Below are positions 1 to 64,000 of a stretch of 64,000 nucleotides of DNA, piece after piece (the stretch's first letter is position 1; the number at the start of each line of letters is the position of its first letter). The stretch is from Flavobacteriaceae bacterium (lineage in GTDB: Bacteria; Bacteroidota; Bacteroidia; Flavobacteriales; Flavobacteriaceae). The notes under the pieces were generated by a model. It saw nothing but the letters and a program-made list of their open reading frames with translations, ran no database searches and was not told where the DNA came from. The stretch is from positions 62,001 through 126,000 of the forward strand of contig CANKZI010000003.1 of NCBI GenBank assembly GCA_947488595.1. The letters are read 5' to 3'. The position numbers and the translations under genes are program-made.

Positions 1-1408
1 AATAAGCCGCCACAAAAGGATGCACGTTGAGTACAATTTTTTTGTGGGTTTTTAAGAGTCTTTCTAAATCAGAAGCAATCTTATCAATAATCAAAATTGG
101 AGCTTCAATTTCGCCATTTTCGTTGTTGGGATCTTCTTCTCTGGTTTTGATATTGACTTCTGGTCGTACTCTTTGTCTTGTAATTTGCACCAAACCAAAT
201 TTGCTTGGCGGCAAAATTTTGTGTTTGGCTTTATCATCACTCATTTCTTCTCGTAAGAAATCAAACAAAACTTTCCTGTTTTCTGGATTGGACATGTCGA
301 TAAAATCAATAACAATGATACCGCCCATATCACGCAGACGCAATTGTCTGGCGATTTCGGCAGCGGCAATCATATTGACTTCGAGTGCAGTATCTTCTTG
401 ATTGGAGGCTTTGTTAGAACGGTTTCCGCTGTTGACGTCAATGACGTGCAATGCTTCGGTATGTTCAATAATCAAATAGGCGCCTTTGCTCATCGAAACG
501 GTTTTGCCGAACGAAGTTTTGATTTGTCTTTCTATGTTGTATTTCTCGAAAATAGGAGTGTCTTTTGATTGATAAAACTTTACGATAGATTGTTTTGAAG
601 GGGCAATTTCTTGCACATAATCCTTCGTTTGATAAAACAACTCTTCGTCATCGATATGAATGCCACTAAAAGTGTCATTAAAAACATCTCTTAAAATAGA
701 GGAAGCCCTGTTGAGTTCTCCTAAAATTTTTGATGGATGATGAGCAGTTGGTAATTTTTTACACATTCCCGACCATCTGTCGAGTAATGTTGTTAAGTCT
801 TTTTCAAGTTCTGCGACTTTTTTGCCTTCGGCTACTGTGCGAACAATAACGCCGAAACCTTTCGGTTTAATGGATTGTACCAATCGTTTAAGACGCTCTT
901 TTTCTTCTTTTGATTCGATTTTTTGTGATATCGAAACACGGTCAGAAAAAGGAACGAGAACAATAAATCTACCGGCAAGAGAAAGCTCAGAGCTTATTCT
1001 TGGACCTTTTGTAGATATAGGTTCTTTTACGACTTGTACTAAAATTGACTGATTGGCGGTCAAAACATCGGTTATGACGCCATCTTTGTTAATTTCTTTT
1101 TCAAATTGAAAGCTTTTTAAGGAAAAATCTTTGAGTTTACCTGTGCTTAAAAGTTTGATGAATTTCAGTTGGGAAGTCAAATTAGGACCCAAATCGTGAT
1201 AATGTAAAAAGGCGTCTTTTTCGAAACCAACATTTACAAAAGCAGCGTTAAGTCCAGCAACTGGTTTTCGTATTTTGGCGATAAATATATCCCCAACTTG
1301 AAAATTGCTTTTTTCTTCTTCTTTGTGTAATTCAACTAGTTTTCCATCCTTTAATAAGGCAAAATCTACGGCGTCAGGACTTGATCTGATAATCAATTCT
1401 TTATTCAC
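1..1408 (-). CDS. rng: Ribonuclease E/G family protein, partial (runs off left edge; GTG start)
   Basis: Reverse-strand reading starts VNKELIIRSSPDAVDFALLKDGKLVELHKEEE..FQVGDIFIAKIRKPVAGLNAAFVNVGFEKDAFLHYHDLG, typical of RNase G N-terminus with S1 domain; absent from ORF track because it is open at the edge. Confidence 0.9.
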   Translation of the reverse strand, partial: MNKELIIRSSPDAVDFALLKDGKLVELHKEEEKSNFQVGDIFIAKIRKPVAGLNAAFVNVGFEKDAFLHYHDLGPNLTSQLKFIKLLSTGKLKDFSLKSFQFEKEINKDGVITDVLTANQSILVQVVKEPISTKGPRISSELSLAGRFIVLVPFSDRVSISQKIESKEEKERLKRLVQSIKPKGFGVIVRTVAEGKKVAELEKDLTTLLDRWSGMCKKLPTAHHPSKILGELNRASSILRDVFNDTFSGIHIDDEELFYQTKDYVQEIAPSKQSIVKFYQSKDTPIFEKYNIERQIKTSFGKTVSMSKGAYLIIEHTEALHVIDVNSGNRSNKASNQEDTALEVNMIAAAEIARQLRLRDMGGIIVIDFIDMSNPENRKVLFDFLREEMSDDKAKHKILPPSKFGLVQITRQRVRPEVNIKTREEDPNNENGEIEAPILIIDKIASDLERLLKTHKKIVLNVHPFVAAY

Positions 1409-1620
1409 TCTGTAAATTTTTATCGAGACTGGGTTTTTCGTTGTTAATTGTTGGAAATAACCTTCAACTAGCAACAATCAACTCTTAGTCTGATGATTGA
1501 ACAATAATTCTAAATCGGTGAATTTGGGTATATAATCTGTATTGTGGTAAACAGTGACTGAATACCTGGACAATAAGCTACAGTACTAAATTCAATTTCA
1601 ATGAACGTTTAATTTTAAAA

Positions 1621-1650
1621 AGAAAAAAGTAGTTTAGAACTACTTTTTCT
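1621..1650. terminator. Hairpin terminator, likely bidirectional
   Basis: agaaaaaagtagtt-tag-aactactttttct inverted repeat with A/T tracts on both sides. Confidence 0.6.
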
Positions 1651-1732
1651 TTTTGTGACGGTTAGCTCTCGCTCGTTTTTTACGTTTGTGCGTCGCTACC
1701 TTATGTCTTTTTCTTTTTTTACCACTTGGCAT
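1640..1732 (-). CDS. 30-aa highly basic small protein (possible ribosome-associated peptide)
   Basis: ATG-to-TAG ORF MPSGKKRKRHKVATHKRKKRARANRHKKKK immediately upstream of a terminator hairpin; below the ORF-track length cutoff. Confidence 0.7.
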   Translation of the reverse strand: MPSGKKRKRHKVATHKRKKRARANRHKKKK

Positions 1733-1761
1733 AGTTGGTGATTTTGTGATTAATAAATGGT

Positions 1762-2052
1762 TTATTTTGCTTCGTTGTTTGTTTTAACGCCTTCTACAAA
1801 TATTTTAGCAGGCTTAAATGCTGGGATATTGTGTGCCGGTATTTTTATAGTTGTATTCTTTGAGATATTTCTACCTGTTTTTTCTGCTCTGGTCTTGATA
1901 ATAAAACTACCAAAACCTCTTAAATAAACATTATCTCCTGTTTCTAATGAATTTTTAACTTCATCCATAAAGGTTTCAACAGTTGCCTGAACGTCTCCTT
2001 TTTCAAGACCTAATTTTTCTGAAATTTTTGCTACGATATCTGCTTTCGTCAT
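1762..2052 (-). CDS. hup: HU family DNA-binding protein
   Basis: MTKADIVAKISEKLGLEKGDVQATVETFMDEVKNSL..GFGSFIIKTRAEKTGRNI, HU/IHF signature. Confidence 0.95.
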   Translation of the reverse strand: MTKADIVAKISEKLGLEKGDVQATVETFMDEVKNSLETGDNVYLRGFGSFIIKTRAEKTGRNISKNTTIKIPAHNIPAFKPAKIFVEGVKTNNEAK

Positions 2053-2183
2053 TTTCTTTCGTGTTTATATTGATGTACTATTTTTTGAGGTTGCAAATAT
2101 ATGAATTAAAAAAACAAATAATCAACCTAATTCACTAAAATTTAATCACATAAACTTTTACTTTTGTTTACCTAAATTTAATT

Positions 2184-3227
2184 ATGGATTTTACTAACTT
2201 ATTAATTTATTGGTATTTACAAAACAAACGGGATTTACCTTGGCGTAATACGCAAAATCCGTACTTGATTTGGCTTTCCGAAATAATGCTTCAACAAACA
2301 CGTGTTGCCCAAGGAATGCCTTATTATTTAGCTTTTACCAAAGCTTTTCCTACTGTTTTTGATCTTGCAACTGCCTCTGAACAAGCCGTTTTAAAACTTT
2401 GGCAAGGCCTAGGCTACTATTCGCGTGCTCGAAATTTACACAAAACAGCACAACATGTCGCTTTTGAGTTGAATGGCATTTTTCCTGATAATTACAACGA
2501 ATTATTACAATTAAAAGGCGTCGGCGATTATACCGCTGCAGCTATCGCTTCTTTTTCTTATAACGAAAATGTTCCTGTTGTAGACGGTAATGTGTTTCGG
2601 GTTTTGTCACGCTTTTTTGATGTAAACTTAGATATTTCACTGGCTTCGACCAAAAAAGAATTCCAAAATTTGGCTTTAGAACTGATGCCAAAAAATGACG
2701 CAGCTACTTTTAACCAAGCCATCATGGAGTTTGGTGCTTTGCAATGCGTGCCCAAAAGTCCGAACTGTACCATCTGTGTTATGAATAAAAGTTGTGCCGC
2801 TTTGCAAAAGAAAAAAGTGGATCAACTGCCAGTAAAATCAAAAAAAACAAAAGTAAGTCATCGGTATTTTAACTATGTGATTTTTGAAGATGACAACCAA
2901 CACACCCTTATTTCACAACGCGTCGACAAAGGAATTTGGCATAATTTGTACGAATTTCCGTTAATTGAAACAGAAACAGCAACTGATATCATTACTTTTG
3001 CTGAGCATCTTGAAAGTTTTGATTTGCTTCCAAATCGAATCACAAACATCACTTTACTAAGTCCAAATCATCCGATTCACAAATTAACGCACCAACATTT
3101 ACATATTTTGTTTTGGAAAATCAATGTAAAAGGCGTTATTGACGGTGGCATTGACTATGAAAAACTCAAAACCTTTCCGTTTCCAATTGTGATTTATAAT
3201 TTTATAGAAAATCATTTTTTGAAGTAA
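2184..3227 (+). CDS. mutY: A/G-specific adenine glycosylase
   Basis: RDLPWRNTQNPYLIWLSEIMLQQTRV, HhH LKGVGDYTAAAIASFSY, FeS Cys cluster CVPKSPNCTICVMNKSC. Confidence 0.95.
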   Translation: MDFTNLLIYWYLQNKRDLPWRNTQNPYLIWLSEIMLQQTRVAQGMPYYLAFTKAFPTVFDLATASEQAVLKLWQGLGYYSRARNLHKTAQHVAFELNGIFPDNYNELLQLKGVGDYTAAAIASFSYNENVPVVDGNVFRVLSRFFDVNLDISLASTKKEFQNLALELMPKNDAATFNQAIMEFGALQCVPKSPNCTICVMNKSCAALQKKKVDQLPVKSKKTKVSHRYFNYVIFEDDNQHTLISQRVDKGIWHNLYEFPLIETETATDIITFAEHLESFDLLPNRITNITLLSPNHPIHKLTHQHLHILFWKINVKGVIDGGIDYEKLKTFPFPIVIYNFIENHFLK

Positions 3228-3247
3228 CCCAAAAATTTGTACATTTG
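3218..3247 (+). promoter_or_regulatory. Bacteroidetes-type promoter upstream of ssb
   Basis: TTTG (3218-3221), 18-nt spacer, TACATTTG (3240-3247); matches TTTG/TAnnTTTG consensus; ssb ATG at 3272. Confidence 0.45.
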
Positions 3248-3271
3248 ATTGTATAAAAATATTAAGCCATT

Positions 3272-3718
3272 ATGAACAACGGAACCTTAAATAAAGTAAT
3301 GCTAATTGGTCATTTGGGTGACGATGTGAAAATGCACTATTTTGACGGTGGCAACTGCATAGGCAGATTTCCATTGGCAACCAACGAAGTTTATGTTAAC
3401 AAATCGACCAACGAAAAAATCACCTCAACCGAGTGGCACAATCTTGTCGTAAGAAATAAAGCAGCCGAAATTTGCGAAAAATACCTCTCAAAAGGGGATA
3501 AAATATATATTGAAGGCCGCATAAAATCGAGACAATGGCAAGCGGAAGACGGTTCGACAAAATACACAACTGAAATCCAAGTGACCGAATTTACGTTTCT
3601 TACAACAAAGAAAGAAACCGAAATGGCCAAACAAAATCCAATTTCTCACGCAGATTCTCCAAAGAACAATACCTTTGACTCGCAAAGTTCGTTGCCCGAG
3701 AACGATTTGCCTTTTTGA
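3272..3718 (+). CDS. ssb: Single-stranded DNA-binding protein
   Basis: NKVMLIGHLGDDVKMHYFDGG..FPLATNE..TEWHNLVVRNKAAEICEKYLSKGDKIYIEGRIKSRQW and acidic tail ENDLPF. Confidence 0.95.
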   Translation: MNNGTLNKVMLIGHLGDDVKMHYFDGGNCIGRFPLATNEVYVNKSTNEKITSTEWHNLVVRNKAAEICEKYLSKGDKIYIEGRIKSRQWQAEDGSTKYTTEIQVTEFTFLTTKKETEMAKQNPISHADSPKNNTFDSQSSLPENDLPF

Positions 3719-3741
3719 TTGTTTAACTAATTCTAAAGCAT

Positions 3742-5040
3742 TTGGACTTAGAGCCTCCCAGTTTAGTTTTTTCGCCAACCTTTGACCTTGCTATTGCGAT
3801 TGGTATTGCAGTAATTTTTATCTTGCTTTTATGTACCGCAATTATTTCGGGTGCCGAAGTTGCCTTTTTTTCGCTGTCAAATCACGATCTTGAAACTGCC
3901 GAAAATAAAAACCCTCGCAAAGCACAAATGATTTCCAAGCTTCTCAATCGCCCAAAAAAATTGAATGCGACACTTTTAATTGCCAACAATTTAATGAACA
4001 TTGCCATTGTTGTACTTTTTGTGTTAATGGGTAAAAGACTGTTTTCTGAAATCGCTACTTCGAGTTTAAAACTTTTTATAGCAATAGTTTTTATCAGCTT
4101 TTTGATTTTATTTTTTGGCAAAATCCTACCCAAAGTCTATGCCAATCGCAATACTTTAAAATTTGCTATAGCAGTAGTTGCTCCAATTTCGTTATTGAAC
4201 CAACTGCTTTCGCCTTTGAGTATGCCGATGCGATTTGTTACGTTATATTTGTATGACAAATTAGGCAAACAAAAATCAAATTTTTCGGTTGACCAACTTT
4301 CTCAAGCGCTTGAACTGACTTCAAACGAAGCCACTTCGACCGAAGAACAAAAAATTTTAGAAGGCATTGTTTCATTCGGAAATACCGACACCAAACAAGT
4401 AATGAGTCCACGAATTGATATGTTTGCACTCGAAATCAATGAAACTTTTTCTGAAATTTTTCCGAAAATTGTCGAAAAAGAATTTTCTAGAATACCAGTT
4501 TATCGCGATAATATTGATCAAATTGAAGGGATTTTGTTTGTGAAAGACGTTTTACCACATATTGACAAAACCGAATTCGACTGGACCACACTCCTGAGAG
4601 AACCGTTTTTTGTGCCAGAAAATAAGAAGTTAGACAATCTTTTAAAAGATTTTCAGAACATGAAAAGCCATTTGGCAATTGTTGTAGATGAATACGGAGG
4701 CACCTCTGGTTTGGTTTCGCTCGAAGATATTATTGAAGAAATTGTTGGCGATATTAGTGATGAATTTGATGACGAAAACATTAATTTTTCGCAGATTGAT
4801 GAAAAAAACTTTTTGTTTGAAGGAAAAATTGCGCTTAAAGATTTTTATCGAATTGTAATCGTTGACGAAGCCCTTTTTGAAAAAGCCAAAGGCGAAGCCG
4901 AAACGATAGCAGGTTTGGTGTTAGAAATTTTAGGGAATTTTCCGAAAAAAGGACAAAAAATACCTTTTGGTAATTGCATATTTACAATTGAAGTCGTGGA
5001 TAAAAAAAGAATAAAACAACTAAAAGTTACGTTAGAATAA
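3742..5040 (+). CDS. gldE: Gliding motility-associated protein GldE (CNNM/CBS/CorC-type), probable TTG start
   Basis: N-terminal DUF21-like transmembrane region, CBS pair, CorC_HlyC C-terminus (VVDEYGGTSGLVSLEDIIEEIVGDISDEFDDE); between ssb and gldD. Confidence 0.88.
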   Translation: MDLEPPSLVFSPTFDLAIAIGIAVIFILLLCTAIISGAEVAFFSLSNHDLETAENKNPRKAQMISKLLNRPKKLNATLLIANNLMNIAIVVLFVLMGKRLFSEIATSSLKLFIAIVFISFLILFFGKILPKVYANRNTLKFAIAVVAPISLLNQLLSPLSMPMRFVTLYLYDKLGKQKSNFSVDQLSQALELTSNEATSTEEQKILEGIVSFGNTDTKQVMSPRIDMFALEINETFSEIFPKIVEKEFSRIPVYRDNIDQIEGILFVKDVLPHIDKTEFDWTTLLREPFFVPENKKLDNLLKDFQNMKSHLAIVVDEYGGTSGLVSLEDIIEEIVGDISDEFDDENINFSQIDEKNFLFEGKIALKDFYRIVIVDEALFEKAKGEAETIAGLVLEILGNFPKKGQKIPFGNCIFTIEVVDKKRIKQLKVTLE

Positions 5041-5044
5041 AACG

Positions 5045-5617
5045 TTGGTCATAAATAAAATAAAGATGTTGAAAAAAAGTATTGCTGTTAGCGTTTTAAT
5101 TTTAGTTTTTGGATGTAAAAATGAAGTTTTGCCCAAACCTGCGGCACAACTCCGATTGGATTATCCTGTTGCCAATTATTTGCCGTTTGAAACGGAATGT
5201 TCCTATGTTTTTGATGTCAATTCGGAAGCCGTAATCAAGCAAGAAGATTCGTGCAATCTTACCATTGATTATCCAAAGATGAAAGCGACGATTTATCTAA
5301 GTTATAAACCGGTACAAAACAATATTAACGATTTACTTCGTGACGTACAAACACTAACCTACAAACACGTCATTAAAGCCGACAATATAGTAGAGCAGCC
5401 TTTTGTTAACTCCAAAAATAAAGTTTACGGTATGTTTTATGAAGTCAATGGCAATGCGGCAACCAACGGACAGTTTTATGCGACCGACAGTACAAAGCAC
5501 TTTATTGATTGTTCCGTTTATTTTTATGCAAAACCCAATTTTGATTCGGTTATGCCTGCTGCGAGTTACATCAAAAACGACATGAAGCAAATCATGGAAT
5601 CTTTGCGCTGGAAATAA
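5045..5617 (+). CDS. gldD: Gliding motility lipoprotein GldD
   Basis: Lipoprotein signal (VLILVFGCKN), FETECSYVFDVN..., directly downstream of gldE. Confidence 0.88.
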   Translation: MVINKIKMLKKSIAVSVLILVFGCKNEVLPKPAAQLRLDYPVANYLPFETECSYVFDVNSEAVIKQEDSCNLTIDYPKMKATIYLSYKPVQNNINDLLRDVQTLTYKHVIKADNIVEQPFVNSKNKVYGMFYEVNGNAATNGQFYATDSTKHFIDCSVYFYAKPNFDSVMPAASYIKNDMKQIMESLRWK

Positions 5618-5685
5618 AAAAAATAACTTTAAATATGTCCCTTTTTTTTTAATTTATTTTGAATCTTGCTTTGTAACAATAAATT

Positions 5686-7359
5686 CTACCAAAAAATAGT
5701 ATAAAACGCAGACAGTATCGAAAGGATGATTAACATACCGACGATAAAACTTGGCGACATTTTGAACATGGATTTGTCAATTTCTAATCCATTTGTTTTT
5801 ACGCCATTTCGGGTTTCATAAATACTGATACAGTACATTCCGATTACGCAGATTAAAAATACGAATCCCATTCGGTCAATAAACGGAATTTCATAGACAC
5901 CATTAGCATTAGGTACTGCAAATCCCCATTGATTTAAAAAAGATAAATCGACAAAAGCTGGTATAAATTTGAACAAAAGCGACAGCATAAATCCGCCAAT
6001 GGTTGCAAATAAAGCCGCATTTGAAGTGGTCTTTTTCCAAAAGAAACCCAACATAAACATCGCAAAAACACCTGGACTTACAAATCCTGTATATTCTTGA
6101 ATGTATTGAAAACCGCCTTTTTTGTCAATCCCTAAAAATGGCGCTACAGCAACTGCAATCAACATGGCGACAACAATTGTTTTTTTGCCTATGCTTACCA
6201 GTTTTTGCTCATCGGCCGCGGTATTGAGTTTGGTTTTATAAATGTCTAAAGTAAAAATTGTCGCAATACTATTGGCTTTTCCGGCCAATGACGCCACTAT
6301 CGCAGCGGTCAATGCAGCAAACGAAAGTCCTTTTAAACCCACTGGAAGTAAGTTGAGTAAAACTGGATAAGCACGATCTGGGTTTACAACGCCATCTTGC
6401 AGCATTTCGGTTTGAAAATTGCCGTTTTGATGCAGCACGTAAGCCGCGATTCCGGGTAAAACAACAATAACAGGCATCAACATTTTTAGAAAAGCGGCAA
6501 ACAAAATACCGCTTCTGGCTGTTTTCAAATCGGCACCTAAAGCCCGTTGGGTTATGTATTGATTGCAACCCCAGTAATTGAGATTGATGATAAGCATACC
6601 CCCAATCAAAACTGACAGACCAGGTAAATCCATATAATTAGGATTGGATTTGTCAAAAATCATGTGAAAATGGTCGTTGGCTTTGGTCGTCATCAAATTA
6701 AAACCGTCAATAACTCCGTTGCCGCCAAACTCGTCGGCGACCAGATTCAATGCCAAATAAGTGGTAACCAAACCGCCTAAAATAAGAAAGAACACCTGAA
6801 TCACATCGGTATAGCCAATCACTTTCATCCCGCCAAGGGTAATCATAATCGCAAAGACGGCCAAGAAAATCATACACAAAGTGATGTCCAAACCAGAAAT
6901 ACTACTAATGGCCAATGCACCCAAGTACAATATCGAAGTCAAATTGACCAATACGTACAACAATAGCCAAAACACCGCCATTATCATCGCCACATTGCTG
7001 TTGTAACGTTGATTGAGGTATTGCGGCATCGTAAAAATTTTGTTTTTGAGATAGACAGGCATAAAGAAAACCGCTACGATAATCAAAGTCGCGGCCGCCA
7101 TCCACTCATAAGTTGCAATGGCCAATCCCATTTTAAAACCACTACCGCTCATGCCAATAAACTGCTCGGCACTAATATTACTAGCGATTAAAGATGCACC
7201 AATCGCCCACCAAGTAAGCGAACCTTCGGCTAAGAAATAATCATTGCTTGACGCTTCTTCCTTCTTTTTTTTGCGATAAATCCATAAACCGTAGCTCACG
7301 ATAATTAAGAAATAAAACAAGAAAACGATATAGTCGCTATTGGATAAGGTCGGTTCCAT
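5686..7359 (-). CDS. Sodium:solute (sugar) symporter, SSS family, SGLT-like
   Basis: SNISAEQFIGMSGSGFKMGLAIATYEWMAAATL and multiple TM helices; last gene of the galactose cluster. Confidence 0.88.
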   Translation of the reverse strand: MEPTLSNSDYIVFLFYFLIIVSYGLWIYRKKKKEEASSNDYFLAEGSLTWWAIGASLIASNISAEQFIGMSGSGFKMGLAIATYEWMAAATLIIVAVFFMPVYLKNKIFTMPQYLNQRYNSNVAMIMAVFWLLLYVLVNLTSILYLGALAISSISGLDITLCMIFLAVFAIMITLGGMKVIGYTDVIQVFFLILGGLVTTYLALNLVADEFGGNGVIDGFNLMTTKANDHFHMIFDKSNPNYMDLPGLSVLIGGMLIINLNYWGCNQYITQRALGADLKTARSGILFAAFLKMLMPVIVVLPGIAAYVLHQNGNFQTEMLQDGVVNPDRAYPVLLNLLPVGLKGLSFAALTAAIVASLAGKANSIATIFTLDIYKTKLNTAADEQKLVSIGKKTIVVAMLIAVAVAPFLGIDKKGGFQYIQEYTGFVSPGVFAMFMLGFFWKKTTSNAALFATIGGFMLSLLFKFIPAFVDLSFLNQWGFAVPNANGVYEIPFIDRMGFVFLICVIGMYCISIYETRNGVKTNGLEIDKSMFKMSPSFIVGMLIILSILSAFYTIFW

Positions 7360-7377
7360 ATTATTTGTGCTTTGGTT

Positions 7378-8430
7378 TTAAATTTGTTTTGTATAATGAA
7401 TTTCTGAAAGATCTCGTAAAATGGATGCGCTTTTTTCGGGTGCGATATCGCGCTGTGCCTCGGCCATCATTTCATAGCCAACCATGAATTTTTTTACAGT
7501 TGCCGAACGCAATAACGGTGGATAAAAGTGCATGTGAAAATGCCATTCGGGATGCGCTACTTTGTCGGTTGGCGTTTGATGAATGCCAGAAGAATAGGGA
7601 AATGAAGTCGAAAAAAGATTGTCATATTTGATGGTTATTTTTTTCAAAATCTCGGCAAAAGCCGTGGTTTCGTCTTTGGTCATTGCTATAATATTTCCGA
7701 AATGGCGTTTGCTAATAATCATAGTTTCAAAAGGCCAAGTTGCCCAAAATGGCACCAGTACGACAAAATGGTCATTGGTGATAACAATGCGTTCCTTTCT
7801 TTTTAATTCTTCGTCGACATAGTCTTTGAGTAAGCTGGTTTTGTTTTTGTTGTAGTAATTTATTAAACTTTTTTGTGTTTTTTCGATTTGTGTAGGCAAA
7901 GAAGATTGTGCCCAAATTTGCCCGTGTGGATGCGGATTGCTACAACCCATAACACTGCCTTTGTTCTCAAAAATCTGCACATAATTGATGTAATCTTTGC
8001 TACCCAATTCAAGGTACTGCGCTTTCCAAGTGGCAATTACTTTTTCGATAGCGTCAATTTCCATTTCGGGAATGGTGATGTTGTGCTGCGGCGAAAAACA
8101 AATTACTTTGTTGATGCCTCGCTCGGGTTTTAGTCTAAATAAAGCAGATGCTTCGGTACTTTCAAAAACTACATCTTCTTGCAATAAAGCGGGGAAATCA
8201 TTATCAAAAACATAGCTGTCAGCATAGTTTTGGTTCTGCTCGCCATTAGACCGCAAGTTTCCGGCACACAAATAACATTCGGGGTCGTATTCGGGCAGAT
8301 TTTGCGAAGTAACCGATTCGTTTTGGCCTTGCCAAGGTCTTTTTGAGCGGTGTGGCGATACCAAAATCCACTCGTCGGTCAAGGGATTGTAGCGCCTGTG
8401 CGGGTGTTCGTTATGGTCGAATGTTTTCAT
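7378..8430 (-). CDS. galT: Galactose-1-phosphate uridylyltransferase; start preferred at 8430 (MKTFDHNEHPHRRYN) over ORF-track 8514
   Basis: RRYNPLTDEWILVSPHRSKRPWQGQ, Cys pair CYLCAGN, HPHGQIWA active-site motif, HFHMHFYPPLLR. Confidence 0.95.
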   Translation of the reverse strand: MKTFDHNEHPHRRYNPLTDEWILVSPHRSKRPWQGQNESVTSQNLPEYDPECYLCAGNLRSNGEQNQNYADSYVFDNDFPALLQEDVVFESTEASALFRLKPERGINKVICFSPQHNITIPEMEIDAIEKVIATWKAQYLELGSKDYINYVQIFENKGSVMGCSNPHPHGQIWAQSSLPTQIEKTQKSLINYYNKNKTSLLKDYVDEELKRKERIVITNDHFVVLVPFWATWPFETMIISKRHFGNIIAMTKDETTAFAEILKKITIKYDNLFSTSFPYSSGIHQTPTDKVAHPEWHFHMHFYPPLLRSATVKKFMVGYEMMAEAQRDIAPEKSASILRDLSEIHYTKQI

Positions 8431-8439
8431 AGCAGTTGG

Positions 8440-8558
8440 ATTTGCGTTAGGGACAGAGGCGGCATCCTTTTTGTTTAAAATAGTCGTTTTGTTCAACGAA
8501 TTGGTCACCAACAAAAAGATACAGCCGATAGCCCGACCCTTGGGTAACGCCCAAAAAA
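8440..8558 (+). repeat. Structured hairpin repeat, copy A (between galK and galT)
   Basis: gacagaggcggcatcctttttgtt...aacaaaaagatacagccgatagcccgaccc; 9-bp inner stem ctttttgtt/aacaaaaag plus flanking gcggcatc/gatacagc; homologous to reverse complement of element at 17474-17565. Confidence 0.6.
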
Positions 8559-9728
8559 TTAATCTTTATATAATGTTGTGCCGTTTGAAATTTTTACTTT
8601 ATAAGATTTTAAATCGATGCCAAAAGCGTTGCTATAACTTTCGGCAATTTTTGCAATAAGGGCTTTTTCGGTGCCTTTTTCGACCAAATAAATTGCACAA
8701 CCGCCAAAACCACCGCCCATCATTCGGGAACCTACAACTGTTTTTTCGTTTTTTACTGCAGCCACTAAAAAGTCAATTTCGGGGCAACTCACTTCATATT
8801 GTTGTGACAAACCTTTGTGGGTTGCATACATCAATTCGCCCAATTTTTTAAAATCCTCTGCCTTTAGCGCTGCAACAGCATCGATCACACGTTGGATTTC
8901 TTGTACTACAAAAAGACAACGCTTGAAAACAGTTTCGCCCAAAAGCGATTGACAAGCATTAACTTGTGCTTCGGTACAATTTCTGAAACTTTTAATTTCG
9001 GGAAATTGGGTTTTTAAAATTGCCAAACCTAGTTCTACTTCTTGTCGTCGGGTATTGTATCCCGAAGTCAAATGGGTATGTTTGACATTACTGTCTAATA
9101 AAAGTAAGGAATGTTTTTTGAAATCGGCTTTGTGGTATTGGTAATCTAATGTGTTACAATCTAGTTGAATGACATGATTTTTTTTACCAAAAACACTAGC
9201 AAACTGGTCCATAATGCCACAATTGACGCCTACAAAATCATGTTCGGATTTTTGACCAATGCGCGCAATGCTTTCTTTTGACAAGTCAAAACCAAAAATC
9301 TTGTCGAGCGCAAAGGCAAAACCACACGCTAAAGCCGCCGAAGACGAAAGACCAGCGCCAATCGGAATGGTGCTGCTAAAGAGGATATTAAAACCTTTGA
9401 GTGGCAAATCCAGAGTTTTGAACTGTTGTAAAACGCCTAAAACATAATTGGCCCACATTTTTTCGATGGGTTGTATGGCGTCGTTTAAATCAAAATAATA
9501 AGCTTCATTAAGGTCTTTGGCAATAATGGCACATTCACTATTTTGGGTTTCTGAAATGGCAAAACAGATGTACTTGTTGATGGCGGCTGGCAAAACGAAT
9601 CCATCATTATAGTCGACATGTTCGCCAATAATATTGATACGACCAGGCGAAAGAAATAAGTGCTGCGGTTTGCTGTGAAAGTGTTTTTCAAAAAGAGCAG
9701 CCGTATCACGGATTAGTTTTTTTTTCAT
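8559..9728 (-). CDS. galK: Galactokinase
   Basis: SPGRINIIGEHVDYNDGFVLPAAI and PIGAGLSSSAALACGFAFAL motifs, GGGFGGCAIYLVE. Confidence 0.97.
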   Translation of the reverse strand: MKKKLIRDTAALFEKHFHSKPQHLFLSPGRINIIGEHVDYNDGFVLPAAINKYICFAISETQNSECAIIAKDLNEAYYFDLNDAIQPIEKMWANYVLGVLQQFKTLDLPLKGFNILFSSTIPIGAGLSSSAALACGFAFALDKIFGFDLSKESIARIGQKSEHDFVGVNCGIMDQFASVFGKKNHVIQLDCNTLDYQYHKADFKKHSLLLLDSNVKHTHLTSGYNTRRQEVELGLAILKTQFPEIKSFRNCTEAQVNACQSLLGETVFKRCLFVVQEIQRVIDAVAALKAEDFKKLGELMYATHKGLSQQYEVSCPEIDFLVAAVKNEKTVVGSRMMGGGFGGCAIYLVEKGTEKALIAKIAESYSNAFGIDLKSYKVKISNGTTLYKD

Positions 9729-9821
9729 TGCAATGGTATTCGGCTTTGATAGTAGGTAATTATTTTTTGTGTGGCACTTCTAATTGCATTAAAAGATGGA
9801 TAGCATAAATGAATTTAGTTT

Positions 9822-10904
9822 TCATTCTTCGTCTCGATTGAACACTTGCATAACTGGCAGTGCTTTGTTTTCAAAATCATAAAATGCTTGGTTTTCATAA
9901 GAGGAACCGTTCGTGGCTTGGGCACCTCTAAATGCAACCCATTCGCCGCCCCAATAACCAAAACCAGCACCAAAATCTGATGATTTAATAATAGTTTTTA
10001 GTGTCAACATAAATGTTTTTTGCCCTTCTGGCGTTGCTGGAATAGTCGGAATTAGTTGTTCTTCAAGACCAACAATGTTATTGGTAAAGTCGTTATAACC
10101 CAAAGTAAAAGGATAAGCGGTTTCGGCAATAATCACTTTTTTGTTGTAGGTTGTACCTAAAGTATTGATGGTGTTTTTAAGTGCATTCAAATCTTTTCCA
10201 TGAAACATAGGATAATAAGACAAGCCAATATAATCAAAATCTACGTTTTTTACTTTTTCAAAAAACCAATCTGAAGCACTGATACCTGCAAAATGAAGCA
10301 TTATTTTTGTGGTTGGCGATTGGGTTCTGATGGTTGTACTTGCGGTGGTTAAAAGTTGCAAAAATTGTTGCTCATTGCTTGTCAATCTTCCTTGTGGCCA
10401 CAAAAAACCATCGTTGGTTTCGTTTCCAATTTGGATAATATCGGGATTGATTTCGCTGATAATACTAGATGTATAAGTGGCGACTGCCGTTTTTAAATCG
10501 GCAAACGATAAACCTTGCCATTCTGCAGGCAAGGTTTGATGACCTGGATCGGCCCAAGTATCTGAATAATGAACGGTCAACCATACTTTCATACCCGCTT
10601 GTTTTACGCGTTGTGCCAGAGCCTTTACTTCCGCCATGCTAGAATGGGTGTCCGAAGGATTTTTCCACAAACGAATACGGATCGCGTTGCATCCGTTACT
10701 TTTTAATGTTGTTAGCATATTTTCTGCAGCGCCTTTGTTATAAAAAACAGTACCTGCGCTTTCAATCTCGGGTAAAAATGAAATATCGGCGGCGCGAATA
10801 AAATTGTCTTCAACATCAGGTGCTGTTTTTTTATCATCTCCTGAACACGAATTGGAAAATGTGATTAATGCGCATAATCCTAAAAATAAAAGGTGGTTTT
10901 TCAT
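9822..10904 (-). CDS. GH53 arabinogalactan endo-beta-1,4-galactanase, lipoprotein
   Basis: Lipobox LITFSNSCSGDD; ADISFLPEIESAG..FYNKG, RIRLWKNPSD, HYSDTWADPGHQTLP, QIGNETNDGFLWPQG. Confidence 0.92.
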   Translation of the reverse strand: MKNHLLFLGLCALITFSNSCSGDDKKTAPDVEDNFIRAADISFLPEIESAGTVFYNKGAAENMLTTLKSNGCNAIRIRLWKNPSDTHSSMAEVKALAQRVKQAGMKVWLTVHYSDTWADPGHQTLPAEWQGLSFADLKTAVATYTSSIISEINPDIIQIGNETNDGFLWPQGRLTSNEQQFLQLLTTASTTIRTQSPTTKIMLHFAGISASDWFFEKVKNVDFDYIGLSYYPMFHGKDLNALKNTINTLGTTYNKKVIIAETAYPFTLGYNDFTNNIVGLEEQLIPTIPATPEGQKTFMLTLKTIIKSSDFGAGFGYWGGEWVAFRGAQATNGSSYENQAFYDFENKALPVMQVFNRDEE

Positions 10905-10915
10905 GTTTTTTGAAA

Positions 10916-11968
10916 TTAAATATATTGAAATTGATAACGAGTTTTTTGATAATAAAGGGCGTCTTTTTTTAAAACAGCAGACGGAAAATGGTTGTGATTG
11001 GGCGCATCAGGAAAATTTTGTGTTTCAAAACAAATGCCGCTCAACGAATGGTAATCGGCATTTTCTTTGCCTTTTATGTGTCCAAAGCAATTGCCTCCAA
11101 CATAAATATGAACGGCAGGTTGGTTGGTGTAAACATACATTTTTAAATTGTTTTTTTTACTGTAAAGCGAGGCTGCTAATTTGGTTTGTTGGTCTAAAAC
11201 AAAAGTGGCATCAATCTTTTCGGGGCAGTTTTTGGACATCGTAAAATCGAAAGGACAATTGGACAAGTTTAAAAACCTACCAGTTGGAATGTTTTCATTG
11301 GAAGTTTCTACTGTTTTTTTAGAATTGATGAATAACTCTTGATCAACTACACTTTCGGTATGCCCATCGAGGTTGAAATAACTGTGATGGGTTAAATTCA
11401 CAATCGTATCTTCGGTGGTTTTTGCATTGTATTCGATAATCAATTCGTTTTTATCGGTCAAGGTGTAGGTAAGTTCAATGGTCAATGCTCCCGGAAAATT
11501 GGACTCATTATCGGCACTAGTATAAGTTAAAGTAATGGATGGATTTTTATATAAATCGATACGACTTACTTGCCATACTTTTTGACTAAAGCCGTTTTTT
11601 CCGCCATGCAAGTTGTGTTTTCCATTGTTTTTATCGAGTTCAAAAATTTTTCCGTTCAATTCGAATGTCCCATTATTAATGCGACCAGCAAAACGTCCAA
11701 TCGTAGCGCCAAAATAAGGTGCACCATCTAAATCAAACGAATCGATATAGGCTTGTAGATTGTCAAATCCTAAAACAACATCCAACAATTCGCCATTTTC
11801 TTTAGGAATTTTCAATGTCGTTATCGTTGCGCCATAATTGATTAGCTGCAATTTCATGCCATTTTTGTTGGCGATTTCATAAGAGTAAACTGTTTCGGAA
11901 TTTGGGGTTATACCAAAATATTTCTCATTATAGTTGTCGGTAAAGTAGGATATGTGCTTTATTTCCAT
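10916..11968 (-). CDS. galM: Aldose 1-epimerase (galactose mutarotase); likely ATG at 11968
   Basis: GATITTLKIPKENGELLDVVLGFD, PYFGATIGRFAGRINNG, NLTHHSYFNLDGH. Confidence 0.93.
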   Translation of the reverse strand: MEIKHISYFTDNYNEKYFGITPNSETVYSYEIANKNGMKLQLINYGATITTLKIPKENGELLDVVLGFDNLQAYIDSFDLDGAPYFGATIGRFAGRINNGTFELNGKIFELDKNNGKHNLHGGKNGFSQKVWQVSRIDLYKNPSITLTYTSADNESNFPGALTIELTYTLTDKNELIIEYNAKTTEDTIVNLTHHSYFNLDGHTESVVDQELFINSKKTVETSNENIPTGRFLNLSNCPFDFTMSKNCPEKIDATFVLDQQTKLAASLYSKKNNLKMYVYTNQPAVHIYVGGNCFGHIKGKENADYHSLSGICFETQNFPDAPNHNHFPSAVLKKDALYYQKTRYQFQYI

Positions 11969-12021
11969 TGTTTTTTTATGAAAAACGAAATTCAAAAATA
12001 AAATTTATTTCCGCAATAACA

Positions 12022-12038
12022 TACCAGTGCCTACCAGT
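12022..12038. promoter_or_regulatory. Candidate operator: direct repeat TACCAGT-gcc-TACCAGT between galM and divergent GntR regulator
   Basis: ataccagtgcctaccagtt; 10-bp period direct repeat in the divergent intergenic region. Confidence 0.4.
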
Positions 12039-12106
12039 TTTGTATATTGCGCTCAAATAGAGTACGTAAAAAGATAATTCGTGCAGCTCCAGAAAAAAAA
12101 TACGCT

Positions 12107-13105
12107 ATGAAAATCGTTTCAATTAAAAACAATCTTGGTGTTCCGAAATACAAACAAATTGTCACCTCAATTGAAAAGGCAATTGAAGACGGGCGCCTAA
12201 AAAAATATGATCGGTTGCCATCGATTAATAAAATTTGTCTCGAATTTTCGTTGTCGCGTGATACGGTTTTGCAGGCGTATGATACTTTAAAAAAAAGAGG
12301 TGTTATTTATGCCATTTTAGGTAAAGGTTATTATGTTAAAAGTACTGAAATCAATATTAATCAAAAAATATTTTTGCTTTTTGATGAGTTGAATATTTTC
12401 AAAGAGGACCTTTACAACTCCTTTCTTGAAACGATTGGCAAAGACGCGCAAGTTGATATTTTCTTCCATCATTTTAACCTACCTGTTTTCAAAAAATTAA
12501 TTAATGACAGTAACGGTAATTATACCAAATATGTAATTATGCCGACCAATTTAGCCGAAGCCGCTTCGGTAATCAAAACCTTACCTTTAAATGAGGTATA
12601 TATTTTAGACCAAACCAATCCCGACCTTCATGAATTCCCGGCGGTTTATCAAAACTTCGTAAAAGACATTTACCAAGCGTTGTGCGAAGGGCAAGCAAAT
12701 ATCAACAAATACCAAAAGATGGTGCTGATTTTCCCAGGATTTCGCGAGCCTTTGGGTATGAAAATTGGTTTTGAACAATTTTGCAATGATTTTGGAATGG
12801 ATTATGAAATCATAACCGAATTTGGTTCAAGAGCAATCAAACTAGGCGAAGTATTTGTGATTCCGAGTGACCGCGATTTGGTTCGTGTGATCGAAAAATC
12901 GAAAATGCAAAAACTCAAACTGGGCAGTGATTTTGGCATTATTTCTTATAATGAAACGCCATTAAAAAAAGTGGTTGAAAATGGCATTACTACCATTTCG
13001 ACGAATTTTGAAGCCATGGGAAAAATCATGGCGCAAATGATTTTAAAAGGAAAAAACGAACAAATAGAAAACAAATGTGCTTTGATTGGTAGGGCTTCGC
13101 TGTGA
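12107..13105 (+). CDS. GntR-family transcriptional regulator with LacI/periplasmic-binding-like effector domain
   Basis: N-terminal wHTH (VPKYKQIVTSIEKAIEDGRLKKYDRLPSINKICLEFSLSRDTVLQAYDTLKKRGVIYAILGKGYYV) and C-terminal sugar-binding-like domain; divergent from gal genes. ORF track starts at 12047. Confidence 0.88.
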   Translation: MKIVSIKNNLGVPKYKQIVTSIEKAIEDGRLKKYDRLPSINKICLEFSLSRDTVLQAYDTLKKRGVIYAILGKGYYVKSTEININQKIFLLFDELNIFKEDLYNSFLETIGKDAQVDIFFHHFNLPVFKKLINDSNGNYTKYVIMPTNLAEAASVIKTLPLNEVYILDQTNPDLHEFPAVYQNFVKDIYQALCEGQANINKYQKMVLIFPGFREPLGMKIGFEQFCNDFGMDYEIITEFGSRAIKLGEVFVIPSDRDLVRVIEKSKMQKLKLGSDFGIISYNETPLKKVVENGITTISTNFEAMGKIMAQMILKGKNEQIENKCALIGRASL

Positions 13106-13407
13106 AAAAGTGATTTTTTTCAAAAATATGTTTACTGAAAGAAATTACGATTTTACCGCAATATTGCAAGTAATCGCTATTTACAAATAATTTTTAAAAT
13201 TTTATACCTCAACCAATTCTAAATGTGTGTATTTTCCCCCCATAAAAGTATAAAGAAAAACCCTCCTACTTTTTTATTTACACACTTTATTGCAAATTAT
13301 CTATCCATTTATTTTCCAATAAAATCCTGTTTCTTGCGCAACGCAAAAGTACATTTTCCAAACAATTCACAATCGATCCGAACGGCCGACATGCGTTTGC
13401 TTTATCT

Positions 13408-14685
13408 TTATTTGTTATCTGCTTTTAATTGTTGGAATTTTTCTTCCATCGTTTGGTTTCCTTTTGTTAGCTTTTTAATGGTTAAATCTTCGGCTTTATT
13501 ATTGGCAAGTCGCAAGTTATTTACCGATGCTAACAAAGCATCTTTCGTTTTTTGAAGATGGTCCATTGTTTTCTCTATTTCATCGATTGCTGTTCTAAAT
13601 TGCCTGCTCGCTAAATCATAATTTTTTGCAAATCCCATTTTAAAAGCGTTGATGTTCTCTTCGAAATTTGTAATGTCAATATTTTGACTTTTTACAATTG
13701 CTAATTCTGCTTTTGCTTGCATTGAATTTGTTGCAGCATTTCGTAAAAGTGTAATCATAGGTATAAAAAATTGAGGTCTTATAACATACATTTTTTCATA
13801 TTTATAAGAAACATCATAAATTCCTGCGTTGTACAATTCATTATCTGCTTCTAAAACAGAAACAAGAATTGCGTATTCACATTTTTTTTCTGTTCTATCT
13901 TTATCTAATTCTTTAAAAAAATCTTCATTTTTCTTTTTTGTTGCAGTTGCATCGCCTTCATTTTTCATTTCGAACATTATAGAAATGAGTTCATTTCCAA
14001 ATTCGTCCGTTTCTTTAAAAATATAATCCCCTTTACTTCCTGTTCTTGAGTCATTATCTTTTTCAAAATGTGATTTTTGAAAAGCTGTTGCACGAAGTTT
14101 ATTGAACTCGATTTCGCAATGTTGCTCTAAAGTTTCGCCTAACATTTTAGTTGAAAGCTTCTGTTTCATCTCTTTGCGGAATGCGATTTCATCATCTTTC
14201 ATTTTAATGATATCGTCTTTTGTTTTCAACTCTGTTGCAAACTTTTCGCTTAAAGATTTTTCAAGCAATTGGTTTTGTGTCTCTTTGAGTTTTACGCTGT
14301 TTGCGAGGTCGTCTCTTTCTTTTTCGATTGATTGAACTGCTTCAACGATTGAAAGTTTTTTAAGAGTTTCGGCATTTTCAAGTTTTGCTTTTAGTTCATT
14401 TAGCAAAGTTTCTTTTGCGGTTAGTTGTTCCGCTAATTCACGTTCATTTTTTGCTTTAAGTTCAATGATTGCTTTGTCTTTATTTGCCAGTTCATTTTGC
14501 AACGCATTTTTTAAATTTGCTTCAGCCAGTTGAATTGCATTTATCTTCTCTGTTTCTGCTAAATTTAATCTTACATTTAGTTCTTCCTCAAATTTGTGGT
14601 CTTTAACCTGTTTAAGAATATTCGCAAAACCCGCTTCGTCAACTTTGAATGCTTTTTGGCAATTTGGACAAATTATTTCGTTCAT
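13408..14685 (-). CDS. DUF2130 domain-containing protein (coiled-coil)
   Basis: [64 protein letters not shown]; long coiled coil; start preferred at 14685. Confidence 0.82.
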
Positions 14686-14950
14686 GTTTTTATATTTTTT
14701 AGATTTTCTTAGTTGCAATTTTTTCTGAAGTGGTGCAAAATTCTTCTGCAAAAGAATAACCAATATCCAAGTCCTCAAACCAACAAAATAAATTCATAAT
14801 CCAATTCGATTCTGAATCCAATTTTGTCGCACTAATCAATACCCCTTTTTCGCAAAATCATTGCACCTATGACCCCTTTGCCTCTATTCTCTTTTTATTA
14901 AAAAACCACTTCCGTAAACTCAAAAGCTACTGAAGTGGTTTGTTTGTTAT

Positions 14951-17404
14951 CTAACTACCACACATCTCACACTCATCGGGATCGGCGTTTTTTGCCAACT
15001 CGATCATGGCGCGGTATTCGTCGGCAGACATCGCTTCGGGTTCGTTTAAAACCGCAACAGGTTGTGGCTTTTCGAATCCCGAGACAGTGGCTTCAGTAAC
15101 GGCTTGTTGCTGGACTTCGATAGGTTCGGCTTTTTTGTCGTTGTTTAAAGTAAATTTAATGGCGTCAACTGCGGCTTTGGTTCGCAGATAGTACATTCCG
15201 GTTTTTAGTCCCGATTGCCAAGCATAAAAGTGCATTGAAGTCAGTTTTGCATAGCTGGCATCTTGCATGAACAAGTTCAGCGATTGCGACTGATCGATAA
15301 AATAACCGCGGTGGCGCGACATGTCGATAATGTCTTTCATCGACATTTCCCAAACGGTTTTGTATAATTCTTTTAAATCTTGTGGAATCGCATCGATGTT
15401 CTGAACCGATCCGTTGTGACGCATGATTTCTTGCTTTAAATCTTCGTTCCACAAACCGTGTTTTACCAAGTCTTCAAGCAGGTGTTTGTTGACCACAATG
15501 AATTCGCCCGACAAAACGCGTCTGGTATAAATATTAGAAGTATAAGGTTCAAAAGCTTCGTTGTTTCCTAAAATCTGTGAAGTCGAAGCAGTTGGCATCG
15601 GCGCCACCAAAAGCGAATTTCTCACGCCGTGTTCTATGACTTCTTTTCGCAAAGACGCCCAATCCCATCGGCCCGAAAGTTCTTCGTCTTTCATTCCCCA
15701 AAGGTTGTGTTGGAATTCGCCCTGAGATATCGGCGACCCTTTGAAACTGGAATACGGGCCTTCTTCTTTTGCCAATTCCATCGATGCAGTTACTGCGGCA
15801 AAATACAAAGTCTCAAAAATTTCTTGGTTCAGTTTTTTGGCTTCATCCGACGTAAAAGGCAATCTCAAAAGTATAAAAGCATCTGCCAAACCTTGAACGC
15901 CCAATCCAACAGGACGGTGGCGCAGGTTAGAGTTTTCGGCTTCCTTTACCGGATAATAATTGCGGTCAATTACTTTATTCAAATTGCGTGTCACACGCTT
16001 TGTCACACTGAACAACAATTCGTGGTTGAATGCGCCGCCATCAACAAACATTGGCAACGAAATTGAAGCCAAGTTACAAACAGCAATTTCATCTTTGGAG
16101 GTATATTCCATGATTTCGGTACACAAATTCGAAGAGCGAATGGTACCTAAATTTTTCTGGTTTGATTTTCGGTTCGCCGCATCTTTATACAACATATAAG
16201 GCGTTCCGGTTTCTATTTGCGATTCAAGGATTTTTTCCCACAATTCACGTGCTTTTATCGTTTTTCTGCCTTTTCCACGGGTTTCATAATCGATATACAT
16301 TGTTTCAAATGTATCTCCATAAACGTCGTACAAACCTGGACATTCATTCGGACACATCAAAGTCCAGTAGCTGTCGTCTTGCACCCGTTTCATGAACAAA
16401 TCAGAAGTCCACATCGCAAAAAACAAATCGCGTGCGCGCATTTCTTCTTTTCCGGTATTCTTTTTCAAATCCAAAAATTCAAAAATATCGGCATGCCAAG
16501 TTTCTATATAAATCGCAAAACTGCCTTTGCGTTTGCCACCACCTTGGTCTACATAACGCGCGGTATCATTAAAAACACGCAACATCGGAACAATTCCGTT
16601 AGAGGTACCGTTGGTGCCACGAATATACGATCCCGTTGCACGAACGTTGTGGATAGACAATCCGATTCCGCCTGCCGATTGTGATATTTTAGCCGTTTGT
16701 TTCAGCGTATCATAAATACCATCGATGCTGTCGTCTTGCATTGCCAATAAAAAGCACGAAGACATTTGCGGTTTTGGTGTTCCAGCGTTGAACAAAGTCG
16801 GTGTCGCGTGCGTAAAAAACTTTTTCGACATCAAATCGTAGGTTTCTATTACCGATGTCAAATCGTCCAAATGAATACCTACTGCCACACGCATTAACAT
16901 GTGCTGCGGACGTTCCACAATTTTGCCATTGATTTTTAGCAAATACGAACGCTCTAAAGTTTTGAATCCAAAATAATCATAATTAAAATCTCGGGTGTAA
17001 ATTACATGCGAATTCAAAAATTCGGCATGCTCCATAATTACTTTGTGCACTTCTTCCGAAAGCAATGGAGCCTCTTGATTGGTTCTCGGATTGACATAAT
17101 AGAACATTTCGTTCATGGTTTCCGAAAAGGACTTTTTGGTATTCGAATGCAAATTCGAAATTGCGATACGTGCCGCCAATTGGGCATAATCCGGATGGGC
17201 AATGGTCATCGATGCGGCTGTTTCGGCAGCAAGATTATCCAATTCAGAAGTCGAAACCCCGTCATACAAGCCCTCGATCACGCGCATGGCAACTTTTACC
17301 GGATCTACCAAATAATTCAAGCCGTAGCACAATTTTTTGATTCTCTCGGTAATCTTATCAAACATTACAGGCTCTTTGTGGCCATCTCTTTTAACTACAT
17401 ACAT
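14951..17404 (-). CDS. nrdA: Ribonucleoside-diphosphate reductase subunit alpha
   Basis: ATP-cone [71 protein letters not shown]-terminal CEMCGS. Confidence 0.97.
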
Positions 17405-17473
17405 ACGCTAAAGGGTTTATGAAAACAGGAATCCCTTCACTGTTTTCGGGGTTATTTGTGATTTATTTATTTT

Positions 17474-17565
17474 TCAGAAGCCATCCCGGCTATCCGCTTT
17501 ATCTTTTGCTGGCTAAAAAAGCCAACAAAAGGATACCGCTGCTATCGGGGCTAGGGCATTGTGCA
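17474..17565 (-). repeat. Structured hairpin repeat, copy B (between nrdB and nrdA)
   Basis: gaagccatcccggctatccgctttatcttttgctggct-aaaaa-agccaacaaaaggataccgctgctatcggggctagggc; long stem-loop, homologous in opposite orientation to copy A. Confidence 0.65.
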
Positions 17566-17638
17566 AACAATACTGTTTATAATTGTGTTTTAACCAGTAA
17601 AAAAATCAAGAAATCAATTTTAAAGGCTTGTAATCGAT

Positions 17639-18616
17639 TTAAAATTCGGCGTCGAAACTAATTTTTTGCGATTCGGCATCGGTGCTCATCACACCTGCTT
17701 TTTGGTATTCGGCTACTTTCTTTTCAAAGAAATTGGTTTTTCCTTGAAGCGAAATCATGTCCATAAAATCAAACGGATTCAAAGTATTGTATTCTCTATC
17801 GCAGCCCAATTCTACCAAAAGACGATCGGTGACAAATTCCAGATATTGTGTCATTAATCCTGCATTCATTCCGATCAAAGAGACCGGAAGTGATTCGGTG
17901 ATAAACTCTCTTTCAATGCGCAATGCTTCGACAATAATTTCTCTGATTCTTGCTTTTGGCACTTTATTAACCAAATGGTGGTTGTGCAAATGCACTGCAA
18001 AATCGCAATGTACGCCTTCGTCACGAGAGATCAATTCGTTAGAAAATGTTAAACCTGGCATCAACCCACGTTTTTTTAACCAATATATAGAACAAAATGC
18101 CCCCGAAAAGAAGATGCCTTCAACTGCTGCAAAAGCAATTAATCTTTCGGCAAACGAATCAGATTCGATCCATTTTAAAGCCCAATCTGCTTTTTTCTTA
18201 ATGGCTGGAAAAACTTCCAAAGCATTAAACAATTCGTCTTTTTCAACTTCATCTTTCACATAAGTATCAATCAAAAGGGAATATGTTTCAGAATGAATGT
18301 TTTCCATCATGATCTGAAAGCCGTAAAAGAACTTCGCTTCGGCATATTGCACTTCATTGACAAAGTTCTCGGCAAGATTTTCGTTTACAATACCATCAGA
18401 CGCAGCAAAAAAAGCCAGTATATGCTTGATAAAATACTTTTCGTCATTGTTCAACTTATTGTTCCAATCGTTCAAGTCTTGCGACAAATCAATTTCTTCA
18501 GCAGTCCAAAAACTGGCTTCCATCTTTTTATACCATTCCCAAATATCATGGTGTTTGATTGGAAAAATAACAAATCTGTTTTTGTTTTCTTGTAATATTG
18601 GCTCTATCATTGACAT
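17639..18616 (-). CDS. nrdB: Ribonucleoside-diphosphate reductase subunit beta
   Basis: [60 protein letters not shown]-like diiron ligands. Confidence 0.97.
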
Positions 18617-18923
18617 ACTGTTTTGACTTTTATGTGGTTTTTCGCTGTTTGCTTATTGGATTCTGTTCGTTACAAAGATTGTCATTTTTTTGGTTAAAAA
18701 AATTCAAACTTATCCACAATCGGAGCTAGTTTTTAACAATACGCATTTTTTACCAAAAGGAATTGCCTGCTCTTTAAATTACTTAAAATCAATGTTTTGA
18801 AAAAATAAAATCAGAAAAGAATCAACAAAATCAATGCTTTCAAAAACATTTAACAGTTGTTGAATTTAACATTTAAAAAACAAAATGATGGAGTAAAAAA
18901 AGTTGTAGATAAAAGAAAAAAAC

Positions 18924-19490
18924 TTACTTTTTAAGTTCTTTGGCCACTTTTTCGAGTTCATTATACCAGTCCATTCCAAATCTTCTGACCAGTGCCTCTT
19001 TAACAAATTTGTAAACCGGTACTTGCAATTCGGCACCCAAAGCACAAGCAGGATCGCAAATGTCCCAACGGTCATAGTTCACTGCTGCAAATTCGGTAAA
19101 ATCTTTAACGCGAACTGGGTACAAATGACAAGAAACCGGTTTTTTCCAATCGACAATCCCTTGGTTGTACGCTTGTTCAATACCGCAAAGTGCCGTTTTT
19201 CCGTCAAAAATAACATAAGCGCAGTCTTTCTCGTCGATCAAAGGCGTTTCAAAATCGCCATCAGTACCAATGCGCCACGTACCTTGCGCTTCAATAGCGG
19301 CAATGCCCTCTTTGCGCAAAAAAGGTTTGATTTTGGGATAAATATTTTCGAGAATTTTGGTTTCGGCTTCGCTCAAAGGAGCGCCAGCATCGCCATCTAC
19401 ACAGCAAGCACCATGACAGGCAGAAAGGTTACACACAAAATCTTTTTCGAGAATATCTTCGGATACGATGGTTTTTCCAAGTTGAAACAT
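18924..19490 (-). CDS. DUF3109 family protein (cysteine-rich, YkgJ-like)
   Basis: CNLSACHGACCVDGDAGAPL..CAYVIFDGKTALCGIEQAY..PVSCHLYPVR..CDPACALGA. Confidence 0.85.
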   Translation of the reverse strand: MFQLGKTIVSEDILEKDFVCNLSACHGACCVDGDAGAPLSEAETKILENIYPKIKPFLRKEGIAAIEAQGTWRIGTDGDFETPLIDEKDCAYVIFDGKTALCGIEQAYNQGIVDWKKPVSCHLYPVRVKDFTEFAAVNYDRWDICDPACALGAELQVPVYKFVKEALVRRFGMDWYNELEKVAKELKK

Positions 19491-19637
19491 GTTGCAAAGA
19501 TACGTTGCGATTTTTACATTTTTGATAAAAAACGTAACGCACTGAAATTCAATTATTTTACTGTATAAAAATTAACTTAACCTTAGCAGATTTCAGTTTT
19601 AAAAAAAATAATTTTGCACCACGAAAAACTACAAATT

Positions 19638-20213
19638 ATGGAGTTAGATTTTAAAGAAATCATTACCGTTGGCATGGTGCTTTTTGCCGTAATTGATATC
19701 GTAGGAACAATTCCGATTATTGTCGATTTGCGACAAAAACACGGGCATATCGAGTCAGAAAAAGCGTCGGTGGTGGCGGGTATGATTATGATTCTTTTTC
19801 TTTTTGTTGGTGAGGAATTACTCAATTTGATTGGTATCGATGTAAACTCATTTGCCGTAGCTGGTTCATTGGTTTTGTTTTTTCTGGCATTGGAAATGAT
19901 TTTGGGTATTCAAATTTATAGAGACGAAGAAGCGAGTTCTGCCTCAATTGTACCGATTGCTTTTCCGTTGATTGCTGGCGCAGGAACCATGACTACTTTG
20001 TTGTCACTTCGGGCACAATTTCATACAATAAACATTATTGTTGCCATAGTTTTGAATATCATTTTGGTTTATTCCGTCTTAAAATCATCATCAAAAATCG
20101 AAAAATTATTAGGCAAAAACGGCTTGGGTGTCGTGCGAAAAACATTTGGCGTAGTGCTTTTGGCCATTGCTGTTAAATTATTTGCTGCTAATGTTAAAGG
20201 TTTATTTTTGTAA
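19638..20213 (+). CDS. MarC family (UPF0056) membrane protein
   Basis: FAVIDIVGTIPIIVDLRQK..FPLIAGAGTMTTLLSLRAQ; start MELDFKEII at 19638. Confidence 0.9.
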   Translation: MELDFKEIITVGMVLFAVIDIVGTIPIIVDLRQKHGHIESEKASVVAGMIMILFLFVGEELLNLIGIDVNSFAVAGSLVLFFLALEMILGIQIYRDEEASSASIVPIAFPLIAGAGTMTTLLSLRAQFHTINIIVAIVLNIILVYSVLKSSSKIEKLLGKNGLGVVRKTFGVVLLAIAVKLFAANVKGLFL

Positions 20214-20254
20214 GCTATTTTTTTATTAATTTCACGTTCTTTAATAATTTAAAA

Positions 20255-20455
20255 ATGAAAATATTTACAACCGTATTGATTGTTTTGGCCATTGCATTGA
20301 TTGTTTTTAATATTACATTGCTTGATTTTGGCAATTTATTTAAAGGCGATAGTTTGGTTGGACTTATTGGTATCCTTGCTTGTTTTTGCGCGGTTTTTAT
20401 TCTTTTGATCTTTAGAATGTCAAAAATGATTGAAGAAAAAACAAAAAATCAATAG
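20255..20455 (+). CDS. Small two-TM membrane protein, unknown function
   Basis: 66 aa, two hydrophobic segments, tightly packed between MarC and oxidoreductase genes. Confidence 0.7.
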   Translation: MKIFTTVLIVLAIALIVFNITLLDFGNLFKGDSLVGLIGILACFCAVFILLIFRMSKMIEEKTKNQ

Positions 20456-20458
20456 TCC

Positions 20459-21061
20459 ATGTTTGATGTTTTAATTATTGGCGGTGGCGTTTCTGGTATT
20501 TCTTGTGCCTTAGTATTGGGTTCGGCAAAAAACAAACCATTTGTAGCCAACAAAAACATCGGAATTGTTGCACACCAAAAAACTTCTTCGCTTCAAGACG
20601 CTCTTTTTAACAACGCTTATGGCATTCCAGCAGGAAAATTGGGATCTGATTTGTTAATTGAAAGTGTCCAACATTTGTCTGATTTATATCCGCATATCGA
20701 ACAAATTAGCGCCGAAAAAGTGATGAAAATTGAAGGCGCGTTTCCTAACTTCACGGTTTTCACCAATAAAAATAGTTACAAAACCAAAAATATAGTGCTC
20801 GCTATTGGTTACTCCAATACTTTTGCCATTGAAGGATTGATGCAATTTGTTGTTCCGCATCAAAAGACGTTGCCAGAAAAGCAAAGAATCCAACTAAAAA
20901 ATACCGATCATAAAGTTGCCGATGGCATTTATGTGGTAGGCACTTTGGCAGGATGGCGAAGCCAATTGGCGATTGCCGCCGGAAGTGGTGCCGCAGTGGC
21001 CACAGATATTTTAACCGAGTGGAATGGCGGTATTCAAACGCAAAGTCATGACAAGATTTGA
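20459..21061 (+). CDS. NAD(P)/FAD-dependent (thioredoxin reductase-like) oxidoreductase
   Basis: N-terminal Rossmann VLIIGGGVSGISCALVLG; C-terminal GIYVVGTLAGWRSQLAIAAGSGAAVA. Confidence 0.82.
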   Translation: MFDVLIIGGGVSGISCALVLGSAKNKPFVANKNIGIVAHQKTSSLQDALFNNAYGIPAGKLGSDLLIESVQHLSDLYPHIEQISAEKVMKIEGAFPNFTVFTNKNSYKTKNIVLAIGYSNTFAIEGLMQFVVPHQKTLPEKQRIQLKNTDHKVADGIYVVGTLAGWRSQLAIAAGSGAAVATDILTEWNGGIQTQSHDKI

Positions 21062-21078
21062 GTTGAATACCTTTTAAA

Positions 21079-22650
21079 TTATTGTTTCAAGACTGCTTTT
21101 ATCATCGGATCCTCTTTCAATACCATCTCATAATATTTTTCTTCGCCAAAAAGCTGTCTAGCAAATTCGGCTGCCAAATAGGTTTTTACTAAAGGCTTAA
21201 TTGTTTTGAGATTTTGAATGATACCATTGTCTTTCAAATGTTTTTCGAAAGCATTAAAATACAAATCAGTAGTAGCAATAGCCATTTTAAATTGATTAAA
21301 ATTCATTCCTTTAAATTGTTTTCGGCTTTTTTCTAAGGTTTCAAAAACAAAATAACCAACAACACCAGACTGCATCAAATACAAGCCGTTTTCTTCGCCT
21401 GATGTACTACTGAACGGCACAAAAACGTCGGGAACGATGCCGCCGCCACCATAAACGATTTTGCCTTTTGGTGTTTTAAACTTTAGCGTATCCGCAATTT
21501 GAATACTGTCTTTGCTGTACAATTCACCATTTTTAAAACGCTTGTCAAAGGTTTTAAAATAATCATCTTCGCCTTTGGCATAAGAACTTTGGATAGAACG
21601 GCCTGTTGGCGTATAATACCGCGCTACGGTCAATCGCACCGCCGAGCCGTCGTCAAAATCCATTTCGCGTTGCACCAATCCTTTGCCAAAAGAACGTCTT
21701 CCAACAATGGTACCACGATCGTTATCTTGAATGGCTCCGGCAAATATTTCGCTAGCAGAAGCTGAATTTTCATTGATTAAGACATATACATTTCCGGATT
21801 CAAAATCGCCTTTTTCGGTCGCAAAAGTCTTATCGGTTCTGCCTTTACGATTTTTTGTAAAAACAATCAATTGCTTGTCTTTTAAAAAATCATCTGCAAT
21901 TTCGACCGCTTTTTCAAGATAACCACCGCCATTATCGCGAACGTCAACCACAATAGCATTGGCACCCTGCTTTTTGAGTTGAAGCAAACCAGCGTGAAAT
22001 TCATCATAAGTAGTTTCGGCAAAACGATTGATCTTGATATAACCCGTATTTTTATTCAGCATCAAAGCAATATCAACACTTTTTATGGCTACAACGTCTC
22101 TTTTAACTTTGATTTTCAACTTCTTTTTTTCGCTTTTTCGATAAATGGTCAACTCGATTTCTGAGCCAACTTCGCCTTTCAATTTAGAAAAAAGACTGTC
22201 ATTAGGTAATTTTCGTCCAAACAATTGGTCATTACCAGCATATAAAATGCGGTCACCTGCTTGAATTCCAGCTTTTTCTGAAGGTCCGTTGGCAATGGGT
22301 TTGATTATAGCAACTGTATCATTATACATATAAAAATTAACGCCAATTCCAACAAAATCGCCCTTCATACTTTGGGCAACGCCTTCCATTTCGCTTTGCG
22401 CGATGTAAACCGAATGTGGATCAAGCTTATCCAAAATACTATTCACAGTCAAATCAACAATCGAATCGGTATTGACAGCATCAACATATTCGTTATCGAT
22501 AAAATCAATCAGTTTGTTGAGTTTGTCCTTATGATTACTCGTCGAAAAAAATGCGTCACGAATAGGAAAATTAAGCACAGAACCCAAAACAATGCCCAAT
22601 GCCAGCGTCATAAAAATTAAAACCGGTAAATAGTTTTTATCTTTTTTCAT
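21079..22650 (-). CDS. S41 family C-terminal processing peptidase (PDZ domain)
   Basis: LDPHSVYI, PDZ GIQAGDRILYAGN, DVRDNGGGYLEKAVEIADDF, NENSASASEIFAGAIQDNDRGTIVGRRSFGKGLVQ. Confidence 0.93.
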   Translation of the reverse strand: MKKDKNYLPVLIFMTLALGIVLGSVLNFPIRDAFFSTSNHKDKLNKLIDFIDNEYVDAVNTDSIVDLTVNSILDKLDPHSVYIAQSEMEGVAQSMKGDFVGIGVNFYMYNDTVAIIKPIANGPSEKAGIQAGDRILYAGNDQLFGRKLPNDSLFSKLKGEVGSEIELTIYRKSEKKKLKIKVKRDVVAIKSVDIALMLNKNTGYIKINRFAETTYDEFHAGLLQLKKQGANAIVVDVRDNGGGYLEKAVEIADDFLKDKQLIVFTKNRKGRTDKTFATEKGDFESGNVYVLINENSASASEIFAGAIQDNDRGTIVGRRSFGKGLVQREMDFDDGSAVRLTVARYYTPTGRSIQSSYAKGEDDYFKTFDKRFKNGELYSKDSIQIADTLKFKTPKGKIVYGGGGIVPDVFVPFSSTSGEENGLYLMQSGVVGYFVFETLEKSRKQFKGMNFNQFKMAIATTDLYFNAFEKHLKDNGIIQNLKTIKPLVKTYLAAEFARQLFGEEKYYEMVLKEDPMIKAVLKQ

Positions 22651-23081
22651 TATTCTTCGAGTTCCGTAATTTGCACCACAGTTATTCCGGCTTTGGTTAA
22701 AAATTGTAATCCCGAATCGTCGCGATAGCCGTTTTGATAAACCACTCTCTTGATTCCAGATTGGTGGATTAATTTACTACACTCTTTGCAGGGCGAAAGC
22801 GTAATATACAAAGTAGCACCCTCACAAGATTGGGTAGAACGCGCTACTTTTAGGATGGCGTTGGCTTCGGCATGCAAAACATCCCAACGGGTTAGTCCTT
22901 CTTCATCTTCGCAACAATTTTCAAAACCACTTGGCGTTCCGTTGTAACCGTCAGAAATAATCATTCGGTCTTTTACGATAATTGCGCCTACTTGCTTGCG
23001 TTTGCAGTACGACAAAAGACTCCATTCTTTGGCAATTCTGAGATAGGCTTTGTCGTATTTATTTAGTTTTTCTAAATTCAT
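22650..23081 (-). CDS. dCMP deaminase / ComEB-type deoxycytidylate deaminase
   Basis: NGTPSGFENCCEDEEG, VLHAEANAILKVARS, TLYITLSPCKECSKLI zinc motifs. Confidence 0.92.
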   Translation of the reverse strand: MNLEKLNKYDKAYLRIAKEWSLLSYCKRKQVGAIIVKDRMIISDGYNGTPSGFENCCEDEEGLTRWDVLHAEANAILKVARSTQSCEGATLYITLSPCKECSKLIHQSGIKRVVYQNGYRDDSGLQFLTKAGITVVQITELEE

Positions 23082-23164
23082 TGATTCAGGAAAAATAGAT
23101 TATAAAATTTTTTGTGAATGTAATCTGATTTTATCAAATAAATAAAATCGTAACGTTAATTATT

Positions 23165-23752
23165 TTACCAAATGGGACTTGACAAAATCATTGGCAAAAC
23201 CACACCGATTACAAAAGCCGCCATAACGAGGGTCCAATCTCTTTTTGAAAATCTAAAAAAAGTTTGTACAACATAGGAAACAATCAAAACTACAAAAACT
23301 GCACTAAGCTGCGCTGCTTCGATGCCGAGTGCAAACTCTAAAAGCGGAATCAATTTTGCGGTGGCATTGCCCGGAAGTATTGTTTTGAAATAATTGGAAA
23401 AGCCCAGTCCGTGAATGATTCCAAAAAATAAAGTGATAAAAGCAATCACGCTGATACTGTCGTTTTTACTGCTTTTTCCGGCGGTGAATAAGTGAAAAAA
23501 GGCGGTAATTAAAATGGTAATGGGAATTAAAAATTCGACTAAATTTACTTTAATTACTACAAATCCAAAGACCGAGAGCAACAGTGCCAACGTATGACCA
23601 ACAGTAAAAAGGCTGACCAAAAGCAACACACGTTTCCAATCTTTGAAGGCATACGGAACGGTTAGCGCAATAAGAAAAAGCACGTGGTCGTAGGCTTTGA
23701 TGTCTAAAACGTGTCGTAATCCTATTTCAAAATAGATCCAAAATTCAGACAT
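23165..23752 (-). CDS. HupE/UreJ family protein
   Basis: IYFEIGLRHVLDIKAYDHVLFLIAL, FTVGHTLALLLS, FGIIHGLGFS. Confidence 0.87.
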   Translation of the reverse strand: MSEFWIYFEIGLRHVLDIKAYDHVLFLIALTVPYAFKDWKRVLLLVSLFTVGHTLALLLSVFGFVVIKVNLVEFLIPITILITAFFHLFTAGKSSKNDSISVIAFITLFFGIIHGLGFSNYFKTILPGNATAKLIPLLEFALGIEAAQLSAVFVVLIVSYVVQTFFRFSKRDWTLVMAAFVIGVVLPMILSSPIW

Positions 23753-23923
23753 TATTAATATTTTATAGATTTAGTAGACTCAAACTTACAATTATTTTTT
23801 TTTATTTGGTAAAATTCAAAACAGTTATGATGATAAAATTAGATTTTACTTGCAATTTCTTTTGGTAATCGTTCAATTAAAATCGAAATACATTTATATT
23901 TGCAAAATAAATAAAACACAATT

Positions 23924-24355
23924 ATGTCATTTTCAGATTTATTTGATAGCGGATTCAAAAACAGAAATAAAGGTCATTTTTCGGCTATTGTAAGAGTTGC
24001 CATGGAAAACGGTCATTTGAGCGAAGAAGAGCGCCTCTTCCTAGACAAATTGGCCATACAATTGGAAATTTCTCCCGAAGAATATGCGGAGATTCTAGAG
24101 AATCCATTAAAATACCCTATCAATCCGCCCTCTTTGCACACCCAACGTTTGGAACGTTTGTATGATTTGTCGCGCATGGTTTATGCTGACCACGTTTTAG
24201 GACCAAAACAAAAAGAAATTTTGAGCCGATTTGCTCTGGCATTGGGATTTACGCCAAGTAATGTGCATTATATTGTTGACAAAGCGTTATCATTATTGGT
24301 ATTGGAAGTAGATTTGGATACCTTTTTGTATGAAATGCAACACATGAATAAATAA
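23924..24355 (+). CDS. TerB family protein
   Basis: MSFSDLFDSGFKNRNKGHFSAIVRVAMENGHLSEEERLFLDKLAIQLEISPEEY, alpha-helical TerB-like; TATATTTG promoter-like box at 23895. Confidence 0.8.
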   Translation: MSFSDLFDSGFKNRNKGHFSAIVRVAMENGHLSEEERLFLDKLAIQLEISPEEYAEILENPLKYPINPPSLHTQRLERLYDLSRMVYADHVLGPKQKEILSRFALALGFTPSNVHYIVDKALSLLVLEVDLDTFLYEMQHMNK

Positions 24356-24372
24356 TTTCAGGCCAAAAAAAG

Positions 24373-24414
24373 CAAAGGTTCAAAGTGTAGTGATAGACTT
24401 TGAACCTTTGTTTT
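24373..24414 (+). terminator. Rho-independent terminator after terB-like gene
   Basis: caaaggttcaaagt-gtagtgatag-actttgaacctttg-tttt perfect 14-bp stem. Confidence 0.88.
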
Positions 24415-24550
24415 AAACATTAAACCTGAATTATGTTTTAGTCAAAAGGAGGAATTACATTTTGCTGAAAATCAATTTTTTTCATGTCTCTAGAAAATCA
24501 AATCCTTGTTTTTTGGCTCCGCTTATTTTGCATTTGATTTAAATCAAAAA

Positions 24551-24660
24551 AATCTTAACCACTAATCAAAAAAATTATAACTTATAATTTTCTTGATTGT
24601 AACTTATAATCTTCATGATTGTAACTTATAATTTTCTTGATTGTAATGCGTAATTTTTTT
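24551..24660. repeat. 22-bp-period tandem repeat array (about 5 units) including a 35-bp near-palindrome
   Basis: Units at 24551, 24573, 24595, 24617, 24639; consensus gattgtaacttataattttctt; palindrome at 24564-24598. Confidence 0.85.
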
Positions 24661-24808
24661 GTTTACGTTTTTCTTGCGGACATATTGCGTTATCAAAAAA
24701 TTTCGAAGTTGTTCTCTTTATAATTAATCCAAAAATTAAATTTGGTAAAGTAACAATAGCAGATTCCCTATGAAATCTCAACGGCTCATAATCTGAATTA
24801 GAGATTAA

Positions 24809-25828
24809 TTAATATTTACTCAACTTTGCCTTCATCATAAAATCTTCTGCTTTTTCTACCATATTGTAACTACCACAAAAAAACGGAACACGTTGATGCA
24901 ATTCGGTCGCCTGAATTTCCATAATTCTACCAAATCCGTCCGACGCTTTTCCGCCCGCCTGCTCAACTATAAATGCCATCGGATTGCATTCGTACAACAA
25001 ACGCAATTTGCCTTTTGGTGCTTTGGAACTTGTCGGATAAATATAAATTCCGCCTTTAATCATGTTGCGGTGGATGTCAGAAACCAAACTGCCGATATAA
25101 CGCGATGTATAAGGTCGGTCTTCTTCTTCCAACTGACAATATTTGATATAATCTTTGACGCCTTGCGGAAAATGCACATAATTGCCCTCGTTAATAGAAT
25201 AGATATTACCATCTTTTGAAAACTGCATGTTCGGGTGTGATAAATAAAAAGTTCCAATTGCTGGGTTCAAGGTAAAACCATTCACGCCATGACCTGTAGT
25301 ATAAACCAACATCGTCGAAGTCCCATAAATCACATAGCCCGCCGCAACTTGTGCCGTGCCTGGCTGCAAAAAATCTTCTAACTTTACCGGTGTACCAATA
25401 GGAGTAATTCTTCTAAAAACAGAAAAAATGGTACCCACAGAAACATTTACGTCAATATTAGAAGAGCCGTCAAGCGGATCCATTAAAACCACATATTTGT
25501 TATTATTACCGCTATCAGAACCTTCAACTGTGATAAAATCGTCATTCTCTTCCGAAGCAATTCCGCAAACAATTTCGCGATTGATCAAAGTTTGGATAAA
25601 CACTTCGTTCGCATAAACATCCAACTTTTGTTGGTCTTCTCCCTGAATATTTTGTTCACCAGCAGCACCAACAATGTCAACCAGTCCAGCTTTGTTCACT
25701 TTATAATTGACCACTTTGGCAGCCAAGCGAATCGAATTGATGATTCTAGACAACTCACCCGACGAATATTGGTGTGCTTTTTGGTTCTCGATAATAAATT
25801 CTCCTAATGTTTTGTTGCGTTCTTCCAT
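24809..25828 (-). CDS. fbp: Fructose-1,6-bisphosphatase class 1
   Basis: [70 protein letters not shown]; start preferred at 25828. Confidence 0.97.
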
Positions 25829-25986
25829 TACGAAATCGTTGTAGTTAATTGTGCACAAATATCGGTTTTTTTGTGAAATACAAGTAATTTTTGAGAATTA
25901 GTTTATCGGATTTGTATATTTGCTTTTTAGGACATTGCGAGGTTTATAAACCAAAATGCAGTCCAATCGACAAAACATTGATAAGT

Positions 25987-26463
25987 ATGATAATTCGAAA
26001 AGGTACTGTTGCCGATATGCCTTCGGTCTTACAACTGATTACTGAATTGGCCGTTTTTGAAAAAGAGCCTGATGCAGTAGTGCTTACGGTTAATGATTTG
26101 GAACGTGATGGCTTTGGAGCAGCTCCTTTGTTTCATACTTTTGTTGCCGAAGCGGACAACATTATAGTAGGTATGGCATTGTACTATTTCCGGTATTCAA
26201 CATGGAAAGGAAAAACAATTCATCTCGAAGACTTGATTGTAACCGAAAAAATGCGTGGTTCAGGTTTGGGATTTGCCCTATATTCGAAAATTATTGCGCA
26301 AGGCAAAAAAGATCAAGTACGCCGAATAGAATGGAATGTGCTCGATTGGAACACCCCTGCCATTGATTTTTATAAAAAATCGGGTGCTAGAATCCTCGAT
26401 GATTGGCTTGTCGCGCAAATGGATGAAACAGGAATCGATGCTTTCTTGAAGAAAAATTTTTAA
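25987..26463 (+). CDS. GNAT family N-acetyltransferase
   Basis: MIIRKGTVADMPSVLQLI..LEDLIVTEKMRGSGLGFALYSKI..WNVLDWNTPAIDFYKKSGA. Confidence 0.9.
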   Translation: MIIRKGTVADMPSVLQLITELAVFEKEPDAVVLTVNDLERDGFGAAPLFHTFVAEADNIIVGMALYYFRYSTWKGKTIHLEDLIVTEKMRGSGLGFALYSKIIAQGKKDQVRRIEWNVLDWNTPAIDFYKKSGARILDDWLVAQMDETGIDAFLKKNF

Positions 26464-26492
26464 ATCAATATTCAATCTTTCATTGTTATAGC

Positions 26493-27752
26493 ATGAGAAT
26501 ATTCAAATTTGGAGGTGCATCGGTAAAAGATGCTGCCGGAATCAAAAATGTGCATGATGTTTTGCAAAAAGTAGGGTACGAAGATGTTATGTTGGTGGTT
26601 TCGGCAATGGGAAAAACGACCAATGCACTAGAGGTTGTTATCAAAAATTATTTCGAAAAGTCACCGGCTTTGCAAGCTTCTGTTCAGGAAGTAATAAAAT
26701 ACCACAATCAAATTTTGATTGATTTGTTTGACGATGAAAAAAGTAGCGTTTTTGTTGATGTAAATGCACTTTTTGCAGATTTAAATTATTTTTTAAACCA
26801 CAACAAATCGCCCAATTACAACTTTGTCTATGACCAAATTGTGAGTTACGGCGAATTGATTTCGAGTACAATTTTGAGTCATTATATGACTTTAATGGGC
26901 ATCGAAACCAATTGGATTGATGTGCGGAATTTTATTAAAACCGACAGCAATTATCGCGATGCCAATGTGGATTGGGAAAGAACTAAAAAAAATATTTCAA
27001 AAAAAATCCAACAAAAAACACTCAACATAACGCAAGGTTTTTTGGGTTCGGATGAAAATAATTTTACAACGACTTTGGGTCGCGAAGGTTCAGATTATAC
27101 GGCAGCCATTTTTGCCTATTGCCTGAATGCCAAAAGCGTTACGATTTGGAAAGACGTCCCTGGTGTAATGAATGCCGATCCACGTTATTTTGAGAATGCC
27201 ACTCTTTTGAATCAGATTTCTTACCGCGAAGCAATCGAATTGGCTTTTTATGGCGCCACTGTCATTCATCCAAAAACACTGCAACCATTACAAAAAAAGG
27301 AGATTCCGTTGTTTGTAAAATCGTTCATCAATCCAAATTTACCTGGAACAAGCGTTGCCAAAGGAGCAGATTTATCCCCGAATTTGCCTTGCTTTATTGT
27401 AAAAAAAGAGCAGTTGTTGATTTCGCTTTCTTCGATTGATTTTTCGTTTATTATGGAAGAAAACATCAGCGAAATTTTTGCTTTATTGCATCAATTTAAA
27501 ATGAAAGTCAGTTTGATTCAGAATTCGGCAATCAGTTTTTCAGTTTGCATAGAAGATAAATTCGGCAATTTTGATGCTTTAAAAAACACGCTTTCTAAAA
27601 AGTTTAAAGTATCTTATAACGAAAATGTGTCACTTTATACCATTCGCCATTTTGATGAAAAAGCAGCCAAAATGGTCGAAAAAAATAAAACCGTTTTGCT
27701 AAAGCAAGTCAGCCGCGAAACCATGCAGCTGGTAACCAAAGAAGACAATTAG
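26493..27752 (+). CDS. Aspartate kinase (monofunctional)
   Basis: MRIFKFGGASVKDAAGIKNV; TTLGREGSDYTAAIFAYCLNAKSVTIWKDVPGVMNADPR; C-terminal ACT region. Confidence 0.93.
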   Translation: MRIFKFGGASVKDAAGIKNVHDVLQKVGYEDVMLVVSAMGKTTNALEVVIKNYFEKSPALQASVQEVIKYHNQILIDLFDDEKSSVFVDVNALFADLNYFLNHNKSPNYNFVYDQIVSYGELISSTILSHYMTLMGIETNWIDVRNFIKTDSNYRDANVDWERTKKNISKKIQQKTLNITQGFLGSDENNFTTTLGREGSDYTAAIFAYCLNAKSVTIWKDVPGVMNADPRYFENATLLNQISYREAIELAFYGATVIHPKTLQPLQKKEIPLFVKSFINPNLPGTSVAKGADLSPNLPCFIVKKEQLLISLSSIDFSFIMEENISEIFALLHQFKMKVSLIQNSAISFSVCIEDKFGNFDALKNTLSKKFKVSYNENVSLYTIRHFDEKAAKMVEKNKTVLLKQVSRETMQLVTKEDN

Positions 27753-27874
27753 ATTGCTAGGGTTTTGGATTGTTGGATTATCAATTATTTAGCTCATTAT
27801 CCAATTTTCTAATCATCCTATTTTCTAATTATCTAATTATAACACTACTTTTGACATTCGTACGTTATATTCTT

Positions 27875-30800
27875 ATGTTGAAAAAATTGCTTTTTTGCGG
27901 TATGCTTCTATTTTTTTCCGTCGTTAGAGCGCAGGAAATCAAAACGCCATACCAAAACAAAAAAATAATGGCCTCGCGAGACACTATTAAGATCGACAGT
28001 GTTAGCATCAACAGTAGTTTTTTTAAATTATTAGATAAAAATGGCGTAGCCATTGATCCAGCATTTTATATCATCAATTTTCAAAAAGCAAACTTGATTT
28101 TTAATGAAAAAGCAACTGTTTTTGACGATTCGATTACGATCAGGTATTTAAAATTTCCGGAATTTTTAACCAAAGAATATACCATTTACGACAAAAGACG
28201 GGTTCTCGAAAACGGCAATTTATACCAAGTTTCGAGAGATCCTATAAAAAAATTCGTTCCTTTTGACGGTTTGAACACATCGGGAAGCATCACACGTGGC
28301 ATTACGGTAGGTAACAATCAAAATGCCGTTGTCAACTCATCATTGGATTTACAAATCACTGGCAAAATATCCGATAAAGTAAGCCTTCGTGCTTCAATCC
28401 AAGACAGCAATATTCCGCTACAAGAAGGCGGCTATTCTCAAAAATTAGACGAATTTGACCAAATTTTCATCGAATTGTTCAGCGACAAATGGAACATTCG
28501 TGCAGGCGATTTGTTTTTAGAAAACCGAAAATCCAAGTTTTTAAATTTCAACAAAAAAGTACAAGGCATAGCTGCGCGCTTTGAATTGGGTACCGAAGTC
28601 AAAAAAACCACTGTTTTTGCTTCTGCCGCTTTGGTTCGTGGTCAATATGCTAAAAGTACTTTTGTTGGTCAAGAGGGCAATCAAGGTCCTTACAAATTAA
28701 AAGGTCCTAATGGCGAATTGTATATTTTGGTAATTTCGGGATCTGAAAGTGTTTTTGTTAATGGCATTTTGCTTCAACGTGGCGAAAACAATGATTATAC
28801 GATAGATTATAATGCGGGCGAAATCATCTTTACCTCGCTTTTTCCGATTACTTCAGAAATGCGAATCAACATCGAATACCAATATTCTGATAGAAATTAC
28901 ACCCGTTTTATTACCTATGCTGGTGCAACCCATGAACAAGAACAATGGAGTATTGGCGGTTATTTGTATAGCGAAAATGATGTCAAAAACCAGCCTTTAC
29001 AACAAACTTTATCAACCGAACAAGTGCAAGCATTGGTTGCCGCGGGCGATAATCCTGATTTGATGATGGCACCATCAGCCTACAGTGACACTTATGCCGA
29101 AAATAAAATTTTATATAAAAAAACGTTTGTTAATGGTGTTGTCGTTTTTGAAGTTTCAAACAATTCAGAAGACGAGCTTTATAACGTAAAATTTTCGTTA
29201 ACTGCCAATAATCAAGGTAATTATAAGCTGAAGAATACTACTGGAATTGGTCGAATTTTTGAATATGTCGCGCCAATGAACGGTATTTTACAGGGCAATT
29301 ATGAACCCACCATTCGCTTGGTGCCTCCTGTAAAACTGCAAATTGCGACGGTTATAGGAAAATACAGTCCCAATGATAAAACCAATGTCGATTTTGAAAT
29401 CGGAATCAGCAACAATGATAAAAATTTATTTTCGAAGATTGATGATGATGACAACCAAGGAATTGCTGCAAAAGTCAATGCCAAACAGCGCTTGTATTCA
29501 AAAAAATGGAACATTGACGCGTTTGCGAATTATCAGTTTATCGAAAAGAAATTCCAAACCATCGAGCGATTGTTCACCATCGAATTTGACCGTGATTGGA
29601 ATTTAACCAATCCGTTAGGGAATCAAAGTCTGTTGGTTGCTGGTGTGGCGTTCCAACTTCCAGAAAAAGGATTTTTGACCTACCAATTAGAACAATTGGA
29701 TTTTTCGGAAAGTTTTAACGGTACAAGACATGTGGTGAATTCGGTTTTTAAATTCAACAAAATTACGTTACAAGAAAACGCCAGTTACTTGAAAAGTGAT
29801 GGGTCGTATGCCGATTCAAAATTTTTAAGAAACCAAACACAAGCGCGTTTTCATTTCAAAAAAAATTGGATTGGAAGTAGTTTTCGATTAGAAGACAATA
29901 AAGAAAAATTGGTTGCAACCAACCAGCTTTCGGTCTTGAGCCAACGCTTTTCAGAATTTGGTGCGTTTGTTGGCCGCGGCGACAGTACCAAGGTTTTTGT
30001 CGAATTGGGATACTTCAACCGCAGGAATGACAGTTTGCAAAACGGCATTGTACAACGCGTGAACACTTCGCATTCGTATTATTTAAAATCAAAATTAATT
30101 CAAACCGACAAAAGTGATTTGTCGGTTTTTGTGAATTACAGAACCCTCGAATTTGAAAATGATTTGCTGCAAAATGAACCTTCATTAAACTCAAGAGTTT
30201 TATATAATGACCAGTTTTTTAATCAATTGATGCAATTAAACGTGGCCTACGAAAACACTTCTGGTAGCATTGCTCAACAAGAATTTTCGTATGTTGAGGT
30301 CGATGCGGGACAAGGTGTTTATACTTGGAATGACTACAACACCAACGGAATTAAGGAATTAGAAGAGTTTGAAGTGGCGCAATTTGCAGACCAAGCAAAA
30401 TATGTACGCGTCTTTTTGCCCAATCAAGTCTTTGTAAAAACACACCAAAATAAATTTTCGGGAGCGCTTACGCTGAATCCAAACCGATGGCAAAATGAAA
30501 AAGGCCTTAAAAAATTATTGTCCTTCTTTTATAACCAAACTTCTTTTTTGACCGATAGAAAAATGGAGCGCAATGGCAGTGCTTTTGACTTCAATCCTTT
30601 TGCCAAAAGCGACACCGATTTACTTGGATTGAATTTGAGTTTCCGAAACAGTTTGTTTTATAACCGTGGTAAACAAAAACATTCGGTGACCTACACTTAC
30701 TTGGATGTTAAGTCAAAAAACCTACTCTCGGTGGGCTCCCAAGAAAATAACAGCAGTTCGCACCAACTGCAATATGCGCATTTGTACAAAAAAAGTTGGC

Positions 30801-31273
30801 TGTTTGGTATTGCCGCACAAAAATTATGTTCGGCGACGGTTTCTGAAAATTATGGCGCTAAAAATTTTGAAATAAAAGGCAATCAACTGTCGCCAAAGCT
30901 TTCGTATCTTTTTTCTAAAAATGCAAGTTGGGATTTGTTTTATGAATTTCAAAAAAAAGACAACACTATTGGCGACAAAGAGCAATTGCACCAACAGCGA
31001 TTTGGTACTTCGTTTAGTTATACGAGCGAAAAAAAGTTTACAATCAATGGCGAATTTTCTTTGTATGAAAACCAATTTAAAGGTGATGCATTAGCACCAG
31101 TGGCTTATCAAATGCTCGAAGGATTGCAACCTGGACAAAACACCACATGGCGGTTGTTGGTTCAAAAAAACCTTACTGATTTTTTAGACATCAATCTGAA
31201 TTATCAAGGACGAAAAAGCGAAACCAGCAAAGCAATTCATACCGGAAGCGTTCAATTACGCGCTTATTTTTAA
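27875..31273 (+). CDS. Large outer-membrane beta-barrel-like protein, unknown function (about 1130 aa)
   Basis: Signal peptide MLKKLLFCGMLLFFSVVRAQ at 27875, repeated amphipathic strands (ITGKISDKVSLRASIQDSNIPLQEGG...), C-terminal aromatic strand GSVQLRAYF. Confidence 0.75.
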   Translation: MLKKLLFCGMLLFFSVVRAQEIKTPYQNKKIMASRDTIKIDSVSINSSFFKLLDKNGVAIDPAFYIINFQKANLIFNEKATVFDDSITIRYLKFPEFLTKEYTIYDKRRVLENGNLYQVSRDPIKKFVPFDGLNTSGSITRGITVGNNQNAVVNSSLDLQITGKISDKVSLRASIQDSNIPLQEGGYSQKLDEFDQIFIELFSDKWNIRAGDLFLENRKSKFLNFNKKVQGIAARFELGTEVKKTTVFASAALVRGQYAKSTFVGQEGNQGPYKLKGPNGELYILVISGSESVFVNGILLQRGENNDYTIDYNAGEIIFTSLFPITSEMRINIEYQYSDRNYTRFITYAGATHEQEQWSIGGYLYSENDVKNQPLQQTLSTEQVQALVAAGDNPDLMMAPSAYSDTYAENKILYKKTFVNGVVVFEVSNNSEDELYNVKFSLTANNQGNYKLKNTTGIGRIFEYVAPMNGILQGNYEPTIRLVPPVKLQIATVIGKYSPNDKTNVDFEIGISNNDKNLFSKIDDDDNQGIAAKVNAKQRLYSKKWNIDAFANYQFIEKKFQTIERLFTIEFDRDWNLTNPLGNQSLLVAGVAFQLPEKGFLTYQLEQLDFSESFNGTRHVVNSVFKFNKITLQENASYLKSDGSYADSKFLRNQTQARFHFKKNWIGSSFRLEDNKEKLVATNQLSVLSQRFSEFGAFVGRGDSTKVFVELGYFNRRNDSLQNGIVQRVNTSHSYYLKSKLIQTDKSDLSVFVNYRTLEFENDLLQNEPSLNSRVLYNDQFFNQLMQLNVAYENTSGSIAQQEFSYVEVDAGQGVYTWNDYNTNGIKELEEFEVAQFADQAKYVRVFLPNQVFVKTHQNKFSGALTLNPNRWQNEKGLKKLLSFFYNQTSFLTDRKMERNGSAFDFNPFAKSDTDLLGLNLSFRNSLFYNRGKQKHSVTYTYLDVKSKNLLSVGSQENNSSSHQLQYAHLYKKSWLFGIAAQKLCSATVSENYGAKNFEIKGNQLSPKLSYLFSKNASWDLFYEFQKKDNTIGDKEQLHQQRFGTSFSYTSEKKFTINGEFSLYENQFKGDALAPVAYQMLEGLQPGQNTTWRLLVQKNLTDFLDINLNYQGRKSETSKAIHTGSVQLRAYF

Positions 31274-31446
31274 AGTTATTTTGTTGGTTTTTAGCTCTAG
31301 CTACTTCTAAAATTAATAATTTATCCTTAAAAATTCCCCAAAGACAAGGCAATTAACCTCAATTAATGCCGGATACTAAGCGAGAGCACTATAAATAACC
31401 GACCTTCGAATTGTTTGCTTCTCGGAGGGTTATAAAATGGGGCAGT

Positions 31447-33528
31447 TTAATTGATTCCTTCCCCATTGGCGACGCCATCGGCATCTGGATTGACAAAAAC
31501 CAATTTACCTTGTGCGTCATTTGCCATCAAAATCATGCCTTGGCTCTCGACGCCACGCAAGTTTCGAGGTGCAAGATTGACCAAAACGGTTACCTTTTTT
31601 CCGATAATGGATTCGGGCGAAAAACTTTCGGCAATACCTGAAACAATAGTGCGAATATCGATGCCGGTATCTACTTTTAAAATTAACAATTTGTTCGCTT
31701 TTGGCATTTTTTGTGCTTCTAAAATGGTTCCGACACGCAAATCCATTTTAGCAAAATCTTCATATTGAATCGTGGCTTTCTGCTCAGGAATCAAGATTTT
31801 GTTCAATGTAGCATCCAAATTTTCGATCTTTGTAGTTGCTAATTTATCCATTTGTTTTTGAATGGCTTCGTCTTCAATCTGCTCGAATAAGATTTCGGCT
31901 TGACCAATTTTGTGCCCAGCTTCAAGCAAATCAGAGGAGTTTGCTAGGGTTTTCCATGTCAGTTTTTCTTGAATATCGGCAGAAAAATTAAAAATTCTAT
32001 CAAGTTTATAGGCTGTAAATGGTAAAAATGGTTCACACAAAACACGCAAGGCCGTTGCAATTTGTAAAGCCACATACATTTGTGTTTGCACACGCGCTTC
32101 ATCGGTTTTGATCATTTGCCACGGCGCTTCGTCTGCCAAATATTTATTTCCCAAACGGGCAACATTCATCAATTCGCCTAGCGCTTCCCGAAAACGGTAC
32201 CTTTCAATCGAACTAGAGATAACAGCTGGATAGGCTTTTAATTCTGTTAAAGTGGCTGCGTCAACTTCTGAAAAAGTGTTTGGCGCCGGTACAATTCCGT
32301 CATAGTATTTATTGGTCAAAACCACTATCCGATTGATAAAATTGCCAAAAACAGCTGCCAATTCGTTATTGTTTCTCGACTGAAAATCTTTCCATGTAAA
32401 ATCATTGTCCTTGGTTTCTGGCGCATTAGCAGTTAAAGCATAACGCAAAACATCTTGCTTTTCTGGAAAATCTTCCAAATATTCGTGCAACCAAACCGCC
32501 CAATTTTTTGAAGTGGATAATTTATTGCCTTCCAAATTTAAAAATTCATTCGCAGGCACATTGTCAGGCAAAATAAAACTGCCTTCGGCTTTCAACATCG
32601 CCGGGAAAATAATACAATGAAATACAATATTATCTTTGCCTATAAAATGCACCAGTTTTGTATCTTCATTTTTCCAGTAGGGTTCCCAGTCTTTTCCTTC
32701 GCGAGCAGCCCATTCTTTGGTAGCTGAAATATAGCCAATTGGCGCATCAAACCACACATACAATTTTTTCCCTTCGGCACCTTCAACAGGCACATCAATA
32801 CCCCAATCTAAATCTCTGGTTACAGCCCGTGGTTTCAATCCGTCATCCAACCAGGATTTTACCTGACCTAACACATTGGTTTTCCAATCTTTGGCGTGAC
32901 CTAGCAATATCCAAGCAGAAAGAAAATCTTGGTACCTGTCTAAAGGCAAAAACCAATGTTTGGTCGCTTTAAGCACCGGAATGTCGCCAGTAATGGTTGA
33001 TTTTGGATTGATTAAATCGGTGGCATTTAACGTCGTACCACATTTTTCACATTGGTCGCCATAGGCTTCTTCGTTGCCACATTTTGGACAAGTGCCCACC
33101 ACAAAACGATCGGCTAAAAACTGATTGGCTTTGGCATCATACAATTGCTCGGTAACTTCTTCAATAAAATCACCTTTATCATACAACTTTCTAAAAAATG
33201 CCGAAGCGGTTTCGTGATGAATTTTAGATGAAGTGCGCGAATAATTATCAAACGAAATGCCAAAATCGACAAACGATTTGCGGATAATGCCGTCATATTT
33301 GTCGATGACTTGTTGTGGCGAAATGCCTTCTTTTTTGGCTTTCATCGAAATGGCAACACCATGCTCATCACTTCCGCACAGGAAAGCCACATCTTTTCCT
33401 TGCAACCTCAAATACCTTGCATAAATGTCTGAAGGCACATAGACACCCGCTAAATGTCCAATATGAATTGGCCCGTTGGTGTAAGGTAAAGCTGCTGTAA
33501 TTGTATATCTTTTTGGATTTTGAATCAT
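31447..33528 (-). CDS. metG: Methionine--tRNA ligase
   Basis: [27 protein letters not shown]; zinc Cys clusters; [12 protein letters not shown]-terminal tRNA-binding domain. Confidence 0.97.
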
Positions 33529-33730
33529 CTTTTAAATTGAATTGGATACAAAAATAGCAATACTATCGTTAATAGTTTATTGAAATGAAGATTTAGCATG
33601 ATTATTTTCTATTTTTGAAAGAAAAAGGATTGAACACGCCATACCTATCGTTTGTTTTGAAATCTTCGGCGGTTTTTCGGGTGAAAGTACTAGCGGATGG
33701 ATTGGCGGATTGAATTTAAATTTTATTAAA

Positions 33731-34696
33731 ATGTCATTTACAAAAATAATTTTATTTCTTTTGTTTATTCATTCATATACCTTTTATTCACAGACCAAAA
33801 TGATCACACCTCCCTATCTCAAAAAAGGCGATACTATTGGCATTGTTGCCACAGCACGCAAAAATATTGTTGACAATCTAAAACCTGCTATTGATTTGAT
33901 GAAAAGTTGGGGATTGGAAGTCATTGTTGGCAGCAGCATCGGATTAGACAACAACCAACTTGCTGGCACCGATGCGCAAAGAGCAGCTGACTTTCAAGAC
34001 ATGATTGACAACCCAAATATCAAAGCGGTTTGGTGTGTTCGCGGTGGTTATGGCACGGTGCGGATGATTGATTTGGTTGACTTTTCTAACTTTCAAAAAA
34101 ATCCCAAATGGGTGATTGGTTTTAGTGATGTTACAGTTTTGCACAGCCATTTGCACGAATTGGGCTTTCAATCATTACATGCGCTGATGCCCGTGAACGT
34201 CGAAAAAGCAACACCTGCGGTCAAAGAAAGTTTCCAAAAAGCATTGTTCGGCAATACTTTAGAATATGTGGTGCCGTTTGATCAAGAGAATAAATTAGGA
34301 CAAGCCGAAGGCGAATTAATAGGCGGCAATTTGTCGATTTTATTCAGTTTAATGGGTTCTGATTCGCAAATAAATTGCGCAGGAAAAATTCTTTTTATAG
34401 AAGATTTAGACGAGTACTTGTACCATATCGACCGTATGATGATGGCTTTAAAGCGTTGCGGTTGCTTCGAAAATTTGAAAGGTTTGATTGTTGGCAGTAT
34501 GACCAAAATGAAAGACAATGAGATTCCGTGGGGAAAAAATGCCAATCAAATTGTGGCCGATATTACAAAAAATTATCGTTTCCCTATTGTTTTCGATTTT
34601 CCTGCTGGACATATTCATGATAATCGTACCTTAATTTTAGGTGCAAAAGTGCGATTGGAAGTGAATGAAAAAACCACTGTTCTAAAATTTGAGTAA
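33731..34696 (+). CDS. LD-carboxypeptidase (S66)
   Basis: PPYLKKGDTIGIVATA, AVWCVRGGYGTVRMIDLVDFSNF, GFSDVTVLHSHLHE, LIGGNLSILFSLMGSDSQI; N-terminal signal. Confidence 0.92.
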   Translation: MSFTKIILFLLFIHSYTFYSQTKMITPPYLKKGDTIGIVATARKNIVDNLKPAIDLMKSWGLEVIVGSSIGLDNNQLAGTDAQRAADFQDMIDNPNIKAVWCVRGGYGTVRMIDLVDFSNFQKNPKWVIGFSDVTVLHSHLHELGFQSLHALMPVNVEKATPAVKESFQKALFGNTLEYVVPFDQENKLGQAEGELIGGNLSILFSLMGSDSQINCAGKILFIEDLDEYLYHIDRMMMALKRCGCFENLKGLIVGSMTKMKDNEIPWGKNANQIVADITKNYRFPIVFDFPAGHIHDNRTLILGAKVRLEVNEKTTVLKFE

Positions 34697-34717
34697 TTTT
34701 ATTTTGATACCATTCAA

Positions 34718-35077
34718 ATGGCCCAACACAACGACTTAGGAAAATTAGGAGAAGCCATGGCCCTAACCTATTTAGAAAAAAACGGTTATACGATTCTTGA
34801 AACCAATTGGACTTTTCAAAAAGCAGAAATAGACATCATTGCCCAAAAAGAACAGATACTTGCCATTGTTGAAGTGAAAACGCGTTCAAGTATTGATTTT
34901 GGTTTACCACAAGATTTTGTAAAACCCAAAAAAATCCAATTGCTTGTAAAAGCCGTGAATGAATATGTAATTGCTAATGATCTAGATTGCGAGGTACGGT
35001 TTGATATTATTGCGGTTCAAAAAATGGCTAATGATTTCAAAATAGAACATTTAGAAGATGCTTTTTATCATTTTTAA
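34718..35077 (+). CDS. YraN family (UPF0102) endonuclease-like protein
   Basis: GKLGEAMALTYLEKNGYTILETNWTFQKAEIDIIAQKEQILAIVEVKTRSS. Confidence 0.92.
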   Translation: MAQHNDLGKLGEAMALTYLEKNGYTILETNWTFQKAEIDIIAQKEQILAIVEVKTRSSIDFGLPQDFVKPKKIQLLVKAVNEYVIANDLDCEVRFDIIAVQKMANDFKIEHLEDAFYHF

Positions 35078-35086
35078 TATGATGTA

Positions 35087-35119
35087 TTTGTAACAAATTG
35101 TTTTTTAATTGTATTTTTG
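35087..35119 (+). promoter_or_regulatory. Bacteroidetes-type promoter
   Basis: TTTG (35087-35090), 21-nt spacer, TATTTTTG (35112-35119), upstream of ATG at 35146. Confidence 0.45.
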
Positions 35120-35145
35120 CAAGGCCCCAACTTACCTTTTTTAAC

Positions 35146-35805
35146 ATGACAACAATTGCATCAGTTGTAGAAAACTACATAAAAACAAAGCCTTTTTTAT
35201 TGAGTGCATTATCACAAGGTATTATAAATCTTACTTCTTTATCACGCAATATGTTACCCGAATTGCAAAATGAGCTCGGCAAAGAAGTCAAACAAGGCGC
35301 AATTGTAATGGCATTAAAGCGACTTTCAGAAGATTTGGATTTTAGATTGAATCATAAAATCGTGAAAGTTTTAAAAAATTTAGGTGAAATTACGGTACGT
35401 TCTTCTTTATCCGATTTTACATTTGCAGTATCCGATACGATTTTGAACAAACAAGCCGAATTGATTTCGGAAATAAATAATTATTCAGATATTTTTTACA
35501 CGTCTTCACGAGGCGTAAGCGAAACCAATATCATTGTAAGCGAAAGCGTAAGTCATTTGGTTGAGAAACATCTTGAAGGCGAAAAATTGTTGCATAAATT
35601 TCATAATTTGGCATCAATTACCATCAAATTACCCAAAGATAATGTGTCAATACCAGGTGTTTATTATTTTATTTTTCAGCGCTTGGCGTGGGAAGGAATA
35701 ATCATTAACGAGGTAGTTTCGACGTCATACGAATTTACAATTTTAGTAAATGATCAAGATGTTGATATTGCTTTTAAAGTAATAAAAGACTTGAAATCGT
35801 TATAA
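35146..35805 (+). CDS. Putative wHTH + ACT-domain regulator (aspartate-kinase-ACT-like)
   Basis: N-terminal helical HTH-like segment then ITVRSSLSDFTFAVSDT.. and ITIKLPKDNVSIPGVYYFIFQRLAWEGIIINEVVSTSYEFTILVNDQDVDIAFKVIKDL resembling an ACT fold. Confidence 0.65.
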   Translation: MTTIASVVENYIKTKPFLLSALSQGIINLTSLSRNMLPELQNELGKEVKQGAIVMALKRLSEDLDFRLNHKIVKVLKNLGEITVRSSLSDFTFAVSDTILNKQAELISEINNYSDIFYTSSRGVSETNIIVSESVSHLVEKHLEGEKLLHKFHNLASITIKLPKDNVSIPGVYYFIFQRLAWEGIIINEVVSTSYEFTILVNDQDVDIAFKVIKDLKSL

Positions 35806-35868
35806 ACCAAAAATATAACAAAAATATCTATTATATTTGACAAATTAAATTAAGAATCAAAAATTATA

Positions 35869-37695
35869 ATGAAAAAAATTACACTATTCCTAGCCATTCT
35901 ATGCTGCTTCAATCTCAATGCCCAGCGCAAAGTTGCCAAGCAAATAGAGACTTTAATTGCCCAAAAGGCAGTGTTCCAGAACTTTTCGGTATTGACACCA
36001 GCAACGTCATTTTCTAACAGAGCTTATGAAAATGTGGTTGCCAACGCATCATTAGCGACAATCAATTCAAGTGTTGTAAACCAAATTGTAAATCAAAAAT
36101 TACAAACGATTGCAATTGCTATTCCTTACAACAATGAAATTATCAACGTACAATTGTATAAAGTAAATCTTTTTGCCGAAGGATTTCATTTGGATACCGA
36201 CAAAGCCACTGCTGTCAATTATAATCCTGGTGTTTATTACAGAGGAATTATTGATGGCGATAGCAATTCGGTTGCATCAATTAACTTTTTCAATGGCGAA
36301 ATGAACGGAATTGTATCTAATACAAGACTAAGTAATTTGGTTATCGGTAAATTAAATACGCCAAATAATACAAGTGATTATATTATTTATGCCGATCAAA
36401 ACATGAAAATTACTCAGGATTTTAATTGTCATACTGACGATAAAAATATTGCTGCGGACCTTGAAATCCGCAGTAGCGATAACGCTAATGTTAGCAGTTA
36501 TAGATGTGTTACAATGTATTTTGAATTGGACTACAATTTATACCAAGCCAATGGAAGCAATATTTTTACTGCAACCAATTGGGCGAGTTCGGTTTTTAAT
36601 AACATGCAAACTTTGTATGACAACGATGGCATTACTATTGCCCTTAAATCCCTATTCATTTGGACTACACCAGATCCTTATTCTGGTGGAGACTCATCAG
36701 AATATTTGGCACAATTTTTTCAAAACCGTCCGGCTTTCGATGCTGATGTAGCCTCATTGATGGGATTAGATCCAGGAGGACTTGGCGGCTTGGCTTCGAG
36801 CATTGGTGGTCTATGTACTGAAGCCACTAGAAGTTATTCCGACGTTGACTTTGGCTTCGACACTGTTCCTGTTTACTCTTGGACTGTGCAAGTTTTAACT
36901 CACGAGAATGGTCACGTTTTGGGGTCAAGACATACACATGCTTGTGTTTGGAATGGCAATGGAACCAGTATCGACGGATGTGCAGGATTTCAAGAAGGTG
37001 GTTGCGCTGATGGCGTGATTCCGTCACCTTCTGAAAAAGGAACCATTATGAGTTATTGTCATTTGGTTTCTGGAGTGGGAATTAGTTTTAACAACGGTTT
37101 TGGCCCACAACCAGCGGATGCAATAATTAGTAATGTCGAATTTTCAAACTGTTTAAGTACAGGATGTTTAGGTGCTTGTACCAATCGTATTAGTAATATT
37201 ACCGTTGCAGCACTTACTCCATCATCGGTGTTGATCAATTGGTCAGATGAAACAATGCCAGACCAATGGGAATTATCGGTTACAGCAGTTGGAGACGAAT
37301 TTGAACTCTCAGAAATTTCAAATATACCATCATTTACTGCTTATGATATAATACCAAATACGGATTACCGAATCAAAATTCGTCCGTTATGTGGTCAAAA
37401 TCTAGCAACTAATTTTGTAGAATATATTTTTAACAGTAGCAATTTAGGAATTGGAACCAACAACAGGCTCAATTTTGCTTATTATCCAAATCCAACAAAA
37501 GACTTGGTTACCATTGATGCACAATCAACAATAACTGATGTTTATGTTTATAATATTGAAGGAAGATTGTTGTACCACAAAACCGTTAACGCAACAACAA
37601 CTAAAGTAGATATGGCTGCTTTTGCCGCTGGCACTTATTTCTTTAAATTAATTGGAGATGGCGCTCAAGCCAATTTCAAAATACTGAAAATGTAG
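35869..37695 (+). CDS. Secreted zinc metalloprotease (M12-like, HExxHxxGxxH) with T9SS type A sorting domain
   Basis: LTHENGHVLGSRHTHACVW; fibronectin-like domain; C-terminal NFAYYPNPTKDLVTIDAQ...GTYFFKLIGDGAQANFKILKM. Confidence 0.9.
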   Translation: MKKITLFLAILCCFNLNAQRKVAKQIETLIAQKAVFQNFSVLTPATSFSNRAYENVVANASLATINSSVVNQIVNQKLQTIAIAIPYNNEIINVQLYKVNLFAEGFHLDTDKATAVNYNPGVYYRGIIDGDSNSVASINFFNGEMNGIVSNTRLSNLVIGKLNTPNNTSDYIIYADQNMKITQDFNCHTDDKNIAADLEIRSSDNANVSSYRCVTMYFELDYNLYQANGSNIFTATNWASSVFNNMQTLYDNDGITIALKSLFIWTTPDPYSGGDSSEYLAQFFQNRPAFDADVASLMGLDPGGLGGLASSIGGLCTEATRSYSDVDFGFDTVPVYSWTVQVLTHENGHVLGSRHTHACVWNGNGTSIDGCAGFQEGGCADGVIPSPSEKGTIMSYCHLVSGVGISFNNGFGPQPADAIISNVEFSNCLSTGCLGACTNRISNITVAALTPSSVLINWSDETMPDQWELSVTAVGDEFELSEISNIPSFTAYDIIPNTDYRIKIRPLCGQNLATNFVEYIFNSSNLGIGTNNRLNFAYYPNPTKDLVTIDAQSTITDVYVYNIEGRLLYHKTVNATTTKVDMAAFAAGTYFFKLIGDGAQANFKILKM

Positions 37696-37711
37696 TTTTT
37701 ATCAATTTCAT

Positions 37712-37748
37712 AAAAAAGCCGTCAGTTTTAAAATTGATGGCTTTTTTT
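37712..37748. terminator. Bidirectional hairpin terminator between metalloprotease and mfd
   Basis: aaaaaagccgtcagttttaaaattgatggcttttttta. Confidence 0.75.
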
Positions 37749-37766
37749 ATGGATTAAAATAATTAG

Positions 37767-40700
37767 TTAAACCAAACCAATCAGCGACAGCGCTTTGTTT
37801 ATCGACTTTACATTCTCAAAAGTCAATAACAGTCGTAATCCGTTGGTGGTTTGCTTTTCTTTCATGCGGCAAATTGTCGGATTTTTTTGTACAAACTGCA
37901 ACACCTTATGAAATTGATTGGAAGTATAATAAGCGGATTGCTGATCGGCCACAAAATAACAAATCATCTTACCTTGTTTCATAATCAATTTTTCGATGCC
38001 TAATTTGGTTGCAATCCATTTGATGCGGATACTGTTCAATAACGAAATGGCTTGTTTCGGCAAAGGGCCAAAACGGTCAATTAACTTTTTTTCGAATGCT
38101 AAAAGTGCAGCTTCATCTTTTATCAAACTCAACTCATTATACAAATTCAATCGCTCCGAAATGTTATTGATGTATTCGTCCGAAAACAACAATTCGAAAT
38201 CGGTATCTATCGTCAGGTCTTTTACATATTCTTTTTCGACCGTATCATTTTCGTCTGTATATAAATCTTTGAACTCATTTTCTTTAAGTTCATCAATGGC
38301 TTCATTCATGATTTTTTGATAGGTTTCAAAACCAATTTCGTTGATAAAACCACTTTGTTCTCCGCCCAACAAATCGCCGGCGCCACGAATTTCCAAATCC
38401 TTCATCGCAATATTAAAACCGCTGCCCAACTCACTAAACTGCTCCAAAGCTTGAATGCGCTTGCGTGCATCGTCGGTCATCGCCGAATAGGGTGGGCATA
38501 TAAAATAACAAAAGGCTTTTTTGTTACTTCGGCCCACGCGTCCACGCATCTGATGCAAGTCAGACAATCCAAAATTATTGGCATTATTGATAAAAATAGT
38601 ATTGGCATTGGGCACATCCAAACCACTTTCTATAATTGTTGTGGCAACCAAAACATCAAATTCGCCGTTCATAAAAGCCAACATCAGTTCTTCTAATTTT
38701 TTGCCTTCCATTTGGCCGTGACCAATTCCAACCCTAGCATTCGGAACCAATCGTTGGATCATTCCCGCCACTTCTTTGATGTTTTCGATTCGGTTATTGA
38801 TAAAAAAAACTTGACCATTTCTTTGAATTTCATACGAAATTGCATCCCGAATCAATTCTTCATTAAAGCCAACCACGTTGGTTTCGATTGGATAGCGATT
38901 GGGCGGCGGGGTTGTAATAATTGACAAATCGCGTGCTGCCATTAACGAAAATTGCAAAGTCCTCGGAATGGGCGTTGCGGTCAAAGTCAAAGTGTCAACA
39001 TTGGCCGAAATGGTTTTTAATTTGTCTTTTACATTGACCCCAAATTTTTGTTCTTCGTCAATAATCAACAATCCCAAATCTTTAAAAACCACATTTTTAT
39101 TGACCAATTGATGTGTTCCTATAACAATATCTAATTTTCCTTCAGCCAATTCTTTTAAGGTTTCCGACTTCTGTTTTGCAGTTCTAAAACGGTTCAAATA
39201 ACCAATGGTTACTGGCATTTCTTTTAATCTTTCGGTAAAAGTTCGAAAATGTTGGTAAGCCAGAATCGTCGTAGGTACCAAAATCGCCACCTGCTTGCCG
39301 TTATCAACCGCTTTGAATGCGGCACGAATGGCCACTTCGGTTTTTCCAAAACCCACATCACCACAGACCAAACGATCCATGGGTCGTTCGCTTTCCATAT
39401 CGGCTTTTACTTCTTGCGTCGATTTAGTTTGGTCGGGCGTATCTTCATATATAAATGAACTCTCCAATTCCAATTGAAGATAGCTGTCTGGCGCAAATGC
39501 AAATCCTTTGTCCAATCGTCTTTTTGCGTACAACTGAATCAAATTGAACGCAATATGTTTGACGCGTGCTTTGGTTTTTTGCTTTAAAACTTTCCAAGCA
39601 TTCGAACCTAATTTATAAATTTTTGGAGGCGTACCGTCTTTTCCGTTGAATTTTGAAATTTTATGAAGTGAATGAATACTTACATATACAATATCGTTAT
39701 CAGCATAAACAAGTTTGATGGCTTCTTGGGTTTTACCTTCGACCTGAATTTTCTGCAGACCGCCAAATTTTCCTATTCCGTGATCAATATGCGTCACATA
39801 ATCGCCAACAGAAAGCGTTGTCAACTCTTTAAGCGTGATGGTTTGCTTTTTAGAATAGCCGTTTTTAATACTGAATTTATGGTAACGCTCAAAAATTTGA
39901 TGGTCGGTGTAACAAGCAATCTGGTTTTCTTCGTCAACAAAACCTTGGTACAAAGGCAAAGTAATGGTTTCATATTGTTTGCGAATACTTTCGGAATTGA
40001 CTTCGTCTAAAGATTCAAAAATATCATGAAAGCGTTTGGCTTGCGCATCATTAGAACAAAAAAGATAATTTTTGATGCCGTTAAAATGATTGTCATTCAA
40101 ATTATTGAGTAACAAATCAAATTGTTTGTTAAAAGACGGTTGTGGTACAATATGAAATTCAAACGTTTTTTGGGTTTTAAAAACCGCTTTGTTTCCTATT
40201 TCTACCAATGTAAAATCCAGTGCTTTTTTAATAAAAGCCGACTGATTCAAAAACAATTGCTCTGGTGCGGCGTGTTTAATATCTTTGGATAAATTTTCAA
40301 ACGCAATACCAGCTTTTGCAAACATCATATCCAATTTGCTAAAAAGCGATTCGGTATTTTGGATAAAAAGAATGGATTTGGGATTGATATAATCTAAAAA
40401 ACTTTCGCGTTCTTCTTGAAAAAATTTATTTTCAACATTGGGTATAATCGTAATTTTCTTTTGTCTTTCGATTGACAATTGGGTTTCGACATCAAAACTT
40501 CGAATAGTTTCGACTTCATTACCAAAAAATTCGATTCGGTAAGGATTGTCATTTGAAAAAGAAAAAACATCAATAATACCGCCACGAACAGAAAACTCTC
40601 CTGGCTCCGAAATAAAATCGACGCGTTTGAATTCATATTCAAATAACACTTCGTTGATAAAATCTATTGAAATTTTATCGGCAACAGCCACTTTTAAAGT

Positions 40701-41123
40701 GTTTTTATCCAATTCTTTTTTAGTAACCACTTTTTCGAAAATTGCCTCGGGATAAGTAACAATAATGGATGGTTTTTTGCGCGAATTGATTCGGTTTAAA
40801 ACTTCGGCACGCAACAAAATATTAGCATTATCAGTATCCTCAATTTGATAAGGATTGCGGAAAGAACCAGGATAAAAAAGCACATCTTCGTCATTGATGA
40901 GCTGCTCCAAATCGTTTAAATAATAGGCCGCTTCTTCTTTATCGTTAAGAATCAATAAAAACGGAGTTTCGGCATTCGAAAAAAGTGCTTTTACAACAAA
41001 CGATAATGAAGAACCTACAAGACCTTTGAGAAGGATTTTTTGTTCGCGAATCGAAATGTTTTCGATAATTTGCTTGATTTTCGCCGAACTATCGTATTGT
41101 CGAAATGATTTTGATTTACTCAA
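37767..41123 (-). CDS. mfd: Transcription-repair coupling factor
   Basis: DYVTHIDHGIGKFGGL, MDRLVCGDVGFGKTEVAIRAAFKAV, IDEEQKFGV, ATPIPRTLQFSLMAARDLSIITTPPPNRYPIET. Confidence 0.97.
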   Translation of the reverse strand: MSKSKSFRQYDSSAKIKQIIENISIREQKILLKGLVGSSLSFVVKALFSNAETPFLLILNDKEEAAYYLNDLEQLINDEDVLFYPGSFRNPYQIEDTDNANILLRAEVLNRINSRKKPSIIVTYPEAIFEKVVTKKELDKNTLKVAVADKISIDFINEVLFEYEFKRVDFISEPGEFSVRGGIIDVFSFSNDNPYRIEFFGNEVETIRSFDVETQLSIERQKKITIIPNVENKFFQEERESFLDYINPKSILFIQNTESLFSKLDMMFAKAGIAFENLSKDIKHAAPEQLFLNQSAFIKKALDFTLVEIGNKAVFKTQKTFEFHIVPQPSFNKQFDLLLNNLNDNHFNGIKNYLFCSNDAQAKRFHDIFESLDEVNSESIRKQYETITLPLYQGFVDEENQIACYTDHQIFERYHKFSIKNGYSKKQTITLKELTTLSVGDYVTHIDHGIGKFGGLQKIQVEGKTQEAIKLVYADNDIVYVSIHSLHKISKFNGKDGTPPKIYKLGSNAWKVLKQKTKARVKHIAFNLIQLYAKRRLDKGFAFAPDSYLQLELESSFIYEDTPDQTKSTQEVKADMESERPMDRLVCGDVGFGKTEVAIRAAFKAVDNGKQVAILVPTTILAYQHFRTFTERLKEMPVTIGYLNRFRTAKQKSETLKELAEGKLDIVIGTHQLVNKNVVFKDLGLLIIDEEQKFGVNVKDKLKTISANVDTLTLTATPIPRTLQFSLMAARDLSIITTPPPNRYPIETNVVGFNEELIRDAISYEIQRNGQVFFINNRIENIKEVAGMIQRLVPNARVGIGHGQMEGKKLEELMLAFMNGEFDVLVATTIIESGLDVPNANTIFINNANNFGLSDLHQMRGRVGRSNKKAFCYFICPPYSAMTDDARKRIQALEQFSELGSGFNIAMKDLEIRGAGDLLGGEQSGFINEIGFETYQKIMNEAIDELKENEFKDLYTDENDTVEKEYVKDLTIDTDFELLFSDEYINNISERLNLYNELSLIKDEAALLAFEKKLIDRFGPLPKQAISLLNSIRIKWIATKLGIEKLIMKQGKMICYFVADQQSAYYTSNQFHKVLQFVQKNPTICRMKEKQTTNGLRLLLTFENVKSINKALSLIGLV

Positions 41124-41719
41124 TTTTTAGGCAAATTATTGGTTGGTTTTGTTGACGGAATGGCGCGCGAAGTATCGAGCATTCTTATCATATCTGATTC
41201 GCCTTGTTCTAACGGAATTTGTTCTTTTTGTATTACTTCTTCCATTTGACGAGACAAACCTGCCAATTCCTGATTGATTTCGGCGAACAAAGGTGTAATT
41301 TTTTGTGCTGGGATATCATCAAGGTTGATGAATAAATCGAGGGTTTTTATTTTGGAAGCCAAAGCGGCAATACGGCTTTTTATCTCGGGTTTTGTGAATT
41401 TTATCGGAATATTATTATTTAAATCGGTCACTTTTTTAGACAAGGCTTTTGCTTTTTTTTGGAAAGCACCAATTGAACTTTTGGGTTTTTGTCTTAATTC
41501 TGTTAAAAACATCCGCCACTCTGACCAATTACTCACCACATTTTGGGTCTGTGGGTTTAAAGTGGGCGTACTAAAACCCCACGCTTTGTTGATTTGAGTA
41601 AATACGATTTCCTTTTTTTTGAGGTCTTTCAATTGTGCTGTCTGGCGTTTGATGGTATCATCTTGACAAGAAAAGACCAAAAAGACCAAAACAACTAAAT
41701 AACGATAACTGATTTTCAT
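41120..41719 (-). CDS. Predicted lipoprotein, coiled-coil, unknown function
   Basis: MKISYRYLVVLVFLVFSCQDD lipobox; overlaps mfd start by 4 nt; start preferred at 41719. Confidence 0.72.
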   Translation of the reverse strand: MKISYRYLVVLVFLVFSCQDDTIKRQTAQLKDLKKKEIVFTQINKAWGFSTPTLNPQTQNVVSNWSEWRMFLTELRQKPKSSIGAFQKKAKALSKKVTDLNNNIPIKFTKPEIKSRIAALASKIKTLDLFINLDDIPAQKITPLFAEINQELAGLSRQMEEVIQKEQIPLEQGESDMIRMLDTSRAIPSTKPTNNLPKN

Positions 41720-41940
41720 TCGAAACAATTTGTTTGCAAAGTTAGTGTTTTTTGCTTTTTTAGCTTGTGAATTATACAATTTTCACAATTATTTAATTGC
41801 TGTAAAAAGTCAAAACTAATATTAGTTGGCTTCTTATTAATGTAAAAAAGCAACCCAATTGGAACGAAAAACAATCTAATGAAAAGCGAACATATTACTT
41901 CACGAAAACGTTATATTTGTTGTGCTAAATTATAGTTGAT

Positions 41941-42879
41941 ATGCCTACAAAAATTTTAATTATTGGTGCTTGTGGTCAGATTGGTACCGAGCTTACCCAA
42001 AAACTTCGCGCAATTTATGGTACTGAAAATGTAATTGCTTCGGATATTAGAAAGTTGAATATTGACGTTGTTAATTCGGGTCCGTTTGAAGTCATCAATG
42101 CGTTGGATTTTAATCAGATAGAACATTTGGTTGAAGTGCATCATATAACAGATGTGTATTTGATGGCAGCATTGCTTTCGGCTACAGCCGAGAAAAACCC
42201 AGCATTTGCTTGGGATTTGAATATGAATTCGTTATTTCATGTGTTGAATTTAGCAAAAGCAAAGAAAATTAAAAAAATATTTTGGCCTTCAAGTATTGCT
42301 GTGTTTGGACCAACAACACCTAAAGAAAATACACCACAATATACGATTATGGAACCGTCAACAGTCTATGGTATCAGCAAACAATCAGGCGAAAGATGGT
42401 GCGAATATTACCATCACATTTTTGGCGTTGACGTGCGAAGCATTCGTTATCCTGGACTGATCAGTTGGTCTTCGCCACCAGGTGGTGGAACGACCGACTA
42501 TGCGGTCGACATTTTTCACAAAGCATTGACTGATAAAAGATACGACTGTTTTTTATCGGCACAAACCAAAATGCCGATGATGTATATGGATGACGCGATT
42601 CGGGCAACGATTGCCATAATGCAAGCACCAGCTGATGCAATAAAAATTCATTCTTCCTATAATTTGGCGGCGATGAGTTTTACGCCTGAAACCATTGCCG
42701 CTGAAATAAAAAAACACATTCCTGATTTTGAAATTGCATACCATACCGATTCTAGACAAAAAATTGCCGACAGTTGGCCAGCAAGTATTGATGATGGTAA
42801 TGCTCGAACAGATTGGGGTTGGCAACATAAATATGATCTTGCATCGATGACAGAGGACATGCTGGAGCATTTAAAATAA
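41941..42879 (+). CDS. NAD-dependent epimerase/dehydratase, L-threonine 3-dehydrogenase-like SDR
   Basis: ILIIGACGQIGTELTQKLR, WPSSIAVFGPTTPKENTPQYTIMEPSTVYGISKQSGERWCEYY, RYPGLISWSSPPGGGTTDYAV. Confidence 0.88.
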   Translation: MPTKILIIGACGQIGTELTQKLRAIYGTENVIASDIRKLNIDVVNSGPFEVINALDFNQIEHLVEVHHITDVYLMAALLSATAEKNPAFAWDLNMNSLFHVLNLAKAKKIKKIFWPSSIAVFGPTTPKENTPQYTIMEPSTVYGISKQSGERWCEYYHHIFGVDVRSIRYPGLISWSSPPGGGTTDYAVDIFHKALTDKRYDCFLSAQTKMPMMYMDDAIRATIAIMQAPADAIKIHSSYNLAAMSFTPETIAAEIKKHIPDFEIAYHTDSRQKIADSWPASIDDGNARTDWGWQHKYDLASMTEDMLEHLK

Positions 42880-42912
42880 AAAACGCCATTCCAAATTTGA
42901 AATGGCGTTTTT
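42879..42912. terminator. Bidirectional hairpin terminator
   Basis: aaaaacgccatt-ccaaatttga-aatggcgttttt. Confidence 0.85.
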
Positions 42913-42953
42913 ACCTAAAATTACGGGATATATTGGGAGCAATCTTCTCTTTA

Positions 42954-43550
42954 TTATTCTTGAACAATAGGACCTTTTAAACTTAATAATACGTCGACAA
43001 TATCAGCATACAATTCGCTATCAGCAGGAACGCCATTCACGACAGCTGCTGCTCCAACATAACCAACAAACTTATTGTAGTCTGCTTCAGTAGATTTTAC
43101 GCCCATTCTCCCATTTATGGAAGGATCGTGTGCTTCAACCATACCCAAACCAGAATAGGTGTTGATGGCATTTGTGCCTCCTGTGTTGAAAGAGAAAAAA
43201 TCAGTAAAATTATCTACCAATATTGCCAAATTGGTGGTGTTCCCGGCAGACACTTCTCCCAGCAATGGTGCAAAGTGTGCTGATAAATTGCCTTGAGCGC
43301 CACTTTGAATGTCAGCAACTATAAGACCAACAGTACTATTTACCACTTTTCTGTAAGATAAACGGCCCTCTTCTATTAAAACTCCATCAACAGCGTCTGG
43401 ATCTTGAATCATTTTTGTTCCGCCTAATCTTTCGTAGATTGATGCTTCTAATATTGGTGTTGTCGTGTCATCATCATCATTACAAGATGTGAAAAACGCA
43501 ACTGTTCCAATTACCATTACACTGAGTGCGATTTTTGAAAACTTTTTCAT
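42954..43550 (-). CDS. Lipoprotein with truncated-hemoglobin-like (group 1) motifs
   Basis: Lipobox VAFFTSCNDDDD; SIYERLGGTKMIQDPDAVD; MVEAHDPSINGRM...DYNKFVGYVGAAAV resembling proximal-His region of trHb. Confidence 0.65.
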   Translation of the reverse strand: MKKFSKIALSVMVIGTVAFFTSCNDDDDTTTPILEASIYERLGGTKMIQDPDAVDGVLIEEGRLSYRKVVNSTVGLIVADIQSGAQGNLSAHFAPLLGEVSAGNTTNLAILVDNFTDFFSFNTGGTNAINTYSGLGMVEAHDPSINGRMGVKSTEADYNKFVGYVGAAAVVNGVPADSELYADIVDVLLSLKGPIVQE

Positions 43551-43567
43551 AATAATACTATTTAGAG

Positions 43568-44002
43568 TTAATTAAAAATACTTTGTATGCCTCTTGAAAA
43601 CTTATAACTAAAGCTGTCGCGGTTCATCACGGGACAGACTTTTTTACTGGCTAAATTTTCTGGTAAAATAAACCGTTGGGCATTATAATTTCCCAATGCC
43701 ATTAATTGATTATAAACTTTTTCGGAATTGGCGATTTTGTTGTCGTGAAAAAAAACAATTACATTTCTCTTCACTATTACATCGCTTTTTACTCCTGGAA
43801 TTGTTTTGATTTTGTTTTGTATGTCGATTGCTCCGATAGAATCAAATGGTTTATCAAAGTCAATGCGGCTCACTTGAATCGTTGCGTTCTCAATGACAAT
43901 TGGTTTTGCTGTTGCGATATGAATCACCAAAACGACAAATAGCAATAGAACAACACAGAATAGGCTTCCGACGGCTATTTTTACTTTTTTGTTGATTTTC
44001 AT
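43568..44002 (-). CDS. Membrane-anchored small protein with HMA-like fold pattern, unknown function
   Basis: N-terminal TM helix; IDIQNKIKTIPGVKSDVIVKRNVIVFFHDNKIANSEKVYNQLM resembles betaalphabeta of HMA domains without CxxC. Confidence 0.6.
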   Translation of the reverse strand: MKINKKVKIAVGSLFCVVLLLFVVLVIHIATAKPIVIENATIQVSRIDFDKPFDSIGAIDIQNKIKTIPGVKSDVIVKRNVIVFFHDNKIANSEKVYNQLMALGNYNAQRFILPENLASKKVCPVMNRDSFSYKFSRGIQSIFN

Positions 44003-44221
44003 AATCCTAGATTTTGTCTGTTCTTATTGGTTTGTTTTTGCATTTACGTACATAAAAGCCATTTGATTTTTGTTCAGATAAAATAAATGAAAGAGATCGC
44101 TTATTTATATTTATTTTAAATAATTAAGTTATTATCTATTACCTTTTTTTTTAAAAGCATTATGCAATTTTAGCATATAAAAAACAATAAACAAAGCATT
44201 TAAAGATAATAAAAGATTAAA

Positions 44222-44758
44222 TTATCTTTTCAGTAATTCTCGCAAGAGGTTTTCATCAAAATTTGTTTTTATTGTAACAACTTCGTTGGTGTTTTTATTT
44301 GGAATGGTCATCGAAAGTACATAATGTGCTATCTTCCATTTGCCGTTTTGTTGGATAAGCACACCAGAACCCCGACAGATTTTCATTTGGGTAGTTAATA
44401 ATTCATCAAACCAAGCGGTTTTATAGTCGTCACTAAAGTAGATATTTCGTTCGACAGCAACAAATGACCATGCTTTTCCTTTGTCGAAATAAGGTTTTGA
44501 GAAAGTTTTAAAAGCTTGTTGTTGCCAGTTCTCGGTTGGATCGGTACCAACAAAAACCCCATGATTTGTCATCATATCAAAATATGCATCAAAATTAGCA
44601 TCTGCTGCGGCTTTGTGCCAAGCATTAAGCGTCGTATTTATAGTTGCTTTTTGTTCGATTAACTTAGAAGAAAGATGAGATTTACAAGATAATAAAAGCA
44701 ATAAGAACAATGGAAATGTATATTTCATCATTAGATTTTTATGCGCTAAAATATACAA
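44222..44758 (-). CDS. SnoaL/NTF2-like domain lipoprotein
   Basis: MKYTFPLFLLLLLSCKS lipobox; LNAWHKAAADANFDAYFDMMTNHGVFVGTDPTENW. Confidence 0.75.
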   Translation of the reverse strand: MYILAHKNLMMKYTFPLFLLLLLSCKSHLSSKLIEQKATINTTLNAWHKAAADANFDAYFDMMTNHGVFVGTDPTENWQQQAFKTFSKPYFDKGKAWSFVAVERNIYFSDDYKTAWFDELLTTQMKICRGSGVLIQQNGKWKIAHYVLSMTIPNKNTNEVVTIKTNFDENLLRELLKR

Positions 44759-44770
44759 AAATAATGTAGG

Positions 44771-46165
44771 TCATTTTGTTTTTGCCAAATCTATAATTCC
44801 CATTGGTGTTGTTTTGTGATTATCTAGACTCTCGTCGTGTTGCGATAGATCGAGTCCAATCGTTTCTGATTGTTCTGAAACCCGAAGCGGAATAATGGCA
44901 TTGGTCAATTTGTAAAGCAATAAAGCGCCAAAAAAAGTAAATATTGACACCAGCACCAAAGCCATCATGTGATGACCAAAAACATTCCAACCACCATGTA
45001 ACAGACTGGCATTTTCTCCTTGTGCAAAAATAGCGGTTAAAACCATTCCCATAATGCCGCCGATGCCATGACACGCAAAAACATCAAGTGTATCATCAAT
45101 TTTTTTCATCACAGTCCAATTAATCATACTGTTTGAAACCATCGCGGTAATAAAACCAAAGAAAATACTTTCGGGAACAGTTACATATCCTGCTGCAGGT
45201 GTTATAGCAACAAGTCCCACTACTGCACCAATACAGGTGCCGAGTGCCGAAACTTTTCTTCCGTTAATACGATCATAGAAAATCCATGTCATCATGGCTG
45301 CTGCCGATGCTGTGATTGTAGTTGCAAAAGCCATTACGCCAGTGCCATTGGCAGCCAGTGCTGAACCCGCATTAAAACCGAACCATCCAAACCATAGCAT
45401 TCCGGTTCCTAATAGTACAAACGGAATGTTGGTTGGAATATGATTGCTGTCTTTGCGTTTTCCTAAAACCAAAACACCTGCCAAAGCGGCAAACCCAGCA
45501 CTCATGTGTACAACTGTTCCTCCTGCGAAGTCTTTTACACCAAAATAACTCCCTAAAAGTCCAGACGGATACCAAACCATGTGACACAAAGGCGCATAAA
45601 TAAAAAGTGTAAACAAACAAATAAAAAGCAAATAAGAAATAAACCTAACGCGTTCGGCAAAAGAACCAGTGATTATAGCTGGTGTAATCACGGCAAATTT
45701 CATTTGAAACAATGCAAAAAGCATAAACGGAATGGTGGTTGCCATTTTTAGATGCGGTAAAACACCAACGTTATCCAAAAATGGATAGGATAACGGATTG
45801 CCAACTACACTATAAAAAGTACCATTTATAAAAAACCCAATTGGTTCGCCAAAAGCCAAACTAAAAGCTACGATTACCCACAATAAACTTACTACACCAA
45901 GGCAAACAAAACTTTGCAACATGGTGGAGATAATATTTTTCTTGCCAACCATTCCACCATAAAAAAATGACAAACCAGGTGTCATTAACAAAACCAGACA
46001 TGATGCGGTAAGTAACCACGCAACATCGGCAGGAACTATTTTGTCAATAGTACTAAATTGCGAAAGTACTTTGGGCGTTGCGACTGCATTTGGCCAAAAA
46101 AGACCTGCAATGGCTATTAAAGTAATAATTACAAAAGAGACAATCCAGCGTTTTTCAATTTTCAT
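44771..46165 (-). CDS. amt: Ammonium transporter
   Basis: AWLLTASCLVLLMTPGLSFFYGGMVGKKNIISTMLQSF; GTVVHMSAGFAALAG; DVFACHGIGGIMGMV. Confidence 0.97.
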   Translation of the reverse strand: MKIEKRWIVSFVIITLIAIAGLFWPNAVATPKVLSQFSTIDKIVPADVAWLLTASCLVLLMTPGLSFFYGGMVGKKNIISTMLQSFVCLGVVSLLWVIVAFSLAFGEPIGFFINGTFYSVVGNPLSYPFLDNVGVLPHLKMATTIPFMLFALFQMKFAVITPAIITGSFAERVRFISYLLFICLFTLFIYAPLCHMVWYPSGLLGSYFGVKDFAGGTVVHMSAGFAALAGVLVLGKRKDSNHIPTNIPFVLLGTGMLWFGWFGFNAGSALAANGTGVMAFATTITASAAAMMTWIFYDRINGRKVSALGTCIGAVVGLVAITPAAGYVTVPESIFFGFITAMVSNSMINWTVMKKIDDTLDVFACHGIGGIMGMVLTAIFAQGENASLLHGGWNVFGHHMMALVLVSIFTFFGALLLYKLTNAIIPLRVSEQSETIGLDLSQHDESLDNHKTTPMGIIDLAKTK

Positions 46166-46189
46166 TTTTAATGCATTTTAATTTATAAC

Positions 46190-46206
46190 CCCTATTTTTT
46201 ATAGGG
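46190..46206. promoter_or_regulatory. Inverted repeat CCCTAT-ttttt-ATAGGG upstream of amt
   Basis: Perfect 6-bp arms, 25 nt upstream of the amt ATG (46165, minus). Confidence 0.4.
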
Positions 46207-46440
46207 TAAAAGTATAAAATATTTCAAATTTTTTAAAATATGTTATTAAATAAATGGGGTTGTGTTTATTTTTAAGCAACTTAAATTAAAAAAAATTGAA
46301 AACTACTTTTCTAAAAAAATTATTTCTATTTGAAAAAAAACTTCAAATTGAATTAAAAAGTCGCTTTTTTACGGACGCTTTCAAGCACAAAAAGACTTGT
46401 TATAAATTTACTATATTTGAATTATAAATAAATGCAACAG

Positions 46441-47028
46441 ATGGAGATTACACGTTTTTATCCCAACGAGGAATTTAGAGAATGCCAAATCAAACACAAA
46501 TTAAAATTGCGTTATGCTGTTTCAAACAAGGGCAGATTGATGAGTTTTGCGGATGATATGAAACACGGAAGGATTTTGAAAGGAGGCCTTACCGATGGCT
46601 ATCGGGTATTTAAATACAAATTATTTAATGATGGGAAAATTTTAAACCGTTATTTGTTTGTCGGGAAAATGGTTGCCGAAGTATTTTTACCAAAAACATC
46701 AGAGGAGCAGGTTTATGTTTTGCATTTGGATTGGAAGCGCGACAATGATGATGTGCGCAATTTGAAATGGGCAACAAGATCCGAAATGATTGAACACAGC
46801 AGACGGAGTCCATTTGTAATTCAGGCTAAGAAAAATTTGCTAGAGCACAATTTAAAGTCCAACGGCAGAAAATTGACCATTACCAAAGTGATGCTTATCA
46901 AAAAAATGTTGGCTAAGCCAGATCAAAAAACCAGATTAAAAATGATTGCCAAACAATTTGGCGTAAGTGAAATGCAAATCAGAAGGATAAAAAGTGGCGA
47001 AAATTGGGGTTATATTAAAGTACCATAA
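46441..47028 (+). CDS. NUMOD4/HNH-like protein with C-terminal HTH-like segment
   Basis: YAVSNKGRLMSF..GRILKGGLTDGYRVFKYKLFNDGKILNRYLFVGKMVAEVFLPKTSEEQVYVLHLDWKRDNDDVRNLKWATRSE, then KMIAKQFGVSEMQIRRIKSGENWGYI. Confidence 0.72.
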   Translation: MEITRFYPNEEFRECQIKHKLKLRYAVSNKGRLMSFADDMKHGRILKGGLTDGYRVFKYKLFNDGKILNRYLFVGKMVAEVFLPKTSEEQVYVLHLDWKRDNDDVRNLKWATRSEMIEHSRRSPFVIQAKKNLLEHNLKSNGRKLTITKVMLIKKMLAKPDQKTRLKMIAKQFGVSEMQIRRIKSGENWGYIKVP

Positions 47029-47057
47029 AACAAAAATACTTCTAAATTAGTGAATTT

Positions 47058-47612
47058 TCAAGATTCATAACCGCTATCTGAGTCAATAAAACGCGCATCA
47101 GTTTCCATAATAGTACCACAATTTTCACAAGTCCTCAATTTTTCGGAATTGTAAAAATGTTTGAAATGCGGCAAGAAATCTTTCTCAATATTGTGTAATT
47201 CAAAAAAAACTTCATGCAATTTGTTGTTGCATTGGTCACAAAACCAAAGTAAGCCGTCGGTGAAACCTTTTCCTGCGCGTTTTCTTTCGATTACCAGCCC
47301 TATTGAATTGACTGAACGCACCGGAGAATGCGGTATTTTGGCTGGATGCAAATAAAGGTCTCCGGCTTTCATTGTCATTGTCTTGCGCTTTCCGTCTTCT
47401 TGAATGACCACTTCGATTTCGCCTTCCAATTGATAAAACAACTCTTCGGTTTCGTTATAATGATAGTCTTTTCGTGCGTTAGGCCCTGAAACAATCATTA
47501 CAATATAATCGCCAGAATCGGCATAAATATTTTTATTACCAACAGGAGGTTGCAGCAAATGACGGTTTTCGGCAATCCAAAGGTTCAGGTTAAAAGGTTT
47601 TGCAATTGGCAT
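47058..47612 (-). CDS. nbaC: 3-hydroxyanthranilate 3,4-dioxygenase
   Basis: GPNARKDYHYNETEELFYQLEGEIEVVIQEDGKRKTMTMKAGDLYLHPAKIPHSPVR, C-terminal CDQCNN/CENCGT rubredoxin-like site. Confidence 0.93.
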   Translation of the reverse strand: MPIAKPFNLNLWIAENRHLLQPPVGNKNIYADSGDYIVMIVSGPNARKDYHYNETEELFYQLEGEIEVVIQEDGKRKTMTMKAGDLYLHPAKIPHSPVRSVNSIGLVIERKRAGKGFTDGLLWFCDQCNNKLHEVFFELHNIEKDFLPHFKHFYNSEKLRTCENCGTIMETDARFIDSDSGYES

Positions 47613-47637
47613 CTTTTTTTAATGCTAAAATTATAAC

Positions 47638-47991
47638 TTATTTGATTTGAATTTGCGTCGGATTGAAAATTTGTGGCACTTGACCAGGATCTTTTCTATT
47701 GGCTAAGATTTTGCCTTTTACCAGAATTTTTTTGCCTTTTATATTCTCAAGTTTGATTTTAAGTCTTTCCAAGTATTTGGTTGTTATGGCAACTGTAAAT
47801 AAATTATTAGGAAATGCTTTGTCAATGTTGATGTAGTTGATATTGTCTTCAGAAGCGATTTTGACCGAAGCAATCGTTCCTTTTAACCAGACTTCTTTAT
47901 CTATATATTGTTTTACTTGTGCTGTTGTAATGGTGTCTTGCGCAAAACTCTTTGCCGCAATTAATACCAAAATAAAAAACATTTTTTTCAT
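47638..47991 (-). CDS. Small secreted OB-fold-like protein, unknown function
   Basis: Signal MKKMFFILVLIAAKSFAQ; VKQYIDKEVWLKGTIASVKIASEDNINYINIDKAFPNNLFTVAI. Confidence 0.65.
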   Translation of the reverse strand: MKKMFFILVLIAAKSFAQDTITTAQVKQYIDKEVWLKGTIASVKIASEDNINYINIDKAFPNNLFTVAITTKYLERLKIKLENIKGKKILVKGKILANRKDPGQVPQIFNPTQIQIK

Positions 47992-48050
47992 GAGTAGGTT
48001 GCTAAAATAAAAAAGATCAAGTAATTAACTTAACCTTTTTAGTGGCAGGA

Positions 48051-49145
48051 TTATTTTTTTTCTTTTATCAGATAAATATACACCGGAAAGTGGTCACTGT
48101 ATCCTATTTCATTCGCAGAGTGCCGCAACGGATATCCCTTGTATTGCCCGTCGGTTTGTATCAAATAAGCCCTGTTAAAAATACCAGCTTTCCAGTATTT
48201 AAAAGTACTATAATCTTCTCTAATCAAACTTTCTGAAACCATAATTTGGTCAAAAATATCCGGTGAATCTCTGTAAAAAAGGGTAGCATGACCTTCTTTG
48301 GCCATTTGTTCAAACGGATTATAAATGTCAAATTTTTGAACTTCCGCTTTTTTCATTTTGGCGCCAATTCCGAATTTTATACTCTTATTGTAACTTCCAT
48401 CATTATAATCACCCATTGTGATAATTTTCGCGTTTGGATTTATTTTGAATAATGAATCCATAATTTTGCGGTTCAAACGACCAGCAGCTTCACGAAAAGG
48501 ACTGCTTTTTTTCTCTCCACCAGAACGCGACGGCCAGTGATTGACCATAATACTTATTTCTTCACCGTCTAAAAGCCCTGTTACTAACAAAATATCTCTG
48601 GTATAAAGCCGATCCGTTATTTCTATTTTATCGTCGGTCACTTCTTCATTTTCAGCTTTTTGCTTTACTTTGGCTTGATTTTTATCTACAATCAAAGGAA
48701 TGTTGATAAAACTTGTAGGCTTAAAATGTTTTTTTTGATACAATAATGCCACGTCGATACCTCTTTTATCTGGTGAATCAAAATGAACAATTCCGTAATT
48801 TCCTGCAGTCAATTTGGGCTGCTTTACTAAATCTTCTAGTACGCCACGATTCTCAATTTCTACACCGCCAATAAAAACAGGCATTTCCTTTTGTTGGTCG
48901 TTGGTTCCAATTTCCGAAATCACACGAGATAAATTGACTAGTTTTTGACGGTATTTCCTTGAAGTCCAGTTTTGATCTCCGTTTGGCAACCATTCTTCAT
49001 CATTATTTGGATTGTTAATCGTATCGAACAAATTCTCGAAATTATAAAAAGCAACCGTGTGCACAATAAACTTTTTTTGCTGTGCAAACGAGCTTAACAT
49101 TGAAAATAAAACAACAAAAAAGGCGATGTTTTTGAAAATTCTCAT
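48051..49145 (-). CDS. Secreted endonuclease/exonuclease/phosphatase (EEP) family protein
   Basis: Signal peptide; VAFYNFENLFDTINNPNNDEEWLPNGDQNWTSRKYRQKLVNLSRVI, GVEIENRGVLEDL, NHWPSRSGGEKKSSPFREAAGRLNRKIMDSL, MGDYNDGSYNKSI, GYSDHFPVYIYL. Confidence 0.9.
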   Translation of the reverse strand: MRIFKNIAFFVVLFSMLSSFAQQKKFIVHTVAFYNFENLFDTINNPNNDEEWLPNGDQNWTSRKYRQKLVNLSRVISEIGTNDQQKEMPVFIGGVEIENRGVLEDLVKQPKLTAGNYGIVHFDSPDKRGIDVALLYQKKHFKPTSFINIPLIVDKNQAKVKQKAENEEVTDDKIEITDRLYTRDILLVTGLLDGEEISIMVNHWPSRSGGEKKSSPFREAAGRLNRKIMDSLFKINPNAKIITMGDYNDGSYNKSIKFGIGAKMKKAEVQKFDIYNPFEQMAKEGHATLFYRDSPDIFDQIMVSESLIREDYSTFKYWKAGIFNRAYLIQTDGQYKGYPLRHSANEIGYSDHFPVYIYLIKEKK

Positions 49146-49282
49146 AAATTTTATATTAATTTACTGTCAAGTTTAATTCAAACTTGGGGGCAAAAGTAAA
49201 TAATATTAATTAATAATGTACTTTTGCATCCGTTAAGAAATAATTATTCTTACAACACCAAAATTAATTTTTATTATCATTT

Positions 49283-52123
49283 ATGAAAAAACTTGTAATT
49301 AGTACGCTGTTCGTAATGCAAGTGTTTTTTGTTTGGGCACAACAAAATCCTACCGTTACTGGTAAAGTTGTTGATTCTAAAACTCAAAAACCACTACAAA
49401 GTGTTCTCACAACGATTCAAAACACCACGGCAACGGCATTGACCAATGCAGAAGGAATTTTTGTTATCGAAAATGTTGCTGTTGGAAACCAACTGCTAAA
49501 AGTAAGTAGTTCGGGTTATACCCAACAAATTCTTCCGCTTGAAGTTGTGGTAGGACAAAATTTAGACTTGGGCGTTGTGGTACTCGAAGAAGACCAAACT
49601 GAAGAACAACAGTTAAGTTTGATTACTATAACAGAAAACGATCTAGGAGATGACAATAGTGGCTCCGAAAGCACCTCTGGTTTGCTTCAGGCCAGTAGAG
49701 ATGCATTTCAGCAATCGGCTGCTTTTAACTGGGGACAAGCGCGTTTTAGAGTTAGAGGTTTGGATAACGAATACGGAACTACCATGATTAATGGTATTAC
49801 AATGAATAAAATTTATGACGGAAGACCACAATGGGGCAACTGGGGCGGCTTGAACGATGCCACCCGTAATCAAGAATTTACAACCGGCTCGGGCCCTTCT
49901 GATTATACTTTTGGAGGTATTCTTGGGACGCAAGTAATCAATACCAGAGCTTCTATTTATCGTCCAGGAACAAGGGTTTCGTTTTCTTCGACCAATACCA
50001 ACTACAGTTGGAGAGCCATGGCAACACATGCTTCAGGGATGTCAACCGAAGGCTGGGCTTTTGTAATTTCGGCAGGAAGACGTTTTGCCCAAGAAGGGTA
50101 TTTCGACGGAACAGATTATGATGCTAATTCGTTTTTCGCTAGTGTTGAGAAAAAAATCGGCGAAAACCATAGTTTGAACTTTACTAGTATTTATGCACAA
50201 AACAGCAGAGGTAAAAATTCTCCAAACACGCAAGAAGTTACTAATTTAGCTGGAATAAAATACAACTCCTATTGGGGATACCAAGACGGCAAAAAAAGAA
50301 ATTCTAGAGACAGAGATGTAGAAGAGCCTATTTTAATGTTAGGTCATTATTGGAAAATCAACGAAAAAACGAAATTAAATACCAATATCGCTTATCAATT
50401 TGGAAAAATCGCCAACAGCCGCATTGACAATGCCGAGCAATCCAATGCGATCGATGGTAGCAATGCATTTTTACCAGATCCTGCTTATTACAAAAATTTA
50501 CCTAGTTATTATACTTCTCTTTGGAATCCCGATGATTACACCGATTTTCAAGGTGATGATCCAATCAATCAAGCCAATGCCGCCAATGTGAGAAATCAAT
50601 TTTTAGCAAACAGACAAATGGATTGGAACGCTTTATACCAAGCCAATTTGAACAATCCAAATGGTCGTAGTAATTATGTGTTGTATGAAGACAGGACCGA
50701 TGACAAACTAATTACTGCCAACTCCATTTTAAGTTCACAATTGTCCGACAATATCGTTTTGAATGCTGGTTTGAATTATAGAAGTTTAAAATCTGAAAAT
50801 TTTCAGAACTTATTGGATTTATTAGGCGGTCAATTTTTTGATGATGTTGACGGTTTTTATGTGGGCGATCAAGCACAACCAGATTTAAGAAATCCAGACC
50901 GAAGTGTACGTGTGGGTGATCGTTACGGTTACAATTATATTTTAAATGCCAATACATTTGATGCTTTTACGCAGTTCAAATTCAGCTACAAAAAAATTGA
51001 TTTCTATATGGCGCAGTCTTTCACAGCGACAAATTATCAAAGAGACGGACAATACCAAAACGGACTTTATGCTTCTAATTCTTTCGGAAAAAGCGAAAAT
51101 ATAAATTTTGAAAACTTTGGTTTCAAAGGCGGCTTGACCTATAAATTGTCTGGAAGACAGTTCTTTAATATCAACGGAGCGCACATGACCAAAGCGCCAT
51201 CATTGCGAAACACTTTTAACAATGCGCGTTTGAACAACAACGTTGTTGGCGATTTAAGAAGCGAAAACGTGACGAGTGTCGACGCAAGTTACATTATCAG
51301 AACACCAAAATTGAAAATGAGATTGACTGCTTTTATGTCGAAAGTAAAAGATGCAACCAATAACACTTTCTTTTATGCTGAAGGTGCTTTTGAAGAAGAC
51401 GATAATGGCGATGGCAGTGATGCGTTTGTTGGTCAAACGACAACTGATATTGAAAAGAAAAATATTGGCGCTGAGTTTGGCGCCGAATATTCAATTACCT
51501 CAACCCTTAAAGCAACGATTGCCGCATCTTATGGTGAATATACTTTTGACAACAATCCAACAGTAACTTTGACCAATGATGCTTTGGCCTCTGCCGATAA
51601 TAGCAATCCTACGATTGATTTTGGAAAAGCAACTCTTAAAAATTACAGACAAGCAGGCGCACCTCAACAAGCCTATTCATTCGGTTTAGAATACCGTGAT
51701 CCAAAGTTTTGGTGGATTGGTGCCAACGTCAATTATTTGGATGACATTTATGTAGATGTTTCTCCGTTATTAAGAACGGAAGATTTTTTCCGAAATCCAG
51801 CCGATCCATTCGGATTGCCTTTCCCAGAAGCCAATGAAGCAACAGCAAGAAAGTTATTGAAACAAGAAAAATTTAATCCAATTAAATTATTAAATTTAAC
51901 TGGCGGTAAATCTTGGAGAATTTCGGGAAAAACAGTTGGGTTTTTCGCAAGTGTCAATAATGTATTGGATTTTACGTACAAAACAGGAGGATTTGAACAG
52001 GCAAGAAATGCGAATTATAGAGAGTTAAACCAAGATGTTTCTAGCGGAACGCCTGCATTTGCTCCTAAATATTTTTATGGTTACGGAAGAACGTACTTTG
52101 TAAATCTTTATATTAATTTCTAA
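49283..52123 (+). CDS. TonB-dependent receptor with N-terminal carboxypeptidase-regulatory-like domain
   Basis: VTGKVVDSKTQKPLQSVLTTIQNT..; plug FRVRGLDNEYGTTMINGITMNKIYDGRPQWGNWGGLNDATRNQEFTTG; C-terminal YFVNLYINF. Confidence 0.88.
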   Translation: MKKLVISTLFVMQVFFVWAQQNPTVTGKVVDSKTQKPLQSVLTTIQNTTATALTNAEGIFVIENVAVGNQLLKVSSSGYTQQILPLEVVVGQNLDLGVVVLEEDQTEEQQLSLITITENDLGDDNSGSESTSGLLQASRDAFQQSAAFNWGQARFRVRGLDNEYGTTMINGITMNKIYDGRPQWGNWGGLNDATRNQEFTTGSGPSDYTFGGILGTQVINTRASIYRPGTRVSFSSTNTNYSWRAMATHASGMSTEGWAFVISAGRRFAQEGYFDGTDYDANSFFASVEKKIGENHSLNFTSIYAQNSRGKNSPNTQEVTNLAGIKYNSYWGYQDGKKRNSRDRDVEEPILMLGHYWKINEKTKLNTNIAYQFGKIANSRIDNAEQSNAIDGSNAFLPDPAYYKNLPSYYTSLWNPDDYTDFQGDDPINQANAANVRNQFLANRQMDWNALYQANLNNPNGRSNYVLYEDRTDDKLITANSILSSQLSDNIVLNAGLNYRSLKSENFQNLLDLLGGQFFDDVDGFYVGDQAQPDLRNPDRSVRVGDRYGYNYILNANTFDAFTQFKFSYKKIDFYMAQSFTATNYQRDGQYQNGLYASNSFGKSENINFENFGFKGGLTYKLSGRQFFNINGAHMTKAPSLRNTFNNARLNNNVVGDLRSENVTSVDASYIIRTPKLKMRLTAFMSKVKDATNNTFFYAEGAFEEDDNGDGSDAFVGQTTTDIEKKNIGAEFGAEYSITSTLKATIAASYGEYTFDNNPTVTLTNDALASADNSNPTIDFGKATLKNYRQAGAPQQAYSFGLEYRDPKFWWIGANVNYLDDIYVDVSPLLRTEDFFRNPADPFGLPFPEANEATARKLLKQEKFNPIKLLNLTGGKSWRISGKTVGFFASVNNVLDFTYKTGGFEQARNANYRELNQDVSSGTPAFAPKYFYGYGRTYFVNLYINF

Positions 52124-52131
52124 AAAAAAAT

Positions 52132-52749
52132 ATGAAAATGATTAATTTTAAAAAAATGCTGTTTGCAAGCCTTACCATTATTGCGCTGGCAGGTTGTACT
52201 CAAGACGATGATTACAAAATTGCCGCATTCACACCGCTTTTGTTCACCGAAGATTTTCCGAGCACCGATGGTTTAGACAACACTGTTTTGAACCTTACCG
52301 ATTGGAAAAATTTTGCGCAAACTGGAACGGTAGTTTGGAAAAACCAGATCTATCAAGGAAATGGTTATGCCGAATTTACTTCTTACCAAGCTCCTGACGC
52401 GGTGAGCGTGGGTTGGTTGATCTCGCCTCCGATTGATATGGACGCGAACGACGGTGAAAAATTGGTTTTTCAATCTTCTCAAAGTTATGTTTCTTCGGCT
52501 GCTAATAAATTGGAAGTTTTGATTTCGACCGATTATGACGGCACCAATTTTGCAACGGCTACTTGGTTGCCATTGCAAGCCAATTTGCCTACTAGAGATG
52601 CTACCTATTTTTTATTTCAAGAATCAGGCATAATTGATTTGTCTTCTTATACCGGAAATGCTTATGTGGCTTTTAAAGTTACAGGTTCTGGAACAAACAC
52701 GACGCTAGATGGTTCTTATCAAATCGACAATGTAAGGGTTTACTATTAA
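52132..52749 (+). CDS. Choice-of-anchor J-like domain lipoprotein
   Basis: Lipobox IIALAGCTQDDD; FPSTDGLDNTVLNLTDWKNFAQTGTVVWKNQIYQGNGYAEFTSYQ...DGSYQIDNVRVYY. Confidence 0.8.
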   Translation: MKMINFKKMLFASLTIIALAGCTQDDDYKIAAFTPLLFTEDFPSTDGLDNTVLNLTDWKNFAQTGTVVWKNQIYQGNGYAEFTSYQAPDAVSVGWLISPPIDMDANDGEKLVFQSSQSYVSSAANKLEVLISTDYDGTNFATATWLPLQANLPTRDATYFLFQESGIIDLSSYTGNAYVAFKVTGSGTNTTLDGSYQIDNVRVYY

Positions 52750-52772
52750 TGTTTTTTATTTACAACAATTAT

Positions 52773-54218
52773 ATGAAATTAAATATTTTAAAAACTTCGC
52801 TTCTAATAACGCTTTTCGCTGGTTTGACAAGCAGTTGCGTGAACGATGATGATTATGGTATTCCGACTAGCGATTGTACCGAAACCACGCTAGTTGCCAC
52901 CAAAACAGTTCAAGAATTAATAGATCAGGCTCCTACTTTTGTTGATCCATCTGCGCCTTTTTTAACTGATGATGTTATTGAAGCTTATGTAGTTTCGAGC
53001 GATGAAGGCGGAAACTTTTACAAATCCATTTCGCTACAAACCAAAGGCACGCCAACCGTTGCTCCTGTAGGTTTTAGCGTTCCGGTTGATGCTGGCGGAT
53101 TGTTTACTAATTATCCTGTTGGCACCAAAGTACTTGTAAAATTATTGAACCAATATTCTGATATTTACAATGGATCGATGCGAATTGGTGGATTGTATGA
53201 ATTAGATCCTCGCGTTGGATTGAACCCTCCTGTATATGCCGTTGGAAGAATTTCTATTTTTGATTACAGCAAGGTATTGGTGCGTTCTTGCACAAAACTG
53301 GACGAATCAGAATTGGTTAGAACAGTTAGTATTCCAGAGCTTACAGGAAGTAACGGAGATAAATATTTGAACACTTTGATTGAGTTAGAAAATGTTCAGT
53401 TTGTTAGTGAAGTTGTCGGAAAACCTTATTACGACATAGACAATGATTTGGGTGGTGCTACCAATTATGATTTAACAGATAATGTAAATAACAAAATCAT
53501 TTTCAGAACGAGTAGCTTTGCCAATTTTGCAGGCAATAAAGCGCCAGCGTTGAGTGGAAAAGTAAGAGGTATTTTGACCAAATATAACACCGATTATCAA
53601 TTTTTAGCGCGAACTGCTTCAGACATTAATTTGACCGAGCCAAGATTCAATATCGATTTATCGGCGCCTATAATTGGAAATGCCATCACTTTTACAGGAA
53701 GCTTTACAGAAAATTTTGAAAGTTATGTAACAACTTCTCCAGCCAACAGGTCATTCCCTAAATATATTAATGATCCAGTAGTAGGAACAAGATATTGGAG
53801 TAATACCACTTTTGGTGGAAACAAATATATTCAAATGACTTCCTTTGGCGGAACGGGCGAAGACAATCGTACTTTGTTTTTTGTTCCAGTTGATCTCACT
53901 GCCGCCAATACATTTTCATTCCAATCAAAAGCTGGTTTTGCAAATGGAGCGGTTTTAAAAGTATATTATATTTTAGCAACCAATTATACACCTGGCAACG
54001 CAATTAATAATGCTTCATTGGTTAATATTACATCCAATTTTACAATTTCGCCAGGTCAAGCTTCTGGTTATCCAACAACTTTTACCAACAGTGGAAGTTA
54101 TGCAATTCCTGCGGATGTAACTGGCAATGGTTATTTTGTGTTTGAATATATTGGTAGCGGAGTTTCAAGTCCGGTATTGACAACAACAATGCAAATTGAT
54201 AACATTGTAGTAAATTAA
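52773..54218 (+). CDS. DUF5689-like domain lipoprotein with C-terminal choice-of-anchor J-like domain
   Basis: Lipobox FAGLTSSCVNDDD; DDVIEAYVVSSDEGGNFYKSISLQT..; C-terminal TMQIDNIVVN parallels upstream gene. Confidence 0.8.
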   Translation: MKLNILKTSLLITLFAGLTSSCVNDDDYGIPTSDCTETTLVATKTVQELIDQAPTFVDPSAPFLTDDVIEAYVVSSDEGGNFYKSISLQTKGTPTVAPVGFSVPVDAGGLFTNYPVGTKVLVKLLNQYSDIYNGSMRIGGLYELDPRVGLNPPVYAVGRISIFDYSKVLVRSCTKLDESELVRTVSIPELTGSNGDKYLNTLIELENVQFVSEVVGKPYYDIDNDLGGATNYDLTDNVNNKIIFRTSSFANFAGNKAPALSGKVRGILTKYNTDYQFLARTASDINLTEPRFNIDLSAPIIGNAITFTGSFTENFESYVTTSPANRSFPKYINDPVVGTRYWSNTTFGGNKYIQMTSFGGTGEDNRTLFFVPVDLTAANTFSFQSKAGFANGAVLKVYYILATNYTPGNAINNASLVNITSNFTISPGQASGYPTTFTNSGSYAIPADVTGNGYFVFEYIGSGVSSPVLTTTMQIDNIVVN

Positions 54219-54236
54219 TTTAATTCTTATAAACAC

Positions 54237-54267
54237 AAAAAAGGCTTCCAATGCGGGAGCCTTTTTT
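54237..54267. terminator. Bidirectional hairpin terminator
   Basis: aaaaaaggcttcc-aatgc-gggagcctttttt. Confidence 0.82.
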
Positions 54268-54739
54268 ATTTCCAAATGGATTGCACTATAATTTCATTCC
54301 ATGTATGACTGTAAACAAAATAAACCAAACGGACAAAATGGTACACTCCCAAAGCAATGCCCAAACTGTAAGCCAATTTTTTGTTGTATAAAACCGCATT
54401 AAAACACTCCTTTTTGGTAATGATTTCGAAACTTAGCACCAATACCGTGATTACGCAAAAAACAACTACAAAAGGCCCTAAAACATGATAATACAAACTT
54501 TTATTTATCTCGCCTTCGTAAAAATAAACCAACGATTTGGTGATGCCGCAACCCGGACACGGAAAGCCAGTGAGCATTTTGAAAGGACAAAACGATTGGT
54601 CTGTATCGAGATGGTGGTCGCTGTTGTTACGCATTAAAAAAAACGGAATTGAAAGTGTTAATATTGCACCTACGATTCCGTAAATTTTTCGTTTTGTTTT
54701 GTTCTTATTTGTATAGTTTATTGAGGTCACTTTGTACAA
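54266..54739 (-). CDS. DUF2752 domain-containing membrane protein (start uncertain)
   Basis: DQSFCPFKMLTGFPCPGCGITKSLVYFYEGEINKSLYYHVLGPFV; 5' end overlaps the upstream gene. Confidence 0.82.
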   Translation of the reverse strand: MYKVTSINYTNKNKTKRKIYGIVGAILTLSIPFFLMRNNSDHHLDTDQSFCPFKMLTGFPCPGCGITKSLVYFYEGEINKSLYYHVLGPFVVVFCVITVLVLSFEIITKKECFNAVLYNKKLAYSLGIALGVYHFVRLVYFVYSHTWNEIIVQSIWK

Positions 54740-55103
54740 TCATTGCGGCTACCATCGGAAAGAAAAGTCCCAAAATTAATAACAAAACCGTATCGTCTTT
54801 TTGAGGCGCATTGGTTCTTTGGTACACTTTTGGCATTCCGTCGCGCGCAACCAAATAAAAGAAGTAAATATTTATTGGATAGCAACATCCCGCAAAAATT
54901 GCAATTGGTTGCGAAATGATTTCGCGGTCAACAACTGAATTTAGCACATCGGCTACTTTGATGTTCCAATAAATCAAATACAAACCGCAGGTAATAATTC
55001 CTAAAATCAACACCAAAATAGGATCAACTTTAAAATAAGGAATGGGAGTTTGCGGCGTTGTTGGCGTGTTCCAACTTTCAAATTTCGGATCGTCTTGGCT
55101 CAT
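54705..55103 (-). CDS. DUF4234/dispanin-like small membrane protein
   Basis: PILVLILGIITCGLYLIYWNIKVADVLNSVV; multiple TM segments. Confidence 0.7.
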   Translation of the reverse strand: MSQDDPKFESWNTPTTPQTPIPYFKVDPILVLILGIITCGLYLIYWNIKVADVLNSVVDREIISQPIAIFAGCCYPINIYFFYLVARDGMPKVYQRTNAPQKDDTVLLLILGLFFPMVAAMIVQSDLNKLYK

Positions 55104-55145
55104 GTTTTGTGTTTTTGTGTTTATGATTCAATAAAAATATAAAAA

Positions 55146-56504
55146 TTATTGAAACGCTTTATCATGTGGCTCCCAAAGTTCAATTTTATTGCCTTCTAAA
55201 TCCAATATCCAGCCAAATTTTCCATAATCATATGAGGCGATTTCATCGATTATTGTGACGCCATCTTGTCGTAATGTTTCCAAAAGCGACACTAAATTAT
55301 CCACCCTGAAATTCTGCATAAACTGTTTTTCGCTTGGCGCAAAATAAGTAGTATCGTTTTGAAAAGGCGACCATTGCGTAGAACAATCGTAACCATTGTT
55401 ATCTTTCCACCAAAATGTCGAACCATAATCGTCCGTTTTTAAACCTAGATGTTTGTTGTACCAAGCGACCAATGCCTTTGGATCTTTGGATTTAAAGAAA
55501 ACACCTCCAATTCCCGTAACTTTTTTGGTATTGGATTTTGCTTCTTGCGTCGGAAAATACTTGTTTTTTATTTTATCTGCAATGACTTGCGCCAAACGTT
55601 CGTGGCTTTCAAAAGTCCAACCTGCAATGTGTGGCGTCAAAAGCACGTTGTTGGCTTTGAGCAAATAAGAAAAACTTTCGGCGACATGATTTTCTAAAAA
55701 CAAATTTTCGAATGATGTTTTTTCGTATTCAAGAACATCCAAACCAGCTCCTAGAATTTTTTTGGATTGCAAAGCTTTTACCAAATCATCGGTAACCACA
55801 TTTTTGCCACGCGAAGTATTAATCAGCCAAAAAGGTTTCGCAAAAGCATTGATAAAATCGGTATTGACCATTTTATCGGTAAGGTTTGTCCAAGGAACAT
55901 GCAAACTTAATACGTCGGTTTTTTGCTGTAATTCGGCTAAAGTGACCTGTCTTGCATTGGGATCTCCTTTATTTTCGAGCAAATCAAAACACAAAACTTC
56001 GACCTCAAAACCGCGTAATTTTTTAGCAAATGATTGTCCCATATTGCCATATCCAATAATTCCAACTGTTTTTCCGTCGAGTTCGTGACCACGGTTGCTT
56101 TCGCGCTGCCAAGTTCCCGATTTAATTTCGGCATCAGCAATATTCAAACGGTTGAACAACGAAAGCAACATGCCCAAAGTTTGTTCGCCCACTGCATTGC
56201 GATTGCCTTCGGGCGCCGCGATAAGTGTAATGCCTTTCAAAGTGGCGTAATCGCAGTCAATACTTTCGAGTCCAGCTCCGACACGGGCAATAAATTGAAG
56301 TTGACTTGCTTTGTCTAAAAAAGTGCGATCTATTTTAAAACGGCTGCGAATGACGATGCCTTGGTAATTGTGAATTTTGGCTTCGATATCTGCTTTTGTA
56401 GCATCATAATCTTCGTGGTTGTCGAATCCAGCTGCTTGCAACTGTCTTAAAAGCAACGGATGGTTGCTGTCGATGTGGAGAATTTTTATATCTGATGGTT
56501 TCAT
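55146..56504 (-). CDS. D-2-hydroxyacid dehydrogenase fused to C-terminal VOC (glyoxalase-like) domain
   Basis: GKTVGIIGYGNMGQSFAKKLRGF, LHVPWTNLTDKMVNTDFINAF, LLTPHIAGWTFESHERLAQVIADKIK then VTGIGGVFFKSKDPKALVAWYNKHLGLKTDDYGSTFWW..KFGWILDLEGNKIELWEPHD. Confidence 0.88.
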   Translation of the reverse strand: MKPSDIKILHIDSNHPLLLRQLQAAGFDNHEDYDATKADIEAKIHNYQGIVIRSRFKIDRTFLDKASQLQFIARVGAGLESIDCDYATLKGITLIAAPEGNRNAVGEQTLGMLLSLFNRLNIADAEIKSGTWQRESNRGHELDGKTVGIIGYGNMGQSFAKKLRGFEVEVLCFDLLENKGDPNARQVTLAELQQKTDVLSLHVPWTNLTDKMVNTDFINAFAKPFWLINTSRGKNVVTDDLVKALQSKKILGAGLDVLEYEKTSFENLFLENHVAESFSYLLKANNVLLTPHIAGWTFESHERLAQVIADKIKNKYFPTQEAKSNTKKVTGIGGVFFKSKDPKALVAWYNKHLGLKTDDYGSTFWWKDNNGYDCSTQWSPFQNDTTYFAPSEKQFMQNFRVDNLVSLLETLRQDGVTIIDEIASYDYGKFGWILDLEGNKIELWEPHDKAFQ

Positions 56505-56584
56505 AAGCAGTAACGTTGAATTTTAAAAATACAAAATATTGTCTAAGACGGAACATGGATTTAAATATTATATTGCCCAAGCGA

Positions 56585-56995
56585 TTATACTTCTATTTTT
56601 TGTAAAGATATTTTGATGCCTTTATTGCGTAAAGAACTAATACCATGGCACTATATTTTGATGCGCACGACAATAGTACGAACTTGTGGTGTGCTTACCT
56701 TATCACTAATGTGTTCGCGACGCACGTTTACTTGGAGCAACATTTGTGCGGCGTCTTTTAATGTTTATGTGGCCATTGCCAATGCTATAATCGTATGAAT
56801 GATAATGTCGGCAATTGCAATATTGTGATTATTGTCGGAATCCAATGCAATTCCTTTTTTTTCAAGGTATTGTATGGCAACTTTATTACTACTTGCTATT
56901 GTAACCAAATGATTTTGAGCAAACTGTGATAATCCAAAAGCGATTACAGCACCCAAATTATCGCCAACCTTATTTGTACTTTCATGACTTTTTAA
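56585..56995 (-). pseudogene. proC: Degraded pyrroline-5-carboxylate reductase (proC) remnant
   Basis: MKVQI [frameshift] VGDNLGAVIAFGLSQFAQNHLVTIASSNKVAIQYLEKKGIALDSDNNHNIAIADIIIHTI [internal deletion] ALAMAT* TLKDAAQMLLQVNVRREHISDKVSTPQVRTIVVRIKI*CHGISSLRNKGIKISLQKIEV. Confidence 0.85.
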
Positions 56996-57003
56996 TATAA
57001 AGA

Positions 57004-58356
57004 TCAAAATCCTAAAATTAACTTTGCAATAGAAAAATAAATTAATATTCCACAAATATCATTGCTTGTTGTAATAAATGGACCGGTTGCCAATGCAGGA
57101 TCAATGCCGAATTTATCTAGCAAAAGTGGAATAAATGTGCCTATTAGTGACGCAATAATAATTACCGAAACCAAGGCAATGGTTACGATTATGCCAATGA
57201 TAACTTCGACATTTAAAAGAAAATGACTTCCTAAAAACAGTATCGCCGCAAGAATAAAGCCATTGAGCAAACTAAGAGAAACTTCTTTAATCAATCGGTT
57301 AAATAGGGAACCGCTCAATGTGTCATTGGCCAAACCCTGGACGATAATTGCCGATGATTGTACACCAACATTGCCCGCCATTGCCGCAATTAGTGGTGTA
57401 AAAAAGAACAAATTACCGTGTTGCAGCATAGCGCCTTCAAATAATCCGAGGACGCGAACGGTTATAAATCCACCCAAAAGTGCCAGCACCAACCAAGGCA
57501 AACGTGCTTTTGTGAGTTCAATAATACTGTCATCGGCTTCAACATCTTGCGAGATACCCGCAGCCAACTGATAATCTTTATCGGCTTCATCTTTGATTAC
57601 ATCGACAATATCATCGATTGTAATACGACCAACCAAACGGCCCAATTCGTCGATAACAGGAATGGCTTCGAGGTCATATTTTTGCATGATACGGGCGACT
57701 TCGACATCTTCGGTATCGACTTTAACCGAATTTAATTTTCGGATATACACCTCACTAATGGGCGTTTTTGTTGAAGTTGTCAATAAATCCTTTAGCGACA
57801 ATCGGCCTTTTAAACGGTTTTCATCGTCGACTACATAAATTGAATGCACTCTTGAAATATTTTCCGCTTGGATGCGCATTTCTTTGACGCAAGTCAGAAC
57901 ATTCCAGTTTTCGTTTACTTTGACCAACTCTTTGTGCATGATCCCGCCTGCAGTATCTTCGTCATAGCGCAACAAATCTACAATATCTTTGGCGTGCTCC
58001 ACGTCTTGGAGTTCCGAGATTACTTCTTGCTTTTTGCTTTGCGAAAGTTCGGCAATAATATCGGCAGCATCGTTGGTTTCGAGTTCGTCAAGCTCTTCGG
58101 CAATCTCTTTAGGCGAAAGGCGGTTGAGAATATTCTCTCTTAAATCGTCTTCGAGTTCTAGCAGAATTTCGGCTGTTTTCTCGCTGTCTAAAACTTTAAA
58201 AATATAAGTTGCTTCGTCAAAATCGAGTTCGTCAAGAATTTCGGCAATATCAGCATGGTGCAAGTCTTGAAGTAAAACTTCCAATTGTTGGTCGTTTTTG
58301 GCTTCAATGAGTTGTTCTAATTCGGTGATTAGGCTTTTGCTGATTTTAAATTCCAT
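57004..58356 (-). CDS. mgtE: Magnesium transporter MgtE
   Basis: [25 protein letters not shown], paired CBS ([16 protein letters not shown]), TM domain [18 protein letters not shown]. Confidence 0.96.
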
Positions 58357-59125
58357 CGGCTTCTATTTTTTGTGTGAGTACAATAAATTCGGCTACAGAC
58401 AATTGCTCTGGGCGAAGGTCAAAGATAGCATCTTCTCTTAAATTATCAGATAAATTTAATGTTTTTAAACTGTTACGCAAAGTTTTTCGGCGTTGCTGAA
58501 ATGCGATTTTAACCACTGTGAAAAATAACTTTTCGCCACAAGGCAAACTGTAATTTTCTTTTCTGCGCAAACGCAAGACACCTGATTTTACTTTTGGTGG
58601 CGGAATAAAAACAGTTTCATCAACCGTAAATAAATACTCCGCATCATAAAAAGCTTGTACCAAAACCGAGAGGATTCCGTAGGCCTTTGTTCCTTTTTTT
58701 TCACAAATTCTTTCGGCAACTTCTTTTTGAAACATACCGGCAAACTCTGGAATCTGATGGCGGTATTCCAATGCACGAAACACTATTTGAGTCGAAATAT
58801 TATACGGAAAATTGCCAATAATTGCCAGTTGTTTGCCTTCAAAAATAGTGTTAATGTTGTATTTTAAAAAATCTTGTGCTATAATTTTTCCGTGAAGTTT
58901 CGGATAATTCTCTTCTAAATACGTGACCGATTCGGTATCAATTTCGATAACATAAGTGATGGTCGGTTTTTCGAGCAAATATTTGGTCAAAACCCCCATT
59001 CCAGGGCCAATTTCTAAAACATCGTCGTAGCCTTCAAAACGCAAAGTATCGGCAATGGCTTTTGCTATGCTTTCGTCTTTTAAAAAATGCTGTCCTAAAT
59101 GCTTTTTGGCTTTTACTTTTTCCAT
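58346..59125 (-). CDS. rsmA: 16S rRNA (adenine1518-N6/1519-N6)-dimethyltransferase
   Basis: [54 protein letters not shown]; start preferred at 59125. Confidence 0.96.
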
Positions 59126-59162
59126 TATTTCGGTTTTGCCTAACGGCATTTGGAAGATTAAA

Positions 59163-59690
59163 TTATTTTTTATAACCTATTTTTTCTCGTTTAACAATCT
59201 CTTTTTTAGCAACGAGCTCATCCAAGTATTGAAAAACGAGTTCGATATTCTTGCCTTGATTTTCAATTTTCTTTTTCATTTTTTCGACATCCAATCGAAT
59301 TTCGGTGGTGTCCAGTAACATCGCTCTCACTTTAGAAAATATCCGCATGATTTGGATATTGGTTTGAATGGCTTTTTGACTATTAAGAACACTCGAAAGC
59401 ATTAAAACGCCATGCTCACTAAATACCATCGGCGCATAACGCAAACCCATTTTGTCGGTATTGGAGGACGCAAATTGCGACCTCCAATTTTGGAATTCTT
59501 TCGAAGACAATTCAAACATAAAATCTTTTGGAAAACGCTCGATATTGCGTCTTACCGCTTCTTTCAGTCTTTTGGTCTTTACGCAATTAAACAAAGCTAA
59601 ATCTCTATCAATCATCACTTTGTGGTTTCGAATAAAATAGATCTTATTCAACACAACTTCTTCTGGAAGTACTAAAATTTCCTGGCTCAT
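59163..59690 (-). CDS. ORF6N domain-containing protein
   Basis: [88 protein letters not shown]. Confidence 0.92.
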
Positions 59691-59726
59691 ATAATAATTT
59701 TTCTAGTGGCGTATAAAAATAAAAAA

Positions 59727-60038
59727 CTAATGCTCTGAAATCACTTCTAATTCTGTTCTAAAAGCCAACATTTTATCGCCAAAAAGCGAAAGGGCTTTAT
59801 CGCGCAATTGTGGCGCATCTTCTAAATAATATTTTTGTAAAGTGGCTTGACTGTCTGTTGTATATTGTACAGAATAGGTAACGCCTCCCATTTCTTCTTC
59901 AACCAAAACCTTTACGAGTCGAGCTGCCGAAAATTTTTTGGTTGCTAAAACTTCTGGAATATGAATCTCTTGCATCCACTGCAACCATTGGTGGTGAATC
60001 GATTCGTCTATATTTGAGGTTACATTGTATATGATCAT
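59727..60038 (-). CDS. DUF4286 family protein
   Basis: MIIYNVTSNIDESIHHQWLQWMQEIHIPEVLATKKF. Confidence 0.87.
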   Translation of the reverse strand: MIIYNVTSNIDESIHHQWLQWMQEIHIPEVLATKKFSAARLVKVLVEEEMGGVTYSVQYTTDSQATLQKYYLEDAPQLRDKALSLFGDKMLAFRTELEVISEH

Positions 60039-60097
60039 TTTTTTGGTATTTGTATTTTTAAATAGGATAAAGATTTCATTTTTGGATAATCCAAAAA

Positions 60098-61879
60098 CTA
60101 TAAATTATTATCGCCTCTTAATTGTCGGAATTTTTTTCGGGCATCAATAAAATAAATACTATCTTCATGTTCAAACAATATTTTTTCATAAAGTGGTTTT
60201 GCCTTTTCGGGTTCCTGCAATTGTTTGTTGTAAATTTCTGCCGAAAAATAAAGTGCTTCGTCTATATAAATTCCTTCTTTAAATTGATTGATTACGGACT
60301 GATAATTGGCTAAAGCTTCATTAAAATTGCCTAACTTTTGATTTATTTTTCCAATGCGAAGCAAAGTAACATCTTGGATTTCTTCGGTTTTGTGTTCTTT
60401 GATTAATGCTTGAAATTGTGTCAAAGCGGCAGCTGTTTTATTTTGGTAAAGCAAATAATCGGCTCGGGCAAACTTTTTCAAATCGGTTTGTGTTGAGTCT
60501 GAAACCGTATTGTCATTAATCAACAAAAAGAATTCGAGCGCATCATTTGCTATCAATTGCGTCGCTGCTGATTTAAGGGCTTTGAATTGTTTTTGTGCCC
60601 AATCAAAATCGCCTTTAAAAAAACTTGTTTTAGCTGCTTTTAGACTGGCTTCATGTCCAACCTCATCATTTTTTAAATCGTCTTCAATTTGGGAATAATA
60701 GATCAAAGCTTGATTGAATTTTTCTTCAAACAATAAAATATCGCCCAATTCCATTTTTACTTCGGCAACTTGGTAATTGTTCAAAGGCAAATCAAGAGCT
60801 GTTTTTAAAATGATTTTTCCTTGCTCGGGATTGTTGCCAATAAAGGTGATAAAATGCGCTTGTAATAATTGTAAAGGCAATGAATACGGGCTAATTCCAT
60901 ATTCTTTTAGCAATAAATCCAACTCCGAATTGACGATTAAAAAATCTTTTTCGCTGGCTTTATCGGTTTTCATTTTCATTAAAAAAGTATGCGCTTGCAC
61001 TTTTAGTTCAGTATCTTGTGTGTTCTCTAAAACAAAACTAAAAATAGCGGTTGCAGTGGATTCATCTTGCTCTTCCATCGCCAATTGGGCCAAATTGACA
61101 ATGTTACTAAAAGTTTCGGGATTGCGTTTGTAAATGGCTTTTTGTTGAACAAATGCTTTAGAATAGTCTTTTTGTTGTACGAAAAACCAACTCAAATATT
61201 CATTCCAAAATACATCTTGGTCTTTTTGTGCGCGCAACAGCAAAGCTTTTTTTAGTGATATATTAAAAGATGCATCGCCTTCTTCCTCGCTCATAAACCG
61301 CGACAATTGGTTTTGGATTTGTATGGAACTTACTCGGTTTCTATATGCCTCATCGAGAAACTTTTCAATCATCAAATCTGTTTTGCCCAATTGTCCATAA
61401 ATAACGCCGATAGGATAATTAAAATTAAAATTAGGTTCTAATTTTGCGCCCAATTCATAAGCTTTTAATGCATAATCTAAAATTACTTTTCGCTCAAAAA
61501 CGGCTGCAATAGCATAAACATTTGAAGGGTTTTTTGTGATTTCATCAAGTGCCTTTTCGTAATTTTTTTTGGCTTCAACATCGTTTTTCTGCAATTGATA
61601 ATTATAGCCAAGCTCAACCAATAAATTGGGTTGTTTGTATTTTTCGATTCGCGCCATCAAACTTTTTTCGGCTTTGTCAAATCGCGATAATTGCTGGTAA
61701 CATTCGATTACTTTTTGAAAATAAAGCCCATTTGAATATTGGTTTTTAAGCAATTCTTCATAGCTGATTAAGGCTTTTTCAAAATCGCCTTTATCGAAAT
61801 AATTTTGGGCCAACTGTTCGTTTTGGGCAAAAAGGCCCAACGAAAAAAACAGCAGGATATAATAGATAATTTTTTTCAT
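60098..61879 (-). CDS. Secreted tetratricopeptide-repeat protein
   Basis: Signal peptide; repeated TPR pattern (AQNYFDKGDFEKALISYEELLKNQ, ALIYYSQIEDDLKNDEVGHEASLKAAKTSFFKGDFDWAQKQFK, KLGNFNEALANYQSVINQF). Confidence 0.88.
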   Translation of the reverse strand: MKKIIYYILLFFSLGLFAQNEQLAQNYFDKGDFEKALISYEELLKNQYSNGLYFQKVIECYQQLSRFDKAEKSLMARIEKYKQPNLLVELGYNYQLQKNDVEAKKNYEKALDEITKNPSNVYAIAAVFERKVILDYALKAYELGAKLEPNFNFNYPIGVIYGQLGKTDLMIEKFLDEAYRNRVSSIQIQNQLSRFMSEEEGDASFNISLKKALLLRAQKDQDVFWNEYLSWFFVQQKDYSKAFVQQKAIYKRNPETFSNIVNLAQLAMEEQDESTATAIFSFVLENTQDTELKVQAHTFLMKMKTDKASEKDFLIVNSELDLLLKEYGISPYSLPLQLLQAHFITFIGNNPEQGKIILKTALDLPLNNYQVAEVKMELGDILLFEEKFNQALIYYSQIEDDLKNDEVGHEASLKAAKTSFFKGDFDWAQKQFKALKSAATQLIANDALEFFLLINDNTVSDSTQTDLKKFARADYLLYQNKTAAALTQFQALIKEHKTEEIQDVTLLRIGKINQKLGNFNEALANYQSVINQFKEGIYIDEALYFSAEIYNKQLQEPEKAKPLYEKILFEHEDSIYFIDARKKFRQLRGDNNL

Positions 61880-61952
61880 CCGAATTAAAATAACAATGCA
61901 CTAATATAACAATAAGTTTGTCAAATTAGTACATTGATTTGGTAAAGAATTA

Positions 61953-63224
61953 TTAATCAATTCGGTCAAATCCAGTATATTTTTGCAATACATCTGGAAT
62001 AATAATGCCGTCTTTTGTCTGGTAATTTTCTAAAATTCCAGCTAAAACTCTTGGTAAAGCCAAGGCACTTCCGTTTAGGGTGTGTGCCAATTGGTTTTTA
62101 CCATCTTTGTCGCGAAAACGCAATTTAAGTCGGTTGGCTTGAAAAGTTTCAAAATTAGAGACCGAACTGATTTCGAGCCAACGATCTTGCGCCGTCGAAA
62201 AAACTTCAAAATCATAAGTCAGCGCCGAAGTAAATCCCATATCGCCACCACAAAGACGCAGTATTCGATAAGGTAGTTTTAATTCTTGCAAAATATTTTT
62301 AACGTGTTCAACCATGCCTTCCAAAGCCTCATAAGATTTGTCAGGATGTTCAATGCGTACAATTTCGACTTTGTCAAATTGATGCAAACGATTCAGACCG
62401 CGAACGTGTGCACCGTACGAACCTGCTTCTCTTCGAAAACAAGGTGTATATGCTGTTGCTAAAACTGGCAATTCACTTTCGTTAAGAATCACATCGCGAA
62501 ACAAATTGGTCACTGGCACTTCGGCAGTTGGAATCAAATACAAATCATCAACCGTCGAATGGTACATTTGTCCTTCTTTGTCTGGCAATTGACCTGTTCC
62601 GTAGCCCGAAGCTTCGTTTACCAAATAAGGTACTTGGTATTCTTTGTAACCGGCTTCGGTATTTTTATCTAAAAAATAAGTGATTAAAGCACGTTGTAAT
62701 TTGGCACCTTTCCCTTTATACACAGGAAATCCAGCGCCAGTGATTTTTGTACCCAATTCAAAATCGATGATATCATATTTTTTTACGAGTTCCCAATGTG
62801 GTTGGGCGCCATCATGCAAAACAGGAATTGTTCCTTCTTGAAAAACGGTCAAATTGTCTTCGGGCATTTTTCCTTCGGGAACAATATCTGCTGGAAGATT
62901 GGGTAAAGTATATAGTTTTTGGGTCAAATCGTGCGCCAAAATTTCAGCTTTTTCAGATAAATCTTTGCTTTTATCTTTCAGTAGCACCGTCTTTTCTTTA
63001 AGAATTGCTGCTTTTGATTTTTCTCCGCTTTTCATCAGTTCGCCAATATCTTTGGATAATTTGTTGGCTTCTGATAAAATGTTATCCAACTCGACTTGAG
63101 TGCTTCGTCGTTTTTCGTCAAGTTGCACTATTTCGGCTACAATGGCTGTGGCATCGATATGTCTTTTGGCCAAAGCTTTGATTACTTTTTGTTGGTTTTC
63201 TCTGATGAATGCGATTTGTAACAT
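61953..63224 (-). CDS. serS: Serine--tRNA ligase
   Basis: MLQIAFIRENQQKVIKAL coiled-coil arm; LIPTAEVPVTNLFRDVIL; TPCFRREAGSYGAHVRGLNRLHQFDKVEIVRI; start preferred at 63224. Confidence 0.97.
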   Translation of the reverse strand: MLQIAFIRENQQKVIKALAKRHIDATAIVAEIVQLDEKRRSTQVELDNILSEANKLSKDIGELMKSGEKSKAAILKEKTVLLKDKSKDLSEKAEILAHDLTQKLYTLPNLPADIVPEGKMPEDNLTVFQEGTIPVLHDGAQPHWELVKKYDIIDFELGTKITGAGFPVYKGKGAKLQRALITYFLDKNTEAGYKEYQVPYLVNEASGYGTGQLPDKEGQMYHSTVDDLYLIPTAEVPVTNLFRDVILNESELPVLATAYTPCFRREAGSYGAHVRGLNRLHQFDKVEIVRIEHPDKSYEALEGMVEHVKNILQELKLPYRILRLCGGDMGFTSALTYDFEVFSTAQDRWLEISSVSNFETFQANRLKLRFRDKDGKNQLAHTLNGSALALPRVLAGILENYQTKDGIIIPDVLQKYTGFDRID

Positions 63225-63417
63225 ACTCTGATTTGTTGTTGCGCTTGCGTTATTGCTAAGATTTAAAGCTACAAATTTAATCAAATGTTTTGAATGTAAG
63301 TGTTTCGTGTTTCGAAATGCCATTTCTAAAAAAATACAGCAATCAATTGCTAAAAACGCATTACACTTAACCTAAATAGGTAATTTGTATTATATTTGAG
63401 CAAAAATATTGCGCATA

Positions 63418-64000
63418 ATGAAAACTTATTATTTATTATTACTTTTTTTGTTGAGTCACATGCTATTGGCGCAAAAACAAAAAAGTGAGGTCAATGAAAT
63501 CGCTGAATCCGAAATGAAAGCCGCTTCATCGGTTCTGAATTTTGTGGTCAATCCGAATACTTTAAATTATGACGTTACTTATCAGAAATTAGAGCTCACT
63601 GTAGACCCTTCGGTTTATTACATAACAGGAAAAGTAACCGCTACTTTTACTGCTTTGTCACCGATGTCAACCATTACTTTCGATTTGACCAATCAATTGG
63701 ATGTTAGCTCGGTAACTAAAGACAACCTTTCTCTTAGCTTTATACAAAATAACAGTAACGAAGTTGTGATTACTTTTCAAAATGTGATTCCTGCGGGGAC
63801 TTCGGCTACGGTTGTTATTGATTATGCGGGGGAGCCTGCATCTGGCGAAAGTGCTTTTGAAACCAATAGTCACAATGGAACACCTGTTTTATGGACCCTT
63901 TCTCAACCTTATGGTAGTCAAGATTGGTGGCCTTGCAAACAAGATTTGAATGACAAAATCGATAGTATTGACGTTTATATTACTGCTCCATCACAATATG
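63418..64000 (+). CDS. M1 family metallopeptidase, N-terminal part (runs off right edge)
   Basis: MKTYYLLLLFLLSHMLLAQKQ signal; LNYDVTYQKLELTVDPSVYYITGKVTATFTALSPMSTITFDL..WTLSQPYGSQDWWPCKQDLNDKIDSIDVYITAPSQY. Confidence 0.88.
   Translation, partial: MKTYYLLLLFLLSHMLLAQKQKSEVNEIAESEMKAASSVLNFVVNPNTLNYDVTYQKLELTVDPSVYYITGKVTATFTALSPMSTITFDLTNQLDVSSVTKDNLSLSFIQNNSNEVVITFQNVIPAGTSATVVIDYAGEPASGESAFETNSHNGTPVLWTLSQPYGSQDWWPCKQDLNDKIDSIDVYITAPSQY

Follow-up and report, generated by a model that had tools for sequence, protein, structure and literature searches.

A dispersed Flavo-1 repeat and a separate candidate leader RNA between nrdB and nrdA in a Flavobacteriaceae bacterium

The gap between the ribonucleotide reductase genes nrdB and nrdA of a Flavobacteriaceae bacterium holds two separate structures, whose positions in the window (the whole analysed stretch of 64,000 nucleotides) are collected in Table 1 together with those of a related element between galK and galT. 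The larger structure, designated copy B, is an already known element at a newly seen location, a functionally unexplained repeat of the Flavo-1 family. It is probably a mobile repeat of Flavobacteriales with a constrained folded strand and little local role, a reading that draws on its family membership, on the dispersal of the family, on a strand-specific folding constraint and on gain and loss at the nrdB-nrdA site. The smaller structure is a hairpin in the nrdA leader, and on balance we lean towards regarding it as a new cis-acting RNA of Flavobacterium, genus-specific and present in single copy, with an invariant loop and a fully covarying stem, that would control translation or processing of the class I ribonucleotide reductase large subunit. 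Since 2010 Flavo-1 has carried the label of an sRNA without known function, and if it is indeed a mobile structured repeat, many annotated 'sRNA genes' would have to be read differently. The leader hairpin is a small, testable new candidate for a regulatory element in DNA precursor synthesis.

Copy B was identified with cmscan, in which the minus strand at 17479-17556 matches the Flavo-1 model RF01705 over its full length (model positions 1-76 of 76) with 64.3 bits and an E-value of 9.2e-12. Family membership was defined by a covariance-model score of at least 42 bits, the gathering score, across the full model; copy B belongs to the family on this definition and copy A, with 36.7 bits, does not. 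The long interrupted hairpin proposed in the preliminary description is thus real. The element lies in sense with both nrdB and nrdA inside their 234-nt gap, and its natural strand is the minus strand, the coding strand of both neighbours: this strand folds with a z-score of -2.42 (6 of 200 shuffles were equally good), and the plus strand, on which the hairpin had originally been written, reaches -26.8 kcal/mol (z -1.31). Folding energy alone is weak evidence for copy B; the covariance-model match is not. The names nrdB, nrdA, galK and galT given earlier to the neighbouring genes were confirmed by domain matches (PF00268 for NrdB; PF02867 and also PF00317 for NrdA).

Table 1. Positions of the genes and structured elements in the window.
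Feature	Position	Strand	Evidence
nrdB, ribonucleotide reductase small subunit	17639..18616	-	PF00268, E 1.3e-111
nrdB-nrdA intergenic gap, 234 nt, with both structures	17405..17638	-	ORFs and gap extraction
Copy B, Flavo-1 (RF01705) subtype 1	17479..17556	-	cmscan 64.3 bits; fold -31.7 kcal/mol
nrdA leader hairpin region (model R1 match)	17415..17459	-	fold -11.4 kcal/mol, z -3.17; 62/88 congeners
nrdA, ribonucleotide reductase large subunit, N-terminal ATP cone	14951..17404	-	PF02867 E 7.4e-216, PF03477 E 1.4e-15
Copy A, Flavo-1 subtype 2 (TTTGCGTTAGGGA ... AGCCCGACC ... GGTAACGCCCAAA), galK-galT gap	8439..8556	+	RF01705 36.7 bits

Copies A and B both match Flavo-1, copy A only weakly and below the gathering score; they differ in subtype and in orientation, copy A being antisense to galK and galT. 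Across the Flavobacterium genome (2.4 Mb in 61 contigs), 79 Flavo-1 matches were found, 72 of them above the cut-off. This count is approximate, being based on the scoring of 150 of 695 candidates, and includes two matches, at the ends of contigs C35 and C60, whose scores and positions are identical. This supplies the genomic copy number that had been proposed as a check and bears out the earlier view of copy B as one of a set of dispersed structured palindromic repeats. The flanks of all copies separate about 60 of subtype 1, to which copy B belongs and whose common ends are cTAGCCC.GAT and GC.GGAa...gctt..aaaAAA, from about 17 of subtype 2 (TTTGCGTNAGGGAT ... AGCCCGACC ... ACGCCC), the subtype of copy A. 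In subtype 2 an outer stem, pairing as GCGTNA/TNACGC, and a small second arm enclose the Flavo-1 hairpin; in copy A these parts were seen through comparison with about 16 similar copies, and the model matches only 8439-8542 on the plus strand. Subtype 2 scores lower and is in part below the Rfam cut-off, and inspection of the sequences, rather than a covariation test, suggests that it forms a three-way junction.

The Flavo-1 RNA motif was described by Weinberg et al. in 2010 (PMC2864571) from the same host group, the Bacteroidetes, and congeners of the window genome carry it, with 0 to more than 80 copies per genome, a range typical of a mobile repeat. A pattern scan returned matches in Flavobacterium, Chryseobacterium, Halpernia, Epilithonimonas, Kaistella, Algibacter and Polaribacter. 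No similar DNA was found in phage or plasmid records, and the literature searched contained no report of a function.

Placement of Flavo-1 tracks the available intergenic gaps, with no preference for operon interiors. When genes were called with a simple ORF caller, 42 copies in the genome lay in tandem gaps, 22 in divergent and 9 in convergent ones; the other gaps of at least 60 nt in the same stretches numbered 56, 28 and 18, respectively. In the named genomes, the 91 readable copies fell into 57 tandem, 18 divergent and 16 convergent gaps, against 318, 77 and 66 other gaps. The enrichment within operons suggested in the preliminary description is therefore absent, a distribution that had itself been named there as the outcome that would count against it. 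Relative to neighbouring genes the copies show no bias towards the sense orientation. The left-hand gene points away from Flavo-1 in a ratio of 53:22 in the window genome; as a general trait this bias was discarded, the ratio in the named genomes being 52:39 (p 0.21). Between tandem genes the orientation in the window genome is 31:13, leaning opposite to that of the sense copies at nrdB-nrdA. Relative to the replication fork, Flavo-1 orientation is 88:120 (p 0.03) in four complete congeners, with origin and terminus placed roughly from sparse GC skew. In the published F. psychrophilum transcriptome, Flavo-1 matches are indistinctly sense or antisense to transcribed regions (PMC9723704).

Central stems vary widely among the copies, with pairing retained, and their mismatches are strongly asymmetric. 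In a symmetric palindrome alignment in which every mismatch was treated equally, G-U outnumbered A-C by 14:1 in the window genome and by 50:4 in 108 copies from the named genomes; with one count per distinct stem, G-U was favoured in 31 copies and A-C in 4 (p 3e-6). A G-U pair appears as A-C when the opposite strand is read, so the strand obliged to fold, either as RNA or as single-stranded DNA, is the Flavo-1 strand. Because the copies face either way relative to neighbouring genes, local messages are an unlikely source of this constraint, which would instead reflect selection acting during copying or on RNA from the element itself. Flavo-1 may accordingly be pictured as a dispersed intergenic DNA repeat, one strand of which is kept foldable into a long interrupted hairpin, that would spread through a putative mobilising activity recognising the folded strand, whether as single-stranded DNA or in the form of an RNA copy, such that the constraint would be imposed at copying and not by the adjoining gene. 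No enzyme mobilising Flavo-1 was identified.

The orthologous site was followed through 150 congeners, in which nrdA was found in 139 and 88 nrdB-nrdA gaps were readable. The element was intact and in sense in 32 of these gaps, a remnant in one and antisense in one, and was not detected in 54. Mapped onto a tree built from the ends of NrdB and NrdA, its presence requires 18 changes; many branches of this tree are weakly supported, so that the number of insertions is uncertain. A needed role at nrdA is not supported, with 54 of 88 congeners having no detected element there. Stems and loop lengths of the copies at this site differ widely, inspection of the 88 gaps by eye revealed no clean empty sites, and no target duplication was found. 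Being so volatile in its presence, Flavo-1 is not needed by nrdA. Its residence at this site is old in some lineages of the genus, yet it is dispensable; an early arrival in one part of the genus would have been followed by retention, loss or re-acquisition. In three of the gaps (L129, L302 and L309) other sequence is inserted within Flavo-1 and includes a similar piece, ATAGGAGTTCAGTGAA or a close variant, which may represent a further small mobile repeat lying inside the element.

A strict TTG-N17-23-TAnnTTTG promoter was found in 0 of the 88 nrdB-nrdA gaps of the congeners, which supports the earlier assumption that the two genes are likely co-transcribed. Copy B would then be transcribed within the nrdB-nrdA message, and for this reason it probably acts at most as a spacer hairpin, one that would shield the 3' portion of the nrdB segment once the message is cleaved. 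A stronger local role, in which copy B is a recruited Flavo-1 insertion selected in part of the genus as a functional intercistronic RNA of the nrdBA operon (a stabiliser of the nrdB 3' end or an nrdA attenuator), is a possible but unlikely alternative. It gains from the hairpin having been kept despite altered stems, from the absence of a promoter and from 32 of 88 congeners sharing both gap and orientation although tandem-gene orientation leans the other way; the sense orientation of 32 of the 33 intact copies could indeed reflect selection at the site, and counts against the mobile-repeat reading. It is opposed by the 54 gaps without the element, the 18 changes, the remnants and the one inverted copy, and by a distance from the nrdB stop codon that ranges from 16 to 281 nt. 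Less probable again is the view that each Flavo-1 copy encodes a trans-acting small RNA (Rfam type sRNA), copy B being one of about 79 redundant genes. Tolerance of G-U on one strand only would suit such genes, as would the opinion of the describing authors, who took Flavo-1 to be probably an RNA and probably without a cis-regulatory role (PMC2864571). Set against this are a very high and variable copy number and the many F. psychrophilum copies that lie outside transcribed regions (PMC9723704); neither the dispersal nor the context of the copies supports the published type 'sRNA gene'.

Two further explanations carry very little weight. Mobilisation as REP/BIME by a RAYT (TnpA-REP) transposase of Bacteroidetes subclass 2.6, for which atypical structures beside the genes have been reported (PMC6006769), seems improbable: the genome does contain a single RAYT-like Y1_Tnp fragment (L031, 1252-1701, minus strand, cut by the contig end), and this is followed by a different hairpin (gctggcgcgagcgtctcgctcgtgcc), not Flavo-1. 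Current dependence on RAYT was rejected, as the Flavo-1-rich genomes G003, G028, G029 and G042 have no Y1_Tnp gene, the RAYT-bearing genomes G032 and G017 have no Flavo-1, and 20 RAYT loci contain one Flavo-1 in total, about the density expectation and hence chance level. Most improbable of all is a transcription terminator between nrdB and nrdA. Copy B is a strong hairpin between two genes, as that would require, but a U-run follows it on neither strand (the flanks are GCTTCAAAAA on the sense side and GGGCTA plus variable sequence on the other), and convergent gaps are not enriched for Flavo-1. Taken together, a one-strand constraint that matches no gene orientation, a volatile orthologous site and independence from RAYT argue for Flavo-1 behaving like a structured repeat that is mobile. 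As a separate observation, L031 contains at about 598-715 another G+C-rich repeat, which looks like a decayed Flavo-1.

Specific control of nrdA would more likely come from the second structure of the gap, the leader hairpin, which is a better candidate for this role than Flavo-1. Its stem is formed by GAAAACAG (17447-17440) and CTGTTTTC (17428-17421), its loop AAGGGATT is invariant, and ACAAATAAC commonly precedes the stem. In the 62 gaps that contain it, the hairpin stops about 10-18 nt short of the nrdA start codon, a position suggestive of control over the translation of nrdA or the processing of its message. Among 48 aligned sequences, two-sided changes occur in 7 of 7 base pairs, with 41 two-sided cells against 14.4 in shuffled alignments (0 of 500) and at most 13 in slid versions; a stem that covaries beyond both controls at a fixed location marks it as a conserved RNA. 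The covariance model matches the window genome once (E 8.7e-6) and every positive genome exactly once, no searched Flavobacterium genome having more than one copy. In the first 40 genomes the model matched 13 times, by coordinates always next to nrdA, and 148 genomes of the order yielded five matches, all in congeners. The hairpin requires five changes on the tree, against 18 for Flavo-1, and is absent mostly from two clades with other leader sequences. Gaps without the AAGGGATT hairpin (among them L110-L113, L120, L260, L262, L272 and L277) have other, mutually similar nrdA leaders (e.g., ACACGCAATGTTTAAG...), which may be alternative structures. No Rfam match to the hairpin was obtained with cmscan, and no report of it was found in the literature searched.

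Among known systems, the leader hairpin is comparable to the structured 5' regions of F. psychrophilum genes, which are likewise small leader RNAs of housekeeping genes; nrdA is not mentioned in the main text of that paper (PMC9723704). Flavo-1 resembles the REP/BIME elements associated with RAYT transposases, which are also dispersed intergenic palindromes and often lie directly downstream of genes. The REP/BIME label initially attached to the repeat nevertheless had to be abandoned in favour of Flavo-1: REPs are palindromes of 20-40 nt with a GTAG or CGTC end tag (PMC3733652) and are linked to RAYTs, whereas Flavo-1 elements are about 78-110 nt long, have neither tag (their two ends read TAGCCC...GGAAnnnGCTTC) and show no RAYT association. 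From the published Flavo-1 motif, copy B, which fits the whole model far above the gathering score, does not differ, and copy A and about 16 other copies differ by their extra outer stem and second arm and by a lower score.
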